In this document: piece after piece, positions 1 through 64,000 of the stretch
How positions within the stretch are numbered: the first letter of the stretch is position 1
How the letters are laid out: every line of letters starts with the position of its first letter
Assembly: GCA_958296135.1 (NCBI GenBank)
Contig: CATQHZ010000001.1
Coordinates: forward strand, 4,774,001-4,838,000
Reading direction: 5' to 3'
DNA from: an uncultured Poribacteria bacterium
Lineage (GTDB): Bacteria; Poribacteria; WGA-4E; WGA-3G
Length of the DNA: 64,000 bases
The notes under the pieces: generated by a model
Told to the model about the DNA's origin: nothing
What the model saw: only the letters and a program-made list of their open reading frames with translations
Databases searched by the model: none
Program-made: the position numbers and the translations under genes

Positions 1-510
1 ATGAGGAAAGGTGTCAAGGAAATACCGATAACTCTCCATTGCGTCCTCGTGTTGCCCAGCGGTATATTCGGACTGCGCGAGGAGATAGGCAGCGGTGGCA
101 GCAGCATTCGTGCCGGGATGCTGCTTCAAAATCTGCTTGCAGTGCAAAATCGCCGCTCGGAATTGATACCGCTGCAGATAGAGGTTGCTAAGGCGATGGA
201 CAGCCTGCGTTGCGTAAGAGCCGCTCGGGTTTTCGTCAATAATTTCTTTAAAGACGCGATGCGCATCGGCATCTTCGCCGAGTTTCGCGTAACTCTGCCC
301 GAGCATGAGGCGGATGTTGTCTCGCTGGCTCTGTTGAAGTTCGGTTTCAAGCAGCGCGTGATACGCCTGCACGGCTTCCGCATAGCGGCGTTCGTGGAAG
401 TGCTCATGCGCTGCTTCAATTGCGTCTAAACCGAGTGCAGGCGCAGCGCAGAGTGCCATCATCGTTATGGCGAGGGCTGTCCGCTGCCACAAAGGGAGCG
501 ATTTGTTCAT
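1..510 (-). CDS. Secreted TPR-repeat protein, C-terminus beyond window
   Basis: The frame is open from an ATG at 510 to the window edge, 170 codons, so the C-terminus is missing. GGAGG lies 5 bases upstream of the ATG and fixes the start. Residues 1-28 form a signal peptide (KSLPLWQ followed by a hydrophobic stretch and an AAPALG cleavage-like site). The rest is helical tetratricopeptide-like repeats of about 35 residues (YAEAVQAYHALLE, AHRVFKEIIDENP, AAILHCKQILKQHPG). TPR proteins of this kind act as periplasmic protein-binding scaffolds, for example YbgF/CpoB or BamD-like; the exact partner is not visible. It follows the coiled-coil gene with a 21-base gap and is probably cotranscribed with it. 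The plus-strand frame over this stretch is a shadow. Confidence 0.75.
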   Translation of the reverse strand, partial: MNKSLPLWQRTALAITMMALCAAPALGLDAIEAAHEHFHERRYAEAVQAYHALLETELQQSQRDNIRLMLGQSYAKLGEDADAHRVFKEIIDENPSGSYATQAVHRLSNLYLQRYQFRAAILHCKQILKQHPGTNAAATAAYLLAQSEYTAGQHEDAMESYRYFLDTFPH

Positions 511-531
511 GGTATCCTCCGTCCTGATTGA

Positions 532-1281
532 TTATCTGAGTTCTACCAATTTTTCAAGGACAAGCGAAAACTTCTCGCTGAGTTCCTTATGCTGCCCGCG
601 CAACTCAGCGTATACCGCCTTGAGTGCACCATGGTCTTTCTCTATCGAATTTAACCGAACCTCAAGTTCAACGTTTTCCTGCTGGAGCGTAAGGTAGCGT
701 TGTTCCGCCGCCTTTTTCGCTGCGGCGAGTTCCTGCTGGAGCGCAAGGTAGCGTTGCTCCCCCGCCTGTTGCGTCGTGGTGAGCTCCTGCTGCGTCGCGG
801 CGAGCTCCTGTTGCGTTGAAATGAGCTCCTGCTGCGCCGTAGAAAACTGCTGTTGCGTCGCGGTGAGCTCCTGCTGCGTTGAAATGAGCTCCTGTTTCGT
901 TGAGGCGAGTTCCTGTTGCACGGCAGCGAGCTCCTGCTGGAGCGTATGGTGCCGGCTATCGGCGAAGGCTTGGAAAGTTCTGAACTCCTGCCGAAGTGCC
1001 TCGTGTTCCGCCAAAAGCGTTTTGTGTGCCCCCTGGAGAATGCTGTGTTCCTCCTGAAGGGAATCGTATTTCTGCTGAAGGACACCGTTCGATTCTAGCA
1101 GCACATCATATTTCTGCTGAAGGACACCGTTCGATTCCAGCAGCACATCGTATCTCTGCTGAAGGGTGTCCAATCGTTTTTCAACGTCCTTTTTACTCCG
1201 CCAGATGCGAATCAAGGCAAAGATACTGAGCCCGAGCGCGCTGATATCAATTAAACTAAAAGCGGCAACGTTGAAATCCAT
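532..1281 (-). CDS. N-terminally anchored coiled-coil protein
   Basis: A 249-residue protein with one membrane segment at about residues 8-27 and then a continuous coiled coil to the C-terminus. Residues about 120-190 are near-perfect heptads of the form xTQQELx, seen in DNA as degenerate 21-base repeats, so copy number could change by slippage. No enzymatic domain is visible. AGGAGGAT sits 4 bases before the ATG. It lies 92 bases downstream of the cyclase gene and 21 bases upstream of the TPR gene, all in one direction. A role as a membrane-tethered spacer or scaffold is inference from architecture only. Confidence 0.7.
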   Translation of the reverse strand: MDFNVAAFSLIDISALGLSIFALIRIWRSKKDVEKRLDTLQQRYDVLLESNGVLQQKYDVLLESNGVLQQKYDSLQEEHSILQGAHKTLLAEHEALRQEFRTFQAFADSRHHTLQQELAAVQQELASTKQELISTQQELTATQQQFSTAQQELISTQQELAATQQELTTTQQAGEQRYLALQQELAAAKKAAEQRYLTLQQENVELEVRLNSIEKDHGALKAVYAELRGQHKELSEKFSLVLEKLVELR

Positions 1282-1373
1282 TTTTATCCTCCTTGTTACG
1301 TTATGTCTTACCTCGGTTGTACTGCGGCCAGCGTTTATATGCTATTAAAGTATAGCATTTTCTGCGGCGGATG

Positions 1374-4300
1374 TCAACCCATTTTCTCGCATAACGCAAT
1401 TATCTCCTCAAGCGGCTGAGTCTCTGCCGCCGATGTGCATCTCTCAACTGTTTCATCGTCAAGATGTTCGTGGAGTTGCGTCATAGCATTCTGCACTGCC
1501 CGCGCGTTTAAGGTATGCGCAGCATCGGTTTCAGCGTAGACGCGCGCGGCGGTAAAAAAGAGCAGTAGACTCCGCTCAAAATGCCCCTCCGCGCGATACA
1601 GCCGCCCGAATTGATAGAGTGAATCGGCGATATCGCGGGAGTATCCGCCTTCCTTCCGAAGTTGCAGGCTTTCAGTGTAGCATCGCCGCGCGTCGTCAAG
1701 GTTCCCCTGCCGCAGCGCGATTTTTCCAAGACTATCCAACAGATAGGGCATATTCGACGTGGCAGTGGCCTGCGCTACCTCCCGCGCAAACTGGAGGCTC
1801 TCGGTATAGTGGCGCGCCGCCGCAGCATCGTCACCTTGCTGATACGCAATCAATCCTAAGTGGCTCAACGAATAGGAGACACCCTGTTTATCGCCCAACT
1901 CGCGCTGAATCGCCAAACTCTCGGTGTGATAACCGATAGCTTCCGCATACGCCATTTGGCGATAGGCAATCAGGCCGAGGTGGTTGAGCGATATCGCAAT
2001 GCCGCGTTTATCGGCGAGCTGCCCCCGGATGTCTAGGCTTTCGGTATGGTAACGCTTCGCTTCCTCATGTGAACCTTGCTGATTCGCCGTTTTCCCGAGA
2101 TTGTTGAGCGAATAGGCGATGCCGCGTTTATCACCCAATTCGCGAGCCAACTGGAGGCTTTCTGTATAAAGCCGTTTCGCCACCTCAAATCGGCGATGGG
2201 TGTATGCCGTAAGCCCAAGGTTATCTAACGCGTAAGCGATGAGCCATTTATCGCCGAGTGCCTTCGCGAGCTGGAGACTCTCCGTGAAATGCGCGTCTGC
2301 TGCCTCGGGCGCGCCTTGATAGCGGGCAATAATGCCGAGCAGGTTTAACCCTGTGGCGACACCGTGGCGATGCCCGGCAGTTCGGAATAGCTGTAACGCT
2401 TCTTCGCACAGCCGCCTCGCCGTCTCGCACTGCTGTTGCGTGTTATAGAATTTTGCGAGGGAGACGAGGACGTGCGCTAAGGTGTCGTCCGGTTCTTCCC
2501 CATTCGCGGGGATTACGCGCTGACAACGCGCGCCTACGGCACCTTCTGGAGGCCGTAAGGCGGTTTCTGCCTGTTGTAACCACGCTACGCCTTCGCCCCA
2601 CAACCCGCGCACATAGAAAAATTGGGTGAGCGCGACCGCGAGCTGGCTGAACGGGTGCCACGCCGCCCCGGCAGCAAGAAACGCCAGCGCAGCACGGAAG
2701 TTATCCAATTCCTGCGCCATCTCTGACAGTGCGTCTGTCTGCGCCGCGCCGCGAAGTTTTTTGTCTAATGCTCGCGCCAATGTCAGATAATACGCCGCAT
2801 GCGCCTCCCGGAACGCGTCCGAAGCCTGCCGCTTCTCTCGCATGTAGAGTTGCAACGGGACAGAAAGGCGATACCGGGCTCCTGTCGTGATGAGCAACGA
2901 TTTGTCGTGTAAACTGAAAATGAGCGCCAGCGTGCTAGCCGCACGACTCTCTGAACGGGGCAAAAACTGCTCTGGTTTCCCTACAGACGAAGAGGCTGAA
3001 GCGGGGTTACAAACTCCGCCTACTGAAGGGGAACAGATGGCTTCGGCAGCCTCTAACGAAAAACCGCCTGAAAAGTGAGATAACTGCCCAAGCAACCGCT
3101 GTTCTTCTGCCGACAACAACTCGAAGGACCAGGACATCACCGCTATCAGCGTTTGGTGGCGTGCCGGCACATCTCGATTCGGCGTTGTTAGGAACGCCAA
3201 CTGCGTTGACAACCGGCTCAAGATGTCTTGCGGTGTCATGCCGCGCACGCGCGCCGCGGCGAGCTCAATCGCAAGCGAGAGCCCATCGAGGGCTCGGCAA
3301 ATTGCACCTACAGCCGCCGCATTCTCTCCCGTTAATTTGAACTGCGGGGAAACCGCCTTCGCACGTGCCAGGAAGAGTTGAACGCTCTCTGATTCCTGAA
3401 GCACTTCACACGTATCATCCGCGGAAGGCACGGATAACGGCGGCACCCTGAACGTTTGTTCTCCCGAAATTTGCAACACGTGACGCGAGGTGACGAGGCA
3501 TTGCACCCTCGGGCAGCCGCGCAGGAGCGTGTTGACATGCATCACGGCTTCCATCAGATGCTCGAAGTTGTCTAACACGAGCAGGAGTTCCTTCTCGGCG
3601 AGATAGGCAACCACCTGCTTCATCACATCGTCGCTCTCTGCCTGTTCGGTTTTGAGCGGAATGGCGAGGGCGGTTGCTATTTCCGTGAGCATAAAGTCTG
3701 GAGAAACCAGAGCGGCGAGGGAGATGAACCACACGCCGTGCCGATAATGCGCCAGCAGTTCCGCCGCGCTCTGGAGCGCGAGCCGCGTTTTGCCGATGCC
3801 CCCGGCACCTGTCAGCGTTAAGAGCCGCGGATTTCCCGCCGTGAGATACCGCACAATCTCGGCAACCTCGGCTTCTCTGCCAATGAAACTTGTCATCGGG
3901 GCCGGCAAGTTATTCGGCAGCGTGTCCATCGTTTTCAACGGCGGAAATGCGTCCGTGTCGGAGACAGAAAACTGAAAGATGCGTTCCGGATGCGACAGAT
4001 TTTTGAGGCGGTGTTCACCCAAATCGCGGAAGCTGCGCCGCGGGAAGTGTGCCTTCACCAATTCATGCGTTGCAGCGGAGAGCAGTATCTGTCCGCCGTG
4101 CCCGGCATCCGTGATGCGTTTGGTGAGGGTGGCGGGCATCCCTTGAATTTCACGGTGCTTACCCTCTTCAAGGAAAAGTAGTTCGCCGGTGTGAATCCCA
4201 ATGCGAACCTTGACATCGCCGACAGCCTTGGGCCAGGGATGCGCCCCAAGTGCCTCTTGCACTTCAATGGCGCACTGGACAGCGGCACTTCCTGTATCAA

Positions 4301-4511
4301 ACAGAAAAGAGAAGGCATCGCCCTCGCTGCCGAGCTCTTGTCCCTCCCACTTTGCCGCGGCCCCCTGCAAAATCGCTTTGTGCGCGGCTAGGACATCCAA
4401 CACGACAACATGCGGATGTCGTTCCCAGAGCAGCGTTGAGCCCTCCATGTCGGTGAACATCAAGGTGCAGGTTCGGCTAGAGAGATGATGAGGCGCATTG
4501 ATTTCTGACAC
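1374..4511 (-). CDS. Class III cyclase-like / NB-ARC ATPase / TPR regulator
   Basis: A 1045-residue signalling protein with a GTG start. Residues 14-185 are a class III nucleotide cyclase homology domain with both metal aspartates (D21 in FTDMEGS, D65 in GDAF). The transition-state Asn expected near residue 128 is Thr (family NxxxR, here TLTKR), though R132 is kept, so cyclase activity is doubtful. Residues 205-480 are an NB-ARC/AAA-type ATPase with Walker A TGAGGIGKT (234-242) and Walker B LLLVLDNFEH. About ten TPRs from residue 640 onward carry YTESLQLA-type signatures. This resembles cyclase-AfsR/LuxR-type multidomain regulators, which sense ligands through the TPRs. A linker near residues 485-515 derives from an interspersed repeat (forward strand about 2940-3050). 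The gene starts 4 bases after the M20 gene and is in its operon. Confidence 0.85.
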   Translation of the reverse strand: MSEINAPHHLSSRTCTLMFTDMEGSTLLWERHPHVVVLDVLAAHKAILQGAAAKWEGQELGSEGDAFSFLFDTGSAAVQCAIEVQEALGAHPWPKAVGDVKVRIGIHTGELLFLEEGKHREIQGMPATLTKRITDAGHGGQILLSAATHELVKAHFPRRSFRDLGEHRLKNLSHPERIFQFSVSDTDAFPPLKTMDTLPNNLPAPMTSFIGREAEVAEIVRYLTAGNPRLLTLTGAGGIGKTRLALQSAAELLAHYRHGVWFISLAALVSPDFMLTEIATALAIPLKTEQAESDDVMKQVVAYLAEKELLLVLDNFEHLMEAVMHVNTLLRGCPRVQCLVTSRHVLQISGEQTFRVPPLSVPSADDTCEVLQESESVQLFLARAKAVSPQFKLTGENAAAVGAICRALDGLSLAIELAAARVRGMTPQDILSRLSTQLAFLTTPNRDVPARHQTLIAVMSWSFELLSAEEQRLLGQLSHFSGGFSLEAAEAICSPSVGGVCNPASASSSVGKPEQFLPRSESRAASTLALIFSLHDKSLLITTGARYRLSVPLQLYMREKRQASDAFREAHAAYYLTLARALDKKLRGAAQTDALSEMAQELDNFRAALAFLAAGAAWHPFSQLAVALTQFFYVRGLWGEGVAWLQQAETALRPPEGAVGARCQRVIPANGEEPDDTLAHVLVSLAKFYNTQQQCETARRLCEEALQLFRTAGHRHGVATGLNLLGIIARYQGAPEAADAHFTESLQLAKALGDKWLIAYALDNLGLTAYTHRRFEVAKRLYTESLQLARELGDKRGIAYSLNNLGKTANQQGSHEEAKRYHTESLDIRGQLADKRGIAISLNHLGLIAYRQMAYAEAIGYHTESLAIQRELGDKQGVSYSLSHLGLIAYQQGDDAAAARHYTESLQFAREVAQATATSNMPYLLDSLGKIALRQGNLDDARRCYTESLQLRKEGGYSRDIADSLYQFGRLYRAEGHFERSLLLFFTAARVYAETDAAHTLNARAVQNAMTQLHEHLDDETVERCTSAAETQPLEEIIALCEKMG

Positions 4512-4515
4512 GAAA

Positions 4516-5706
4516 TTACCCTATCCGCTCCGTTCGCGGAGCAGTAACCAAACTTACTAGCAGTGCCATGCCGTAAACCATGCAGGTTTCATCAATATCA
4601 AACTGCGGATGATGGCACATGTTCACGATGCCTTTCTGTTCATTCCCTGCGCCGAGCATGATGAAACAAGCCGGGATTTCCTGCGAATAGCAGCCGAAAT
4701 CCTCGCCGCCGAGCACGGGGGCCATCGGGAAAACGATGTTCTCTTCTCCAACTAACCGGCGCGCAGCCGAAAGCGCAGCGGTAACGCACGACTCATGATT
4801 GTAAGTCACCGGACAGCCTTCCTGATAGGCAAATGTATATGTTGCATCATAGGCAGCCGCCACGCCTGCAAGGCGGCGCTCTAATGCCGCTTTGATGTGC
4901 GTCTGCACAGTTTTTTCCAACGTGCGCACGGTGCCACCGAGCTCCACGGCGGCAGGAATAACGTTCTTGGCATCGCCGCCGTGGAACTGCGTCACACTGA
5001 CGACAGCGGAGTCTAGCGGATTAACGTTCCGTGCAACGATGGATTGCACCGCCGTCACAAACTGCGCGCCTATCACAACCGCATCTACGGTGAGATGGGG
5101 GAACGCAGCATGTCCGCCTTTGCCGGTGAGAGTTACCTCAAACGTATCCGATTGCGCGAGCATCGGGCCCGTGCACGTAGCATAGTGGCCAACAGGAAAG
5201 AGCGGAAAAACGTGGAGGCCGTATATTTCGTCCACCTCTTCCAGCACGCCGTCGGCCATCATCGCCGTCGCGCCACCGGGGAATACCTCCTCACTGGGTT
5301 GGAAAATGAATCTGACGTGTGCCTGGCGCTGGTTCTTGAAGTGTGAGAGAATTCTCGCTGCGCCGATGAGCATCGCCGTGTGCGCGTCGTGCCCACAGAG
5401 ATGTGCCTTGCCATCAAACTTTGAGCGATACGGACTCTCCGTGAGCTCCTGAATGGGGAGGGCATCCATATCGGCGCGGAGAGCAATCCGTCGCGTTGCA
5501 CCCGGTGCCTCCAAGTCCCCGACAACACCTGTTCTGCCAACCCCGGTTCTCACCGGTATGTTGAGCGCGCGCAGTGCGTCCGCCGCAATACCCGCGGTGC
5601 GTTCCACATCAAAGCCCAATTCAGGGTGCTGATGGATATCGCGCCGGATGGCGACGATGTCATCAAAATGGCGGTGGCACTGTTCAAAAATTACGTTTTT
5701 CATCAT
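4516..5706 (-). CDS. M20 family amidohydrolase
   Basis: A 396-residue zinc-dependent M20D amidohydrolase, the family of N-acyl-amino-acid and hippurate hydrolases (ama, hipO, ytnL). It hydrolyses an amide bond in an acylated amino acid or small peptide, probably in the cytoplasm as no signal peptide is seen. Diagnostic segments are RADMDALP, CGHDAHTAML (metal Cys/His) and FQPSEEVFPGG (metal/catalytic Glu pair), with a C-terminal GGEDFG metal segment. Length is normal for the family. Tandem ATGs allow a start at 5706 or 5703. It sits between the VWA gene (40 bases upstream) and the cyclase gene (4 bases downstream). The substrate cannot be told from sequence. Confidence 0.92.
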   Translation of the reverse strand: MMKNVIFEQCHRHFDDIVAIRRDIHQHPELGFDVERTAGIAADALRALNIPVRTGVGRTGVVGDLEAPGATRRIALRADMDALPIQELTESPYRSKFDGKAHLCGHDAHTAMLIGAARILSHFKNQRQAHVRFIFQPSEEVFPGGATAMMADGVLEEVDEIYGLHVFPLFPVGHYATCTGPMLAQSDTFEVTLTGKGGHAAFPHLTVDAVVIGAQFVTAVQSIVARNVNPLDSAVVSVTQFHGGDAKNVIPAAVELGGTVRTLEKTVQTHIKAALERRLAGVAAAYDATYTFAYQEGCPVTYNHESCVTAALSAARRLVGEENIVFPMAPVLGGEDFGCYSQEIPACFIMLGAGNEQKGIVNMCHHPQFDIDETCMVYGMALLVSLVTAPRTERIG

Positions 5707-5746
5707 AGCACGACTCTGTCAGGACTTAGCAAATGCCATCATTGGT

Positions 5747-7321
5747 TTAAAAGATGAAGGTTCGTCTCAGAATACTCCGATGCCCCTGTTCATTCTCAAG
5801 CCGATAGATGACGGTATACACCCCCGGCAAGGTGGCAAAGGCGGCACTGTCAAGTGTCGGAGTCAATTCAATTGCCGTTGTGCCATCATCAGGGATATCC
5901 CAATGCGCTGTCATAGGGCCGTAGCACCGCTCGCCGAGGGGATTGAGGACTTTCCACGTCAGCGTTAACCGCTTGGGCCGCGGCGGATTGTTCACATACA
6001 CCGTAATCCTGTCATCCAAATTCCCTTTGGCGGCACCGAGTGTGCCGAGCTGAGATAACATTTTCTCTGTCAATGTCATCGGCGGCACGTATTCTAGGTA
6101 ACCTTTGCCGGGGATGGCGCGCCAGGTACCGCCTGTCGCCAATGCAAGCTGTTTGACAGGCAGATAGTCAAGCCCGATGACATCTACGCGGATGTTCTGT
6201 TGCTGGAGGGTTTCAATTACCTCGTCTAAACTGTAGGCAGAGCGGCCGTCGTAATCCGCGTCGTGAAACGCCGCGTCACTAGCAAAGAGGAAAAGCCGTT
6301 GCGCGCCGCGCCGGAAGGGACGCTGCGTGACAGCTGCCATGAGTGCGTCTAAGCCGGCTTCTGTCAAATCTCCGCCGCCCTCAACGCGTATCTGAAACAG
6401 CCAATTTTTGAAGGTGCCCAGCGCATCGGTAGGGTGGAGATGGAACGCTGTCCGCACCTTATCGCTGAAAGTGACGAGACTGAAGGTGGCATCGTGTCCA
6501 TCGCGTGCCAGCGCGTCAAACAAAAACGCAACATAGGCGCGGATGCCGCGGATATTGTCGCTCATACTCCCGGTCTCATCGAGAATGAAGACGACATCAA
6601 CTTTCTTCGCTGTTGCGGCAGCAGCGAATTCACGGGCGATTTCTTTCATCATCGTGACGTAAACGCCGCCGACATTGGCAGAACCGGTAGCACTACCGCC
6701 GCCACTACCGCCACCGCCGCCCCATGAGTTGCCCATCCCTGATGTGCGGAAAACGTCGCCGCGTGTACCGGCATAATAGACGTTCGGCGCGCCCACCGAG
6801 GGCGAAGCAGCGTTGTTGAGCGTAGAGCCCTCGCTGTTTAACGCGATAGGGTTCGTTTCGCCCCGCGGCTCCACGCGGGCTGTGGTGTGTCTCGGTGGTG
6901 GCGCGACGCGCTCGGGGCGCAGGTTCACTCGGGTAGCACGCGGCGTTTCCTCGGAAATGATATGATGCGATGAAATGTCAGTTCTTCTGCCGACAGAATC
7001 TTCGCGGGCTCGGACTGTGGTGGAGACTTCCTCGTCACGCCATTCGGTGTTCAACCCGGGTATCGGTTTGGGTGGCGCGGGCGGTTTTACGATTGACGGC
7101 TCCGGTTCAACAGGCGCGGGCGGTTTGAACTCGGGTTTTGGCGGTTCCTCTTCAGGCCGATGGACATGGTAGATTGAGAGCTCCTGTCCAAACTGCACAC
7201 GTTCCAGCTGCACACGTTCTGGCACGAGTCGCCACACGCCAATGAGCAACGCGACGTGGATAAGGAGCGAGTAGAGGAGATAGTGACGGGCTGTTTTTCG
7301 GTTTTTCATAATACGATTCAT
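5747..7321 (-). CDS. Membrane-anchored VWA-domain protein
   Basis: A 524-residue protein with one N-terminal membrane segment (about residues 13-31), a proline-rich TonB-like spacer (PPKPEFKPPAPVEPEP), a glycine-rich linker near residues 200-215 and a von Willebrand factor A domain at about 235-430. The VWA metal site is kept in the form DETGSMS, with downstream T and D residues. The last 90 residues look like a beta-sandwich. VWA domains bind protein ligands through the metal site. The N-terminal half recalls TonB/GltJ-type energy or contact proteins facing the periplasm. The start is uncertain: ATG 7321 has GAGGG directly adjacent, while ATG 7309 has it 12 bases away. It heads the minus-strand run through the M20 and cyclase genes. 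Confidence 0.8.
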   Translation of the reverse strand: MNRIMKNRKTARHYLLYSLLIHVALLIGVWRLVPERVQLERVQFGQELSIYHVHRPEEEPPKPEFKPPAPVEPEPSIVKPPAPPKPIPGLNTEWRDEEVSTTVRAREDSVGRRTDISSHHIISEETPRATRVNLRPERVAPPPRHTTARVEPRGETNPIALNSEGSTLNNAASPSVGAPNVYYAGTRGDVFRTSGMGNSWGGGGGSGGGSATGSANVGGVYVTMMKEIAREFAAAATAKKVDVVFILDETGSMSDNIRGIRAYVAFLFDALARDGHDATFSLVTFSDKVRTAFHLHPTDALGTFKNWLFQIRVEGGGDLTEAGLDALMAAVTQRPFRRGAQRLFLFASDAAFHDADYDGRSAYSLDEVIETLQQQNIRVDVIGLDYLPVKQLALATGGTWRAIPGKGYLEYVPPMTLTEKMLSQLGTLGAAKGNLDDRITVYVNNPPRPKRLTLTWKVLNPLGERCYGPMTAHWDIPDDGTTAIELTPTLDSAAFATLPGVYTVIYRLENEQGHRSILRRTFIF

Positions 7322-7409
7322 CCCTCGTGGGAACGTAGCGCGGGGGCCTGTCCGCCGCCGTGCTTACCTTGATGAACTCGCGCTACGTAAAGAGAAACTT
7401 GTTAATAAT

Positions 7410-7532
7410 TCACGCCTTTTGTGACACCATGCCCGCAAGAATGCCGAGCAGTTTGTCGCACCGTTCGATGGTGTAGACAGACATCTCTATATGGAGTTCC
7501 TGCCCTATCAATTTGAGAAAGAGCCACTCTAC
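7410..7532 (-). pseudogene. C-terminal fragment of split PD-(D/E)XK-like gene
   Basis: Reading down the minus strand from 7532, the frame gives EWLFLKLIGQELHI and continues to a TGA at 7410. It matches the C-terminus of the intact paralogue at 14066-14671 (EWLFLKLEGQKLCI, ending AQKA; here SQKA). The rest of this copy lies at 9001-9486, beyond the tnpB element. The fragment has no start codon of its own. Confidence 0.85.
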
Positions 7533-7571
7533 CGCACTACATAACCTATGAGCATCTCGTCAAATGTAGAC

Positions 7572-8801
7572 TTATCTGGAAACCTGTGCAAAGTCTACGA
7601 GTCTCTGAGAGGTCAGCGGTTTCCTGCTTCTTCCGCGCACACGCGGGTTCTGATGCCAGCCTACCAAAGTAGGTGTGACAGCATCTCCACAGGCGTTTAG
7701 ACTCTCGTCCGTGCTAGACGCGAGTTGTCGAAGGTTTATAGCGGCGTTAACATCCCGATCTTCAACGAATCCACACACACCGCAGTGGTAGTCTCTGTCC
7801 TTGAGCGTCAGTTTGAATTCGCCACGTTTGACGTATCCACAGGAACTGCATCGCTGGGTAGAGGGCCAGAACTTATCTGCTGACACAATACGGATACCCC
7901 GGCGCACCGCTTTGTATTTAAGTTTGACGAGAAAACCACCGAGGCTTGCGTCAGCGAGTGCCTTGCTAAGCTTGCGATTTTTCATCAAACCTTTCACGGT
8001 GAGGCTCTCGATGCCAAGTGCCGAGATGCCTTGCAGGATGCGATGTGTCGCCTGATGATGCGCATCGCTACGGATATTTGCGATACGGGCATGCAGGCGG
8101 GCGAGGCGTTCCTTCGCCTGCCACCAGTTGCGGCTCAGGAACGTCTTGCGGGAGAGTGCCTTATTTGCACGGCGCAGTTTGCGTTCATTGACGCGCAAGG
8201 CACGCGGATTTTCATAGACAGTGCCATCGTCCATCGTGGCGAGGGCAGAGATGCCGACATCACAACCTGCAGGAGGCAGTGCTGACGTGTCGGGCGGTTC
8301 CGGGACATCAACTTCGACGAGGATGCTGATAAACCAGGTGCTTGCCTTTCGCGATACGAAGGCGCGGCGAATCTCGCCGACATAGCGTGGTTTCTCTCGC
8401 AACCTCACATGCCCTATTTTCGGGAGGACAGCAGCGTTGCCATCCTCCGTGATACGGACACTGCCAACCCCGTTGTCAATTTGGAACGATGGCTTTGATT
8501 TATGCGTCTTCCGCTTGGGACGATTGTTCTGTCCGGACTTCCAACGTTGGCGAGCATCCTCAAAGGCGTGGATGGCATTCTTACCGGCGTTCTGCGAGCA
8601 GTCCGCGAATTCGGGGAACACGTCACGTTTGCGAGAGTTGAATGCCTTCTTAATGTCGTAGACAGACATCCAACGCGCTGCGTCACGGGATTCCGAGTGC
8701 GCCGCATTATAGGCGACACGGGCGAAATCCACGTGACGACAGAACATCGCAACTTGTGCCTCGCTAGGTTTGAGTGCTATCTTCTGGGCTCGTAGTGCCA
8801 T
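7572..8801 (-). CDS. tnpB: TnpB RNA-guided nuclease, IS200/IS605 type
   Basis: A protein of about 409 residues from the ATG at 8801 (MALRAQKIALKP). A GTG in frame at 8828 adds nine residues, but those codons lie inside the leader helix. It has the N-terminal OrfB helix-turn-helix region, the RuvC-like Asp in GCDVGIS, the Glu in GIESLTVKGL, a zinc ribbon (CSSCG and CGVCG) and the last Asp in EDRDVNAAINL. All catalytic residues are present. TnpB proteins are RNA-guided DNA endonucleases that use a right-end omega RNA. The 3' end of the gene and the following 40 bases are where that RNA would lie. It appears intact and therefore possibly active. Confidence 0.93.
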   Translation of the reverse strand: MALRAQKIALKPSEAQVAMFCRHVDFARVAYNAAHSESRDAARWMSVYDIKKAFNSRKRDVFPEFADCSQNAGKNAIHAFEDARQRWKSGQNNRPKRKTHKSKPSFQIDNGVGSVRITEDGNAAVLPKIGHVRLREKPRYVGEIRRAFVSRKASTWFISILVEVDVPEPPDTSALPPAGCDVGISALATMDDGTVYENPRALRVNERKLRRANKALSRKTFLSRNWWQAKERLARLHARIANIRSDAHHQATHRILQGISALGIESLTVKGLMKNRKLSKALADASLGGFLVKLKYKAVRRGIRIVSADKFWPSTQRCSSCGYVKRGEFKLTLKDRDYHCGVCGFVEDRDVNAAINLRQLASSTDESLNACGDAVTPTLVGWHQNPRVRGRSRKPLTSQRLVDFAQVSR

Positions 8802-8814
8802 AGCGTCACCGTTC

Positions 8815-8895
8815 CCGTTGGGTGTCACCTGCTGCTAGATAGGTGGGGCGAGAGACACGGCGGGATGCCGCGCCTAGCAGTCTCGCCCCCAACGG
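8815..8895 (-). promoter_or_regulatory. Pseudoknotted 5' leader of tnpB
   Basis: Between the tnpB promoter and ATG three perfect helices can be drawn. GGGGCGAGA pairs with TCTCGCCCC (8881-8889 with 8845-8853). CTGCTAG pairs with CTAGCAG (8874-8880 with 8832-8838). CCGTTGGG pairs with CCCAACGG (8888-8895 with 8815-8822). The first two interleave, giving an H-type pseudoknot, and the third closes the structure just upstream of the ATG at 8801, where it could hide the ribosome site. A small GGCG/CGCC hairpin sits inside. No known riboswitch class is recognised. Confidence 0.6.
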
Positions 8896-8902
8896 TAACT
8901 AC

Positions 8903-8931
8903 ATTCTACCACAAATCCACGCCGATAGCAA
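8903..8931 (-). promoter_or_regulatory. Sigma70-type promoter of tnpB
   Basis: On the minus strand TTGCTA (8931-8926), a 17-base spacer, then TAGAAT (8908-8903). Transcription would start near 8896, exactly at the first base of the pseudoknot leader. Confidence 0.5.
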
Positions 8932-9000
8932 ATAAAAATGCACACTGCTAGATTAGGGCAGGTTATCCTAGTATCTCATAGAGTTCTCGCCACTGCACCG

Positions 9001-9486
9001 AGCCCCTGTCGTCGTCGCCCCATAAATGCACGGAATGTCGTTTCCTTTCTCCCCATTAAAGCGTTGGGCAGCCAGCATCTCCGCGATGCACTGCCCGAAT
9101 CCTTCCGTCAGATTGTCCCTTTTCGCCTCAACGAGGATGATGGCGGGGGCCTTCAAAGAAAGCTGGTCTGGTGACAGACTGACGAGGAAATCGCACACGC
9201 CAACGAGTCCTTTTTCATCGTCAACGTTAAAGTCAATTCCTGAAAAGAGGCTGATGCGATAGTCAAAGTGCACACAGAGTTCAACGAGCACATCAACGAC
9301 AATGAGTTCGGACTTCGCCTTCTCTGTGCCGATAGCCACGGCGAGGGGCACATTTCGCTTCAGCCCTTCCGTGAGATGGGCACTCGGTGCCACCGGTTCA
9401 ATGTCTGAAAAGATACCGCGCGACAGAACAGTTTCCAATTGAAACGTCTCCCGCACCGAGTCAAACGTAAAGTGGCTATAGGGCAT
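9001..9486 (-). pseudogene. N-terminal fragment of PD-(D/E)XK-like gene, split by tnpB element
   Basis: From the ATG at 9486 (AGGAGG 8 bases upstream) the frame encodes MPYSHFTFDSV and about 160 residues closely similar to the intact protein at 14066-14671, including the nuclease-like core (VCDF, then VEAKRD). It diverges at the GATTTG segment and runs into element sequence to a stop at 8968. The missing C-terminus is at 7410-7532. The N-terminal 160 residues, including the presumed active site, could still be made. Confidence 0.85.
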
Positions 9487-9553
9487 GCGAAAAACCTCCT
9501 CTATTATCATTTAGCATAACATGTCTTTCGGCGAATTGCAAGCCATCTCGCAT

Positions 9554-10501
9554 CTACAGATGGAATTCTACCACGTCGCCATCATAAACCACATCGTTGC
9601 GGCTGACAGGTTGCCCGGCGTGCCACTGCGGGCCCCAGATGCGCGCGAATCGGAACTCGGCGAAATCTTTGTGTAAGCCGGTAGCGGCATCTAACACCGT
9701 CGCGCCAACAGGGAGAACAATCGGAGCGTCGCGTTCTATCGGTTTGCCGGGTGCTTTCGGATAGATGCGCACGATGTCTAGCGCGCCGTATAACCTTTTT
9801 AACAGCCGGTCTTTGCCGTCGCCGGTTACGGCAGAAATGGGGTAAAGCTGCACGGATTCTCCATAAAACTCAGCGAGAATCTCCAAGCGTGCCTCTGCAT
9901 CCGCCGCGTCTAATTGGTTCGCAACGACGAAGGGTGTCCCATCGCCGAGCCCCGCCTCGTCAAGCACGGCAAACACCATCTCCAAGTCATCTAACAGTTC
10001 ATCGCTGGCGAGGCTGATGACGATAAGCACCAGATCGGCGTTTCGGGCAAGCGTCAGCACCGTCGGCGAAACGAAATCTGGCACGAGGGAAGGCGTATCG
10101 ATAAGTTGGAATTGGATGTTTTCATAAGGGAGCATCCCGACGAGCGGCGCGGTTGTCGTGTAGGGTGTAGGTGAAACGTCAGGCTTCGCTTTGGTAAAGG
10201 CGGCGAGCAGCCGCGATTTGCCGACGTTCGGTGGCCCGAGCAGCACAATTTGCCCAGCACCCTGCTTCGGGATGTGTTCGCTGTATCCCTTCCGCGTGCC
10301 TTTTTTGCCACCGGCCGCCGACGCGCCCTTTTTGAGTCTGGCGATGCGCCGCCGCAGGTCGGACACAACTTTCTCTGAACCTTTGTGCTTAGGAATGATG
10401 CGCAGCATTTCCTCTAACAGCACCAGTCGTTCCGCATCGGTTTTCGCCGCTTCGTGTTCATGTTTGAGTTTATAGTACGTGGGTGGCAGGTTTGCTGGCA
10501 T
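9554..10501 (-). CDS. Obg/DRG-type GTPase with TGS domain
   Basis: A 315-residue GTPase. The ATG at 10501 is chosen because GGAGGG lies upstream; a TTG at 10516 would add five residues. A basic N-terminal helical part (residues 1-85) precedes the G domain: G1 LLGPPNVGKS, G2 TTTAP, G3 DTPS, and G4 NQLD in place of NKxD. A C-terminal TGS-like domain ends YDGDVVEFHL. DRG/Obg-family GTPases with TGS domains act on ribosomes or RNA. It lacks the glycine-rich Obg fold, so it is closer to DRG/YchF-like proteins than to ObgE. The NQLD variant is unusual but fits guanine recognition. Confidence 0.88.
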   Translation of the reverse strand: MPANLPPTYYKLKHEHEAAKTDAERLVLLEEMLRIIPKHKGSEKVVSDLRRRIARLKKGASAAGGKKGTRKGYSEHIPKQGAGQIVLLGPPNVGKSRLLAAFTKAKPDVSPTPYTTTAPLVGMLPYENIQFQLIDTPSLVPDFVSPTVLTLARNADLVLIVISLASDELLDDLEMVFAVLDEAGLGDGTPFVVANQLDAADAEARLEILAEFYGESVQLYPISAVTGDGKDRLLKRLYGALDIVRIYPKAPGKPIERDAPIVLPVGATVLDAATGLHKDFAEFRFARIWGPQWHAGQPVSRNDVVYDGDVVEFHL

Positions 10502-10521
10502 GGTAGCCCTCCGCAATTCCG

Positions 10522-11058
10522 TTAGAGTTTTTGTTGTTTGAGAGTCTCCAATTCCCGAATCAGCCCATCAATCTGCTTTTGCTGTGCCGCGATTCTCGCG
10601 TCTCGCGCGCGGGCTTCGCGATGCTGCGCTTCAACTTGCTTTTGCTGCGCTTCGATTTTTGCGTTTTGCGAGCGTTCGCCTCGCCGCTGTAAGGTAGCGA
10701 TAATCTGCGGAAGCCCGACAACCACAGCAATGAACGTGAGCAACAAGAGGAAATTCCGGTCTTTCCGTTTATTCGTTTCGTCGACTTGGAGCATCACTTT
10801 CCCCGTTTCTTGGGAGGTGTGTTCCTTGCTTCGCGCCTCGGACGCGGCGATTTCCGTGCGCAGCCGTTCATGCTCCGTGCGCAGCAGTTCCATCTCCGCG
10901 CGCAGCAGTTTTTCCATTGCAGCGTTCTCCGCGCGCATCCGGTCTTCGGATTCCTTAACAATCGCACGGATTTTTTCCAAATCGTCAACATCCAGCGCAC
11001 CGAACGTTGACGTGCTTATGAGCCAGAGCCCGATGACAAAAATCAGTCCGAATTTCAT
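10522..11058 (-). CDS. Signal-peptide coiled-coil membrane protein (paralogue A)
   Basis: A 178-residue protein: N-terminal signal sequence (KFGLIFVIGLWLIS), coiled coil about 20-95, one membrane segment about 103-122 (LLLLTFIAVVVGLP), then a second coiled coil to the end. The segment after the signal (GALDVDDLEKIRAIVKESED) is nearly identical to that of the next gene, so the two are tandem paralogues. No catalytic motif is seen. An AGGAGG-type site precedes the ATG. The C-terminal half has Q/A/R heptads (EAQQKQVEAQHRE). A membrane-organising or sensing role is possible but not shown. Confidence 0.75.
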   Translation of the reverse strand: MKFGLIFVIGLWLISTSTFGALDVDDLEKIRAIVKESEDRMRAENAAMEKLLRAEMELLRTEHERLRTEIAASEARSKEHTSQETGKVMLQVDETNKRKDRNFLLLLTFIAVVVGLPQIIATLQRRGERSQNAKIEAQQKQVEAQHREARARDARIAAQQKQIDGLIRELETLKQQKL

Positions 11059-11124
11059 GTGTGCCTCCTTTCGCAGAGCAACGCGAGAACCCGCGGCTAC
11101 CCGCCAGCGCGCGGCGCGCTAGCC

Positions 11125-11526
11125 CTATCGGAAAAGCCCCTGCTGTTTGAGCAGCTCCAACTCGCGGTTCATGCCTTCAAGCTGCTGTTGCAGTGCCTCA
11201 ATCACCCGTTGTTGCTCCTGAAGCTGCTGTTGTTGCTGGTGGAGCTGCGCGTCCCGATCTCGCTCTTTGCGCAACTGGAACGCAACGAGCGTCAGCGGAA
11301 TACCGGTAACTACAGCAACAAACCCAAATAGAGCCACTAGCAGCGTGAAGTTCCGGTCCAACTGCTTATTCATCCGAGCCTCGGACGCAGCGTTCTCCGC
11401 GCGCAACCGGTCTTCGGATTCCTTAACAATCGCACGGATTTTCTCCAAATCGTCGACATCTAGCGCACCGAATGCCAACGGCCCTCCGAACCATATTGAC
11501 ATCAAAAAAAACAACCCAAATTTCAT
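11125..11526 (-). CDS. Signal-peptide coiled-coil membrane protein (paralogue B)
   Basis: A 133-residue shorter paralogue of the downstream gene. It has the same signal sequence type, the same LDVDDLEKIRAIVKESED block, a shortened first coiled coil, a membrane segment at about 58-80 (LLVALFGFVAVVTGIPLTL) and a C-terminal Q-rich coiled coil (QQQQLQEQQRVIEALQQQ). AGGAGG lies upstream of the ATG. The two genes are 66 bases apart with a GC-rich repeat between them, and probably arose by tandem duplication. The function is not recognised. Confidence 0.75.
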   Translation of the reverse strand: MKFGLFFLMSIWFGGPLAFGALDVDDLEKIRAIVKESEDRLRAENAASEARMNKQLDRNFTLLVALFGFVAVVTGIPLTLVAFQLRKERDRDAQLHQQQQQLQEQQRVIEALQQQLEGMNRELELLKQQGLFR

Positions 11527-11653
11527 GTGTGCCTCCTTTGGAGCGGTGATGATGCCGCTTGCTCAAACTTTACATTAGTTTAACATATATTCCCGCGCGT
11601 TGCAAGTTATTTTTGCTGTCTGAAACCTCAGGTTGCAATCTGTTTCAAAATCC

Positions 11654-11683
11654 TTTACAATAGAAATGTTTATACACTATAGG
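11654..11683 (+). promoter_or_regulatory. Candidate promoter of the M28 peptidase gene
   Basis: TTTACA (11654-11659), an 18-base spacer, then TATAGG (11678-11683), with the ATG at 11703. The spacing is good and the -10 box is imperfect. Confidence 0.4.
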
Positions 11684-11702
11684 ATACACCCAACTGGAAC
11701 GT

Positions 11703-13364
11703 ATGCAAATCATCTACGCAATTCTGGGATTCATTTTTATAGCCGCTAGCACGGTGTGGGGTGCGCGAGGAGATGAACTGCTCTCTCTCGTGCAGTCGGC
11801 GGCACTGGAGGCGCATGTCCTCGCATTGCAGGAAAACGTGCGGCTTTTTCCCCATCCACTCGCCTACCGGACGCGCAGCGCACACCATCGTGAGGCAACC
11901 GAAAATGTTGTCCGATACATCAAAAGCCAATTTCGGCGCGCACCAAGGTTAGTGATAAGTGAACAGGTTGTCGGAGGTATCCGGAATGTCGTCGCGGTTC
12001 TGCCGGCAGCGCGCTTACAAAGCGCACCTACGGTAAAAAAAGGAGAACCTACGAACCATCAAGACCGGGAGAGCACCCCTACAGGGAAGCGGGTTTTTCT
12101 TATTTGCGCGCATTATGATACGCAGGCAGACCGGGAACCGGGCTGGAACCCTCTCGCATCTCGCGCACCAGGAGCGAATAAGAATGGCACCGGTATCGCC
12201 GCGCTGTTGGAAATTGCTGATCTGCTGAGTCAATACGAATATGAACACGAGATTCGGTTTATTGCGTTGGGAGGTGAGGAGCTCGGATTTATGGGGAGTC
12301 GGAATTATGTGCGAGCCCGCTTGGAAAGCGAACCCGCGACATCTGAAGACATCACCGCTGTGTTCAACCTTGATATGCTCGGGTTTAACTGGAAACGCGA
12401 CCTGGTGGAAGTAGTCACAAACAAGGACTCGGCGTGGATAAGCCGAGCACTAACGATTGCGAATACGTGGTTTGACATCGAGCTCAAAATTCGCCGAACG
12501 CAAGATGAATTCGTCGATATCTCCTCACATCGCTCATTCTGGGACGCAGGTTACAATGCCGTGACGCTCATCGAGAGCTCCACGCCGTGGCGCGATTCGC
12601 AGCACTACGACGCAAACCCCTTCTATCATACCGCCCGGGATACCGCTGATAAGGTGAACTTCGGGCTGGTGAGAAAAGTGACGCAACTGGTGCTGGTGAC
12701 AGTGGATAGCCTCCTGACTGATATGTTTCAGCCGACGCGGCGGAACCCGAAAATTACGGTTGAGATAGCGCGCGGACAAAGCGCGTTTACCGGGGATGCA
12801 GAAGATGCGCGCGGACAAAGCGCGCCTACCGGGGCTATCGTTACGCAGAGTCCCGTGCAGATTCACGGCACGTTTGAATCCGATTTCCCGATTGACATCG
12901 TTGTGCATCCAAGCCAGGTGACAGCAGAGATAGACAGAGAAGCGCGCACCTATGCCGCAACGATACCCCTGGCACCCGGTGAAAATGTGCTTCGGATAAC
13001 GGCGCGGCATCCGCTCGGGGCGACATCGGTGGCGCAGACTGTCTTTTTCGAGCAGCCGTTCGCGTGGGAGGAAGTCGTGGTATTCCCGAATCCTGCGCGC
13101 AACCAGGGGCTTACCGAATTCCGAGTGCAAGCGAATCTCGCTATGAGTACGATGGACGTTGCCGTCTACGACGCGCACGGCAATCTGATTAAACGGATTG
13201 AGGGCGTCGCCGACCGGCTCGACCGGCGTGTCTGGCGGACATGGTGGAATCAGCAAACATCGTACGGATTGGCGGTGTCGGCGGGGGTGTATATTTGTCA
13301 TATATCGGTTGTTGCGAACGGGGAACGGTATAGGTATGTGGAGAAACTCGCGATTTTGCGGTGA
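11703..13364 (+). CDS. Secreted M28-like metallopeptidase with FlgD-like C-terminus
   Basis: A 553-residue protein with a signal peptide (residues 1-20). The M28 fold spans about 60-345, with the metal motif CAHYDT (H137), catalytic GGEELG (E202/E203), NLDMLG (D224) and a late FYHTARDT histidine. The family's bridging metal Asp (GADDN in relatives) is replaced here: GANKN, N159 and K160. The enzyme may therefore bind one metal or be inactive. Residues about 360-460 are Ig-like. The last 90 residues (VFPNPARN to AILR) resemble FlgD-Ig/type IX sorting-like domains. Two repeat-derived inserts give ARGQSAFTG and ARGQSAPTG in tandem, and another lies near residues 112-128. Aminopeptidase activity is the family norm. 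Confidence 0.82.
   Translation: MQIIYAILGFIFIAASTVWGARGDELLSLVQSAALEAHVLALQENVRLFPHPLAYRTRSAHHREATENVVRYIKSQFRRAPRLVISEQVVGGIRNVVAVLPAARLQSAPTVKKGEPTNHQDRESTPTGKRVFLICAHYDTQADREPGWNPLASRAPGANKNGTGIAALLEIADLLSQYEYEHEIRFIALGGEELGFMGSRNYVRARLESEPATSEDITAVFNLDMLGFNWKRDLVEVVTNKDSAWISRALTIANTWFDIELKIRRTQDEFVDISSHRSFWDAGYNAVTLIESSTPWRDSQHYDANPFYHTARDTADKVNFGLVRKVTQLVLVTVDSLLTDMFQPTRRNPKITVEIARGQSAFTGDAEDARGQSAPTGAIVTQSPVQIHGTFESDFPIDIVVHPSQVTAEIDREARTYAATIPLAPGENVLRITARHPLGATSVAQTVFFEQPFAWEEVVVFPNPARNQGLTEFRVQANLAMSTMDVAVYDAHGNLIKRIEGVADRLDRRVWRTWWNQQTSYGLAVSAGVYICHISVVANGERYRYVEKLAILR
12768..12833 (+). repeat. Two interspersed repeat units inside the M28 coding region
   Basis: Two units 39 bases apart read GCGCGGACAAAGCGCG followed by TTTACCGGGG or CCTACCGGGG. 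They are in frame (13 residues per period). Similar hairpin sequence, ending GCGCCTACC, occurs in the RNase P RNA gene. Confidence 0.7.
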
Positions 13365-13870
13365 GCCGCTCCTTCCCGTAGCGCGCGGGCCGTCACGGCC
13401 ACGCCTGCAGAGCGCGAGGGAAAACCCGGCGAACACCAATCGCCGAGGGGAACCCTCGCGAGCGTGGACCGAAACAAAAACGCCACCTTCCACCGAAACA
13501 AAAACGGCCCCTTGAACCGTAGCGCGAGGGCCTGTCCCTCGCGATCGTGGGTCGAAGCGAAAACGCCACTACTACCGGCCCTAGCATGGCGCGGCACAGG
13601 ACCGCGCCCTACGGTTCAAGGGGGCCCTTCCCCTCGCGAGCCCACGACCGACACAAAAAACGCCAATACCAACCCCGCGCGCCCCCCTTGATAGACCCAC
13701 GCATGCGAGGCACAGGCCCTCGCCCTACGGACTAAGGACCACCGTCCCGCGCAATCCCCTCGATAGACCCTAGCATGGCGAGGCACAGGCCCTCGCCCTA
13801 CGGACTAAGGGAGCCCTCCCCTCGCGATCCCCCAACCGAAACGAAAACGCCACTTCCACCGTTTTGCGCT
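13365..13870. repeat. REP-like mosaic repeat array
   Basis: Gene-free. It contains at least six palindromic units in both orientations: plus-type CCGTAGCGCGAGGG with a matching CCCTCGCG arm, and reverse-type AGCATGGCG with a CGCCCTACGG arm. Short spacers such as GAAACAAAAACG separate them. No start codon with a ribosome site or conserved protein is seen. Confidence 0.8.
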
Positions 13871-13929
13871 GCTTCGCAAAAGCAAACTACTGGCCCACGT
13901 AAACTCCCGCATCAGACGCGTTTAACAAT

Positions 13930-13958
13930 TTGCAATTGCCCCCAAAACATGGCATAAT
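13930..13958 (+). promoter_or_regulatory. Candidate promoter of the intact PD-(D/E)XK-like gene
   Basis: TTGCAA (13930-13935), 17 bases, CATAAT (13953-13958). A GGTTGAAAACC hairpin ending CGCCTACCGG lies between it and the start codon. Confidence 0.4.
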
Positions 13959-14065
13959 TAAAGAAGACAGCATCCCATTTTTCTATAGGACGCAGAACCG
14001 AGACGAACAACGTAACGGACGCGGTTGAAAACCGCGCCTACCGGAGGGAATAAGGTGATTTCATC

Positions 14066-14671
14066 ATGGCATATAGCAATTGGACCTTAGATGCAGTGCA
14101 GGAAAAGTTTCAATTGGAAGAGATTGATGCCCAGGGCATCTTTGCAGACATTGAACCGGTGGCACCGAGTGCCCATCTGACCGCGGCCTTGGAACGTAAA
14201 GCGGCGTTAGCCATCGCTATCAGCACAGAGAAGGCAAAATCCGAACTCATTGTCGCCGATGTACTCGTGGAACTCCGCGAGCATTTTGAGAGACGCATCA
14301 GTTTTTTCTCCGGGATTGAGTTCAACGTGGATGCCGAAAACGACCTGAACGGCGTATGTGATTTTGTCGTCAGTCTCTCGCCGCGGCAATTTTCTTTGAA
14401 GGCACCTGTCATCGTCCTTGTTGAGGCGAAAAGGGATAACCTGACAGAGGGGCTCGGGCAGTGTGTCGCGGAAATGGTCGCAGCCCAACGTTTTAACGCG
14501 GCAGCCGGGAATGACATTCCGGGTGTCTATGGGGCTACCACATCAGGCACAGAATGGCTATTCCTCAAGTTAGAGGGGCAGAAACTCTGCATTGACATGA
14601 CCGCGTATCACATCGAGCGGTGCGACAGGGTCCTCGGTATCCTTGCAAGTATGGTGGCACAAAAGGCATGA
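14066..14671 (+). CDS. PD-(D/E)XK nuclease-fold-like protein of unknown role
   Basis: A 201-residue soluble protein. No family name is recalled with certainty, but the layout fits the PD-(D/E)XK superfamily: E60 on a helix (KSELIV), D99 in GVCDFVVSL, E120-A-K122 in VLVEAKRDN and Q132 on the next helix (GLGQCVAEM). The C-terminal 45 residues (EWLFLKLEGQKLCI and onward) probably complete the sheet. It is the intact paralogue of the copy split at 7410-9486, and both lie among mobile and repeat sequences. AAGGTGAT lies upstream of the ATG. Nuclease activity is inference from motif spacing. It could also be an uncharacterised restriction-like or host-side repeat-linked protein. Confidence 0.7.
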   Translation: MAYSNWTLDAVQEKFQLEEIDAQGIFADIEPVAPSAHLTAALERKAALAIAISTEKAKSELIVADVLVELREHFERRISFFSGIEFNVDAENDLNGVCDFVVSLSPRQFSLKAPVIVLVEAKRDNLTEGLGQCVAEMVAAQRFNAAAGNDIPGVYGATTSGTEWLFLKLEGQKLCIDMTAYHIERCDRVLGILASMVAQKA

Positions 14672-14714
14672 GTGGGCAGAAAAAGAAGAGTGAAGCGATA
14701 GCGCGCGGTTTTCC

Positions 14715-14744
14715 TTGACATCGCTCCGCTGGATAGGGTATCAT
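14715..14744 (+). promoter_or_regulatory. Promoter of the small WNxRR-motif membrane protein
   Basis: TTGACA (14715-14720), 18 bases, TATCAT (14739-14744), followed by AAAAATGTTGACA. The paralogue at 59832 has almost the same block (ATAAAATGTTGACA). Confidence 0.55.
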
Positions 14745-14811
14745 AAAAATGTTGACAAAAGATAACGGACAAACGGTGCCAGCTCGGCACACTCACACTC
14801 GGAGGAATTTA

Positions 14812-15309
14812 ATGGCAGACACACACAAACCCGCACCAGAACAGCCACCCCCCGCAACGCGTTCAACCGTCTTTACCGTCAAAGACGCAGAAAGAGCCGT
14901 CTACAACTTTCTCGCTCTCACCGTGGTCTACATTCTCGCGGTTTTCGCCTACGAGATTGACACCGCCTGGCACGGTTTCCTCGCGGTAGGGTGGATACTC
15001 TTTATACATTCACCGCAGTTTCTCGCAACTGCAACAATTCTCATCATTTCCCGAGAAGGAGGGGATATCATGTTATTCCGACGTTGGACAGAAGCCCGGC
15101 GACAGCACGCCGCAGCCGTCGCCAAAGCCAAAGACGAAGGCCGGAGCCAAGGCCTCAACCAAGGGCGCGACGAAGGCTTCAACCAAGGCCGCAACGAAGG
15201 GCGCGACGAAGGCCGCAACGAGATGCAGCAGCAGTGGACCGCGTGGAACACACGCCGCCTCGCCGCTGCAGCGAAGGGCGAACCTTTCAACGAACCACCG
15301 CCGCAATAA
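14812..15309 (+). CDS. Two-TM protein with GRxEG repeats and WNxRR C-terminal motif
   Basis: A 165-residue protein from the ATG at 14812, which has GGAGG 6 bases upstream; an upstream ATG at 14749 lacks one. It has two membrane segments at about residues 30-50 and 60-82, then MLFRRWTEAR, a hydrophilic stretch rich in QGRDEG-type units, and the C-terminus WTAWNTRRLAAAAKGEPF followed by NEPPPQ. The last 20 residues define a motif shared with at least seven other genes in this window (59832, 23670, 26009, 26874 and three at 32394-33339). The family is not recognised. The membrane part plus charged tail suggests a cytoplasm-facing binding tail. Confidence 0.7.
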   Translation: MADTHKPAPEQPPPATRSTVFTVKDAERAVYNFLALTVVYILAVFAYEIDTAWHGFLAVGWILFIHSPQFLATATILIISREGGDIMLFRRWTEARRQHAAAVAKAKDEGRSQGLNQGRDEGFNQGRNEGRDEGRNEMQQQWTAWNTRRLAAAAKGEPFNEPPPQ

Positions 15310-15313
15310 ACGG

Positions 15314-15353
15314 CAAAAAAAGCGTGGGCCATTTCCATAAATGGCCCACGCTT
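15314..15353 (-). terminator. Strong hairpin with minus-strand T run
   Basis: A perfect 15-bp stem (AAGCGTGGGCCATTT and its complement) with a 4-base loop. On the minus strand it is followed by seven T. An identical hairpin recurs at 15927-15966. Confidence 0.7.
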
Positions 15354-15399
15354 CTCGCGTCCAAAAAAACGCCAATACCAACCGAAACGCAAGAAACAG

Positions 15400-15925
15400 C
15401 ACCTTAAACCGGCCGCGCGAACCCCCCTGATTGACCCTAGCATGGCGCGGCACAGGACCGCGCCCTACGGACTAAGGGGGCCCTTTCCCTCGCGAAGCCC
15501 CGAACGAAACGAAAACGCAAAAACGCTACTTTTACCGTAGCGCGAGGGCCCGGCGATCACTAATCGCCGAGGGTTCCCCTCGCGATCGTGGGTCGAGCCG
15601 AAGAACCTCCCCTCCTACCGTAGCGCGAGGGCCCGGCGAGCGCGAATCGCCGAGGGAAACCCTCGCAATCGTAGGAGACGAAAACGGCCCTTCCACCGGC
15701 CCTCGCGAACCCCTTCGATTGACCCACACATGGCGCAGCACAGGACCGCGCCCTACGGTTCAAGGGGGGGCCTGTCACTCGCGAACCCCCTTGATAGACC
15801 CACGCATGGCGCAGCACAGCACCGCGCCCTACAGACTAAGGACCACCGGCCCGCGCAATCCCCTCAATAGACCCAGGCATGGCGCAGCACAAGACCGCGC
15901 CCTACGGTTCAAGGGGGCCCTCCCC
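15400..15925. repeat. REP-like mosaic repeat array
   Basis: Gene-free. It holds at least seven palindromes. Reverse-type units read AGCATGGCGCGGCACAGGA with a CCGCGCC arm, and the compensated variant GGCGCAGCACAGGACC is also seen. Plus-type units have the CGGCGATC/ATCGCCG inner module. Units are spaced 60-90 bases with short A-rich linkers. Confidence 0.8.
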
Positions 15926-15926
15926 T

Positions 15927-15966
15927 AAAAAAAAGCGTGGGCCATTTCCATAAATGGCCCACGCTT
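15927..15966 (-). terminator. Rho-independent terminator after the aspartyl protease gene
   Basis: The same 15-bp stem as at 15314-15353, followed on the minus strand by eight T, and lying 16 bases after the stop of the clan AA protease gene. It is a well-formed terminator. Confidence 0.85.
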
Positions 15967-15981
15967 CTCGCGCCCAAACCG

Positions 15982-16350
15982 CTAAGGTTCGGTGGAAACT
16001 CGTTCCAACTCAACGGTGCCAGTGACGAAATTAACCTGAAGCCGATAGGCACGCAACAGACGCGTCCCAAGCAGAATGTGACTATCTGCAACGAACGTCG
16101 TCCTTGCCCGAATGACTTGGCCGTCAAAAGGGAATTCAACTAAATAGACATCTTCCTCAATAGTTTGGCCCCCAGCTAACGCAAAAGTGACGGGCCCCAT
16201 ATAATTGACGACGTTCAAAGACGCGCGCAAGGTTTCTGGTAATTCCAAATCGCCGTTGAAACCGGTATCAATGGTAGCCACCCATTCGCGCCCTGCAACC
16301 CACAGGCGAATCGTCGGCACACCCGCTGCCGTGACTTTCCCCTGAATCAC
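15982..16350 (-). CDS. Clan AA (retropepsin-like) aspartic protease
   Basis: A 122-residue single-domain protein with the retropepsin-type active site TIDTGFNGDLELP (Asp about residue 28) and the hydrophobic-hydrophobic-Gly segment ILLGTRLL near residue 93. Proteins of this size act as dimers, each giving one Asp. There is no signal peptide, so it is cytoplasmic. Its ATG overlaps the stop of the upstream small gene by 4 bases (ATGA), so the two are translationally coupled. A terminator follows. The target is unknown. It is a different subfamily from the duplicated proteases at 29499-30351 (DTGATRLSLP). Confidence 0.85.
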   Translation of the reverse strand: MIQGKVTAAGVPTIRLWVAGREWVATIDTGFNGDLELPETLRASLNVVNYMGPVTFALAGGQTIEEDVYLVEFPFDGQVIRARTTFVADSHILLGTRLLRAYRLQVNFVTGTVELERVSTEP

Positions 16351-16598
16351 CGACGGCCCCCTTTCAAAAAATAGGTTGCATGCCCAACGCGTTCAAAGAA
16401 AATGGGAGACTTCAAGCCTTCCGCTGCCCGTTGCTCAACGACATCTTCCATTGACTCACCGAACCAGATTCGGCCGCTTTTCGGATCGATGCCCGCTGTC
16501 TGCCCATGCCGCTCCGAGAGGTCATGCGCTTCTTGATACGCCTCCCAAACCTGCCGGCACTTGACTGAATCAGCCGGATCCCATCTTGGATCTCTCAT
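16347..16598 (-). CDS. Small protein coupled to aspartic protease (DUF5678-like)
   Basis: An 83-residue protein from the ATG at 16598, chosen because AGGAGG lies 8 bases upstream; the longer frame has no site. The C-terminal half (GRIWFGESMEDVVEQ, then SPIFFERVGH) has the strand-helix-strand pattern of DUF5678-type small proteins, which often sit next to retropepsin-like proteases. That family link is from memory of the pattern and is tentative. It overlaps the protease gene by 4 bases. A possible promoter is TTGACA at 16665-16660 with TATTTT at 16641-16636. Confidence 0.65.
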   Translation of the reverse strand: MRDPRWDPADSVKCRQVWEAYQEAHDLSERHGQTAGIDPKSGRIWFGESMEDVVEQRAAEGLKSPIFFERVGHATYFLKGGRR

Positions 16599-16674
16599 CC
16601 TGAAATCCTCCTTGATACTAGACAACTTATACAATAAAATACCATCCCTCGCAAGCAAATGTCAACAAAAAACG

Positions 16675-17095
16675 CCAATACCACGAATAGGCCCCTTGAA
16701 CCGTAGCGCGAGGGCCTGTCCCTCGCGAATCCCCGACCGACACAAAAAACGCCACCTTCCACCCAAACAAAAACGGCCCTTAAACCGTAGCGCGAGGGCC
16801 GTCACGCCGAAACTTTGTCATCTCTGCAGTCCCGCTGCAGAGATGTCCACTGTCCCTCGCGATCCCTCGATCCAAGCGAAAACGCCAATTAAACCGCAGC
16901 GCGAACCCCTTCGATTGACCTAGCATGGCGCAGCACAGGACCGCGCCCTACGGACTAAGGAAGCCCTCCCCTCGCGATCCCTCGATCCAAGCGAAAACGC
17001 CAATTAAACCGCAGCGCGAACCCCCCTTGATAGACCCACGCATGGCGCAGCACAGGACCGCGCCCTACGGTTCAAGGGGGCCCTTTCCTTTCCCT
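16675..17095. repeat. REP-like mosaic repeat array abutting the RAYT gene
   Basis: It contains plus-type units, one with the long inner module (GTCATCTCTGCAG, then CTGCAGAGATGTCC), and reverse-type units AGCATGGCGCAGCACAGGA. The last reverse unit (about 17035-17085) runs into the 3' end of the transposase gene, whose final codons (KGPLEP) are repeat sequence. Confidence 0.8.
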
Positions 17096-17604
17096 CCACC
17101 ACGGCGAAAATTCTCTGGCACAAGATAGGACCGGTCCAAAACCCACTGCCGCGGATTATTTTCAATATACGCACGAAACGCTCCCAAATCTGACGCATCG
17201 CGGATAACGTGCTCATGGAAACCCGGCTGCCACAACTTTTTACTAAAACGCCGCCAGCCCGCCGATGAAACTCCCCGAATATACGCACGCGTCGTAACAG
17301 ACTTAAAATAATTCACAATCTCCAGCAAGGACACCGCCGGAGAAGACTCCCGCAAAATAAATAAGATACCGTGGAAATGATCCGGCATCGCCTGACAAAA
17401 ATCCATCTGGAGATGTGGATACCGATGCCGCAATGCTGCCCACTGCCTTTCAAGCATGCTCGCAGCATCGTTTAAGATGAGCGCACCATCGCTGAGACCG
17501 CCGAAAAGGCAGGAGCGGTTGCGGGTAGCAAGGGTAACAAGGTACGCCCCCGGCTGGGAATAGTCGTATGCAGTGAGATGCGGATTTTTGCGTGATTTTT
17601 TCAT
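17065..17604 (-). CDS. REP-associated tyrosine transposase (RAYT)
   Basis: A 179-residue Y1/HUH-fold transposase-like protein of the IS200-related RAYT (TnpA_REP) family. It has the HUH motif MPDHFHGIL and the catalytic-tyrosine helix FRAYIENNPRQW, with typical GAYLVTLATRNR at the start and WQPGFHEHVI before the Tyr. The ATG at 17604 is used; a TTG at 17610 is possible. No ribosome site is strong. It is flanked on both sides by REP-like palindromes, and its last codons overlap one. RAYTs cleave and move their cognate REP palindromes in Gammaproteobacteria. That this one handles the local arrays is inference from position. Confidence 0.9.
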   Translation of the reverse strand: MKKSRKNPHLTAYDYSQPGAYLVTLATRNRSCLFGGLSDGALILNDAASMLERQWAALRHRYPHLQMDFCQAMPDHFHGILFILRESSPAVSLLEIVNYFKSVTTRAYIRGVSSAGWRRFSKKLWQPGFHEHVIRDASDLGAFRAYIENNPRQWVLDRSYLVPENFRRGGGKGKGPLEP

Positions 17605-17627
17605 AAACAAAAACGGCCCCTTAAACC

Positions 17628-18530
17628 GTACAAAAACGGCCCTTGAACCGTAGCGCGAGGGCCCGGCGATCGCGAATCGCCGAGGGTTCCCCTCGCGATC
17701 GTGGATCGAAACAAAAACGCCCCTTTTACCGTAGCGCGAGGGCCGTTACGCCGAAACTTTGTCATCTCTGCAGCCTCGCTGCAGAGATGTCCACTGTCCC
17801 TCGCGATCGTTGATCGAAACAAAAACGCCCCTTGAACCGTAGCGCGAGGGCCGTCACGCCGAAACTTTGTCATCTCTGCCGCCTCGCTGCAGAGATGTCC
17901 ACTGTCCCTCGCGAACCCTCGACCCAAACAAAAACGGCCCTTCCACCAAAACAAAAACGGCCCCTTTTACCGTAGCGCGAGGGCCGTTACGCCGAAACTT
18001 TGTCATCTCTGCCGCCTCGCTGCAGAGATGTCCACTGTCCCTCGCGATCGTGGGTCGAGCCGAAGAACCTCCCCTCATTCCGTCTTGATAGACCTTAGCA
18101 TGGCGAGGCACAAGACCTCGCCCTACGGACTAAGGGGCCCTTTCCCTCGCGAACCCCATCGATAGACCTTAGCATGGCGAGGCACAAGACCTCGCCCTAC
18201 GGACTAAGGGGCCCTTTCCCTCGCGAACCCCATCGATAGACCTAGCATGGCGCAGCACAGGACCGCGCCCTACGGTTCAAGGGGCCCTTTCCCTCGCGAA
18301 CCCCATCGATTGACCTTAGCATGGCGAGGGACAGGCCCTCGCCCTACGGTTCAAGGGGCCCTTTCCCTCTGGCATGGCGAGGCACAAGACCTCGCCCTAC
18401 GGTTCAAGGGGCCCTTTCCCTCTGGCATGGCGCAGCACAAGACCGCGCCCTACGGTTCAAGGGGGCCCTTTCCCTCTAGCATGGCGCGGCACAGCACCGC
18501 GCCCTACGGACTAAGGGGCCACCCCTTAAA
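17628..18530. repeat. Largest REP-like mosaic array
   Basis: About 0.9 kb without genes. The left half has plus-type units: one with the CGGCGATC inner module and three with the GTCATCTCTGC inner module, near 17660, 17740, 17840 and 17970. The right half is a run of seven reverse-type units (18090-18515), each with AGCATGGCG or GGCATGGCG and a CGCCCTACGG arm. Stems vary with compensating changes (GGCGAGG/CCTCGCC, GGCGCGG/CCGCGCC). Confidence 0.85.
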
Positions 18531-18532
18531 AC

Positions 18533-18571
18533 AAAAAGCGCGGGCAATTTCATAAGAAATCGCCCGCGCTT
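18533..18571 (-). terminator. Rho-independent terminator of the 1252-residue protein gene
   Basis: The hairpin arms AAGCGCGGGCAATTT and AAATCGCCCGCGCTT (one mismatch) are followed on the minus strand by TTTTTGTTTT, 30 bases after the stop codon. Confidence 0.85.
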
Positions 18572-18600
18572 CGCGTTAGATGAGCTCTCCCTGAGAGAGA

Positions 18601-21600
18601 CTACTCACGATATTTCAATGCACCCCAGGTGGTCGTCGCTTTCCCTGCAGCACCCACATGCCCGTAAAGACGCGTGGTCCGCAAGGTCTGACGATCTCCA
18701 TCCAAGGAGACATCTTCGATTTGATAGAAATACAGAACATTCGGTTTGGCACTGGTGTCCGTCCACGTATACGTGTTCTTCTCACCCGTCGTGCCCGCAC
18801 CCGGAATCAACTGCGAATTGATCTTCGTGAACTCGCCTGTCCGAGACGCGCCACGCAGAATGTTAAACCCTGCATTGTCTAACTCAGACTCCGTCGCCCA
18901 CGTGATGACAACAGCACCCGCATCGTTACGCTTCGAGTAGAAACTCGACAACTGAACAGGCAGCGGACCGCCCGGCGTATAACCCGGTGTGCCGATATCG
19001 TCTTCATCGCCGTAGTAGAGGGTCTCAACACCCACTTCGCCACCATTCGTGTTGACCGCGGAACGCCATGCATCATCTTCCGTGCCATCACCTTCGGTGC
19101 CACTCACGCGGACCATGGAACTACGGCCGCCCTCTTCAAGGTTACCACCCTTCAAGGGCCAATTCGGTGCGGCGTTGCGCTTGTCGTCAAGGTTACCCAC
19201 CTCATCTACCATCACCTTATCAGGATCGGAGAGGCTGATGTAGAACCCAATGGTACTCAGCACGGCATCCCGACGACTTGTCATTTCTGCCGTATCGCGG
19301 AGACTCCGGGTCGACCAGATGCTGATAATCCGATCTCTCGGGAACCGCTTGTCGTCGTTGGAATCACCAGACGCACTCACAACCAGAACGGTCTGATTCG
19401 GCTGGATCCGCACGTCAGGCAGTCTCAACTCATAGTCAAACTTGACATTCAGGTCCTCCGAAGCATCGCTGACGTTCCGGACATTCAGTCTCCAACCATT
19501 TAACTTGACAGCCTGCGTCTTGGAGGGGTTATACAGCTCGATCCACTGCGGCACGCGGCCATTACCTGTGCCGAACATAATCTCGCTGATAACAACAGGA
19601 TCGGAGGCCGTGAGATCTTTGACTTTATCCTTCACGGCACCGTTGTCGTAACCCGGTGTACCGCTATTCATCGTAGTCGCAGCCCGGTCTATCCCGAGAC
19701 CCGTCACGCCGCCATCATGCTTCCAAGCATCGGCGTGGTCAAGGTTCTTGCCCTTGTCACGAACCCAGGTGTTGCCATTGCTCTCATTGAGATCGTTGGT
19801 TTGAATCGCCTCCCAGACTTTCAGCGGCCAGACTTTGGTACCCCGAGCATCATCGCTGAGGTTCAGATTCCCGATATGCCCAGCGATGTCAACAATCTTC
19901 TCATCTGATCCGAGCTTTTTCTCCGTCCGAAGGACGAGGAGGTAATTCTCTTTCGGAATATTCAGACCGCTGTCAATATAGAATTGCGTCGGCAAACCGT
20001 TCGCATTGCTACTCGGATTGTCAACGTTCTCACCCGCGGAGAGTGAAGTCTCGGACGGATCTTCATTGACAACCATCAGGAAGCCTTTCGCGGGAACCAT
20101 AATGTTCTCATCGCTCTCAAACGTAAACAGTTCGACGTCTTTATCATTACCAACACCGGTAACTTTGCTCAACACCCAGCCGTTGATTTTGACATCGGCA
20201 CTGCCAGGGTTGTAAAGTTCAAGCCAGTCGTCTTTCTCGCTGCTGCGGTTAGCAACCTCGTTGAAAACAACCGACTTGCTGATGCTCGTCTTGGTAATCT
20301 GCACCACCGCGCTTGTGCCCGGTGTGCCGAGACGAAGACCGCTCATGTTACGGCGGGGAGCCTTAGAAGCCTGCCAACTGCCGGATCTCGCACCGTCAGG
20401 AACCGCCCCTAATTGCTTATTCCGATTCTTAGCCGCGTCATTGGCATCATGTACCTTAGCGACATCAACGTAATTGATCTTACGCTCCATCGAAACGAGT
20501 TGACGTGCAGATACAACCACCGTCGCCTCTGTACGCCCACCTTGCCCGTAGGCACCACCGGCTACGTCGGAAACCTGCCAATAATTTTCGCCTAATCCCC
20601 AGTTAGTCAATTTATCAACCACTGGCGCAGCGGTAGTCGTGGCAGGGCCCGCTTTATCTGCGGGAACCGCAAGCATCGTAGCACCATTACCACCGTCTGT
20701 AAACTCAACTGTAAGCATGCCGGTGATAGCACTCGCTGTGGTATTATAGATTTCAATCCACTGGCTGTTCGTTGAAGGATTCTTCGAGGCATCGTTACCC
20801 CACATCAACTCACTGATAACGAGATCTTTCACATTCGCCCCAGTGAATTTCAGATCTATAGCACCACCACTGCCGGTCGCAAGGAAGTCACTCAGATCGA
20901 CCCAAGCTTCGTCTGCAACGTCCACGGGTGTGAGACCCGTAATACCGGAATCGTTAGGAGACTTCGCAAGCACCGTCCAATCATTAGCCGGAACTGTGAC
21001 CTGGACACTAAATCCTTTTCTTCCTGTCGGAAGCGACGTGCCAATTCCAGTCGGTGTCGTGGTAACAGGCACTGTAGTAACGGTAACTGTAAACGGCTTT
21101 GAGATCGCGGCATTACCGAGACCCGCTGACATCACACCATCTGCCTTCACTGTGACTGTCACAGGAGACTTCCGATCAGCCGCGTCCGGCAGCACAACCA
21201 TCGCAGTGTAGATAGCTTTCACGTCAGCCGTAGGAGGCATCGTTAGATCTCTGCTCAGACTACCTTCTTCAAGCGAACCGTTAGTAACGGTAATATCTGT
21301 CGCCTGTAAGCCATCGTTGGCACCGGCTCCCGGTTCCGCTGAAAGTTCAAACGTTACAGGAAATTTAAGCGTCATCGCATCAATCGGCACCGTAACCGTA
21401 GAATTAATGGTCACCGTCGGACGAGGGTTAATCGTGACATCCTCCGTCATCGCAGGATCGAGCTTGTTCCCGTTCACATCAGCGACAGCATCCTTCTTCA
21501 CCCCGACTGTCACCTTCGTGGCACCGTCAGCCGGATTGATGACAACAATAAACGTAGGTGTGCCCGCTGCAGCACCAGGTTTTGCCCACGAACCTACAAC

Positions 21601-22359
21601 TTCTGAAGGATCATCAGCACCTGAGGCAGGCGCAGGCGTGGTTGCAATGCTAACATCATCAGCATGAGCAAACCCAGCAGCTCCAGTCCCGAGGGGCTCG
21701 GAAAACTCAAACTCTAACTGAAAGATATCGTCAACACCCATGCCACCAGTAACGCTAATCGCCGACGCAGTACCTCCCGTGTTTGCTCCTCCGGTTATTG
21801 TTACCGTCGGTTTCAGCGTATCAAGGCTATCGTAAGCAATCGTCGCCACCACGCCAGTAGCGTCATACGTGTTAGTAGGAGCGGCATCTTCTTCAAACTC
21901 TACGCTGCCAGTAACAAAGGCTCTAAGACCAATGATGAGATTGCCCTTCTCATTGGTGGGAACTGCTACAGTCACTGTAAACGTCGTTCCTAATCCCGCT
22001 GTCGGCGTGCTATCCGTTTTCGCGAGCTCAGAACTTGTAGGCCGACGACTCTCACTGCTACCGTCTTCCTTATTAAAAGTGACTATAATATCTTCGACAC
22101 CAAATCCATCCACAGTAGTAACAGCAGCAGTCTCACCTGCCTTAGTCTCACCTGCCACCTTCACTGCTGCAGTGAAGGTGATTGTGGCTACAACATTGCC
22201 GCTCATAGCGGTCGCCCCCGCCGCGGGCGTTGTCTGTACTACCGTCGGTGTGCCTCCCAGGGCGGCATGCACGTCCACCACTGGAGCCGCGAGGAAGGTA
22301 ATTCCTGCGATCAGCAGTAAGACAAAGAAACTCGGTAAGGAAAGTAATTTCCTTTCCAT
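18601..22359 (-). CDS. Large secreted protein with lamin-tail-like domains
   Basis: A 1252-residue protein with a signal peptide (residues 1-33, ending VDVHAALG). Residues 35-450 are Ig-like beta domains rich in T, V and A (SbsA/Big-like). At about 515, 696 and 923 come three segments of lamin-tail type (ISELMWG then QWIEIYN; FNEVANR then DWLELYNPG; ISEIMFG then QWIELYNPS). The C-terminus from about 1133 (LPVQLSSFYSKR to the end) resembles FlgD-like/sorting domains. There is no membrane anchor or LPXTG. GGAGG lies 8 bases before the ATG. It has an exceptionally elaborate upstream region (tandem consensus promoters, long leader) and its own terminator, so it is probably highly expressed. A surface-layer or matrix role is inference. 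Confidence 0.85.
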   Translation of the reverse strand: MERKLLSLPSFFVLLLIAGITFLAAPVVDVHAALGGTPTVVQTTPAAGATAMSGNVVATITFTAAVKVAGETKAGETAAVTTVDGFGVEDIIVTFNKEDGSSESRRPTSSELAKTDSTPTAGLGTTFTVTVAVPTNEKGNLIIGLRAFVTGSVEFEEDAAPTNTYDATGVVATIAYDSLDTLKPTVTITGGANTGGTASAISVTGGMGVDDIFQLEFEFSEPLGTGAAGFAHADDVSIATTPAPASGADDPSEVVGSWAKPGAAAGTPTFIVVINPADGATKVTVGVKKDAVADVNGNKLDPAMTEDVTINPRPTVTINSTVTVPIDAMTLKFPVTFELSAEPGAGANDGLQATDITVTNGSLEEGSLSRDLTMPPTADVKAIYTAMVVLPDAADRKSPVTVTVKADGVMSAGLGNAAISKPFTVTVTTVPVTTTPTGIGTSLPTGRKGFSVQVTVPANDWTVLAKSPNDSGITGLTPVDVADEAWVDLSDFLATGSGGAIDLKFTGANVKDLVISELMWGNDASKNPSTNSQWIEIYNTTASAITGMLTVEFTDGGNGATMLAVPADKAGPATTTAAPVVDKLTNWGLGENYWQVSDVAGGAYGQGGRTEATVVVSARQLVSMERKINYVDVAKVHDANDAAKNRNKQLGAVPDGARSGSWQASKAPRRNMSGLRLGTPGTSAVVQITKTSISKSVVFNEVANRSSEKDDWLELYNPGSADVKINGWVLSKVTGVGNDKDVELFTFESDENIMVPAKGFLMVVNEDPSETSLSAGENVDNPSSNANGLPTQFYIDSGLNIPKENYLLVLRTEKKLGSDEKIVDIAGHIGNLNLSDDARGTKVWPLKVWEAIQTNDLNESNGNTWVRDKGKNLDHADAWKHDGGVTGLGIDRAATTMNSGTPGYDNGAVKDKVKDLTASDPVVISEIMFGTGNGRVPQWIELYNPSKTQAVKLNGWRLNVRNVSDASEDLNVKFDYELRLPDVRIQPNQTVLVVSASGDSNDDKRFPRDRIISIWSTRSLRDTAEMTSRRDAVLSTIGFYISLSDPDKVMVDEVGNLDDKRNAAPNWPLKGGNLEEGGRSSMVRVSGTEGDGTEDDAWRSAVNTNGGEVGVETLYYGDEDDIGTPGYTPGGPLPVQLSSFYSKRNDAGAVVITWATESELDNAGFNILRGASRTGEFTKINSQLIPGAGTTGEKNTYTWTDTSAKPNVLYFYQIEDVSLDGDRQTLRTTRLYGHVGAAGKATTTWGALKYRE

Positions 22360-22403
22360 TTAATTTACCTCCGTAAAGAGTATAAAAACTAGAATTAATC
22401 ATT

Positions 22404-22540
22404 ATTATTGGGTTCAGCCGGCTTCTAACGCGTGAGCTCGGTGTCGCCCAATAATCCTCAGGGATTTAGAAGATTCGCTCATGTCGGCTTTCGCCGTGTT
22501 GAGGTTTCTTCATCGTCAACTAGAGAGCCAATCTCTCTAG
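22404..22540 (-). promoter_or_regulatory. Three-hairpin 5' leader of the large secreted protein gene
   Basis: Read on the minus strand: a perfect 8-bp hairpin CTAGAGAG/CTCTCTAG (22540-22520); a hairpin with the tetraloop stem CGGC-GAAA-GCCG flanked by CTCA/TGAG (22503-22478); and a 9-bp stem ATTATTGGG/CCCAATAAT (22455-22404) enclosing 34 bases. The start codon follows 45 bases later. No known riboswitch consensus is recognised. Confidence 0.5.
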
Positions 22541-22915
22541 CGTCATCTAACAAAGTTCTCCAATTCTCCGTATTGCGGTTGCGCTCAGTCGATTGCAACC
22601 TACGGGGTCTTGGGTATATGGTTTTTCGGGTTTAGTCTTGCGCGTTCGTGTGTCCGTTGCTTACGATTTATGCGTAGCCGTTGACACGGGTTAGTTCCGC
22701 GCGGTCTGCCCTATTTGGGCGGTCCAGTTGCGGCGATTTTATGCGCGATGCCAAACCTTAGACACATTCTCTACAATCTCTAAAACGTGAGTTGTGAAAA
22801 ATCGGTTACAAAAAAACACACAAAAAATGTGGATTTCCGATTTTCTGCTCGATTTCAGAGGTTGGGTGGATTTTGCGCGTCAATCCTCTCGCGTTTTCCA
22901 CCGTAATTATGGTTA

Positions 22916-23186
22916 ATTATACCACAAAAGTGGGTAGATGTCAAATTTTTTTAGAAAAAATCTGCATCGTTAGTTAATGTATCACATTTTGCGGTTTTTT
23001 GTCAACAATTTTCCGTTGGGCGGGAGTTCGTATTCAGGACAGATTGCTATAGTTGTCCGTTGCTCGCGCGTGCCGGCATGGAAAACTGATACGTTAATTA
23101 TACCTAGAAAACGGTTTGATGTCAAATTTTTTTAGAAAAAATCCACATCATTTAAGATTGTATCACAATTTAAGTGATTTTATCAA
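22916..23186 (-). promoter_or_regulatory. Four tandem sigma70 promoters in a duplicated cassette
   Basis: On the minus strand: TTGACA-17-TATAAT (22944-22916), TTGACA-18-TACATT (23005-22976), TTGACA-17-TATAAT (23125-23097) and TTGATA-18-TACAAT (23186-23157). Both consensus promoters are preceded by the same A/T-rich block (TTTTTTCTAAAAAAA), like an UP element, so a roughly 180-base two-promoter cassette is duplicated. The next gene downstream is the 1252-residue protein. The rest of 22541-22915 shows no gene. Confidence 0.7.
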
Positions 23187-23373
23187 GCAAATTCATCAAA
23201 AAAAGTGATATGGAGTCAAAAATCCGTTAGATTTCCCTTAAAAAGTTGTCATCGTCGCCTATTTTCGCATTTTTTACAATTTTTGTCAAGAAAAAAAGCG
23301 AAAAAAGCGAAAAAAGATGCGAGGGTCATTTTTCCAAGAAAGTGTATCATGAAAAAAGCCATCATCATTTATG

Positions 23374-23402
23374 ATTCTATCATTTTCCCGCGTTTTCGTC
23401 AA
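23374..23402 (-). promoter_or_regulatory. Further upstream promoter candidate
   Basis: TTGACG (23402-23397), 17 bases, TAGAAT (23379-23374), reading in the same direction as the tandem promoters. The surrounding 23190-23450 is A/T-rich and has no gene. Confidence 0.4.
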
Positions 23403-23454
23403 GAAAAAAATTGTGTGGCGCGGATACGTTCAAAAACCGCCCCTAACGCAAGAA

Positions 23455-23665
23455 ACGGCCCCTTGAACCGTAGCGCGAGGGCCCGGCGATCGCTAATCGC
23501 CGAGGGTTCCCCTCGCGATCCCCCGACCGTCTCAAAAACGTCAATTAAACCACAGCGCAAAAGCCCATCCCTCGCAGCCCCTTCGATAGACCTAGCATGG
23601 CGGAGGAAACCCTCGGCGATTAGCGATCGCCGGGCCCCCGCCCTACGGACTAAGGGGCCCTTGCG
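23455..23665. repeat. REP-like units between promoter region and small gene
   Basis: A plus-type unit with the CGGCGATC/GATCGCCG-type inner module (about 23468-23520), and a reverse-type unit carrying the same inner module in opposite orientation (about 23590-23660). Confidence 0.75.
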
Positions 23666-23669
23666 CTCA

Positions 23670-24035
23670 TTACGAACTCTCAACACCGTTCGGCGGCGGC
23701 TCGTCAAACGGTTCACCCTTCTCAGCCGCAGCGATGCGCCGTTCATACCACGCGTTAGCGGCCGCCTGTTCCTCCTGCAGCTGCGCGACAACACCGGGGT
23801 CTGTCCCATTAGGCATCGGTTCGTCAAACGGCGCGCCAATTTGCTCAGCGTGGAGACGGCGTTTGTTCCAAGCCTGCAGCGCCTCGCGTTCTTCCTGTAA
23901 CCGCGCAATGGTCTCGGCAGCACGGCGGTTCTCTTCAGCAGCCGTGCGTATCGCCGCTTCCGCAGCAAGTCGGCCTTCGCGCTCCTCGCGAATCCTACCA
24001 TCGCGCCATTCACGATACCGGTCATGAAGCATCAT
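23670..24035 (-). CDS. Small charged helical protein with two WNxRR/EPxP motifs
   Basis: A 121-residue protein from the ATG at 24035 (AAGGAG 8 bases upstream; a GTG at 24044 is possible). The N-terminal 55 residues are a charged helix (REEREGRLAAEAAIR). Then come two copies of the window-wide motif: ALQAWNKRRLHAEQIGAPF-DEP and ANAWYERRIAAAEKGEPF-DEPPP. There is no signal or membrane segment. It is related to the two near-identical genes at 26009 and 26874. The function is not recognised. Repeats lie directly on both sides. Confidence 0.65.
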   Translation of the reverse strand: MMLHDRYREWRDGRIREEREGRLAAEAAIRTAAEENRRAAETIARLQEEREALQAWNKRRLHAEQIGAPFDEPMPNGTDPGVVAQLQEEQAAANAWYERRIAAAEKGEPFDEPPPNGVESS

Positions 24036-24049
24036 CAGAAACACTCCTT

Positions 24050-24690
24050 AGCCCGTAGCGCGAGGGCCTGTCCCTCGCGATCGTTCATCGAAACGAAAAC
24101 GGCCCCCTTCCACCATCGCGCGAGGGCCGTTACGGTCACGTCTACAGTTGTCCCTCGCGAGCGTTCATCGAAACGAAAACGGCCCCCTTCCACCGTCGCG
24201 CAAGAGCCTCTCCCGCGCCGCCCATCGATAGACCTAGCATGGCGGAGGACAGGCCCCCGCCCTACGGACTTAGGGGGCCCCTTGAACCGTAGCGCGAGGG
24301 CCTGTCCCTCGCGATCGCTAGACCGAAACAAAAACGCACCGCCTACCGGCGCGCAAGAGCCTGTCCCGCGCGAGCCCCTTGATAGACCTAGCACGGCGGG
24401 GGACAGGCCCCCGCCCTACGGACTTAGGGGTCCCTTCGCACCGTAGCGCGAGGGCCCGGCGAGCGCGAATCGCCGAGGGGAACCCTCGCGAGCGTTCATC
24501 GAAACGAAAACGGCCCCCTTCCACCGTCGCGCAAGAGCCTCTCCCGCGCCGCCCATCGATAGACCTAGCATGGCGGAGGACAGGCCCCCGCCCTACGGAC
24601 TAAGGGGCCCTTAAACCGTAGCGCGAGGGCCCGGCGAGCGCGAATCGCCGAGGGGAACCCTCGCGAGCACTCGATCCAAACAAATTTGTG
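24050..24690. repeat. REP-like mosaic repeat array
   Basis: At least nine palindromes. Inner modules seen are the short CCTGT loop, the CGGCGAGCGC module and the GTTACGGTCACGTCTACAG module. A block of about 120 bases (GCGTTCATCGAAACG to the reverse unit AGCATGGCGGAGGACAGG) occurs twice, near 24160 and 24490. Confidence 0.8.
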
Positions 24691-24768
24691 TTACAGTTTA
24701 CGTTATTTGCGGCGAAAAATCAAGGGACATTCGCACCGGCACGGAACAAAACGGGCCTGCTAGCGCGC

Positions 24769-25233
24769 CTATCCCCCAACTTCCTGTAGCCATGTGTATG
24801 GATTTTCGACGCGCACGCGAAGATGCTCGTGGGACCGTTTCGCCCTCTTAAGCAATCCATCGTCCGTTGTGAGCAAGACATCCGCGCCGCCGCTCTCTGC
24901 ACACGCAATATGCAAGGCATCAAACCACGGGAATCCTAGCCATTCCAGTTGGACGGCCCGGGCGGTTTCCATCTCACCAACGCGAACCGTTTGATGCGCC
25001 GTATTCAGTTTGGTATTGATGGTATTACGCTGTGTCACATTAGGATTCTGGGCAACTTCATTTGCCAAAGCATCACTCACAATCCAATGTAAGTGCCCCG
25101 TGGAGAAATAAGCATTGAGTCGCTGAAATGCCTCGGTCTCTTGGCGCACCCGATCTTGCGTCTGATCGTCAAAGGGCCGCCCCAAGCAGCACGTATCCAG
25201 ATAGATGTTCTGGTGGTGGAACTGACTTTGCAC
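24769..25233 (-). CDS. PIN-domain ribonuclease-like protein
   Basis: A 154-residue PIN fold: the first acidic residue in IYLDTCCLGRPFDD, the Glu in ALANEVAQ, then FDALHIACAE and the last acidic pair in LLTTDDGLL. These are the usual metal-binding positions of PIN toxins (VapC-like), which cut RNA. The gene starts 8 bases after the stop of the upstream helical gene, the usual layout of antitoxin followed by toxin, so a toxin-antitoxin or related pair is likely. A GCGCGCCTAT repeat end lies just downstream of the stop codon. Confidence 0.88.
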   Translation of the reverse strand: MQSQFHHQNIYLDTCCLGRPFDDQTQDRVRQETEAFQRLNAYFSTGHLHWIVSDALANEVAQNPNVTQRNTINTKLNTAHQTVRVGEMETARAVQLEWLGFPWFDALHIACAESGGADVLLTTDDGLLKRAKRSHEHLRVRVENPYTWLQEVGG

Positions 25234-25241
25234 GAGTCTGC

Positions 25242-25826
25242 CTATTCCTTTCCGCTGCGCTGCTTCGCCTTGCGTGCCTCAAAAATTTGCGCGAGGAATT
25301 CTTCCTTACTGATCTGACTCAGCCATTTGCGCCGTTCTAAGGTGTAGTTGCCGGTGCCCGGGGTGCACAGCAGAGACAACCGAAACAGGCCCGGGAGCCC
25401 CAGTTCTTTTGAAACCGCATCAAGCCCGAGTTGATGCACCTCACAATCTGTCAACTGACTAATGTCTTTCGGAGGTTCATTGACAGCGCGGCTTGCATGG
25501 CATTCGCGCAAGGAATCCACTGAATCCCTCTTTTCGTCGCTCGTGCAGGAAGCATGTTCCACGACATCAACCCCCTCTTGCAGGGGGTTTCCGCCTTGCA
25601 CCGTCGGTAACAACTGTTCGCGTTGACAAAGGGAAGCCTGCATCCCACGCATCAGCGTTGCCTTCTCCAACTCATCTACCCATTCACGGCGTTTCGCCGC
25701 CTTGTCGCCCATACCGGCTTTAGCAAACGCCAGAAACCGCTTTAGCCCAAAGGGGCCTAAGGTCTCCAAAAGTGTATCAAGTATCAGTTGATACCACTCC
25801 GGATCTGTCATTTCAAGTCTATTCAT
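25242..25826 (-). CDS. Helical partner of PIN protein with internally repeated domain
   Basis: A 194-residue protein from the ATG at 25826 (GGAGG 9 bases upstream). Two homologous helical units are visible: residues about 10-58 (LILDTLLETLGPFGLKRFL, then RREWVDELE) and about 130-185 (LGLDAVSKELGLPGLFRLS, then RRKWLSQIS). They are joined by a linker that includes a CCCCCTCTTGCAGGGGG palindrome in the DNA. It lies 8 bases upstream of the PIN gene and is probably its antitoxin or regulator. The fold is not one I recognise. TTGACA-18-TAAAAT precedes it. Confidence 0.7.
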   Translation of the reverse strand: MNRLEMTDPEWYQLILDTLLETLGPFGLKRFLAFAKAGMGDKAAKRREWVDELEKATLMRGMQASLCQREQLLPTVQGGNPLQEGVDVVEHASCTSDEKRDSVDSLRECHASRAVNEPPKDISQLTDCEVHQLGLDAVSKELGLPGLFRLSLLCTPGTGNYTLERRKWLSQISKEEFLAQIFEARKAKQRSGKE

Positions 25827-25848
25827 CCTCAATTACCTCCTATTAATT

Positions 25849-25878
25849 ATTTTACTTTAAGTTGCCACCGAATGTCAA
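25849..25878 (-). promoter_or_regulatory. Promoter of the PIN-pair operon
   Basis: TTGACA (25878-25873), 18 bases, TAAAAT (25854-25849), 23 bases before the ATG. Confidence 0.5.
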
Positions 25879-26008
25879 ACAGCCGAAAGCGTGGGGCCAC
25901 GGGCAGGGAGAGGCCGGTTTTCTTCACCGTAGGGCGGAGGCCGTTACGCCTTCAGTCTGTCATCTCCGCCGGTTTTCCTGCAGACATGTCCACTGTCCCT
26001 CACGAGCA

Positions 26009-26347
26009 TTACGAACTCTCAACACCGTTCGGCGGCGGCTCATCAAACGGTTCACCCTTCTCAGCCGCAGCGATGCGCCGTTCATACCACGCGTTGGCAG
26101 CCGCTTGTTCTTCCTGCAACTGCTCAAGAACAGGAGAACCCGTCCCATTAGGCATCGGTTCGTCAAACGGCGCGCCATTTTCTTGCGCCCGGAGACGGCG
26201 TTCGTTCCAAGCCTGCTGAGCACCGCGTTCTTCCTGTAACTGTGCGACAGCCGCGCGCGCCGTTTCCTCCGCAGCGTGGAGCCGCGCTTCCAGCTCGCGC
26301 CGACGTGCCGCCAATTTTTCGCGATACCACTCATGTAACATCATCAT
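26009..26347 (-). CDS. Small charged helical protein with two WNxRR/EPxP motifs (copy 1)
   Basis: A 112-residue protein: basic/acidic helix, then QQAWNERRLRAQENGAPF-DEP and ANAWYERRIAAAEKGEPF-DEPPP. AGGAG lies 5 bases before the first of three ATGs. It is nearly identical to the gene at 26874, and its upstream 230 bases are duplicated as well, so a block of about 580 bases was copied. There is no transmembrane segment. The middle of the protein differs from copy 2 (TGSPVLEQ against TDPGVVAQ). The role is unknown. Confidence 0.65.
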   Translation of the reverse strand: MMMLHEWYREKLAARRRELEARLHAAEETARAAVAQLQEERGAQQAWNERRLRAQENGAPFDEPMPNGTGSPVLEQLQEEQAAANAWYERRIAAAEKGEPFDEPPPNGVESS

Positions 26348-26369
26348 TAAAACTCCTGTGGAGAAGGAG

Positions 26370-26870
26370 CCGTTTTTTCCACCGTAGCGCGAGGGCCTGT
26401 CCCTCGCGATCGTCGATCAAGCCGAAAACCTCCCCTTCCACCGTCGCGCGAGGGCCGTTACGGTCACGTCTACAGTTGTCCCTCGCGAGCGTTCATCGAA
26501 ACGAAAACGGCCCCCTTCCACCGTCGCGCAAGAGCCTCTCCCGCGCCGCCCTTCGATAGACCTAGCATGGCGGAGGACAGGCCCCCGCCCTACGGACTAA
26601 GGGGCCCTTCCACCATCGCGCAAGAGCCTGTCCCGCGTGATCGTTCATCCAAACAAAAACGGCCACTTCCACCAACGAAAAACGCCACTTTCACCGTAGC
26701 GCGAGGGCCCGGCGATCACTAATCGCCGAGGGTTCCCCTCGCGATCCCCCGACCGTCTCAAAAACGTCAATTAAACCGTAGCGCGAGGGCTTGTCCCTCG
26801 CGAGCCCCTTGATAGACCTAGCATGGCGGAGGACAGGCCCCCGCCCTACGGACTTAGGGGCCCTTTGCGC
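26370..26870. repeat. REP-like mosaic repeat array
   Basis: Plus-type units carrying the short loop, the GTTACGGTCACGTC module and the CGGCGATCAC module, and reverse-type units AGCATGGCGGAGGACAGG near 26565 and 26820. The part 26348-26590 is repeated at 27213-27455. Confidence 0.8.
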
Positions 26871-26873
26871 TCA

Positions 26874-27212
26874 TTACGAACTCTCAACACCGCTCGGCGG
26901 TGGCTCGTCAAACGGTTCACCCTGCTCAGCCGCAGCGATGCGCCGTTCATACCACGCGTTGGCAGCCGCCTGTTCCTCCTGCAACTGCGCGACAACACCG
27001 GGGTCTGTCCCATTAGGCATCGGTTCGTCAAACGGCGCGCCGTTTTCTTGCGCCCGGAGACGGCGTTCGTTCCAAGCCTGCTGAGCACCGCGTTCTTCCT
27101 GTAACTGTGCGACAGCCGCGCGCGCCGTTTCCTCCGCGGCGTGGAGCCGCGCTTCCAGCTCGCGCCGACGTGCCGCCAATTTTTCGCGATACCACTCATG
27201 TAACATCATCAT
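26874..27212 (-). CDS. Small charged helical protein with two WNxRR/EPxP motifs (copy 2)
   Basis: A 112-residue near-duplicate of the gene at 26009 with the same start context (AGGAG then three ATGs) and the same two motif copies. The segment between the motifs matches the 23670 gene (GTDPGVVAQLQEEQ), so this copy looks like a recombinant of the other two or their common ancestor. No function is recognised. Confidence 0.65.
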   Translation of the reverse strand: MMMLHEWYREKLAARRRELEARLHAAEETARAAVAQLQEERGAQQAWNERRLRAQENGAPFDEPMPNGTDPGVVAQLQEEQAAANAWYERRIAAAEQGEPFDEPPPSGVESS

Positions 27213-27234
27213 TAAAACTCCTGTGGAGAAGGAG

Positions 27235-27655
27235 CCGTTTTTTCCACCGTAGCGCGAGGGCCTGTCCCTCGCGATCGTCGATCAAGCCGAAAACCTCCCC
27301 TTCCACCGTCGCGCGAGGGCCGTTACGGTCACGTCTACAGTTGTCCCTCGCGAGCGTTCATCGAAACGAAAACGGCCCCCTTCCACCGTCGCGCAAGAGC
27401 CTCTCCCGCGCCGCCCATCGATAGACCTAGCATGGCGGAGGACAGGCCCCCGCCCTACGGACTTAGGGGGCCCCTTGAACCGTAGCGCGAGGGCCGTTAC
27501 GCCGAAACTTTGTCATCTCTGCAGCCTCGCTGCAGAGATGTCCACTGTCCCTCGCGATCGTCGATCGAGATATAGACCCAGCATGGCGGAGGAAACCCTC
27601 GGCGATTCGCTATCGCCGGGCCCCCGCCCTACGGACTAAGGGGCCCTTCACGCTT
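27235..27655. repeat. REP-like mosaic repeat array
   Basis: The first 220 bases duplicate 26370-26590. Then come a plus-type unit with the GTCATCTCTGCAG inner module (about 27480-27560) and a reverse-type unit carrying the CGGCGATTCG module (about 27580-27645). Confidence 0.8.
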
Positions 27656-27738
27656 CTTCAAAGCAGCTCCTTCTATTTCTGTTACAGTTTACGCTATTTG
27701 CGGCGAAAAGTCAAGGGACATTTGCACACCAGCGGCAC

Positions 27739-29481
27739 TTAGGCATCACATGCCCCACATTTCCTGCAAACCGCCGTATCGCACTCACTCGTCATGAAGC
27801 CTTTTTCATGCTTGTGGAACTCTAACCGCAGGAATTGCGGTTTCACGTTCAGATCGAGGTGGGCCCAAGGGGATATTTCATGGAGGGGACGTTGACGGAG
27901 GGCATAAAAATCGGGGGCTAACCCGTGTTGACGGAACGCTTGATTCCACGCTGCGCCGCGCGCGAGGGCTAAAATCACCTTGCCGAGCCGCCGGTCGCCG
28001 CGCGCGAAGACTGCTTCCTGATGCGCCAGCCGCGCACTTGCAGAACCAACCTTGATGCTACCGAGCCGGTTAATCTCGCGCTTGAGAAAATCAAGTTTCC
28101 GAGCGATAGTCTTCGGCGGTTCCATCGCTACCCACTGGAACGGCGTGTGCGGCTTCGGCACCATCGGCGAGATAGTGAAACTGATGCGGCCCATTCTCCC
28201 AGTCCGCTTCGCATGCGGGAGAAGAATGCTGCGCATCTCTCTCGCCATATCGGCGATAGCCTGCACATCTGCCGGTGTCTCGTCCGGCACACCGATGAGG
28301 AAATAGAGACGCAAATTGAGGATGTCGCGCTTCAACGCCTCTTCAAAGATATAATAGAGACGTTCACGCGGGATGGCCTTGTTGACGACTTTCTGCAGAT
28401 GCTCGGTGGCAACCTCGGGGGCAATGGTAATGGTGCCTTGTTCGCTGTCGGCGAGGGCATCAAGGAGCGGCGCGCGCACCGTCTCCGCACGGAGCGAAGC
28501 ACAGGAGATGCGGAAGCCACGCGCCACTAAGCCGGCAGCAATCTCGTCGATTTGCGGATGGTCAGAAATCGAAGCACCGACTAAGCCAATTCTGTCCGTG
28601 ATGCCGCGGGCGCGCTCAGCAAGAGCAAGCGTGTTTTCAACAGAGCGATGCCTCGGCCAGCGGCGCGCGTAATCCGCAACGCAGAACCGACACTGCCGGC
28701 CACAACCCCGCACAATTTCAATCAGGTGCGCATTGGAAAATTCGGTATGCGGCGTATGAAGCTGCGTGCAGGTCTGGACATCATCAAGCTTCGGCACAGC
28801 AGCGGCGTGAATCGGAAGAGACGCGCCGGAACCGCACCGCGGCTGCACATGCTGGACAGTGCCATCATCGTGATAGGTAACGTCATAGAAACATGGCACA
28901 TAGAGCCCAGGAACCATCGCGAGCGTTTCAAGCAACTCGGTCTTCGGCGCGCCGCTCTGTTTCCACGCATCAAAGCGCGCCATCAATTCGTGGATAACCA
29001 ACTCCGCCTCTCCGACAACGAAAACGTCAACGAAATCCGCGATAGGTTCCGGATTATAGGAGATGTTAATGCCACCGGCGATGACGAGCGGATCCCAGTC
29101 AGAACGTTCTTCAGCGAGGGGCGGGATATTGGCGAACTCCAGCACGCGCGGGATGTTCACGTAATCGGACTCAAAGGAGACAGAGAACCCAATGATGTCG
29201 AATTGGTTAAGCGGCGTTTGCGTCTCAAATGAGAAGAGCGGTGTTTTCTGAGCGATGAGCTGCCGCAGATAACTGGCTTCGGGCACGAAGGCACGCTCGC
29301 AAGAGGTATCCGCACGCGCGTTAAGCGTGGCATAGATAACCTGAACGCCGAGACTGGACATGCCGAGCTCATAAGTGCTCGGATAGACAAGAGCAAATCG
29401 GTTACGTTTTCGGAACTGCGAGAACTGCTGGTTTTCGTGCTCTTGCTCGAGTAAGTGTTGGTAGTGTTTTCGTAGATTCAA
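27739..29481 (-). CDS. B12-binding-like radical SAM protein (TIGR03960-like)
   Basis: A 580-residue protein. The N-terminal part (LVYPSTYELGMSSLG, then IIGFSVSFESDYVN and VIAGGINISYNPEP) is a cobalamin-binding-like Rossmann region. The radical SAM cluster motif is RGCGRQCRFCVADY (CxxxCxxC, about residue 255), followed by LIGVPDETPADV. The C-terminus has a Cys cluster (CDTAVCRKCGACDA) that may hold a second metal site. This matches the widespread TIGR03960 family of putative radical SAM enzymes, often followed by a TIGR03936-type partner, which is not present here. The reaction is unknown; methyl transfer or RNA modification is a guess. It starts 17 bases after the aspartyl protease gene ends. 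Confidence 0.88.
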   Translation of the reverse strand: MNLRKHYQHLLEQEHENQQFSQFRKRNRFALVYPSTYELGMSSLGVQVIYATLNARADTSCERAFVPEASYLRQLIAQKTPLFSFETQTPLNQFDIIGFSVSFESDYVNIPRVLEFANIPPLAEERSDWDPLVIAGGINISYNPEPIADFVDVFVVGEAELVIHELMARFDAWKQSGAPKTELLETLAMVPGLYVPCFYDVTYHDDGTVQHVQPRCGSGASLPIHAAAVPKLDDVQTCTQLHTPHTEFSNAHLIEIVRGCGRQCRFCVADYARRWPRHRSVENTLALAERARGITDRIGLVGASISDHPQIDEIAAGLVARGFRISCASLRAETVRAPLLDALADSEQGTITIAPEVATEHLQKVVNKAIPRERLYYIFEEALKRDILNLRLYFLIGVPDETPADVQAIADMAREMRSILLPHAKRTGRMGRISFTISPMVPKPHTPFQWVAMEPPKTIARKLDFLKREINRLGSIKVGSASARLAHQEAVFARGDRRLGKVILALARGAAWNQAFRQHGLAPDFYALRQRPLHEISPWAHLDLNVKPQFLRLEFHKHEKGFMTSECDTAVCRKCGACDA

Positions 29482-29498
29482 TATGCTGCTCCAGTGGC

Positions 29499-29912
29499 TC
29501 AGAGTTGGTATTCCGTGCGTTCGCCGCCATGTGCCGGATTATGGATAAGCCCCTCTCTCACATTCACATCCAGATCTAACAGTTCCATCACCATATGCCC
29601 AACAAGCGCAGGAACGTTGTCCGGCAAACTGCTTACCTCTATGATGCCTTTCCGCGATAGCACGGTAAACTGGACAGGCGAATAAAGCGTCCGAGTCACA
29701 ATGCCGTTTGTCGTGTGGACCAGGGTGGTATCGGTAGGTGTCAAACCGAGACTGTCAATTATCGATTGCGGCAAAGAGAGCCGCGTCGCACCGGTATCAA
29801 CAATCGCGCCTTTGATAGTCACCTGCCGAACCTCTTCAGAACCAATAATGCCAACTTCAGCCAAAACCAGATCTTTCTGATTTGCGACGTGGATGGTGGT
29901 CCTGTGTTGCAT
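29499..29912 (-). CDS. Retropepsin-like aspartic protease, tandem copy 2
   Basis: A 137-residue protein from the ATG at 29912 (GGAGGAGAT upstream). It has the active site IVDTGATRLSLP and a hydrophobic C-terminal region with the LVGHMVMELLDLDV segment. It is almost identical to the adjacent upstream gene (29938-30351), a tandem duplication with 25 bases between. No signal peptide. The partner and target are unknown. The copies differ mainly in LVLAEVGI against LVAVELGI, so the duplication is recent or kept uniform by conversion. Confidence 0.87.
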   Translation of the reverse strand: MQHRTTIHVANQKDLVLAEVGIIGSEEVRQVTIKGAIVDTGATRLSLPQSIIDSLGLTPTDTTLVHTTNGIVTRTLYSPVQFTVLSRKGIIEVSSLPDNVPALVGHMVMELLDLDVNVREGLIHNPAHGGERTEYQL

Positions 29913-29937
29913 CGTTTTATCTCCTCCAAAGATGTCA

Positions 29938-30351
29938 TCAGAGTTGGTATTCCGTGCGTTCGCCGCCATGCGCGGGATTATGGATAAGCCCCTCTCTCAC
30001 ATTCACATCCAGATCTAACAGTTCCATCACCATGTGTCCCACAAGCGCAGGAACGTTGTCCGGCAAACTGCTTACCTCTATGATGCCTTTCCGCGATAGC
30101 ACGGTAAACTGGACAGGCGAATAAAGCGTCCGAGTCACAATGCCGTTTGTCGTGTGGACCAGGGTGGTATCAGTAGGTGTCAAACCGAGACTGTCAATTA
30201 TCGATTGCGGCAAAGAGAGCCGCGTCGCACCGGTATCGACAATCGCGCCTTTGATAGTCACCTGCCGAACCTCTTCAGAGCCAATAATGCCGAGTTCTAC
30301 CGCAACCAGATCTTTCTGATTTGCGACGTGGATGGTGGTTCTATGTTGCAT
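29938..30351 (-). CDS. Retropepsin-like aspartic protease, tandem copy 1
   Basis: A 137-residue twin of the gene at 29499. The ATG at 30351 is preferred over the adjacent ATG at 30354: in copy 2 the base triplet matching 30354 is ACG, so only the inner ATG is shared. GGAGAT lies upstream. The active site is DTGATRLSLP. Single-lobed retropepsins work as homodimers, so the two copies could form mixed dimers. It lies downstream of ftsZ but is separated from it by a 206-base region with a hairpin. Confidence 0.87.
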   Translation of the reverse strand: MQHRTTIHVANQKDLVAVELGIIGSEEVRQVTIKGAIVDTGATRLSLPQSIIDSLGLTPTDTTLVHTTNGIVTRTLYSPVQFTVLSRKGIIEVSSLPDNVPALVGHMVMELLDLDVNVREGLIHNPAHGGERTEYQL

Positions 30352-30442
30352 CATTTTATCTCCTTTCAAACGGATAAGAGTCCGGCGCGCTGCCATCACC
30401 GTCCCGGACTCACGTAGTAACGAGGAGCTGTCCCTCGCAATG

Positions 30443-30486
30443 CCGAGGTAGAGCCCGTCAGAATGTTCATCTGAGCCCTACCTCGC
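30443..30486 (-). terminator. Hairpin between ftsZ and the proteases
   Basis: CGAGGTAG pairs with CTACCTCG around an inner GTCAG/CTGA-type stem. There is no clear T run, so termination is uncertain. Confidence 0.35.
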
Positions 30487-30557
30487 CTCGTTTGAACGCA
30501 ACCGAACGGAAACGACAGCGCGAGAAACAAAACGGTTCCGCCGGGCAGACTGCGCGC

Positions 30558-31907
30558 CTATTTCCCAGACTTCCCGCCTCGCTTCTGCACGCGCAGGAAG
30601 GCCGGAATATCCCAGTCCGTCTCGCCACGTCCGCTGCTAGTCCCGGTGGCGGCAGGTTGCTGCGCGGGTGCCGGTCTCCGTGCCTGTCTCGCAGGTGGTT
30701 TTTCCGCCGGTGGCTGCTGCGCCGGCGCGGCAGGCGCGCCGGCGGCAGGGAACCCAGCTGCAGAACGGCCCGGGCGCGTTCGGCCCTGGGGTGCCGCGCT
30801 CGTACGGGAACCACCCAGATGCTGCCCAGGCAGCGGTGCCCGGCGTTCCGGGTAAGCCTCCTGTTCATTGTACTGCCTCGGTGCCACCCGCGGATCGACC
30901 CCGGATGCGCGCAAATCCTCTGTATCAAACCCTGTCGCAATGACGGTGACAAGCACCTCATCGCCGAGCTCCAAACTGTCTTTGTAGACAAGCCCGAAGA
31001 TAATCTGCGCATCGGTAGCCGCATCTTGGATTACCTGCATCGCCTCATCCAATTCGTGCATCATGAAATCGGGCGGTGAGGTGATGTTGACAATCATGCC
31101 ATAGGCACCGTTGATGTCAGTTTCCTCAAGAAGCGGCGAAGAAATTGCCTGTTGGGCAGCGGCTTGCGCACGGTTATCGCCCGTGGCGCGCCCCATGCCC
31201 ATCAGCGCACTGCCTGCTTCACGCATGATAGACTCCACATCGGCGAAGTCAACGTTAATCTCACCCGCCTCCGTAATAATATCCGAGATACTCTGAACGC
31301 CGTGGAGCAAAATCTCGTCTCCAACGCGGAGCGCCTCCTGAATCGGCAGTTTTCTGTCCATCGCATCCATCAAGCGTTGGTTCGGAACGACGATGACAGA
31401 ATCGGCGGATGCACGAAGCTCCTCAAGACCGGTTTCGGCTGCCTCGGCGCGCCGCATCCCCTCAAAATTGAAAGGACGGGTAACAACACCGATAGTGAGT
31501 GCCCCGCGTTCGCGCGCAAGCGATGCAATGAGCGGCGCTGCCCCGGTGCCAGTACCGCCGCCCATGCCAGCGGTGACGAACACCATGTTCGCATCCTCAA
31601 CAATCTTTTGCAGATGCTCCCGGTCTTCTTCCGCCGCTTTTCGGCCAACTTCGGGATTCGCACCGGCACCAAGGCCGTTAGTGGTGTTAATCCCAATCTG
31701 GAGTTGTGTCGCGCCATGGCACGTTTTCAACGCTTGATGGTCGGTGTTCACCGCGTAGAATTCGATGCCGGCTAATCCTGCTTCAATCATCCGTTTGACA
31801 GCGTTGCCACCAGCACCGCCGACACCGATGACCTTAATTTTCGCCCGCAGATCTCCAAATTCTTCTTGTTCAAATTCAATCATGTCTGGTTTCGGTTGCG
31901 CTTGCAC
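30558..31907 (-). CDS. ftsZ: Cell division GTPase FtsZ
   Basis: FtsZ forms the tubulin-like ring at the division site. It shows the GTP-binding GVGGAGGNAV, the T3 loop GGGTGTGAAP, NTDHQAL and the T7 loop region with NVDFADVESIM. A variable Pro/Ala/Gln-rich linker (about residues 325-430) precedes the conserved C-terminal peptide DWDIPAFLR, which binds FtsA. The long open frame begins with a TTG at 31946, but AGGAGG at 31925-31920 lies inside it. The GTG at 31907 (12 bases from that site) or the ATG at 31883 (MIEFEQEEF) is the real start. The gene ends the dcw cluster, about 1.5 kb after ftsA, with three small paralogous genes between. Confidence 0.97.
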   Translation of the reverse strand: MQAQPKPDMIEFEQEEFGDLRAKIKVIGVGGAGGNAVKRMIEAGLAGIEFYAVNTDHQALKTCHGATQLQIGINTTNGLGAGANPEVGRKAAEEDREHLQKIVEDANMVFVTAGMGGGTGTGAAPLIASLARERGALTIGVVTRPFNFEGMRRAEAAETGLEELRASADSVIVVPNQRLMDAMDRKLPIQEALRVGDEILLHGVQSISDIITEAGEINVDFADVESIMREAGSALMGMGRATGDNRAQAAAQQAISSPLLEETDINGAYGMIVNITSPPDFMMHELDEAMQVIQDAATDAQIIFGLVYKDSLELGDEVLVTVIATGFDTEDLRASGVDPRVAPRQYNEQEAYPERRAPLPGQHLGGSRTSAAPQGRTRPGRSAAGFPAAGAPAAPAQQPPAEKPPARQARRPAPAQQPAATGTSSGRGETDWDIPAFLRVQKRGGKSGK

Positions 31908-32099
31908 TACAACCTCATTCCTCCTATTTTTTCCCGATGATACCAAATCAATTCACGCTAATTCAGGCTCGTCCGAACCCGAAAGGTCAAAATCAGGGAA
32001 TCTGGTTTCCCTACAGAGATGAGACAAATCAACGTTATTTGGTATTATAGACTCGATTTGACTGCACCTATTGGACATCATAACACTGCATTGCGATCG

Positions 32100-32390
32100 A
32101 AACAAAAACGGCCCATTCAACCGTAGCGCGAGGGCCGTCACGGTCACGCCTACAGAAAACGTGCGTGTGTCGCCCCGCGTAAACACGGTCACGTCTACAG
32201 AAAATGTGCGTGTGTCGCCCCGCGTAAACACGCTACCTTACTTACTTTAACTTTGTCCTCTCTGCAGCCTCGCTGCAGAGATGCCCACTGTCCCTCGCGA
32301 ATCGCTAACAAAAACGGCCCATTCAACCGTAGCGCGAGGGCCCGGCGATCGCGAATCGCCGAGGGTTCCCCTCGCGATCGCTCGACCGAC
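32100..32390. repeat. REP-like units and spacer between ftsZ and the small genes
   Basis: Plus-type units, one with the CTCTGCAGCCTCGCTGCAGAG inner module interrupted at its start by a tandem 45-base repeat, and one with the CGGCGATCGC module (32330-32385). The rest of 31908-32100 shows no gene. Confidence 0.75.
32139..32228. repeat. Tandem 45-base direct repeat inside a REP-like unit
   Basis: Two units 32139-32183 and 32184-32228 begin CACGGTCACG and end CCCCGCGTAAA, differing at two or three bases. They sit within the inner module of a REP-like palindrome. Confidence 0.75.
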
Positions 32391-32393
32391 ATC

Positions 32394-32576
32394 TTACAGC
32401 GCGCTGTTACGTTTCTCGGCAGGGTTGGGTTCGGTGAAGTCTTCGCCGGCGGCTTCCGCTGCCTTCCGACGTGCTTCCCACTCAACCCACTCGCGGTTCG
32501 CAAGCTCTCTGCCGAGGGCCTCGCGCATCCGCTGACGCTTCTCAATCCCCTCGCGGACTAAATTATACAAAATCAT
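32394..32576 (-). CDS. Short C-terminal-module protein, tandem copy 3
   Basis: A 60-residue protein (MILYNLVREGIEKRQ, then VEWEARRKAAEAAGEDF-TEPNP). GGAGG lies 5 bases before the ATG. It equals the C-terminal part of the gene at 32881-33339, copied in a unit of about 248 bases. In the full gene the same GGAGG-TTCCC-ATG falls inside the coding region, so the module carries its own translation start. Its last three codons before the stop differ (NSAL) from the other copies. Confidence 0.55.
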   Translation of the reverse strand: MILYNLVREGIEKRQRMREALGRELANREWVEWEARRKAAEAAGEDFTEPNPAEKRNSAL

Positions 32577-32632
32577 GGGAACCTCCACTACTGCAAAGAA
32601 AAGATAGGGAGCGCGATGCGGTGCCGTGCACC

Positions 32633-32824
32633 TCATGCGTCTTGTGACGTACCATTGCGTTTCTCGGCAGGGTTGGGTTCGGTGAAGTCTTCGCCGGCGG
32701 CTTCCGCTGCCTTCCGACGTGCTTCCCACTCAACCCACTCACGCCGCTCAAGCTCTCTGCCGAGGGCCTCGCGCATCCGCTGACGCTTCTCAATCTGCTC
32801 TTGGACTAAACCATACAAAATCAT
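32633..32824 (-). CDS. Short C-terminal-module protein, tandem copy 2
   Basis: A 63-residue protein (MILYGLVQEQIEKRQ to KRNGTSQDA) with GGAGG 5 bases before the ATG. It is a duplicate of the C-terminal module of the 32881 gene, with VREG changed to VQEQ and ANREW to ERREW. Its upstream 55 bases (GCAGTAGTGGAGG and before) match those of copy 3 but not the full gene. It carries the shared W-x-RR-x-A-x-GE-x-F motif. The role is not known. Confidence 0.55.
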   Translation of the reverse strand: MILYGLVQEQIEKRQRMREALGRELERREWVEWEARRKAAEAAGEDFTEPNPAEKRNGTSQDA

Positions 32825-32880
32825 GGGAACCTCCACTACTGCAAAGAAAAGATAGGGAGCGCGATGCGGTGCCGTGCACC

Positions 32881-33339
32881 TCATGCGTCTTGTGACGTGC
32901 CATTGCGTTTCTCGGCAGGGTTGGGTTCAGTGAAGTCTTCGCCGGCGGCTTCCGCTGCCTTCCGACGTGCTTCCCACTCAACCCACTCGCGGTTCGCAAG
33001 CTCTCTGCCGAGGGCCTCGCCGCGCGCCTCGCGCATCCGCTGACGCTTCTCAATCCCCTCGCGGACTAAATTATACAAAATCATGGGAACCTCCACTCCT
33101 AAAAATAAAATCAGAACGGGAATAGTTATCGCCGTCGGAATACACCCCGTGGTATCAACGACAATTGCACGCACCGTCTCATAACCAGCCCAGCCTTTTG
33201 ACAGATGATAGGCAATTGCCATACCACCATAAACCAAGACAAGGACACAAAAGATGAGTAGCGCGATACCTACCCACCCCTGTCGGACACCTAGAAATTG
33301 CACCCGATCTCTCTCTTTCTGCTGTTCATCTTTCTTCAT
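32881..33339 (-). CDS. Two-TM protein with WxxRR/EPxP C-terminal module (full-length)
   Basis: A 152-residue protein from the ATG at 33339 (MKKDEQQKERDRV); longer starts exist but have no ribosome site. Membrane segments lie at about residues 22-44 and 70-95 (ITIPVLILFLGVEVPMILY). The charged tail ends EWEARRKAAEAAGEDF-TEPNP. It has the same architecture as the proteins at 14812 and 59832: two membrane helices then the motif tail. It sits inside the dcw cluster between ftsA and ftsZ, where no such gene is expected. Tandem partial copies follow downstream. Confidence 0.65.
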   Translation of the reverse strand: MKKDEQQKERDRVQFLGVRQGWVGIALLIFCVLVLVYGGMAIAYHLSKGWAGYETVRAIVVDTTGCIPTAITIPVLILFLGVEVPMILYNLVREGIEKRQRMREARGEALGRELANREWVEWEARRKAAEAAGEDFTEPNPAEKRNGTSQDA

Positions 33340-33462
33340 GCGCCGCTTCCTTCCCCCCAAATGGAGACACAATTGCATTTTAACACACATCGGCATGGAT
33401 GTCAAGTTTTTTTCAGAATGGGGAGGCGCGCGGTGACAACGCGAAACTCCTGGGCAGCGCGC

Positions 33463-34692
33463 CTAATAGCCGAACCACTCTTTGAATCGCTGCATCAGCG
33501 CACCAAGGCCACTCGGCCGGTGCCGTGAGGACTCTTCAAGTTCCTGAAGGCGGAGCGCGCTACCGTAAAGTACCAGGCCAATACCGGTTGCATACATGGG
33601 ATGATTCACCCGATCGGTCAGCCCCTTCAGTTCCTTCGGGTAGCCTACCTGCACGCGGAGCGGGATAATCTGTTCAGCGAGCTCGGTTAAGCCATCCATT
33701 AGCGATGTACCGCCGGTCAGCATCAACCCGGCGGGGAGTTGCATATCGCCAAGTTCGTAGGCGAGTGCCTCTAAAATTTCTACCATCCGATACTCAATGA
33801 TTTGCGCCAGATCGACTTTATCGATGAACCGCGGCCGATTCGCACCTACCACAGTCGGAATCGGCTCCGAATTCTCCGGGCCAACCAACGCTGTCCATGC
33901 GCAGCCGCGGTGCAGTTTGAGTTCCTCTGCTTCGGGGAGCGTCACCTTTAAATACTGCGCGATATCGTTGGTGACATGCTGCCCGCCCACCGGCAAGACA
34001 GCGGTGTGTTGAATGGCATCCTCTTTGTAAACGATGATTTCGGTGGTGCCGTCCCCGATATCGGCCAGAGCAATCCCTACCTCGCGTTCGTCTTGTGATA
34101 TGACTGCTTCTGTCGATGCCAATGGTGAAGCAACCAGTGTCTCCACATGTGTCAACCCTGCCTTCTCAATGCTGTTCAGCAAGTTCTGTGTTGCCGTTAC
34201 GCCCCCCGTGATGATATAGGCGTAAGCCTCCAGCCGCGCGCCCGACATGCCAACAGGCTCTTTGATGCGATTCTGCGTATCTACGACAAAATTCTGCTCA
34301 ATGACATGCAGAATGTCGCGGCCAGCAGGGATGGAAACGGCGCGCGCGGCCGTCATCGCACGTGCCACATCTGCCTGCGAAATCTCCGGCACACTCGCCA
34401 CGGCGACAACACCGTGCGAGGTTTGCCCAACAAGATGGTCTCCCGAGATGCCGACACACGCGGACTCTATCTTTACGCCTGCCATCAGTTCAGCATCCGA
34501 GATGGCCTTGCGGATAGCTTCCGCCGTTTGAGAGATGTCAACGACACTCCCGCGGCGCACGCCTTCGGAGCGCGCATGGCCAACGCCGATAATCTCAACA
34601 CCTTCCCGCTGCCCCTGCCATGCGTTTCCGACGACGACAGAAATTTTGCTTGAGCCGATATCTAGGCCCGCGATAATACTTTCCTTAGCCAT
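33463..34692 (-). CDS. ftsA: Cell division protein FtsA
   Basis: A 409-residue actin-fold ATPase that tethers FtsZ to the membrane. It shows the phosphate-1 motif GLDIGSSKISVVVG, the 1C domain around residues 85-165, phosphate-2 ADIGDGTTEIIVY and the adenosine motif LTGGTSLMDGL. A C-terminal amphipathic end (LMQRFKEWFGY) would insert in the membrane. The length is normal. It starts at the base after the ftsQ stop, as in a typical dcw cluster. A GCGCGCCTAAT repeat end touches its 3' end. Confidence 0.97.
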   Translation of the reverse strand: MAKESIIAGLDIGSSKISVVVGNAWQGQREGVEIIGVGHARSEGVRRGSVVDISQTAEAIRKAISDAELMAGVKIESACVGISGDHLVGQTSHGVVAVASVPEISQADVARAMTAARAVSIPAGRDILHVIEQNFVVDTQNRIKEPVGMSGARLEAYAYIITGGVTATQNLLNSIEKAGLTHVETLVASPLASTEAVISQDEREVGIALADIGDGTTEIIVYKEDAIQHTAVLPVGGQHVTNDIAQYLKVTLPEAEELKLHRGCAWTALVGPENSEPIPTVVGANRPRFIDKVDLAQIIEYRMVEILEALAYELGDMQLPAGLMLTGGTSLMDGLTELAEQIIPLRVQVGYPKELKGLTDRVNHPMYATGIGLVLYGSALRLQELEESSRHRPSGLGALMQRFKEWFGY

Positions 34693-35667
34693 TTACCTAT
34701 TTTCACTCCCCAAATAGATTGCGTCCTCAAACCTTGCATCCAAATAAGTGTGTGTCTCTTGTTCGGTAGGCATCCTCCTTGAGCCATCCGCCTGCGCTCC
34801 ACTGCCGGTGGAAAGCCGGGAGCGCTGTCTCCCCCCGTTCTCCCGGTCTGCCCAGCCCGATTCCCTCTTCAAGAAGAGTTCAATGTAATGAAGTCCCCTC
34901 GCAATCGTGTCTGCTGCAATCCATGCCTGCATGCCGCCGCGCCGCGCTGAAGTCCCCACGATGTGCAGCCGAATCTTCTGTGCATCGCGCGCGTCCACAG
35001 CCTCCAACCGCTTCGCAAACGTCCACCCTCCCCGCAGCACCGCCTCCAAAACGTGGAGCCCCAACACCACCGCCGGCGTTTGCACTACCGTTCCAACGGC
35101 TGGAAATGCATCACCTTCTGCCTGGAGCATCACCGCATCAAAGGAGGAGCGCTCATCCAAAATAGATTCTAACACATACCCCTCTCTATCTAATAGAAAA
35201 AATTGTGTGTCAACACGATTCTGGCGCGGCGCAGTGAATTGGAGCCGCGCGAACGGCTCGCGTTCTGTCACCTCAATGGACAGCACTCGTTTCATCAAAC
35301 GTTTCGATATCCGCGCGTCTTTGATGTAACTCAGGTTCTCCTTCAGATACCGCGCAGCCTGCTCCTCCGACTCGGTGACGATATTGTCCAGATTCGCGCC
35401 TAAGACATCGTAAATCGCGCGCTCGGTATAGTGAACGTTGCCCGAGACTTCCAGTGTGACATGCTCAACGCGAAAAAAGTCGAGCAGCGTTTTCCCCACG
35501 AACGCCAACGTTACAACCAACGCGATGAAAAAGATGAGCCGCCGCCACGCGTAAACCTTCGTGCTACGGTGCGGGGTGCCCAACTGCCGCGCAGCCGGTG
35601 AGAGGGCACTCACCGGCACTCGACGAGAATTTCTCTGAGGTTGAGAGGATGGCTTCATCTTTTTCAT
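34693..35667 (-). CDS. ftsQ: Cell division protein FtsQ
   Basis: A 324-residue protein from the ATG at 35667 (MKKMKPSSQPQ), placed 10 bases after the murC stop. It has one membrane segment at about 45-62 (LIFFIALVVTLAFVG) and then the POTRA domain (VEHVTLEVSGNVHYTERAI) and beta domain typical of FtsQ/DivIB, in the periplasm. FtsQ links FtsL and FtsB to early division proteins. A Gly/Arg/Ser-rich stretch near residue 280 (GGRQRSRLSTGSGAQADGSR) looks like an insertion and has palindromic DNA. Confidence 0.9.
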   Translation of the reverse strand: MKKMKPSSQPQRNSRRVPVSALSPAARQLGTPHRSTKVYAWRRLIFFIALVVTLAFVGKTLLDFFRVEHVTLEVSGNVHYTERAIYDVLGANLDNIVTESEEQAARYLKENLSYIKDARISKRLMKRVLSIEVTEREPFARLQFTAPRQNRVDTQFFLLDREGYVLESILDERSSFDAVMLQAEGDAFPAVGTVVQTPAVVLGLHVLEAVLRGGWTFAKRLEAVDARDAQKIRLHIVGTSARRGGMQAWIAADTIARGLHYIELFLKRESGWADRENGGRQRSRLSTGSGAQADGSRRMPTEQETHTYLDARFEDAIYLGSENR

Positions 35668-35677
35668 CGCTCGCGTC

Positions 35678-37102
35678 TCATCTCGTCTGTCTGCGCGCCA
35701 AGAATTCATGCCCAACTTTATTGATGTCGCCCGCACCCAGCGTCATCACCATATCGCCCGGACGGGTGACTTCCATGAGGCAATCCGTAACGTCACCCAT
35801 CTCGGGAACGTAGATGACGTGCCGATGCCCGTGCACCCGAATCGCCGCCGCCAGCTTCTCGCCTGTCACGTTCTCTATCTCTGCCTCACCCGCGCCGTAG
35901 ATGGAAGTAACGATAAGCACATCTGCTTGATAGAAAGAGCGGCAGAATTCGTCAGCCAGATCTCGCACCCGCTGATGGCGATGCGGTTGAAAGACACCAA
36001 CGATACGGCGTTTGTAACCCTCGCGCGCACCGTTCAACGCAGCTTTCAACTTCGCCGGATTGTGCGCGTAATCGTCCACAACGACAATGTCATCAGCTTC
36101 ACCGAGCACCTCAAACCGGCGATGCACACCTTGGAACGATGCCAGACTCTCCCGAATCTGCTCAAACGGGATGTCTAATTCAAGGCCAACAGCGATAGCC
36201 GCTAACGAATTCGCGATGTTATGACGGCCCGGCATTTTGAGATGAACCTCGCCGAGTATCTCGCCCGAGACCGAAGAACGAGCGGGGCAGCCCTGCGCGC
36301 TACGGAGGAGACGCGCGACATCGTGCGAGGCGCGAACGCGATAACGAGACGTAGGGCCCTCCACGCGAATCGCCTCCGCCACCAAATCCGCACGCGTTTC
36401 AAGCCCATAAGTCACATACCGCTTCTCCACCCGCGGGATGAACTTCTGAACGTTCTCACTATCCAGACACAGCACCGCCGTGCCATAGAAAGGCACTTTG
36501 TTAATGAATTTGAGGAACGTCTCGCCTATCTCATCAACGCTCTTGTAATAGTCAAGATGGTCTGCATCAACCGAGGTGACTACGGCAACCGTCGGATAGA
36601 ACATCTCAATTGAACCATACGCTTCATCCGCCTCAACTACCATCACCTCGCCATCGCCGCTGTGTGCATGACTGCCGTTGACGAGCTTCCCACCGACGAC
36701 TACCGTCGGATCGAGGCTTCGCAGCACCGCCGCTGTCATCGCCGTTGTGGTAGTCTTGCCGTGCGTGCCGCTGACAGCGACACTGTAGCGCATCCGCGTA
36801 ATCTCGTTGAGCATCTCCGCGCCCCGGACAATAGGGATTTTCTGTGTCCTCGCGGCGAGCAGCTCCGGGTTATCCAGCGGAATCGCGGGCGATTTGACGA
36901 CGACATCTGCGCCGTTGAGGTTCGCCGCGGCGTGCCCATAGTGGACAGTCGCACCGCGCGCGCGCAACTGCTCTGTCGTCTCTGAGCGTCGGATATCAGA
37001 ACCGGTGACGTTAAAACCCAAGTCGAGGAGGATTTCCGTAATCCCACTTAACCCAGCACCGCCGATACCGATAACATGGATGTGTTGTGTCTTTCCAAAC
37101 AT
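35678..37102 (-). CDS. murC: UDP-N-acetylmuramate--L-alanine ligase
   Basis: MurC adds L-Ala to UDP-MurNAc in the cytoplasm. It is 474 residues long, with the N-terminal Rossmann GIGGAGLSGIT, the ATP loop SGTHGKTTTTAM, the central EADEAYGS and the C-terminal DDYAHNPAK. Between TSRYRVRAS and GEILGEVHLKMPGRHN there is an insert (VARLLRSAQGCPARSS) encoded by REP-like DNA at 36277-36312, which relatives lack. It is followed at once by ftsQ. murB, often fused or adjacent, is absent here. Confidence 0.97.
   Translation of the reverse strand: MFGKTQHIHVIGIGGAGLSGITEILLDLGFNVTGSDIRRSETTEQLRARGATVHYGHAAANLNGADVVVKSPAIPLDNPELLAARTQKIPIVRGAEMLNEITRMRYSVAVSGTHGKTTTTAMTAAVLRSLDPTVVVGGKLVNGSHAHSGDGEVMVVEADEAYGSIEMFYPTVAVVTSVDADHLDYYKSVDEIGETFLKFINKVPFYGTAVLCLDSENVQKFIPRVEKRYVTYGLETRADLVAEAIRVEGPTSRYRVRASHDVARLLRSAQGCPARSSVSGEILGEVHLKMPGRHNIANSLAAIAVGLELDIPFEQIRESLASFQGVHRRFEVLGEADDIVVVDDYAHNPAKLKAALNGAREGYKRRIVGVFQPHRHQRVRDLADEFCRSFYQADVLIVTSIYGAGEAEIENVTGEKLAAAIRVHGHRHVIYVPEMGDVTDCLMEVTRPGDMVMTLGAGDINKVGHEFLARRQTR
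36277..36312 (-). repeat. REP-like unit inside murC
   Basis: On the minus strand CCGTAGCGCGCAGGGC then TGCCCCGCTCG, close to the array unit CCGTAGCGCGAGGGCC then TGTCCCTCGCG. It is in frame and encodes the extra residues LLRSAQGCPARSS. Confidence 0.7.
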
Positions 37103-37125
37103 TTTATATGTTGCCCTTTCTCATA

Positions 37126-38256
37126 TTAAGTTGAATCGGGTGATTGCCGCGGCCGGGCCGGTAATGAAAGAATAGCCTTCGCAATCTCATCACTTGCATT
37201 CGGGCTGCCGATAGCGCGGCTCGCCGTTACCATCTGCTGATGCACCTGCTCATCCATCGTGATGCGGGTGAGGTGTTTCACCAGTTCATCAATAGTAAAC
37301 GCGCCTTGTTCCAACACGATGGCTGCGCCTGCATCGGCGACAGTGCGCGCGTTCAACACCTGATTATTGCCGGTTTGCGCGGGCAGCGGGATAAAAATCG
37401 CCGGGATACCGCACGCTGTCACTTCCGAGACTGTCATGCCGCCGGCGCGGCACACCATCACATCGGCGATGCTGTAAACTTCTTCTACGGTGTCAAAGAA
37501 AGGTTGGACGCAGTGGCTAAGGGCTGCTGCCTCATAAGCCGCCATGACTGCCGCAGCGTCTGCCTCCCCGGTCTGATGCACGACTTGGATGTGCGCGCGC
37601 AGTTGCGTTAACAGCGGTAGCGCGTCCATCAGTGCCGCGTTAATTGCGTGCGCGCCTTGACTGCCGCCCATGACAAACACCGTTTTCCGTCCTGAACGCA
37701 AGCCGTATTTTTGATAGGTGGCTTCCGAGCGTTCATAAGCGGTAATTGCAGGACGAATCGGGTTGCCCGTTACCTTCACAATGTCTGCCGGGAACTTGGC
37801 AGCCGCCGGTGCCAATGCGAGATAGGCGGCTTTCGCCCAGCGCGCCAAAATCCCGTTCGTCAAGCCGACAGAAGCGTTCTGTTCCTGTATCACAATCGGA
37901 ATGTTGCGCAGCACGCTGGCGAAAAGCACGGGCCCCGACACATAACCGCCCGTGCCAACCACGACATCCGGGTTCAGTTTCTTGATGTGGCGCAGCGAGT
38001 GGAGCACCCCCCGAAACGCTTTCCAAAGCACCAGCCCCCACTGCAAGGTGAGTCTGCGCGGAAACCCCGCCACCGTAATCGGCAGGAAAGAAAACCCGTG
38101 CTGTGGCACAAGTTTCGCCTCCAGCCGGTTTTCACCGCCGATGAAGATAATGTCGATACCCGGGTCCAAGCGTTTCAGGGCTTGGGCGATACCAATGGCG
38201 GGATAGATATGTCCGCCGGTGCCGCCGCCAGAGATAACGATGCTTCTTTTCTTCAT
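37126..38256 (-). CDS. murG: Lipid II synthase glycosyltransferase MurG
   Basis: MurG transfers GlcNAc to lipid I at the inner membrane face. It is 376 residues from the ATG at 38256 (GGTGAGGAAACT upstream). It has the GGGTGGHIYPAI G-loop, the second G-loop GTGGYVSGPV, the third GGSQGAHAINAAL and the UDP-binding CRAGGMTVSEVTACG with PLPAQTGNNQ. All are normal. It lies 7 bases after the ftsW stop and 24 bases before murC. Confidence 0.97.
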   Translation of the reverse strand: MKKRSIVISGGGTGGHIYPAIGIAQALKRLDPGIDIIFIGGENRLEAKLVPQHGFSFLPITVAGFPRRLTLQWGLVLWKAFRGVLHSLRHIKKLNPDVVVGTGGYVSGPVLFASVLRNIPIVIQEQNASVGLTNGILARWAKAAYLALAPAAAKFPADIVKVTGNPIRPAITAYERSEATYQKYGLRSGRKTVFVMGGSQGAHAINAALMDALPLLTQLRAHIQVVHQTGEADAAAVMAAYEAAALSHCVQPFFDTVEEVYSIADVMVCRAGGMTVSEVTACGIPAIFIPLPAQTGNNQVLNARTVADAGAAIVLEQGAFTIDELVKHLTRITMDEQVHQQMVTASRAIGSPNASDEIAKAILSLPARPRQSPDST

Positions 38257-38263
38257 AGTTTCC

Positions 38264-39568
38264 TCACCTGAAGGCATTTGTGGCTGGCTCGCGATGCACG
38301 CGGGAGACATTCAACAGGATGCCCACACTGACGAGACTCAGCACAATCGATGAACCGCCGTAGCTGATAAACGGCAACGTAATCCCTTTCGTCGGTAAGA
38401 GCCCGGTGACAACGCCGATATTGATGAACGCCTGCAAGCCGATGAGGGTTGTCATGCCGATGGCTAGCAGGCCGCCAAACCTATCATCGGCGTGGCGCGC
38501 GATGTGCAACCCACGCCAGATAAATAGCATGAAAAGGAGCGCGATACTCGCCGTGCCGAGGAACCCGAATTCTTCGCCTAATACCGAAAAGATGAAATCG
38601 GTGTGTGGGTAGGGCAGCTTGACAATCTTGAGCGCGCTGTTATCAATGCCAACACCGAGGAGGCCGCCTGAGCTGAGCGCGTCAAGCGAATGCGCTAGTT
38701 GATAGTTCGCCGCATCCGGCGATTTCCACAATGCGATGTAATCGATAAACCGCTGCAACCGGTACGGGTCGCGAATAATCAGCACAGCGAGCATTGCGGC
38801 TCCTGCGCCGGCAAGCATCAGCGTATGCGCGATACGGATACCGCCCACAAAGAGCACGATGCACACCGTCGCCGCGAGCAGCAACGCCGAACCAAAGTCC
38901 GGCTGCGCCGCTACCAGCCCGAACGCCGCACCTAAAACCAGCATATTCGGCACAATGCCGTTAAAGAAACTTTTCACTTTCTCCGGGTTCCGGCTCAGGA
39001 ACGTAGCAACATGGATGACGAGCGCAATTTTGGCGAATTCAACGGGTTGAAAGTTCACCGGCAGCGGGCCAAGCCGAATCCATCGGTTAAACCTGCCGCC
39101 TTCTGCGCCTTGCACGCTGGAACTCAACTGCGGCACGAAGACTAAGGCCAAGCCGATAAACGCGCAGACCAGAATCTTCGTCGCATGCCGCGCATAAAAG
39201 CGGTAGGGGATATAGGAGACAACGGACATGCCGACTAACCCAACAACGCAAGCGATAACGTGTATCTGCAGATACCGATAACTGTAGCCATCATAGAGAC
39301 GTGAGGAGAGGAGGTGGCTTGCGCTATACACCATCAAAATCCCGCCCGCAAGGAGAAGGCATGTCAGCGCACTCAGCCCCTTGTCCATTTTCTCGATGCC
39401 GCCCGGATGCTGCGTTCGCGCCGAATCGGCATTTGTCTCCCTGTCTGCACCTATCTCCCGTTTACGGGAGAGTAAAATGCCTTTGGAAGATTCAGGTGTC
39501 CGAAAGGAGAAAGACGGCGCGCGGAAACCTGCGTGTGGAGTCACTTGTCGCTTACGAAGGAATGTCAT
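38264..39568 (-). CDS. ftsW: Septal lipid II polymerase FtsW (SEDS family)
   Basis: A 434-residue SEDS protein with about ten membrane helices. Characteristic segments are WIRLGPLPVNFQPVEFAKIA, QPDFGSALL, NSALKIVKLPYPHTDFIFSVLGEEFGF (quoted here as separate motifs: LPYPHTDFIF, LGEEFGF) and FISYGGSS. It polymerises glycan strands with FtsI. The ATG at 39568 (MTFLRKRQVTPH) overlaps the murD 3' end by 17 bases. An N-terminal cytoplasmic extension of about 60 residues is longer than usual, and its DNA is GC-rich and partly palindromic (TATCTCCCGTTTACGGGAGA), so it may be repeat-derived. Confidence 0.95.
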   Translation of the reverse strand: MTFLRKRQVTPHAGFRAPSFSFRTPESSKGILLSRKREIGADRETNADSARTQHPGGIEKMDKGLSALTCLLLAGGILMVYSASHLLSSRLYDGYSYRYLQIHVIACVVGLVGMSVVSYIPYRFYARHATKILVCAFIGLALVFVPQLSSSVQGAEGGRFNRWIRLGPLPVNFQPVEFAKIALVIHVATFLSRNPEKVKSFFNGIVPNMLVLGAAFGLVAAQPDFGSALLLAATVCIVLFVGGIRIAHTLMLAGAGAAMLAVLIIRDPYRLQRFIDYIALWKSPDAANYQLAHSLDALSSGGLLGVGIDNSALKIVKLPYPHTDFIFSVLGEEFGFLGTASIALLFMLFIWRGLHIARHADDRFGGLLAIGMTTLIGLQAFINIGVVTGLLPTKGITLPFISYGGSSIVLSLVSVGILLNVSRVHREPATNAFR

Positions 39569-40922
39569 GGACTGCCTCTCTGAACGCGTCGCCGCGCGCT
39601 TTATAGTCAGCATACCTATCAAAACTGGCATTCGCCGGTGAAAGTAACACCACATCGCCCGGTGCAGCGTGTGTGTACCCTATCTGCACCGCTTCCGCCA
39701 TCGTCGCCGCGTGAAATATCTCTGTCACCCCAGTGAAACTCGCTTCAAGGCGTTCCACATGGCTGCCCAACAGTATCGCGCCTTTCACCTGCCGCCGAAC
39801 GAGGGCCGTCAGCGGCGTATAGTCGTTGCCTTTATCAACGCCGCCCATAATGAGCCAAACGTTTTTTGTCTCGGCCGAGAGAGGGCGAGGGACAGGCACG
39901 CACCCTACCGAACAAGGACGAAGGGATGCAAGGGCCGCTTTAACCGCCGCCACATTCGTCGCCTTCGAGTCATTGATGAATTGAACCCCGTTGACTGTCT
40001 TCACCAGCTCAAACGCATGCGCGAACGCCGGGTGTCCCCGGTCGAAGTTTTCAAGCGCACGCCGAACCTGTTCAGGCGTTACGCCGAAAATCTTCGCCAC
40101 GCTCAGCGCCGCGAGGGCGTTCTGCACGTTATGCACACCCGGCAGCGGAAACCCAGACGCAGCCCAACTTTCAGGCGGTTCACTGTCTGTCCAATAGATA
40201 GCCTGTGCCGCCGTGCAGGCTGCAAAACGCGCACTGTCATCGTGCCGATTCAACACTATCCAATCCGCCGCGGTCTGGTTCGTGCAGACCAGCTGTTTCG
40301 CCGCGGCATAAGCTGCCATCGTGCCGTGCCTATCCAAATGGTCTGGGGAAATATTGAGGATAACGCTCACCTTCGGATGAAACGTAAGCGTGCTCTCCAA
40401 CTGAAAACTGCTCGCCTCTAGCACAACAATATCGCGGCGTGTTAGGCACTGCACCTCCGCTGCAAGCGGGATACCGATATTCCCTGCAACACAGACCTTC
40501 TCAAACAGGCCGCCCGCTTCAAGGAGCGCGGCCGTCAAAAGCGTCGTCGTCGACTTGCCTTTTGTCCCCGTAATCGCCACGATGGGCGCAGGACAGACGC
40601 GGGACGAGACTTCTAACTCGCCCCAAATCGGGATGTCCCTGGCGCGAGCCTCGCACAAAATGGGGATATCCAGCGGCACACCGGGCGAGACAACTATCAA
40701 CTCAGCGTTCGCGATGCACGCCGCAGGATGCCCGCCGAGATACAACCGCCCGTTCGGGGCAAACCCTTGAAAGCGCGCAATCTCCGCGGATAACGCAACC
40801 GCCGGGCGCGTATCCGTCACTGCCACTGACGCGCCAAGTGAGACAAGCAATTCTGCGACAGCGAGCCCACTGCGGTTTAATCCAAAGACTGTTATCTGTT
40901 TCCCTGAAAATAGACTTGGCAT
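39552..40922 (-). CDS. murD: UDP-N-acetylmuramoylalanine--D-glutamate ligase
   Basis: MurD adds D-Glu in peptidoglycan precursor synthesis. It is 456 residues long, with the ATP loop ITGTKGKSTTT, EASSFQLE, ISPDHLDRHG and INDSKATN. Between AALASL and NVWLIMGGVDKG an insert (RPCSVGCVPVPRPLSAETK) comes from REP-like DNA at 39883-39917. In other MurD proteins this loop is short. The 3' end overlaps ftsW. mraY lies upstream with a 3-base gap. Confidence 0.97.
   Translation of the reverse strand: MPSLFSGKQITVFGLNRSGLAVAELLVSLGASVAVTDTRPAVALSAEIARFQGFAPNGRLYLGGHPAACIANAELIVVSPGVPLDIPILCEARARDIPIWGELEVSSRVCPAPIVAITGTKGKSTTTLLTAALLEAGGLFEKVCVAGNIGIPLAAEVQCLTRRDIVVLEASSFQLESTLTFHPKVSVILNISPDHLDRHGTMAAYAAAKQLVCTNQTAADWIVLNRHDDSARFAACTAAQAIYWTDSEPPESWAASGFPLPGVHNVQNALAALSVAKIFGVTPEQVRRALENFDRGHPAFAHAFELVKTVNGVQFINDSKATNVAAVKAALASLRPCSVGCVPVPRPLSAETKNVWLIMGGVDKGNDYTPLTALVRRQVKGAILLGSHVERLEASFTGVTEIFHAATMAEAVQIGYTHAAPGDVVLLSPANASFDRYADYKARGDAFREAVHDIPS
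39883..39917 (+). repeat. REP-like unit inside murD
   Basis: GGCGAGGGACAGGC, then ACGCACCCTACCGAACAAGG. It aligns with array units such as 18324-18358 (GGCGAGGGACAGGC, then CCTCGCCCTACGG and TTCAAGG), about three quarters identical. It is in frame with murD. Confidence 0.75.
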
Positions 40923-40925
40923 CGC

Positions 40926-42041
40926 TTACCGGACCTTCAGCGTGCTTAACGCTATCAACACCAAAATTAACCCCATAATCCAAAAACGGATAACCACTTT
41001 CGATTCCTTCCATCCAGACAGCAGAAAGTGGTAGTGGATAGGCGACATCTTGAAAACCCGCTTCCCTAACGTGCGGAAGGACCAGACTTGGATGATAACC
41101 GATAGTGCCTCTACGACAAAAATCGCACCGACAATCACCAGCAAAAATTCCTGTTTGATAAGCAATGCGACAGTGCCAAGCGTCGCCCCTAGCGTGAGCG
41201 AACCGGTATCGCCCATAAACACTTGCGCCGGATGCGAGTTATACCACAAAAACCCTAACCCCGCTCCGACTAACGCTGCGCAAAAAATCGCTGTCACCTC
41301 GCCGCTCACGGGGAGATGAAAAATGTTGAGATACGCCGCAATCTGGTGATGGCTTGTCATGTAGCCCAACACCCCTAAAGTGCCGGCAACAAACAGCGTG
41401 CATCCGATTGCCAATCCATCCATGCCATCCGTCAGGTTTACGGCATTTGACGTGCCGACGATGACAAGCGTTGCAAACGGAATAAACAAAATCCCCAGCT
41501 CTGGCTGCACCGCTTTGAAAAACGGAAAACTTAGCGCGGTGCGCGTCGTAACATCATCGCCCGCGACCGGCCCCCAGCCATAGAGATAGACAGCGATTGC
41601 CACTGCCCCCAACGTCTGCAGCCCTATCTTGTGCCAGCCGCGGAGCCCTAAGGATTGCTGTTTGACGAGTTTGCTGTAATCGTCTAGGAAGCCGAGCCCG
41701 CCGAACCACAGCGTCGTCAAAATCATCATGAAAATGTAAGGCTGGTCCCACCGACTCCAGAAAAGGACAGATACCAGCACCGAGACGATGATGAGGATGC
41801 CGCCCATTGTCGGCGTGCCTGCCTTGTCCTCCCACTCGGTGGATTTCGCCTTCGGGCCGTCTTCAAGGATATGTTCACCGATGCGGAGTTGCTTCAGCCG
41901 CCGTATCATGAACGGCCCTAACACCAGTGAGATGATGAGTGCCGTCGCTGTCGCGTAAATGGCCCGAAAACTGATATAGCGGAAAATGTTGAACGGCGAA
42001 AACGCCTCCACCAGATTTGCATAAAACAGATGATAGAACAT
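40926..42041 (-). CDS. mraY: Phospho-MurNAc-pentapeptide translocase MraY
   Basis: A 371-residue integral membrane enzyme with about ten helices that makes lipid I from UDP-MurNAc-pentapeptide and undecaprenyl phosphate. Active-site segments present are GTPTMGG, the Asp-rich LGFLDDYSK, NLTDGMDGLA, NSHPAQVFMGDTGSL (with the key Asp and His) and SPIHYHFLLSGW. The length is normal. It lies between ddl (5 bases) and murD (3 bases). Confidence 0.97.
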   Translation of the reverse strand: MFYHLFYANLVEAFSPFNIFRYISFRAIYATATALIISLVLGPFMIRRLKQLRIGEHILEDGPKAKSTEWEDKAGTPTMGGILIIVSVLVSVLFWSRWDQPYIFMMILTTLWFGGLGFLDDYSKLVKQQSLGLRGWHKIGLQTLGAVAIAVYLYGWGPVAGDDVTTRTALSFPFFKAVQPELGILFIPFATLVIVGTSNAVNLTDGMDGLAIGCTLFVAGTLGVLGYMTSHHQIAAYLNIFHLPVSGEVTAIFCAALVGAGLGFLWYNSHPAQVFMGDTGSLTLGATLGTVALLIKQEFLLVIVGAIFVVEALSVIIQVWSFRTLGKRVFKMSPIHYHFLLSGWKESKVVIRFWIMGLILVLIALSTLKVR

Positions 42042-42046
42042 TTTTC

Positions 42047-43294
42047 CTACGCTGTGCCCCCAAACTTTTCGCCCTTCTTCAATTTCGCGAAACTGGCACC
42101 GGCATGGCTGAGCAGGTTCGTGTTGTACGAATAGACGAGGCTGTTTTTCGCCGCATGCACGGAAAACGCCACGTCAATGAGTTGTGAAACGAGCTGCGGA
42201 AATCCAACGCCATCGTGCTCCCACAGGTAAAAACTGAACGAGCCGGGGATAGTATTGATTTCATTGACGTAGACGTGTTCATCGGCATCCATCAGGAAAT
42301 CGATGCGTGCGACACCGGCGCAGTCTAACACCTGAAACGTCTGTCTGGCGAGCTCCTGAATATGTAACGTCAATTCTTCCGAAAGGGGTGCAGGAATTTT
42401 CCGTTCCGCGCCAGCCATCGCCGAGGGCGTGCTTCGCCCCTCTGTTGCCGATGCGTTCACCCGGGTCTCATGGATGTATTTATCGTCAAAGGTAAGGAAC
42501 GCCGCGTCCGTCATCGGCTGCTCACAGACAGAAGCGGTTACCTGCTGCGCGCCCATCACAGCGCAGTTGATTTCACACGGATTTTGCACCGCCTGTTCAA
42601 CAAGAATTCGGTGGCAGTAGTGCCCGGCGAGTTCCACGGCGGCGGCGAGTTCCTCGCTATTTTTGACGTGGCTCACGCCGATGCTGGAGCCGCTGACGGC
42701 AGGCTTCACGAAAACCGGGTAGCCCAGCATCGCCGCCACATTTTCTAAGAGCGCCGCGCTGTCGGTGTTCCACTGGTGCTGCGCCCACCAAAGATATGGG
42801 ACAATCGGGAGTTGATTCTCGCTGAGAATCGCCTTCATCATGATTTTATCCATGCCGACAGCCGAACCGACGACTCCCGAACCGACATACGGCAGGTTCA
42901 TGAGTTCCAGCACGCCTTGGAGCGTGCCATCTTCGCCGTGTGCTCCATGTATCGCCGGGAACACGACATCTACCGGGAGTGCTGTTTTCTGCGCCGCCCG
43001 AAACCAGCCGGCGCGTTTGGGATGGACGACAAACGTGCCACAGCCGGGGGGCGTATCTTCAAATTCAACGGTAACAAGGGCAAACTCGGCGGCGGTTGGC
43101 AAACTTCCATCCGTGAACGTATCCAATTCGCGAAGCCCATCGCCCGTTAACCACGCGCCATCCTTCGTGATGTAAATGGGGATAACGTTATGGTTCTCCG
43201 CCAAAGCGGCGCAGACCTGGTGTGCTGTGACGATGGAGACTTCGTGCTCCGGGGAGCGTCCACCAAAAATGAGGGCCACATTCTGTCGCTGCAT
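42047..43294 (-). CDS. ddl: D-alanine--D-alanine ligase
   Basis: An ATP-grasp enzyme making D-Ala-D-Ala for MurF. It is 415 residues long, somewhat long for the family. It has FGGRSPEHEVSIVTA, HGAHGEDGTLQG, KPAVSGSSIGVSH, RIDFLMDADEHVYVNEINTIPG and SFSFYLWEHDG. An extra stretch near residue 275-297 (NASATEGRSTPSAMAGAERK) is encoded by a GAGGGGCG-AAGCA-CGCCCTC hairpin at about 42410-42465 on the forward strand, a likely repeat insertion. ddl sits between murF and mraY, an unusual position. Confidence 0.96.
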   Translation of the reverse strand: MQRQNVALIFGGRSPEHEVSIVTAHQVCAALAENHNVIPIYITKDGAWLTGDGLRELDTFTDGSLPTAAEFALVTVEFEDTPPGCGTFVVHPKRAGWFRAAQKTALPVDVVFPAIHGAHGEDGTLQGVLELMNLPYVGSGVVGSAVGMDKIMMKAILSENQLPIVPYLWWAQHQWNTDSAALLENVAAMLGYPVFVKPAVSGSSIGVSHVKNSEELAAAVELAGHYCHRILVEQAVQNPCEINCAVMGAQQVTASVCEQPMTDAAFLTFDDKYIHETRVNASATEGRSTPSAMAGAERKIPAPLSEELTLHIQELARQTFQVLDCAGVARIDFLMDADEHVYVNEINTIPGSFSFYLWEHDGVGFPQLVSQLIDVAFSVHAAKNSLVYSYNTNLLSHAGASFAKLKKGEKFGGTA

Positions 43295-43296
43295 CC

Positions 43297-44955
43297 CTAA
43301 CTCTCCTCGTTGTAGTTGTCCGGAAGATCATTCTCGAAAAGGACGACATCGCCGGGTTTCAAGAGTTTCGCCAGATAGGTTTTGACTTCAGCGAGGTTCA
43401 CAGCGATGCTCACGTGCTCGCTTGGGTAATTCGCGATTTTCAACCCATCCAGAATCGGCGTGGTTCTGTTAGGCCCGACGAGGATAACCCTGTCGCACAC
43501 TTGGGCGGCACGTTCCCCGAAGCGTCGGTTCTCTTCGTATTCCTGCTCGCCGAGTTCTACCATGCCGGGTGTCACCAGCACCTTCTTCCCACCGGTTGGG
43601 CCGCCCCCGAAATCGTCAAGCACTTCCAGGGCAGCCTTCGCGCCAACAGGGTTCGCGTTGAAACTGTCATCAATAATCGTGACACCGCCCGCGCCCGCGC
43701 TGAGCTGCAAGCGATGCGGCACGGGCACCACCTTCGCAACGGCATCGCGGATTTCGTCAAGTGCCATGCCGCACGCCAACGCGACGCTCGTCGCGGCGAG
43801 AATGTTGGAGACGTTATGCCTGCCAAGCAGTTGCGTCCGCATCTCGGCACGCAGCACGGAAGCCTGTCCCCCGCGACTGGCCCCTTGTACCGGTGTCTGA
43901 CTCTGCACGGTAAATGCCACTCCTGCATCCGTGTGCCGAATGTCTGAAGCAGTAAGTTCCACATTTTCTGCGTCTACGGCGTATCGGACAACGCGTTTCG
44001 CATCGGTTTTATCCGCGAGTTCGGCACAGATAGCGTTGTCACAGTTGAAAACAGCGAGCCCCTCCGGTGGCAGCGATTCAATCAGTTCATATTTCGTCTT
44101 GGCGATATTCTCAAGGCTCTTAAACCGCTCAAGATGCTGCGGGCCGACAGCGGTGAGGATACCGATTTCTGGCGATGCCAATTCGCACAACTCGCGGATA
44201 TCGCCGCGCCGATACGCCCCCATCTCAACGATAAACACCTCGTGCGTCGCTGTCAACTCACCACGGATAACTTTGGTGATACCCATCGGCGTGTTGTAAC
44301 TATCAGGTGTCATCAACGTGTTGAATTTTTGTGAGAGAATCTGGTGCAAAATATACTTGGTGCTGGTTTTGCCGTAACTCCCGGTAATGCCGATGACTTT
44401 AGGCCGGAACGTTTTTATCCGCTTTTTCGCCGACCGGAGATACGCGCCGTTGATGGTGCGTTCTAACGGATAGATGAGTAGGTTCGCCACGGTGAGATTT
44501 ATCACCGTCACCTCACCGAAAAGGAAGGCAGCAACGCGCCAGAGGTTTTCTGTCCCCGTAGACGCGCTTCGGAAACTTAGAACAACAGCGAGCCCGACGA
44601 GAAGAAAAACGGCAAGCCCAAACACCCGTTTGGCACGCGCGGTGTAGACAAGCGGCTTTTTCGCATCAACCTTCTTGCGCCAAATGAACTGAGAACCTTG
44701 GAACACACTCCACGCAACGCAAAGCACCGGAAAGAGCCACGCCGCCGGATAGACAGCCGTTAGCAGCACGAGGCCAGCAACGATAAGCATCTCCGGCACC
44801 TCAAAGCAGTCCCCGAGGTGCTGGCGTATCCACCGCACGTATCGCGTGGTTTTATACCCATCAAGTTGCAGGATATGGAGCCCGCTCGTCGTTCTCACGA
44901 TTGCCCGGGCGAGGCAGGCGGCTATTGTAACGTAAAAAAGCAGATTAGCAATCAT
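43297..44955 (-). CDS. murF: MurF-type ligase with N-terminal membrane domain
   Basis: A 552-residue protein. Residues 1-165 form a membrane domain with four or so helices (about 1-20, 57-85, 110-128, 140-165). The Mur ligase core follows: ATP loop GITGSYGKTSTKYIL (191-199), VEMGAYRRGDI and DDSFNANPVGAK. The ligase C-domain ends ENDLPDNYNEES. Standard MurF has a soluble N-terminal UDP-binding domain, and here a membrane domain takes its place. The DNPR motif of MurE is absent. From its dcw position it should add D-Ala-D-Ala to the tripeptide precursor. It is coupled to the upstream hydrolase gene (ATGA overlap). An insert near residue 380 (TPVQGASRGGQAS) is GC-rich and repeat-like. Confidence 0.85.
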   Translation of the reverse strand: MIANLLFYVTIAACLARAIVRTTSGLHILQLDGYKTTRYVRWIRQHLGDCFEVPEMLIVAGLVLLTAVYPAAWLFPVLCVAWSVFQGSQFIWRKKVDAKKPLVYTARAKRVFGLAVFLLVGLAVVLSFRSASTGTENLWRVAAFLFGEVTVINLTVANLLIYPLERTINGAYLRSAKKRIKTFRPKVIGITGSYGKTSTKYILHQILSQKFNTLMTPDSYNTPMGITKVIRGELTATHEVFIVEMGAYRRGDIRELCELASPEIGILTAVGPQHLERFKSLENIAKTKYELIESLPPEGLAVFNCDNAICAELADKTDAKRVVRYAVDAENVELTASDIRHTDAGVAFTVQSQTPVQGASRGGQASVLRAEMRTQLLGRHNVSNILAATSVALACGMALDEIRDAVAKVVPVPHRLQLSAGAGGVTIIDDSFNANPVGAKAALEVLDDFGGGPTGGKKVLVTPGMVELGEQEYEENRRFGERAAQVCDRVILVGPNRTTPILDGLKIANYPSEHVSIAVNLAEVKTYLAKLLKPGDVVLFENDLPDNYNEES

Positions 44956-45746
44956 TGACTCCCACCGTAGGCACGGTTCTCAACCGCGCTTCCTTCCTGA
45001 ATGCCAAAGAAACTCGCGACAATTTGGCAAAACTGCGGGAACTTGTCAAGGTACGAGAAGTGCCCCGCCTCTTGGAGGACAACAAGCCCCGCGTCCGGTA
45101 TCTCCCGCTCCATAATCTTGCCGTAAGCCACAGGCGTATCTTTATCGTCTGCACCCCAGATGAGCAACGCCGGCGCGGCGATACGGGAGAGGAGTGGACG
45201 CAAGTCTTCGTTGACAACCTTCACCAGCGTCGCGCGCATCGCACCCGCGTTCTGATAATCCGTCGAACCGACGCATCGGGACATCGCATTGGCGAGCCGA
45301 GTGCCGGAAGTACCATAGCGGCGGAGCAGTTTCCCCAGCTTTGCAAGGCTGACGCGGAGGTAGTATTTCGCAGCGCGTCGCGGTTTAATGCCGGCACTAT
45401 CAACGAGGATGAGCTTCGCCACCTTTTCAGGATGCTCCGCGCCGAGGATGATAGAAATCCGCCCGCCAAACGAGTGCCCAATGAGATGCGCCTTCGCGAT
45501 ACCAAGTTTCTCAAAAAACGCCGTAACGAACCGCGCGTAATCGGGGGTGCTCCAAGCAGTAGGCGGTATCTCGCTCTGACCGAATCCCGGAAGATCGAGC
45601 GCGTAGACCTGGTGTGTCTGGGAAAGCCACTCAAAAACGGGTTTGAAACTGTCCGCCTCGCCGCCCCAGCCGTGCAGGAGGACGACAACGTCCCCTTCCC
45701 CCGCGACCTGGTATGCAACGTTGAGATTGTTAATTGTTATGAACAT
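44952..45746 (-). CDS. Alpha/beta hydrolase inside the dcw cluster
   Basis: A 264-residue alpha/beta hydrolase: oxyanion region LLHGWGGEADSF, nucleophile elbow GHSFGG, acid in LIWGADDKDTP and catalytic His in EAGHFSYLD. There is no signal peptide, so it is cytoplasmic. It lies between murE and murF and overlaps murF by 4 bases, so it is cotranslated with cell-wall enzymes. It could be an esterase or peptidase acting on a wall precursor or lipid, but the substrate is not visible. MenH-like and proline-iminopeptidase-like enzymes share these motifs. Confidence 0.88.
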   Translation of the reverse strand: MFITINNLNVAYQVAGEGDVVVLLHGWGGEADSFKPVFEWLSQTHQVYALDLPGFGQSEIPPTAWSTPDYARFVTAFFEKLGIAKAHLIGHSFGGRISIILGAEHPEKVAKLILVDSAGIKPRRAAKYYLRVSLAKLGKLLRRYGTSGTRLANAMSRCVGSTDYQNAGAMRATLVKVVNEDLRPLLSRIAAPALLIWGADDKDTPVAYGKIMEREIPDAGLVVLQEAGHFSYLDKFPQFCQIVASFFGIQEGSAVENRAYGGSQ

Positions 45747-45823
45747 TTTTTATTTGCGATAGGCGCGCTTTACAGAAGGCGCGCTTCCATGAAACTCAAA
45801 GAAATAATCGGATCAAAGCGCGT

Positions 45824-47296
45824 CTACGGGGCAGGGTTGAGGGTATCTAACGCCTGCGCGGCTACCTTCCTGTCATCAAACGGGAATCTTTCACCGTGAA
45901 TTTCCTGATAATCCTCGTGTCCCTTGCCAGCGATGACAACGACATCGCCCGGTTTCGCCACTGAAACCGCGTGCTGGATTGCCTCACGTCTCTGCTGAAT
46001 AGACACATAGTGGGTACCATGTGGTAAATTTGACACAATCTGCGCGATGATTTTGGCGGGCTCTTCCGTGCGCGGATTGTCAGAAGTGATGACGCTATAA
46101 TCCGCAAGCACCGCCGAAATGCGTCCCATTTGCGGCCGTTTGCCGGCATCCCTGTCACCGCCGCAGCCGAATACAGAGATGAGCGCGCGGTTCGTAATGC
46201 CTTTTGCCGCCCGCAAGACGTTTGCCAGTCCATCAGGCGTATGCGCGTAATCAACGATAACGGCGAAATCCTGTCCCCTATCCACGAGCTCAAACCGCCC
46301 CGGCACGACGGTGGCGGCCAGGCCTTCCTGAATGGCGGGGATGGCGCAGTCGTAACGGAGTCCCACACCTATCGCGGCGAGTGCATTGTAGAGGTTATAT
46401 TCGCCGAGCAGGCGCAACTTCGCCGGCATTGCACCCTGCTGCGTAACCGCCGTAAATGCCAACTGATTCAATGAACGTTCAACGTCCTTACCGCGCAAAT
46501 CCGCGCTTTTCCGGAGCGCATACGTCCACACTCGGCGTGCCCCGACAGCCTTTGTAATTTGTGCCGAAGCAGGCGCGTCGCCGTTGAGAATTGCAACGCC
46601 CGCCTCGGCGAGCTGCGCGAACAGCATTAACTTCGCCGCAAGATACGCCTTCATCGTGCCGTGGTAATCAAGATGGTCTTGCGTTAAATTCGTAAACACG
46701 GCGGTATCAAATGTCAGTCCCGCCAACCGATGCTGTGCAAGTCCTTGCGAGGAAGTCTCCATCACGACATATTCTATCCCCGAATCAGCGAATTGTTTGA
46801 AGAGCGCGTGGAGCTCAAACGCATCGGGGGTTGTGAGCGCAGCCGGGACAAACACGTCGCCGTAATGGTGCCCCACCGTGCCGAGCAATGCCGATTTTCG
46901 TCCACTCGCCGTGAGAATAGCATGGATGAGATGCGCCGTGGAAGTCTTGCCGTTCGTGCCAGTAATCCCGATGAGTTTCAACCGTCTCGCAGGGTTGCCG
47001 TGCCAATTCGCCGCGAGGAGGGAGAGCGCGCGCCGTCCGTTCGGCACCTGCACGTACGTAACGTTGGCCCCTATTTCAACCTCGGTGGGCGGCTTTTCGC
47101 CGATGACAGCCGCCGCGCCGTTTTCAATCGCTGCGGCGATAAACTGGTGTCCGTCCACTGCGATACCTTGATAACAGACGAAGACGTTCCCGGGCGCGCT
47201 CTTTCTATTGTCGCTAGCGATGCCCGTTATCTCACAAGTGAGAGAGCCTGTCTGCGCAGTCACCTCCAGCCCACGAAGCAGGTGTTTGAGTTGCAT
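45824..47296 (-). CDS. murE: UDP-MurNAc-L-Ala-D-Glu--meso-DAP ligase
   Basis: MurE adds the third stem residue. It is 490 residues from the ATG at 47296 (AGGAG 6 bases upstream); the longer frame has no site. It has the ATP loop ITGTNGKTSTAHLI, FTNLTQDHLDYHG and VDYAHTPDGL, with the specificity motif DNPR (SDNPRTEEP), which marks meso-diaminopimelate as substrate rather than lysine. It follows ftsI, separated by 52 bases, and precedes the hydrolase by 77 bases holding a short GCGCGCTTTACAGAAGGCGCGC repeat (given as parts GCGCGC and GGCGCGC). Confidence 0.96.
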   Translation of the reverse strand: MQLKHLLRGLEVTAQTGSLTCEITGIASDNRKSAPGNVFVCYQGIAVDGHQFIAAAIENGAAAVIGEKPPTEVEIGANVTYVQVPNGRRALSLLAANWHGNPARRLKLIGITGTNGKTSTAHLIHAILTASGRKSALLGTVGHHYGDVFVPAALTTPDAFELHALFKQFADSGIEYVVMETSSQGLAQHRLAGLTFDTAVFTNLTQDHLDYHGTMKAYLAAKLMLFAQLAEAGVAILNGDAPASAQITKAVGARRVWTYALRKSADLRGKDVERSLNQLAFTAVTQQGAMPAKLRLLGEYNLYNALAAIGVGLRYDCAIPAIQEGLAATVVPGRFELVDRGQDFAVIVDYAHTPDGLANVLRAAKGITNRALISVFGCGGDRDAGKRPQMGRISAVLADYSVITSDNPRTEEPAKIIAQIVSNLPHGTHYVSIQQRREAIQHAVSVAKPGDVVVIAGKGHEDYQEIHGERFPFDDRKVAAQALDTLNPAP

Positions 47297-47348
47297 CGGT
47301 TTCTCCTTGCTGTCTTCAATCCGCCCATGTCCTTTGCGAAATTGGGTA

Positions 47349-49118
47349 TTATTCTGCCACAGTCGGCGCGGATGCCTCATGTGCCGGCGGTGTGCCAAAG
47401 AATTCTGTCTGTCTGAAGTATTGCATCGTCTGCGTGGCAACGGCTTTGAAAAGCGGCCCTGCTGTCTGGCCACTGAAGCGCGCGCCTGTCGGTTCATCAA
47501 GCATCACAATGATGGAGACCTCGGGGTTCTCAGCGGGGAGGAATCCCATGAAAGACATAATCTCCTTGCCGCTGGCGTAGCCTATGCCTTTTTCCGCTTT
47601 TTGGGCGGTGCCGGTTTTCCCAGCGACGCGATAGCCTTCGACTTGCGCGCGGCGCCCGCTGCCGCCTTCCACCACCCCGACGAGTATTTCTGTCATTAAT
47701 CGCGCGACTTCTGGTTTCAGCACACGGCGCACCGGAATCGGGTATACCTTCTTAACAACCTTTCCAGTGCTATCCCGAATTTCGCGCGTGATATAGGGGC
47801 GCATCAACTCGCCGCCCTTCGCGATGACATTCAACGCGCTCACCATCTGGAGCGGTGTGACGAGGATGCCTTGTCCAAAAGGCACAGAGCCGAGCGAATT
47901 GGTGTCCCAGTTCCTCACGGCGTAAAGGCTGCCGCTGTGTTCATACGGCAAATCAATACCGGTTACCTTGCCGAACCCATATTTTTCGATGTAGGCACCG
48001 AAGTTGTCGTGCCCGAGCGCCTTCACAATCTTAATCATCCCGATATTGCTGGACTTGTGGAGGACTTCCTCCAGCGTTAACCACCCCTTCGGGCTGACAT
48101 CCTTGATAACTCTGCCTCTGCCCACCCGAAACCGGCCGTGTTCACAAAAAACACGCGTTTCGCGCGTCATGATGCCTTCGTTTAGCGCGGCGGAAGAGGC
48201 AACGATTTTGAAGACGGAGCCGGGCTCATACGCAAACCACACGCCCATATTCCGCTTCGCCGCCTCGCTAGCGTCCCCATAGGCGTTCAGTTCGTATGAA
48301 GGATAACTGGCGAGTGCCAATATCTCCGCCGTTTGCGATGCCAAGACAATGACAGTGCCTCTCGGCGCGTTCCACTGTTGACACGCCGCCGCGAGCTCCT
48401 TCTCGGCGACGTATTGAACGTACTCGTCAATCGTGAGGACGACACTGTGTCCGTAATCCGCCGCGGTGTTCTTGAGCAAACGGCGCATGGGTTCATCCGC
48501 ATCGGCGTATGTCTCAAGCAAGGAGCGCGATTCACGCGATACCGCTCTCGTCAGATACTCGTTATACTGGTATTCAATCCCTTCACCCCTATTCTCGGTG
48601 TTGACATTCCCGATAACCTGCGCCGCAAGCGAACCTTTCGGATAAGTGCGTCCCTGCTCCACGGTGTACTTTAAACCGCGAATCTTCTTCTGAAGAGCCC
48701 GAATTTCATCAAGTGCCTCGTAATCGACATCCCTTTTAAGTGAGACGAACCGTTTGTCCTTCCGGCTGAGCTGCGCGAGCAACTCAGCCTCTGTGCCACC
48801 TAAGATGGGCGCGAGCTCACGCGCTACTTCCCTCGGGGCAGCGCGCATATACTTCGGATCGGCGGAGACATGGAGGCGGTGGCGGCTCAAGCCTAAGATG
48901 GTGCCGTGCCTGTCCAGAATCTTACCGCGTTTGACTTTCGCCGCGCGCCGGGAAAGCCGCTCGTAATCTCCAGCATCCCGCCCCGCCGTGCCATCAACAA
49001 CCTGAACCCGATACAACTTGACGACTAACAACAGAAAGCCTGCCTGTAGCACAAGAAGAATCAAAACCAGGCGGCGAATGGATAAATGGGGGTGATGTGT
49101 CGTGGTTTTCCGTATCAT
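47349..49118 (-). CDS. ftsI: Septal transpeptidase FtsI (PBP class B)
   Basis: A 589-residue class B penicillin-binding protein. It has a short cytoplasmic tail, a membrane anchor about 15-38, the non-penicillin-binding module (RGKILDRHGTIL, then RTYPKGSLAAQVIG) and the transpeptidase domain. Active-site motifs are SVFK (in EPGSVFKIV), SSN and KTGT (in AGKTGTAQ). It crosslinks septal peptidoglycan with FtsW. The ATG overlaps the ftsL stop by 4 bases. There is no C-terminal PASTA domain. Confidence 0.96.
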   Translation of the reverse strand: MIRKTTTHHPHLSIRRLVLILLVLQAGFLLLVVKLYRVQVVDGTAGRDAGDYERLSRRAAKVKRGKILDRHGTILGLSRHRLHVSADPKYMRAAPREVARELAPILGGTEAELLAQLSRKDKRFVSLKRDVDYEALDEIRALQKKIRGLKYTVEQGRTYPKGSLAAQVIGNVNTENRGEGIEYQYNEYLTRAVSRESRSLLETYADADEPMRRLLKNTAADYGHSVVLTIDEYVQYVAEKELAAACQQWNAPRGTVIVLASQTAEILALASYPSYELNAYGDASEAAKRNMGVWFAYEPGSVFKIVASSAALNEGIMTRETRVFCEHGRFRVGRGRVIKDVSPKGWLTLEEVLHKSSNIGMIKIVKALGHDNFGAYIEKYGFGKVTGIDLPYEHSGSLYAVRNWDTNSLGSVPFGQGILVTPLQMVSALNVIAKGGELMRPYITREIRDSTGKVVKKVYPIPVRRVLKPEVARLMTEILVGVVEGGSGRRAQVEGYRVAGKTGTAQKAEKGIGYASGKEIMSFMGFLPAENPEVSIIVMLDEPTGARFSGQTAGPLFKAVATQTMQYFRQTEFFGTPPAHEASAPTVAE

Positions 49119-49459
49119 CGGTGTATTCCGTGTGAAAGCGGCGCGTTGAGAACTCGCGCTGCCTCGGTAGGGGCTACCATGCCGAGTTCATCGGCGATGC
49201 GCCGGATGCGTTCAACCGCCGTTAACGTGGCCTCCTCCAATTCCAATCGATGGATTTCATCTTGGATGAGGTGCATCTGCCTCTCATAAACAGGTCTTCG
49301 TTGCAATGCCACCTTCTTCGCGTACGACGAGAACCAGACGCTCCCGGCAAAGATGCAGAAGCAGAGCCCTAGCACCAAATAGACAAACGGAAACGCCCGT
49401 TTCGGTTTCGGCGCCGCGGCTCTCGGTGTGCGTGTTGAATAACGATGTGAATTCTGCAT
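49115..49459 (-). CDS. ftsL: FtsL-like division protein
   Basis: A 114-residue bitopic protein: basic N-terminus, one membrane helix at about 25-45 (VYLVLGLCFCIFAGSVW), then a coiled coil (MHLIQDEIHRLELEEATL) and the ADELGMVAPTEA segment typical of FtsL. It sits between rsmH and ftsI and overlaps ftsI by 4 bases, the standard place for ftsL. FtsL pairs with FtsB in the divisome. Sequence identity in this family is always weak, so position is the main evidence. Confidence 0.85.
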   Translation of the reverse strand: MQNSHRYSTRTPRAAAPKPKRAFPFVYLVLGLCFCIFAGSVWFSSYAKKVALQRRPVYERQMHLIQDEIHRLELEEATLTAVERIRRIADELGMVAPTEAARVLNAPLSHGIHR

Positions 49460-49552
49460 AGGACGCGCCTCGTTCTCGCATGCGGATGTTCGTATCCGTA
49501 CGCCTTCCTTTTTTAATCTATACGTTGAATATGGCGTTTAAGATACACGTTT

Positions 49553-50497
49553 TTACGTTTCTGGCGCGATTTTGCGTGCAGCGCGTAACTTCGCACTCCG
49601 CGCACGAGGGTTGCGATGCACCTCCGCCGCCGATGGCAACACAGGCTTCCTTGTCAACAGCCGCAAAGAGGGACGATGCCTACAGATGCAGACAGGCGTT
49701 TTCGGCGGACAGATACAGGCTCGCGCGCTCATCTGAAATCGCCGCTTCACTATTCTATCCTCAAGCGAATGGAACGCTATAACACAGAGACAGCCGCCCG
49801 GTTTCAGCAGCGATAGGGCCGCAGCTAACCCGAGGGCAAGGTTCTCCAATTCGGCATTGACATAAATCCGCAGGGCCTGAAACACGCGCGTCGCCGGATG
49901 GATGCGGGATGCTCTGTGTGATGGGACTGCAGCCGCGACAATCTCGGCGAGATGTGCCGTTGTTGTAATCTTGCCTGTCTGCCTCGCCTGAACAATGCGA
50001 CGCGCGACGCGCCTCGCGAACCGTTCTTCGCCATACCGCTTGAAAATATCCGCCAGTGTCTCAGCAGCACTCTCATTGACGACGTGCATCGCCGAAAGCG
50101 ACTGGCGCGCGTCCATCCGCATATCCAGCGGACCGGGGTGGTTAAAACTAAACCCTCTCTCCGGGGTATCCAACTGTAATGAGGACACGCCTAAATCCAG
50201 CAGTATCCCATCTATAGCATCAACAGCGTGACTTGCCAGCAACGTATCCATCTGTGCAAAGTTGCCGTGGATTAAGCGGTGCCGGGCTGGGAAGGCGTTC
50301 AGCCGCGTTTGGGCAATTGCCAATGCCGCCGCGTCCGCATCAATGCCGATGACGCGGCCGCTCGGCGCGGCGTTCTCTAATATTGCGAGGCTATGTCCCC
50401 CTAACCCCACCGTGGCATCTACGTAAACGCCATCGGGTTTCGGTTTAAGGAAGTCAAGCACCTCGTCGCGTAAAACCGGGATGTGCTGCGTATCCAT
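49553..50497 (-). CDS. rsmH: 16S rRNA m4C1402 methyltransferase RsmH
   Basis: A 314-residue SAM-dependent enzyme that methylates N4 of C1402 in 16S rRNA. It has the start HIPVLRDEVLDFL, the SAM motif VDATVGLGGHS, IGIDADAAAL, ILLDLGVSSLQLD and FHSLEDRIVK. It heads the dcw cluster as usual (also called mraW), but mraZ, normally just upstream, is missing; a Gfo/Idh oxidoreductase lies there instead, ending 29 bases before. A 93-base gap separates it from ftsL. Confidence 0.96.
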   Translation of the reverse strand: MDTQHIPVLRDEVLDFLKPKPDGVYVDATVGLGGHSLAILENAAPSGRVIGIDADAAALAIAQTRLNAFPARHRLIHGNFAQMDTLLASHAVDAIDGILLDLGVSSLQLDTPERGFSFNHPGPLDMRMDARQSLSAMHVVNESAAETLADIFKRYGEERFARRVARRIVQARQTGKITTTAHLAEIVAAAVPSHRASRIHPATRVFQALRIYVNAELENLALGLAAALSLLKPGGCLCVIAFHSLEDRIVKRRFQMSARACICPPKTPVCICRHRPSLRLLTRKPVLPSAAEVHRNPRARSAKLRAARKIAPET

Positions 50498-50526
50498 ATA
50501 AATGTATTAGCAAGAATCGTGCCAAC

Positions 50527-51495
50527 TTATTCACTATCTATCCGATTTTGGTAAATGGCTTGGACGAGCGCCATCGTTTTCACCGCATCCGCGAAACAGG
50601 TGAGCGGCTGCCGGCCTTGCTGAATACAATCGACAAAATGGCGACTCTCACCGTAGAATCCGTATGCCTTGTGGAGGGAATCGGAACCAGCGGCTGCCTC
50701 TGGCTCGATTTCAGTTATACCTTCGGGGGTATGTAGCGTCGCGCGGCCGCCAGCATCGGGATTGATATAGGCGGAAATTCCCCGCGCGTGCATTTCAAAT
50801 GTGTGAATGCGGCCGCCGACTGCCCAATTGGTGCAGAGATACCCGGACGCGCCGCTCGTAAACTTGACAATCGCGTTGAAACTGTTCTCGCGCGCCGAAT
50901 CGAAGCGGTTAATGTCGCTCGCGACCGCTTTTACCTCGCCGCCGCCGAGCCAACGAAGCGTGTCTACCGCGTGAATCGCATCGCACGTCAGCACATCAAT
51001 GATGCCATCGTAATAAAGCGCGCTCGGGCTATTTTTATGGAAGGTGGCCATGCACTGGATAATCGGGCCGCTCTCTTCAACGCGCGCCTTCACCTTTTGC
51101 AAGAGTGGGATAAAGCGGCGGTTGAAACCTACCATCGTTTTGCAGCCATGCTCCTCGGCCGCGCGTGCCATCTCTTTCGTTTGATGGAGCGTTACACCCG
51201 GCGGTTTCTCAATAAAGACATGGTGCCCCCGCGAGAGACTCTGAATAACAAGTGGAAACAGGTGTTGCGGGGGCATTAAAATATAGACAGCATCGGGGCT
51301 CGTCTTCTCCAGCATCTCCCGATAGTCCGTGAAGGTGTGCTCTATCTCAAACCGCTCCGCCGTAGCGTGAAGTTTTGACGGCACCAACTCGCACAGGCCG
51401 ACAAGGTTTACATCGTCACATGCTGCAAGCGAGGGGTAATGGACGCTATTCGCCATGCCTCCCGCGCCGATTAAAGCGATAGTGACAGTTTGCAT
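50527..51495 (-). CDS. Gfo/Idh/MocA family oxidoreductase
   Basis: A 322-residue NAD(P)-dependent sugar or inositol dehydrogenase-like protein from the ATG at 51495 (GGAGAGAAACGC upstream). The N-terminal Rossmann domain has ALIGAGGMANSVHYPSL and the family EKP motif (HHVFIEKPPGVTL). The C-terminal sheet domain follows, with the active-site region CDAIHAVDTLRW. The substrate is unknown. It is directly upstream of rsmH in the same direction and may share its transcript. Confidence 0.93.
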   Translation of the reverse strand: MQTVTIALIGAGGMANSVHYPSLAACDDVNLVGLCELVPSKLHATAERFEIEHTFTDYREMLEKTSPDAVYILMPPQHLFPLVIQSLSRGHHVFIEKPPGVTLHQTKEMARAAEEHGCKTMVGFNRRFIPLLQKVKARVEESGPIIQCMATFHKNSPSALYYDGIIDVLTCDAIHAVDTLRWLGGGEVKAVASDINRFDSARENSFNAIVKFTSGASGYLCTNWAVGGRIHTFEMHARGISAYINPDAGGRATLHTPEGITEIEPEAAAGSDSLHKAYGFYGESRHFVDCIQQGRQPLTCFADAVKTMALVQAIYQNRIDSE

Positions 51496-51653
51496 GCGTT
51501 TCTCTCCAAGCAATCAGTTTTCTTGCATTTTATACGACAATCTGTTACAATGCAACTACAGTTTAACCTGTTCGCCCGCGCCTTTATAGGGCGGGGACGC
51601 ATGAAATGAAAAACTAAATCGTTCTCGGCAGCATACCACTAACGAGGCTATAA

Positions 51654-53315
51654 ATGAACTTCAATGCCATCAAATTAGAACTTTACAAAAACATGCTCAC
51701 CTCCATCGCAGAAGAAATGGGCGTGACGCTCCAACGCACCGCTTTCTCGCCTAATATCAAAGAACGGCTCGATTTCTCATGCGCCGTTTTTGATGCCACC
51801 GGACAGATGGTAGCGCAAGCCGCGCACATCCCCGCGCACCTCGGCTCCATGCCGCTCTCCGTACTCGCCGCAATCGAACACACTCACATGGAACCGGGCG
51901 ACATGATTGCACTAAATGACCCGTATTGTGGCGGCACTCACCTGCCGGACATTACACTTGTCGCACCGATTTTTGTCGAACAAAACGGAACGGACAACTA
52001 TAGAAATCTGTCCTTACCCGCTGTCAAAGCAACGCACGAATATAGCAATCCAGCTGTCCGCTCGCGAGGGCCTGAGTCGCCTACGTTTTTTGTGGCGAAC
52101 AGGGCACACCATGCCGATGTCGGCGGGATGACACCCGGCTCCATGCCCCTCGCAACGAGTGTCATCCAAGAAGGCATCCGCATCCCACCCATCAAACTCA
52201 TCCGAGGCGGGCAACTTAGCACAGCGTTGTGGGAACTCATCCTCGCCAATGTGCGTACACCGACAGAACGACGCGGCGATTTGGAGGCCCAACTCGCCGC
52301 CAACCGCATCGGCGAACGCCGACTGCAGGAGATGGCGGATAAATATGGCATCGCGGAGATGGAGGCATCCATGCAGGAATTGTGCGCCTATGCCAGCCGA
52401 ATGGTGCGCAACTGCCTCCAAGAAATCCCTGACGGCCGCTATACCAACGCCGATTTCTTAGACAATGACGGCATTACCGATGAACCGGTTGAAATCCGCG
52501 TCGCTATTGAAATTAAAGGAGATGAGGCAGTCGTCGATTTCAGTGGCACGGCGGGACAGGTACGCGGCTCCGTCAATGCGATTTACGCTATCACTTTGTC
52601 GGCTGTCTTCTACACGTTCCGATGCATCGCGGGGGTAGACGTGCCATCGAATGCCGGGTGCATGGAGCCGCTCCGGGTTATCGCGCCGGAAGGGAGTGTC
52701 GTTAACGCGAAATTCCCAGCGGCGGTTGCCGGTGGGAACGTCGAGACTTCGCAGCGTATCGTTGATGTGCTACTCGGAGCACTAGCGCAGGCGTGCCCAG
52801 AACGCATTCCCGCGGCGAGTTGCGGCTCCATGAACAATCTGACAGTAGGCGGCCACGACGCTGCGCGAGAGAGAGATTTCACCTACTACGAGACTATCGC
52901 TGGCGGCATGGGCGCGCGCCCCGACAGAAACGGCATCGATGCCATCCACACGCACATGACAAATACGATGAACACGCCGATAGAAGCAATTGAGACGACG
53001 TATCCGATGCAGGTTGAACGGTATGCAATCCGACGTGGGACAGGGGGTGCCGGCAAGTTTCGCGGCGGCGATGGCGTTGTGCGCTCCCTGCAGCTCCTTA
53101 CCGACGCGGAAGTGACTATCCTCTCAGAACGCCGAACGCGAGGCCCTTACGGCTTGCAAGGTGGCGAGGCGGGACAACCGGGGCGCAACGTCATGCGCCG
53201 TGATGGCGAAGAGCAGCCGTTAGCCGGAAAGGCGAGCATATCCGCGCGCAAAGGCGACATCGTGCAGATTGAAACCCCCGGCGGCGGTGGATATGGCATT
53301 GAAAAGAGCCCCTGA
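51654..53315 (+). CDS. hyuB: Hydantoinase B / oxoprolinase family protein
   Basis: A 553-residue HyuB-type subunit: LELYKNMLTSIAEEMG, PAHLGSMPLSV, NDPYCGGTHLPD, ANRAHHADVGG and GGGNVE-type segments, with GTGGAGKFRGGDG near the end. These proteins pair with HyuA to hydrolyse hydantoins or 5-oxoproline or to carboxylate acetone. No hyuA is next to it, so the partner must be elsewhere. Between FVEQNG and FFVANRAHH there is an extra 30-residue stretch encoded by two repeat-like units (51992-52013 and about 52060-52085). Confidence 0.9.
   Translation: MNFNAIKLELYKNMLTSIAEEMGVTLQRTAFSPNIKERLDFSCAVFDATGQMVAQAAHIPAHLGSMPLSVLAAIEHTHMEPGDMIALNDPYCGGTHLPDITLVAPIFVEQNGTDNYRNLSLPAVKATHEYSNPAVRSRGPESPTFFVANRAHHADVGGMTPGSMPLATSVIQEGIRIPPIKLIRGGQLSTALWELILANVRTPTERRGDLEAQLAANRIGERRLQEMADKYGIAEMEASMQELCAYASRMVRNCLQEIPDGRYTNADFLDNDGITDEPVEIRVAIEIKGDEAVVDFSGTAGQVRGSVNAIYAITLSAVFYTFRCIAGVDVPSNAGCMEPLRVIAPEGSVVNAKFPAAVAGGNVETSQRIVDVLLGALAQACPERIPAASCGSMNNLTVGGHDAARERDFTYYETIAGGMGARPDRNGIDAIHTHMTNTMNTPIEAIETTYPMQVERYAIRRGTGGAGKFRGGDGVVRSLQLLTDAEVTILSERRTRGPYGLQGGEAGQPGRNVMRRDGEEQPLAGKASISARKGDIVQIETPGGGGYGIEKSP
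51992..52085 (+). repeat. Interspersed repeat units inside hyuB
   Basis: A 22-base unit (51992-52013, GGACAACTATAG to AATCTGTCC) matches, in reverse orientation and with one mismatch, intergenic 23038-23059. A second unit (CTCGCGAGGGCCTGAGTCG) resembles the REP-like array stem. Confidence 0.7.
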
Positions 53316-53324
53316 GCGCGAAAA

Positions 53325-53770
53325 AGGCTTGAGTTGAGAATAAGCCGGATTCTGTATGCGATGATCATTCATCTCGGATGAATGTTACCATTCACCTCTA
53401 GCGGTTACCCGGGGACGAGGCGGGCACACCCTTGAATGTTCCCCGTTTTACCTTGCTCCAGATGGGGTTTACCGAGCTCCATAAGTCACCTTATGGACTG
53501 GTGCGCTTTTACCGCACCGTTTCACCTGTACACCGTCCGAGTTCTCCCTGCAGGCGCGCTTTGTGAACGCGCCTACCAGGAGAGCGAACGATGTAGTCTA
53601 CTTTCTGTTGCACTTTCCATAGCGTCGCCGCTCCTGGGGGTTACCCAGCACCCTGCCCTGCGGAGTCCGGACTTTCCTCATCCCGTCTCGCGATGCGGTG
53701 TGCGCGGTTTGCAACCGCGACTCCCGGCACCAAACGGATTGGGACGCGACCATCTACTCAACTCAAGCCT
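53325..53770 (-). ncRNA. rnpB: RNase P RNA (type A-like)
   Basis: The catalytic RNA of RNase P, which trims tRNA 5' ends. On the minus strand it shows the conserved GAGGAAAGTCCGGACTCC near the 5' end, AACAGAAAGTA, the GTGAAACGGTG core, AGAGGTGAATGG and the 3' ACAGAATCCGGCTTAT. The P1 helix is unusually long: CTCAACTCAAGCCT (53757-53770) pairs with the complement at 53325-53338, which sets the ends. Two peripheral hairpins (P3 with GCGGTTGCAAACCGC; the P12 region with GGCGCG-TTCACAAAG-CGCGCC) match the genome's interspersed hairpins. Confidence 0.95.
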
Positions 53771-53810
53771 CTCAATAGGATACCATAAGATGGGGATTCA
53801 GCGCAACCGC

Positions 53811-56800
53811 TTATGAACATCCGCTCGTCGAACCGCAATTGGTGCAGCGGTAGCAGACACCACTGCGCATCATCAGCGCGCCACACTCCAAGCACGGCGG
53901 GGCATCGGCGTGCTGCAACGCCACCTGCTTCTCCCGCTCTACCCACGACTCCGTGTCGCCGTTGCTGCCGTGGCCGAACGGATGCAGCTCTTCCGGCGGC
54001 ACCAGTTGTTCATCGTAATCTGTAGCGTCATCGGCCTCCTGCACGTCTTCGGGAAGGAATTCTTTGCCGAGCCACCGGTAGACATAATCCATAATCGATT
54101 TCGCCATCGGGATTTCAGGATTGTTCGTGAAACCGGATGGCTCAAACCGCACATGGCTGAATTTATTGACAAGCGATTCTAACGGCACGCCATATTGCAA
54201 CGCCACCGAGGTTAGAATCGCCACCGCATCCATCAGCCCAGAGATAACCGAACCTTCCTTGTTCATGCGGAGGAAGACTTCCCCCGGCTGGCCATCATCG
54301 TAGAGGCCGACGTGGATGTAACCCTCATGTCCACCGATGCTGAATTTGTGCGCAATAGCATTTCGTTTGTCGGGCAGACGCTTCCGAATCGGACGCTCAG
54401 CAAGCACATTGACAACTTCACTCTCAATGAGCTCAGCAGTTTCACCCTCAGCCGCATCCTGTTGACTCCGAGTAGAAAGGGGTTGGCTGCCTTTGCTGCC
54501 ATCGCGATAAACGGCGAGGCACTTCACGCCACGCTTCCACGCCTCAACGTATAACATCTTAATGTCGTCCACGGTCGCGTCGTTCGGGATATTCACCGTT
54601 TTGGAAATCGCCCCGGAGATGAACGGCTGCACAGCCGCCATCAGCTGCAGGGGTGCCATGTGATTGATATACCGAGTGCCATGTTTGCCAGATTGAACAG
54701 CGCAATCGAACACCGGATAGTGCGCGGGCGACAGATGCGGCGCGCCCTCAACAGTACCCGTGCCACAGATAATTTCCTCAGCCGCCGCAATTTCATTCGG
54801 GCTGTAGCCAATCGCCTTGAGCATGCTAAAGTTGGGCGCTGATGCCGCTTCTGCGCTGATTTCAAGTCGCTCTAAGCACTCTTCGCCAAGGAACCCGGGC
54901 GCGAAAGCAAGATTCAAGTCAAAGGAGCTCGGCAACCTCGCCTCCACCCGCGCAATGTCTTCGTTTGTGAAACCCCTGCGCCGCAGGGACTCCGGATTGA
55001 TATAGGGTGTGCCTTCAAACGTGCCTGTTCCGATGAGATGCGTGATAATCGCCTCGGTCTGCTGCAGCGAATAGCCCAATTTCTCCAATGCCTTTCGGAC
55101 ACTCTGGTTGACAATTTTCATGTAGCCGCCGCCCGCCAACTTTTTAAACTTGACGAGTGCGAATTCGGGCTCAATCCCTGTCGTATCGCAATCCATCAAA
55201 AGCGCGATAGTGCCGGTAGGCGCGATAACGCTGATCTGGGCGTTCCGATACCCCCACGCTTCGCCTATCTCAAGGCATCCGTCCCAGCCGGCCTGCGCCG
55301 CTTCCAAAAGCGCCACCGGACACGCCGCCGCGTCAATCTGATACGCGGCTTCACGGTGCATACCGATGACGGCTAACATCGATTCCCGATTTTCAGCGTA
55401 GCCCGCGAAAGGCCCGATGCTCTTGGCGATTTCCGCGCTGGTATGATAGCCGTGCCCACTCAGAATGGCGGAGATTGCACCGGCGTACGCGCGCGCCTCG
55501 GCACTATCGTAAGAGATGCCCAAGCGCATCAGGAGCGCGCCGAGATTCGCGAACCCAAGGCCGAGTGGACGATATTCGTGCGAACGCCGCGCGATGCTCT
55601 CGGTAGGATAGGCAGAAAAATCGACGATAATCTCCATGGCGGTGGCAAAAACGCGCACGGCGGCACGGAGGCCTGCAACGTCAAATGTGTCCGCTTCATC
55701 AAGAAATTTGACGAGGTTGATGCTGGCCAGGTTGCAAGCGGAATCATCAAGAAATAAATATTCACTGCACGGATTGCTGGCGTTAATCCGTCCGGTCTGC
55801 TTGCAGGTGTGCCACTTCTGAATCGTATCGTCAAACTGCACACCCGGGTCGGCGCATCCCCAGGCGGCGTGTGCGATTTTATCCATCAGCGCTCTGGCAT
55901 CATATTCGGCGGCGACTTCGCCACTAGTGCGATACGTCGTCTTCCACGAATCACCCTGGAGATAGGCGTTCATGAATATATCCGGAATTCGGACAGAATT
56001 GTTGCTGTTCTGCCCGCTGATAGTGCCGTATGCCTCGCCGTTGAAGTCTGCAGGGTATCCGGCGGCGATGAGTGCCTTCGCCTTCTGTTCCTCCTTGAAT
56101 TTCCAGTCAATATAGTCAACAATCTCCGGATGCTCCATGTCAAGGATAACCATTTTCGCGGCGCGGCGCGTTGTGCCACCCGATTTGATGCTCCCTGCCC
56201 ACCGGTCGAATCCCTCTAAGAAGGAGAGCACCCCGGAACTCTCACCGCCGCTGGAGAGATGTTCGCCTTTGGCGCGCACTTTGCTGAAATTCGAGCCGGT
56301 GCCGCTGCCGTATTTAAAGAGCCGCACCTCCGATTTTTGGAGCTCCAGCATAGAATCCAAGGAGTCGTCAACGCTCTGAATGAAACACGCCGAATTTTGC
56401 GGATGTTGATACGCGTTGGTGGAAACTGCCACTTTCTGCGCAGTGGTATCCCAATAATAATTCCCGCCGCCGCCCTCAATGCCATATTCATGCCAGAGGC
56501 CACAGTTGAACCACACAGGCGAGTTAAAGGCACCGCGCTGTGTCACGAGGAGATGGGTAAGCTCCATCTCAAACGTCTCGGCATCTTCGCGTGTGGCGAA
56601 GTAGCCGCCGAATTCTTCACCGCTGCGGCGAAGCGTGCGAGCGACGCGCGTGACTAACTGACGGACGCTGTTCTCCGAGCCGGTACCAGGAACACCCGCC
56701 TTGCGAAAATATTTAGACGCAGCAATATCCGTTGCGAGTTGGCTCCACGGTTTCGGCACTTCCACCTGCCCCATCTGAAAGATGGCTTCGCCTTTCTCGT

Positions 56801-56915
56801 TGTAGATGGCAGCATCACGCTTTTCCCATTCAACCTGCTCGTACGGATGAACGCCGGGCGTTGTAAAGTAGCGTGTGAAGGTGAGGCCATCCCCGTCGCC
56901 CACCTGATTTCTCAT
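53811..56915 (-). CDS. nrdJ: Vitamin B12-dependent ribonucleotide reductase (class II)
   Basis: A 1034-residue NrdJ that reduces ribonucleotides using adenosylcobalamin and works with or without oxygen. The ATG at 56915 (AGGGG 8 bases upstream) is used. It shows FNSPVWFNCGL, NSACFIQSVDDSL, GSGTGSNFSKVR and SGGTTRRAAKMV, the active-site segment NPCSEYLFLDDSACNLASINL, APTGTIALLMDCDTTGIEP and a C-terminal zinc-ribbon-like tail (CLECGALMM, then CYRCTNCGSTSGCS), which carries redox cysteines. No second subunit is needed. A promoter lies at 57012-56984. No cobalamin riboswitch is seen. Confidence 0.97.
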   Translation of the reverse strand: MRNQVGDGDGLTFTRYFTTPGVHPYEQVEWEKRDAAIYNEKGEAIFQMGQVEVPKPWSQLATDIAASKYFRKAGVPGTGSENSVRQLVTRVARTLRRSGEEFGGYFATREDAETFEMELTHLLVTQRGAFNSPVWFNCGLWHEYGIEGGGGNYYWDTTAQKVAVSTNAYQHPQNSACFIQSVDDSLDSMLELQKSEVRLFKYGSGTGSNFSKVRAKGEHLSSGGESSGVLSFLEGFDRWAGSIKSGGTTRRAAKMVILDMEHPEIVDYIDWKFKEEQKAKALIAAGYPADFNGEAYGTISGQNSNNSVRIPDIFMNAYLQGDSWKTTYRTSGEVAAEYDARALMDKIAHAAWGCADPGVQFDDTIQKWHTCKQTGRINASNPCSEYLFLDDSACNLASINLVKFLDEADTFDVAGLRAAVRVFATAMEIIVDFSAYPTESIARRSHEYRPLGLGFANLGALLMRLGISYDSAEARAYAGAISAILSGHGYHTSAEIAKSIGPFAGYAENRESMLAVIGMHREAAYQIDAAACPVALLEAAQAGWDGCLEIGEAWGYRNAQISVIAPTGTIALLMDCDTTGIEPEFALVKFKKLAGGGYMKIVNQSVRKALEKLGYSLQQTEAIITHLIGTGTFEGTPYINPESLRRRGFTNEDIARVEARLPSSFDLNLAFAPGFLGEECLERLEISAEAASAPNFSMLKAIGYSPNEIAAAEEIICGTGTVEGAPHLSPAHYPVFDCAVQSGKHGTRYINHMAPLQLMAAVQPFISGAISKTVNIPNDATVDDIKMLYVEAWKRGVKCLAVYRDGSKGSQPLSTRSQQDAAEGETAELIESEVVNVLAERPIRKRLPDKRNAIAHKFSIGGHEGYIHVGLYDDGQPGEVFLRMNKEGSVISGLMDAVAILTSVALQYGVPLESLVNKFSHVRFEPSGFTNNPEIPMAKSIMDYVYRWLGKEFLPEDVQEADDATDYDEQLVPPEELHPFGHGSNGDTESWVEREKQVALQHADAPPCLECGALMMRSGVCYRCTNCGSTSGCS

Positions 56916-56983
56916 AAGTTTTCCCCTCTCATCAATTGTTTTCGATTGTCTCAAAAAAACATAGTAACGTCATATCGGATACT

Positions 56984-57012
56984 ATGATACCAAAAAAAGC
57001 AGATTATTGCAA
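56984..57012 (-). promoter_or_regulatory. Promoter of nrdJ
   Basis: TTGCAA (57012-57007), 17 bases, TATCAT (56989-56984) on the minus strand, about 69 bases before the ATG. Confidence 0.5.
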
Positions 57013-57038
57013 GAGGAATTTTGCCCACATATTTTTTC

Positions 57039-57068
57039 TTGACATCGCAATGTCAATTCTGTTATGAT
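57039..57068 (+). promoter_or_regulatory. Consensus promoter with ATG at the predicted start site
   Basis: TTGACA (57039-57044), 18 bases, TATGAT (57063-57068). The ATG at 57075 lies 7 bases after the -10 box, so a transcript would be leaderless. Confidence 0.6.
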
Positions 57069-57074
57069 AACAAC

Positions 57075-57395
57075 ATGCGACAATTAAGCCTCAACCGCAA
57101 CAGCAAGCCGGTCCGAGAATACTACGCCACGCTGCAACAATACGATGCCTCGGCGCACGCGCTGACTTTTGGTGCCTGGCCACGGATGTTATCCCGAACA
57201 ACTGCCTCATTACAACCGATCCAAATCACTGCTTCCCCTTCTACATTTACGATGAAGACAGCACCAACCGCGGCGAGAACATCACCGACTGGGCAGTGGA
57301 GCGGCATTGTTGAGTTGCTCGGGCGCATTATCACCGTCAGCATAGAGACAGTGCGGCTGGTTGAGAGTTTGTCGGCACTCCATTCGCCGTTATAG
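57075..57395 (+). pseudogene. Relic of a type ISP-like restriction-modification gene
   Basis: The first 34 codons (MRQLSLNRNSKPVREYYATL and onward) look like the N-terminus of large helicase/methyltransferase restriction proteins. The reading then shifts: in another frame 57190-57310 encodes NNCLITTDPNHCFPF and NITDWAVERHC, which resembles part of the C-terminal half of such proteins. Frame one resumes with LLGRIITVSIETVRLVESL, a usual end of these proteins. Most of the gene (over 1000 codons in relatives) is deleted and the rest is frame-shifted. Family naming is from memory of the motifs. Confidence 0.6.
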
Positions 57396-57473
57396 TTCCG
57401 CAGGCGGAACATCCTTCAAGCAATCAAGACCGGGGGGGTTTCTCCTACAAGGAGACATTATTCAAACAAAAAC

Positions 57474-58847
57474 ATGAAAAACGCCCGGGGCGATCTAACA
57501 CAAGGCAATCTCCTAAAACACCTCTTGCGGCTCGCGGTGCCGTTAACGCTGAGCAATATCCTGCAAGATGCCTTTAACATCGTGGATATGATTTTCGTTG
57601 GGAGATTAGGCCCCGCGTCCATCGCCGCGGTCGGCGTGAGTGGCAATTTGCTGCGGCTTGTCAGCGTTATCTCACTCGGCATCTCCACGGGGAGTGGGGT
57701 AATGGTGGCGCAGTATCTCGGCGCGAAGAACCGTGCGCAGGCGGAGCATGTCGCGATGCAGGCGATTCTACTCTCCATCTTCTTCTCCATCGGCATCGCG
57801 CTCATCGGCTATCCACTCGCGGAGCAAGGGTTACTCACCGTCCGCATGACAGACCCGGAGGTGTTACGCCTCGGCACAACCTACATGCATATCATTCTCA
57901 TCGGGAGCAGCGCGATGTTTTTGTCAATGACACTCGGTTCTATCTTTCGCGCCGGTGGCGACGCGGTCACGCCGATGGTGGTGCTGATTTTCTCAACAGT
58001 TATCAACATCACGTTGGATCCGCTGCTGATTTTCGGGATATGGAAATTTCCGAAACTGGGAGTGGCAGGTTCGGCGTATGCGACGCTCATCGGCAGAGGC
58101 CTCGGCGTGAGTGTCTTGCTCTATCTCTGTTGGAGCGGCCGCGCGCCGCTCTCGCTGCGCAACGTCGAATTCCGCGCGGATTTGGTAGAAATGCTTGACA
58201 TTTTACGGCTCGGCATTTATAGTTCAATGCAGGGGTTCTGGCGGCATCTGTCCCGCCTCGGGTTCCTGTGGGTAATCGGGCCGTTTGGAAAGAACGTCGT
58301 CGCGGCGTATACGATTTGCATGCGGCTTCGGATTCTGGTGATGACCCCGGGGTTTGGCATCTCACACGCCGTATTACCGATGGTGGGACAGAATCTCGGC
58401 GCGAACCAGATAGAACGCGCAGCAAAATCAACGCGGGTTGCGAACCTGGTTGGCGCGGCAGTGATGACGCTCATCGGCGCGATGTTCCTCTTTTTCCCGC
58501 AGGTATTCATTCGGATTTTCGCGCCAGATGAACCGGACGTTGTGGACATCGGCGCGGTTTATTTACAATTTTTATCACCCACGTTCGGCTTTATCGCTTT
58601 TTCATTGGTGTTCGGACGTGCCTTAAACGGTGCAGGCGATACGTTCTCGCCGATGATAATTACGCTGGCGGCGCAAATCGGTGTCGGGTTAGGGCTCGTC
58701 ATCGTGTTATCGCACTTCATCGGCTTGAACGGCGTGTGGCTCGGCATCGCGCTCTCCAATGTTGTGCAAGGCATCGCCATGTGGCTCTGGTATCGCACCG
58801 GCAGATGGAAGACAAAACGCGTTGTGAAAAAAAGTAGGAGAAACTAG
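57474..58847 (+). CDS. MATE-family multidrug exporter
   Basis: A 457-residue transporter with twelve membrane helices in two repeated halves (ILQDAFNIVDMIFVGRLG in the first, GPFGKNVVAAYTI in the second). MATE proteins export drugs or metabolites in exchange for Na+ or H+. GSGVMVAQYLGAKN and GQNLGANQIERA are the matching half-repeat signatures. The length is normal. The stop is 2 bases before the rhodanese ATG, so the two are cotranscribed. The substrate cannot be inferred; it resembles the NorM/DinF-like bacterial branch. Confidence 0.93.
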   Translation: MKNARGDLTQGNLLKHLLRLAVPLTLSNILQDAFNIVDMIFVGRLGPASIAAVGVSGNLLRLVSVISLGISTGSGVMVAQYLGAKNRAQAEHVAMQAILLSIFFSIGIALIGYPLAEQGLLTVRMTDPEVLRLGTTYMHIILIGSSAMFLSMTLGSIFRAGGDAVTPMVVLIFSTVINITLDPLLIFGIWKFPKLGVAGSAYATLIGRGLGVSVLLYLCWSGRAPLSLRNVEFRADLVEMLDILRLGIYSSMQGFWRHLSRLGFLWVIGPFGKNVVAAYTICMRLRILVMTPGFGISHAVLPMVGQNLGANQIERAAKSTRVANLVGAAVMTLIGAMFLFFPQVFIRIFAPDEPDVVDIGAVYLQFLSPTFGFIAFSLVFGRALNGAGDTFSPMIITLAAQIGVGLGLVIVLSHFIGLNGVWLGIALSNVVQGIAMWLWYRTGRWKTKRVVKKSRRN

Positions 58848-58849
58848 CA

Positions 58850-59680
58850 ATGGCTTACAAAGGCTACGAAAACCCTCAACTGGTAATCACCGCTGAGGCG
58901 TTGAAAGACGAACTAGACAAGGAGACGTTCTGTATCGTCGATACACGGCCGACGTATGAATATATCCGCGGGCATATCCCCGGGGCACTGCACTTGGATC
59001 TGTTCGGGTTGAGTCTCACGGACACCCGCATGGAGACGTTTGATACCTTTATGGGGATGATGGCGTACCTGTTTCAGCAGCGCGGACTAGACCCGAGGAA
59101 ACCCATCGTCTGGTATGAGGACATTTCTGGGACTCGTGCCTCACGCGGCTTCTGGTTCTGTGAATACATGGGCCATACTGAGCCGCGGCTGTTAGATGGC
59201 GGTTTCAAGGCGTGGCTTGCAGCAGAGGGCCCCGTCAGTACGGCCGGTGCAGAACCGTCGGAAGTGCCGCCGTTTCCTATCCTTGCACGGCACGATACGC
59301 ACATGAACGTAGATCTGATCCGGCTGCTGCTGAACCGGGACGATTTTATCCCGTTGGATACGCGCACGCCGGATGAACACTACGGCAGAGTGGCGCGTGC
59401 CGCACGCGCCGGTGCCATCCCCGGCTCCATCCATATCGAGTGGCTCGACAACCTTGACGAAAAGGGCGCATTCAAACCAGCCGATGAACTCCGGGAGATG
59501 TACGAGGCAGTCGGCATCTCACCGGACAAGCAGGTAATGTGCTACTGACAGGGCGGCTACCGCTCTTCACAGTCCTATTTGGCGTTGCGGCTTTTGGGCT
59601 ACCCGAAAGTGAGCAACTACATCGGTTCGTGGAAAGAGTGGGGAGACCGGCTGGATTTGCCGGTCGAAGTTCCGGAGTAA
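58850..59680 (+). CDS. Two-domain rhodanese with in-frame UGA at catalytic Cys (probable selenoprotein)
   Basis: The reading frame is open from the ATG at 58850 (AGGAG 9 bases upstream), except for a TGA at 59546-59548, to a TAA at 59678: 276 residues with selenocysteine at 233. Two rhodanese domains lie at about 10-125 and 150-270. The first lacks a catalytic Cys ([14 protein letters not shown]). In the second the active loop reads VMCY-U-QGGYRSS, where relatives have YC-QGG-R, so the UGA falls exactly on the catalytic Cys. The 43 codons after it are fully conserved in style ([24 protein letters not shown]) with no shift. A 7-bp hairpin, AGGGCGG-CTA-CCGCTCT, begins 2 bases after the UGA. The enzyme would transfer sulfur from thiosulfate-like donors. 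A nonsense mutation is the alternative. Confidence 0.8.
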
Positions 59681-59695
59681 TTTCGTTGCGAATCT

Positions 59696-59725
59696 GTAAG
59701 GACGGATATAGACATCCGTCCTTAC
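59696..59725 (+). terminator. Perfect hairpin after the rhodanese gene
   Basis: GTAAGGACGGAT and ATCCGTCCTTAC form a perfect 12-bp stem with a 6-base loop, 15 bases after the TAA. There is no T run, so it may be a repeat element or a weak terminator. Confidence 0.45.
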
Positions 59726-59735
59726 AACAGCCGCC

Positions 59736-59770
59736 TTACATTGACATCTGCTCAGAATTTATGATAAAAT
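59736..59770 (+). promoter_or_regulatory. Promoter of the KAEG-repeat protein
   Basis: TTGACA (59741-59746)-18-TAAAAT (59765-59770), or TTACAT (59736-59741)-18-TATGAT (59760-59765). The following ATAAAATGTTGACA block is shared with the paralogous gene at 14812. Confidence 0.45.
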
Positions 59771-59831
59771 GTTGACAACAGATAGAAGATTCCCTAACAT
59801 TTGTGGGTTACTTAAAAAAAGGACTATCTTC

Positions 59832-60296
59832 ATGCCAGCAGAACGTCAATCGCTAATTAGTGTCAAAGACGTAGAAACCGCTATCGTTCATTTCGGAATA
59901 ATGGAGTCGATTTATCCCTTTCTTGTCATCGGATACGTTCTCATAAAAGGCGGGCACACGCCGCTTGAGACGCTGTTCCTCATTCTGAGGCATTTTCCGA
60001 CAGGCATGCAAATTGGGATAGGGCTCATCATCTTCAAGGAGGCAGTAGACATCATGCTATTCAGACGTTGGAGTGAAGCCAAAGCCGAATTTGCCGCACG
60101 CATCGAACAAGCAAAAACCGAAGGCAAAGCCGAAGGCAAAGCTGAAGGCAAAGCTGAAGGCAAAGCTGAAGGCAAAGCTGAAGGCAAAGCTGAAGGCGTT
60201 GCGGAACGGGACCGGCAGTGGGCGGCGTGGAATAACCGTCGCACAGCAGCGGAAGCGAAGGGCGAACCGTTTAACGAACCGCCACCGCATCCATAA
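59832..60296 (+). CDS. Two-TM protein with KAEG tandem repeats and WNxRR C-terminal motif
   Basis: A 154-residue paralogue of the protein at 14812, from the ATG at 59832. Two membrane segments lie at about 22-42 and 55-76, followed by IMLFRRWSEAKAEFAA. Six tandem four-residue KAEG units follow (12-base DNA repeats, 60118-60192), and the tail reads QWAAWNNRRTAAEAKGEPF-NEPPP. KAEG copy number can change in steps of 12 bases without breaking the frame. The function is unknown. The shared architecture with 14812 and 32881 defines a family. Confidence 0.72.
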   Translation: MPAERQSLISVKDVETAIVHFGIMESIYPFLVIGYVLIKGGHTPLETLFLILRHFPTGMQIGIGLIIFKEAVDIMLFRRWSEAKAEFAARIEQAKTEGKAEGKAEGKAEGKAEGKAEGKAEGVAERDRQWAAWNNRRTAAEAKGEPFNEPPPHP

Positions 60297-60322
60297 CGAA
60301 CACGGCGACGCACGCGATGTGA

Positions 60323-60351
60323 AGAGAACGGGGACACTGCCCCCGTTCTCT
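60323..60351. terminator. Hairpin between convergent genes
   Basis: AGAGAACGGGG and CCCCGTTCTCT form an 11-bp stem with a 7-base loop between the ends of two converging genes. There is no long T run on either side. Confidence 0.45.
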
Positions 60352-60386
60352 CTTGCGAAGCCCTCCCGCGGCTCTGCCTATCGTCT

Positions 60387-61589
60387 CTAAAAAAACTGTG
60401 CCGCCACTGTCTCACCCGCTTGTAACGTCACGCCCTTAGGAATCGTAATCAACCCGTTCGCTAGCACCAACGAATGGAGGATACCTGAACCTTGCGGGCC
60501 TGTCGTTCTCGCGTTCCATTCTCCATCTTCTTCGGTGAGGATAGCGCGCATATAGTTCACACGTCCATCGCTGTTGGCGACATCTTCGGCGAGCGTCGCC
60601 TTGAAAGTAGGACGCAACAACGCCGAATGCCCCGCCATCTTCAGCAGCGCAGGGCGCACGAAGAGTTCAAACACAACGAGCGAGGAGACCGGATTACCAG
60701 GCAACCCAAAAATCGGTTTTCCATCAGCGATGCCGTATGCCTGCGGTTTGCCCGGTTTCATTGCAACGCGCCAGAAGTGAATCTCACCCAATCTCTCCAA
60801 GACACTTTTGACGACATCGTATTCTCCCACCGAAACGCCGCCGCTGGTGATGAGCGCATCTGCCTGTGAAAGCGCGGCACGGAAAATCCGTTCTGTCTCC
60901 GCCTCGTCATCAGGCGCGATGCCCATGTCAATCGGGACACCGCCCGCCTCCTCAACCTGCGCATAGATGCCGTAGCGGTTGCTATCTCGGATTTTTCCCG
61001 GCTCAAGCGGTTCACCGAGTCGCGTGAGCTCATCGCCGGTTGAGACGATAGCGACGGTAGGCTTCCGATGCACCTTCACCGCCGAACAATTGAGAGAAGC
61101 AAGCATAGAAATTTCGGGGGGACGGAGATGTTTCCCCGGTTCCATCACAAGCGCGCCCCGCGTGACACTCTCCCCAGCGAAACGAACGTTTTCGTTTTCG
61201 TCCACGCCTTCAAAGATGTTGACACCCCCGTTTTGGGGGCGCGTTACCTCTTGCATGACGACAGCATCCGCGCCACTCGGCATCATCGCCCCGGTCATAA
61301 TGCGCGCCGCTTGCCCGCTACCGACAGGTTTTGTCGGCGCATCTCCTGCAGCGAGTGTCTCGACAATAGAGAGGACAGCCGGACGCGCCTCGGACGCGCC
61401 TATCACATCAGCGGATTGGACAGCGAATCCGTCCATCGCCGAATTATCAAACGGCGGGATGTCTTCGGCGGCATAGAGTGCTTCGGCCAACACATATCCA
61501 TGGCAGTCAAGGATGTCGCGTTTCTCTATAGGCAAAACGGGAATAGTGGCGAGCATCCGTTGGCGTGCTTCTTCAACAGTAAGCATCAT
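60387..61589 (-). CDS. moeA: Molybdopterin molybdenumtransferase MoeA
   Basis: A 400-residue enzyme that inserts molybdate into adenylated molybdopterin. The ATG at 61589 (GGAGG 6 bases upstream) is used; the longer frame covers repeat sequence. It has PPFDNSAMDGFAV, RIMTGAMMPSGADAVVMQE, VSTGDEL, DALITSGGVSVGEYDVV and GLPGNPVSS, all typical, plus the C-terminal domain IV. It lies 71 bases downstream of the mog/moaB gene. The two form a cofactor pair, useful for any molybdoenzyme elsewhere in the genome. Confidence 0.96.
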   Translation of the reverse strand: MMLTVEEARQRMLATIPVLPIEKRDILDCHGYVLAEALYAAEDIPPFDNSAMDGFAVQSADVIGASEARPAVLSIVETLAAGDAPTKPVGSGQAARIMTGAMMPSGADAVVMQEVTRPQNGGVNIFEGVDENENVRFAGESVTRGALVMEPGKHLRPPEISMLASLNCSAVKVHRKPTVAIVSTGDELTRLGEPLEPGKIRDSNRYGIYAQVEEAGGVPIDMGIAPDDEAETERIFRAALSQADALITSGGVSVGEYDVVKSVLERLGEIHFWRVAMKPGKPQAYGIADGKPIFGLPGNPVSSLVVFELFVRPALLKMAGHSALLRPTFKATLAEDVANSDGRVNYMRAILTEEDGEWNARTTGPQGSGILHSLVLANGLITIPKGVTLQAGETVAAQFF

Positions 61590-61660
61590 GATTTTCCTCC
61601 TACCTCCCACAAGAGCACGAGGCACAGGCACTCGCGCCCCGGTGGAGAGGCAGCAATTGG

Positions 61661-62182
61661 CTAACGCCCTACCTCCCATGCCAAATGTTGGAGCTCCGGC
61701 CCGATGAGTTTCTCCCATGCCAACTGCACAGCAGCAGTAGAACCCGGCGTGGAGATAACCACCTTGCCGCGATAGACACCCGCTGTCGCGCGTGAAAGCA
61801 TGGCAGCGGCTCCAACCTGTTCATAACTGAACATCCGGAACAGTTCGCCGAAGCCAGGCAGCGTCTTCTCCAACTTGCGGTTGAGAACATCAAACGTCGT
61901 GTCGCGCGGTGCGATGCCGGTACCGCCGTTGAATAAAATGACGCGCGCATCGCTGGCCGCCATCTCATCTAAAACCGATGCTACCTGAGCCGGTTCATCT
62001 TTGATAATCTGGTATGCAACCACGCTGTTCCCTTCCGCCGATAACTGTTCTCGTAGAAAGACAGCGTTCTTGTCCGTCTCCGGCGTGCGCGTATCGCTGA
62101 CGGTGACAATCGCGACAGCGACGGCTCCCTGTTCGGTTGCCATGTCTCGATGTTGTTGTGTGCTAGTAGAACCTGTTGTCAT
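61661..62182 (-). CDS. moaB: Molybdopterin adenylyltransferase-like (MoaB/Mog family)
   Basis: A 173-residue MoaB/Mog protein that activates molybdopterin by adenylation before MoeA acts. It has [59 protein letters not shown] and [17 protein letters not shown]. The start ATG has AAGGA 7 bases upstream. It lies directly next to the right end of the IS607 element, whose insertion may have cut off its original upstream region. Confidence 0.94.
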
Positions 62183-62279
62183 TGTTAATTCCTTCTGTTC
62201 CTTTGAACCTACACAAATCGAGACAAGAGCAGAGATAACGTCTATTGCGTTACCATCTCTACCGTGTGGTTTGCAGCGA

Positions 62280-63431
62280 TTATCTCGCTGGAGGAACCCT
62301 CAAAGCACGTGACATTTCCGCTATGAAAATACCGCGTGCGCCGTTTAAATCCCTGTCACACCGATGACCGTCTGCATCAGTAATCACCTTCGCACCGCCG
62401 AGGTTCTCGACAATGTTACCTGTCCAGCTAATCGTCTTTGACGTATATGCTTCATTGGCATCAACTACAAGAACGCCATATTCCTTCGCCTTTTGCTTCA
62501 GGAACATTTTGAACTGGTAATGCGATAACGTGAGCATTTGTCGGACAGACTTTTTACGGAGCTTCCTCGCACCACGCCGTGTCATCTGCTTTGTTTCAAA
62601 CGTCGGCAGCAGGATAACGTCGTAAGTATTGACAAGGAAGTGTGCAACTTTCTTGTGTAGTTCCTTCACAAGATTACGGATGTTTACCTGAATCTTCTGT
62701 GCGCATTTTCGCAAGGTGCGCCGTAGCGGACGCTTTACTTGTGTTGCGCGGGAGTAGAGATCATCTGCATGTTGGCAGAGCCTCTGGATACGATTAATTG
62801 CATGATGTCCGAGCCAGCCGAACGCCGTTTCAGAAAACATTGTCATGAACGTCCGAACGCCAGGGTCGAGTGCTACGATATGTCCGCTTGAGTCTCGCGG
62901 TTTTGTTTTCTCGATGTAGCTGACGTTCATATAAAACCTGTCATGTTCCATGACGATGCGACTCTCTTTTACCTCAGATTCATGGTCACGTTCCGCCTTC
63001 TTGCCAGGACCTTGCGGCTTCGCTGGGAGCGTTTCTGTCATCTTCATTTCACCGAGTAAGCGGACATAAAAACCATGAGTTTTGATGAACTGCGCACACA
63101 GGTAAAACGACTTCGTGGTGTTCTTCTTCCTGCGGAACTTTACGCATTGCGGTTCACCTGTTTCCTTCCACTTTCGCCGTGCTGCAGTCACCGCTTTCTG
63201 TGCATCCATCACTGCACCGACACGGATATGTCGAGGACAATTCGATGTCCACTCAGGCAGTGTTTTTAGCAAGTCAGGCGCATAAACCTTGCGTCCTTTA
63301 TTGAATTGCTTCACCGCCTCGTTGTAGACGTAACGTGAGATACCTTCCCACCTACGGAGTCTCGCTTTCTGTGCCGTTGTGGGTAAGATTTCGATCTGCT
63401 TTGATTTCGTCACGGTAGCGTCGGAGTCCAT
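62280..63431 (-). CDS. tnpB: TnpB of IS607 type
   Basis: A 383-residue protein from the ATG at 63431; the first 134 codons of the longer open frame overlap tnpA in another frame and are not used. RuvC-like residues are the Asp in ALDPGVRTF, the Glu in [10 protein letters not shown] and the Asp in [12 protein letters not shown]. The usual zinc-ribbon cysteines are absent: where relatives have CxxC the sequence reads [10 protein letters not shown], although SKTxSWTG-type variants are known in this branch. RNA-guided DNA cutting is expected from the family. It overlaps tnpA by 80 bases. Confidence 0.9.
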
Positions 63432-63960
63432 ACATCCGTGAGGAAAAGACGTGGAGAATCTCCAGCAAATCGGAAGTAAGTTCCTGTTCGGGACTGTGAG
63501 GAGTTTGGTTGAGAACCACGACTTCTCCACCGTTTTGCTCGATAAGATATCGAATGACTTCGCTGCCGAAGCGGGCGAGTCTATCCCGATGGGCGACCAC
63601 AACGCGGCGTTGATCACCGCACAGGACTCTGTCCAATATCCGCTGGAGTCCTTTTCGCTTGAAGTTGATGCCACTGCCGAAGTCTTCAATGACTTCCGCA
63701 TCTGGGAACTTTTCCTGCATGTAGGCGACTTGCGAGGCGAGGGCGTCCGCCTGCGCTTTTCCGCTGACACGGAAACCGAAGCAAATGGTAGAAATGTCTG
63801 GTTGACGTTGAGCATCAACAAACTTTTGGACATCGTAACGCCGATGACCGCCTCCAGTGCGCACGCAGTCGATTTCGCCGCGTGCTTCCATCCTGCGAAG
63901 GTGCTCGATGGAAATATCCAACACCTGCGCAGCGTTTTGTGGTGACATTAGGTTATTCAT
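63352..63960 (-). CDS. tnpA: Serine recombinase TnpA of IS607
   Basis: A 202-residue protein from the ATG at 63960; an ATG at 63978 would add six residues. The MerR-like helix-turn-helix (NLMSPQNAAQVLDISIEHL, then GHRRYDV) precedes the serine recombinase catalytic domain with the nucleophile in FRVSGKAQADAL and arginines in VVVAHRDRLARFG. The small serine transposases of this family join circular intermediates with little target specificity. The ATG lies about 8 bases after the -10 box, so the transcript may be leaderless. Confidence 0.92.
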   Translation of the reverse strand: MNNLMSPQNAAQVLDISIEHLRRMEARGEIDCVRTGGGHRRYDVQKFVDAQRQPDISTICFGFRVSGKAQADALASQVAYMQEKFPDAEVIEDFGSGINFKRKGLQRILDRVLCGDQRRVVVAHRDRLARFGSEVIRYLIEQNGGEVVVLNQTPHSPEQELTSDLLEILHVFSSRMYGLRRYRDEIKADRNLTHNGTESETP

Positions 63961-63967
63961 ACCTACA

Positions 63968-63996
63968 TTATCCCACATTTATTCCGCTTTGTCAAG
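63968..63996 (-). promoter_or_regulatory. Promoter of IS607 tnpA
   Basis: TTGACA (63996-63991), 17 bases, GATAAT (63973-63968) on the minus strand; the start codon follows 8 bases later. Confidence 0.55.
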
Positions 63997-64000
63997 TAAA

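Follow-up and report, generated by a model that had tools for sequence, protein, structure and literature searches.

A poribacterial tandem rhodanese gene with UGA at its catalytic codon and a conserved distant RNA structure as its candidate SECIS element

The rhodanese gene and its in-frame UGA

The window analyzed here, a stretch of 64,000 nucleotides from an uncultured poribacterium, contains on its forward strand a rhodanese gene whose reading frame is interrupted by a single TGA. The features of this gene are as follows.

58836..58840, + strand: AGGAG, Shine-Dalgarno-like, 9 nt 5' of the ATG, as read from the sequence
58850..59680, + strand: rhodanese ORF with tandem domains, read through the UGA (276 aa, Sec at 233)
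59546..59548, + strand: UGA at the catalytic position, read as selenocysteine on the basis of the frame, the alignment with 1e0c and conservation among homologues

The frame opens with the ATG at 58850, and reading of the ORF confirmed the statement of a preliminary description of this DNA that 232 residues precede the TGA at 59546-59548 (codon 233) and that the frame runs past it for 43 codons to a TAA (59678-59680). Two stretches of the protein matched the Pfam Rhodanese model (E 3.7e-37), and the best PDB sequence match found by phmmer was 1e0c, RhdA from Azotobacter vinelandii (E 5.7e-40), followed by other tandem sulfurtransferases. The predicted fold (mean pLDDT 88.6) is a tandem rhodanese fold of the COG2897/SseA type with two rhodanese domains, and its top Foldseek match was also 1e0c (E 2.9e-21, TMq 0.80). 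In the phmmer alignment to 1e0c, U233 falls on the C of the active loop C-Q-T-H-H-R, which we take to be the catalytic residue of RhdA, and Cys homologues have TGC there, in agreement with the earlier claim that the UGA occupies the position of the catalytic cysteine. The two proteins are alike in fold and in the C/U-Q start of the active loop, whereas RhdA has Cys in a CQTHHR loop and the protein described here would have Sec in UQGGYR. The N-terminal domain, presumably an inactive rhodanese copy, has WYEDISG at the presumed equivalent site, which was placed by eye. None of the 10 listed NCBIfam models, including that for 3-mercaptopyruvate sulfurtransferase (NF008557), was matched above its curated cut-off (best 99.9 bits versus 250). 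We infer the enzyme class, of the thiosulfate or mercaptopyruvate sulfurtransferase type, as well as the substrate and the sulfur/selenium transfer chemistry. A second tandem rhodanese in the same genome, 33% identical, is of the Cys type, with the loop C-R-I-G-E-R.

Upstream of the rhodanese gene lies what we take to be a MATE-family gene, common to 12 of the 28 loci examined, all poribacterial, while a presumed moeA-like gene was found in 10 of the 28; because these neighbors are common to only so many loci, gene order was dropped as a clue to function. Downstream, at window positions 59769-60296 (+), is a small ORF with a KAEGKAEG... repeat.

The preliminary description had proposed looking for selA, selB, selC and selD, and all four were found in the source genome (5.19 Mb, 94.7% complete). 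The tRNA-Sec scored 78.1 bits (gathering score 47) and was called tRNA-SeC with anticodon TCA by ARAGORN; SelB scored 317.5 bits against a cut-off of 242.25, its gene lying 46 nt from that of tRNA-Sec; and matches were obtained for SelA (596.2) and SelD (350.6), with selD itself having one in-frame TGA. Homologues were analyzed as the best 80 of 107, all of them sequences from assemblies with records titled as MAGs. The closest named relatives among these 80 were MAGs of Candidatus Poribacteria, a phylum known from sponges. At the UGA position, the codon was TGA in 69 and TGC in 11 of the best 80 of 107, which come from several phyla; the alignment of the 11 TGC rows continues through the UGA, and the aligned parts of these 80 sequences contain no further stop. 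This distribution supports the earlier argument that a random nonsense mutation at this very codon is improbable. Altogether, the Sec genes and the Cys homologues aligned across the UGA support the claim of a selenocysteine rhodanese, and we are almost certain that the product is a Sec protein, Sec insertion in the cell being predicted from the same gene set.

The protein adds a member to a family that had already been predicted, the Sec form of the COG2897 rhodanese-related sulfurtransferases. According to the available passages of the sources, this form has been in print since 2005 with three sequences from the Sargasso Sea (PMC1088965, in which Figure 3 draws a SECIS for AACY01016424) and is also found in the GOS survey (PMC2398784) and in one review (PMC9312934), while a further review lists a "form 4" with UxxG, MCY3690685.1 (PMC13188914). 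UGA at the Cys position is common to these and to the gene described here, in which U-Q-G-G corresponds to UxxG; the text passages available from PMC1088965 and PMC13188914, however, mention neither Poribacteria nor Latescibacterota nor a far RNA element. A search of the open-licence literature returned no text with both "selenoprotein" and "Poribacteria", whereas two texts contain both "selenocysteine" and "Poribacteria".

RNA structure downstream of the UGA

The preliminary description had pointed to a small hairpin directly after the UGA as a possible SECIS element, a role that was not supported. Folding of 59546-59590, the check suggested there, gave -11.8 kcal/mol for the 45-nt piece, but 80 of 200 shuffles folded at least equally well, and the 66-nt fold after the UGA was likewise no better than shuffles. 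In 34 UGA rows, none of the ten pairs of this hairpin had a change on both sides (4 were invariant, 3 varied on one side only and 3 departed only by unpaired cells), and 85.9% of cells were paired versus 69.1% in 11 Cys rows. Its 3' strand is used by another, covarying helix. This candidate was rejected. Rfam gave no match above the gathering score in 59400-59800, and for UGA rows RNAalifold, given up to 66 nt after the UGA, returned no helix longer than 3 bp (-1.4 kcal/mol).

As far as given in the passages available from PMC13188914, bacterial SECIS elements have a loop of 3-9 nt with G in its first two positions, a stem of 4-16 bp and an MFE not above -7.5, and their loop lies 16-37 nt from the UGA. 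A script that applied these limits and required an unbroken stem found a near hairpin at -7.5 kcal/mol in 1 of the 78 UGA rhodanese genes, at -4 in 4 and at any energy in 34; in the window's own gene there was none within the limits at any energy. In four UGA rows from other phyla (L076, L077, L078 and L080), a hairpin near the UGA folds at -6 to -8 kcal/mol, its loop being 35 nt away from the codon. The same script was applied to selD of the same genomes, a set of 31 genes comprising the window genome's own and 30 loci from the phylum search, and found a near hairpin in 11 of 31 at -7.5, 24 at -4 and all 31 at any energy. The selD and rhodanese elements both go with a recoded UGA and both have a G-containing loop; in selD, however, the loop lies 16-17 nt after the UGA in 27 of 31 genes and no arm was seen, whereas the rhodanese has a far loop and an arm, as described below. 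By eye, the near-hairpin stem of selD in the window's own genome (L099:1483-2574) seems to change in a compensatory manner among relatives, e.g., GGCUC/GAGCU to GGAUC/GAUCU. An in-frame stretch of this selD gene, HSGGGGGHERHPPLQNG, also resembles an inserted repeat, and a search of the 64-kb window with 15 bases of this stretch gave no match.

Further from the UGA, two conserved helices, P1 and P2, were identified within the last codons of the gene.

59560..59571, + strand: P1 5' strand (59560-59567, plus 59569-59571 where paired), from covariation, RNAalifold and the window's own fold
59572..59629, + strand: arm interior, 58 nt, from folds and tests in other rows
59630..59641, + strand: P1 3' strand (59630-59632 and 59634-59641), from covariation, RNAalifold and the window's own fold
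59645..59665, + strand: P2 hairpin of 7 bp with loop UGGAUUU at 59652-59658, the candidate SelB-binding part

Numbered from the U of the UGA, P1 joins nucleotides 15-26 with 85-96, so that positions 15-96 form an 82-nt arm that begins 11 nt after the UGA; P2, GACCGGC-UGGAUUU-GCCGGUC, begins 3 nt past the arm. Among distant UGA relatives, same-codon frequency peaked around the UGA, where the conserved codons 237-240 contain the P1 5' strand, and showed an unexpected second peak, in the codon window from 260, that corresponds to P2. Regional covariation analysis (60 nt upstream plus 129 nt from the UGA; 70 rows, effective number 25.8) placed two pairs of P2 and two of P1 at ranks 1, 2, 3 and 5, these being 102-118, 18-93, 21-90 and 103-117, respectively (positions counted from 1). 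P1 and P2 were both recovered unaided by RNAalifold from the full 126 nt of 34 UGA rows, and both are contained in the window's own minimum-energy fold of the 126 nt. Within the arm, an inner helix (59584-59588 with 59613-59617) was paired in 91% of cells in the 34 UGA rows, the rest of the interior being more variable. All seven P2 pairs were present in 61 of 70 UGA rows, six in 8 and five in 1 (L086), with the basal pair being G-G in 6 of the 70. Its loop, with the consensus UGGANYU, begins with UGGA in 78 of 78 UGA genes, and P2 alone folds at about -10 kcal/mol or lower in 76 of 78 rows and at about -7 in the other 2.

We examined P1 and P2 as a conserved RNA in an alignment of 34 of the 70 UGA rows, from which mostly near-duplicates had been removed by hand. 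Of its 612 cells, 97.4% were paired and 25 were changed on both sides, with a covariation score of 0.154; each of these three values was matched by 0 of 500 shuffles, and shifted-partner controls were 33-48% paired. The other two of the five measures were not unusual: 4 pairs had a two-sided change, a number reached by 94 of 500 shuffles, and there were 7 further pair types, reached by 477 of 500. Since drift in G+C could shift third positions together, all third-position pairs of the gene were ranked in the 70 UGA rows, with weighting at 90% identity, and P1 pairs 18-93 and 21-90 came out at ranks 1 and 2 of 33,938; they held ranks 3 and 12 among all 191,760 pairs in the gene, and P2 pairs 102-118 and 103-117 ranked 5 and 138 in the whole-gene analysis. 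In P1 the substitutions are synonymous: an Arg codon (CGC/CGT) changes together with a Glu codon (GAG/GAA), and a Ser codon (TCT/TCC) together with a Lys codon (AAA/AAG).

An alignment-free test, in which relatives were asked whether they can form the window's minimum-energy fold, gave 589 of 590 P1 cells and 411 of 413 P2 cells in 59 poribacterial UGA rows, 179 of 180 and 117 of 126 in 18 UGA rows from other phyla, and 91 of 120 and 52 of 84 in 12 Cys rows, with shifted whole-fold controls at 29-50% in UGA rows. Codon-preserving shuffles gave a mean z of -2.48 for 20 UGA genes (of the 70 rows, thinned at 80% identity) versus -0.11 for 11 Cys genes (Mann-Whitney p 1.3e-4, for rows that are not independent). 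Energies were weak in L086 (z -0.8), L077 (-1.2) and L084 (-1.3), and the mean pair probability of P1 in L090 was 0.15. Of a further 51 loci, 39 matched earlier ones exactly in this region, 3 (L172, L174 and L192) were too short in the alignment and 9 were new; eight new UGA rows kept 24-27 of 28 pairs, and the new Cys row, L176, kept 18.

In a parsimony count on a tree of 78 UGA rows built only from codons upstream of the UGA, partners shared all 3 steps at both 21-90 and 102-118; at 103-117 they shared 3 steps, out of 3 and 4, and at 18-93 they shared 3 out of 6. Of 1,161 control column pairs, 9 shared every step of the rarer column; three of these were P1/P2 pairs, and five of the other six had a partner of 15-23 steps. 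G-U pairs are kept at 17-94 in 34 of 34 rows and at 100-120 in 8, which fits an RNA on the coding strand, since the other strand would give A-C mismatches. A P2 model built from 24 of the 34 aligned rows (L086, with its poor P2, and nine others were left out) found no second gene in six genomes, with 150 of 5,253-8,466 candidates scored per genome and a next best E of 0.046. Altogether, these results make it very likely that P1 and P2 are real and tied to the recoding of the UGA.

UGA and cysteine forms among relatives

A close orthologue was found in 70 of 84 genomes of the window's own phylum, the other 14 having distant relatives or none. One internal TGA was present in 67 of the 70 (66 full length and 1 fragment) and none in 3, so that a rhodanese with Sec at its catalytic site is predicted in 67 of 70 close-orthologue genomes of one phylum. 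SelB scored above the cut-off in 63 of these 67 genomes, the remaining 4 being 73-83% complete, and SelD with one TGA did so in 75 of the 84. In a second phylum, represented by 64 genomes including those of L071 and L078, TGA was found in 19 of 20 full-length matches; phylum searches centred on L071, from a Latescibacteria genome, and on L078 returned the same 64 genomes. The five genomes of Nitrospinota contained no additional UGA gene. Outside the phylum of the window, SelB was above the cut-off in 19 of 20 UGA-gene genomes and was without such a match in 1 of 20. On a tree that took 65 of 90 rows, 4 switches between Sec and Cys were needed, with at least 3 supported by well-supported branches. 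The genes of L070, L077, L078, L081 and L090 group with Latescibacterota in the tree, although their records say Gemmatimonadota or Gemmatimonadetes, and these names may be out of date; the genome of L090 is among the 64 shared by the two phylum searches.

SelB was also above the cut-off in 10 of 12 Cys-gene genomes, 2 of these 12 being poribacterial. Because most Cys genes nevertheless lack the structure, it is the UGA, and neither the gene nor the Sec machinery, that P1 and P2 follow. In 11 Cys rows, 69.7% of the P1/P2 structure was paired, with 3 to 6 of the 7 P2 pairs formed; P1 alone was still 74% paired, which indicates that part of P1 is forced by the protein. The poribacterial Cys genes L079 and L085 lie inside the Sec group on the tree and have lost the structure, L085 retaining 3 of 7 P2 pairs and L079 retaining 6 of 7 but without the loop. 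The Cys gene L082 (3685-3810) has 10 of 10 P1 pairs, 6 of 7 P2 pairs, a UGGAUCU loop and a z of -2.9, although its own minimum-energy fold is a different one. L082, whose genome has retained SelB, probably went from Sec to Cys recently and would be a relic of that switch; remnant SECIS structures after such changes are reported in the passages available from PMC1794560.

A two-part SECIS model and its alternatives

P2 falls within the published limits for a SECIS in its loop (7 nt, beginning U-G-G), stem (7 bp) and MFE and lies outside them in its spacing, with 103 nt from UGA to loop versus 16-37. Subtracting the 82-nt arm leaves 21 nt, inside the published range. We therefore propose the following model, which as a whole, a Sec tandem rhodanese with a two-part SECIS, we consider likely. 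The UGA would be decoded by SelB and tRNA-Sec, with Sec as the catalytic residue in the loop U-Q-G-G-Y-R, and the mRNA signal would be a two-part SECIS within the last 43 codons. The 82 nt from 11 nt past the UGA would fold into a long arm closed by P1; P2 would be the hairpin bound by SelB, and the P1 arm a folded spacer that brings P2 to 21 nt from the UGA. That P1 and P2 together are the SECIS is probable. The spacer geometry is favored somewhat less strongly; a role as a spacer agrees with the weak conservation of the arm middle, which was 66% paired outside Poribacteria. The element probably lies far off because the sequence for the active-site loop U-Q-G-G-Y-R, just after Sec, cannot encode a SECIS as well.

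The main alternative is that an ordinary small SECIS lies right after the UGA and that P1 and P2 have another role, e.g., slowing ribosomes or protecting the mRNA. The published model, in the available passages of PMC13188914, has the hairpin near the UGA; selD of the same genomes has a near hairpin, so the machinery itself needs no far one; synonymous codons are conserved right around the UGA too; and the four rows from other phyla with a loop 35 nt after the UGA have a fair hairpin. These points are outweighed by two absences: 77 of 78 UGA genes have no near hairpin within the published limits at -7.5 kcal/mol (the window has none whatever the energy), and the hairpin at 59546-59590 shows no compensatory change. 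Moreover, the conserved codons near the UGA, 237-240, hold the P1 5' strand, and P1 and P2 are lost in most Cys genes despite SelB in 10 of 12 of their genomes. We regard an ordinary adjacent SECIS as unlikely.

The same association of the structure with the UGA, and not with the presence of SelB, would also suit a read-through element, at which another tRNA decodes the UGA or the release factor is hindered and no selenocysteine is made; given the full Sec gene set in the genome, Cys at this site in all 11 non-UGA rows of the best 80 of 107 homologues, and a SelD in the same genomes that is a UGA gene as well, this is very improbable. P2 might instead terminate transcription or belong to the opposite strand. 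It does lie near the 3' end of the gene, and convergent gene ends are close by in some loci, but it is within the coding sequence with no T-run behind it, it has decayed in most Cys genes, and the kept G-U pairs fit the coding strand; we consider such a role highly improbable. A nonsense mutation, in a pseudogene or through a sequencing error, has a negligible probability in view of TGA in 69 of the best 80 of 107 homologues from several phyla, the absence of another stop in their aligned parts and the conservation of the protein downstream; no evidence in its favor was found.

P2 resembles the bacterial SECIS model in the passages available from PMC13188914 in loop length (7 nt), stem length (7 bp), the G among loop positions 1 and 2, and energy; the model, however, has 16-37 nt to the loop, whereas here there are 103 nt with an 82-nt arm between. 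Passages of the same review and of the deep-Sep paper state that there are bacterial SECIS elements outside the model. Among open-licence titles, beginnings of abstracts and available passages, we found no description of a long-range, looped-out, atypical or covarying bacterial SECIS of this arrangement. We lean toward P1/P2 representing a new class of bacterial SECIS, in which the SelB hairpin lies about 100 nt off and is brought near by a separate long-range helix. As described, the bacterial SECIS adjoins the UGA, so that the codons following Sec have to form a hairpin as well; P1/P2 offers a covarying alternative to the adjacent hairpin, kept across several phyla. If the model is true, a bacterial SECIS need not adjoin its codon in sequence, the residues after Sec are freed from coding a hairpin, and searches restricted to 16-37 nt miss such genes. 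The rhodanese gene makes it possible to test directly which distance matters to SelB, the one along the sequence or the one in space, and it suggests looking for far hairpins in UGA genes without a near one.

Elsewhere in the window, ARAGORN called a tRNA-Ala with anticodon AGC at 23446-23525 (-). This anticodon is unusual for tRNA-Ala in a bacterium, and the call may be a pseudogene or a miscall. According to ORF translations, a TnpB-like ORF lies beside a resolvase-like ORF with an N-terminal HTH at 62280-63978 (-), a pair that, as we take it, resembles an IS607-type element.
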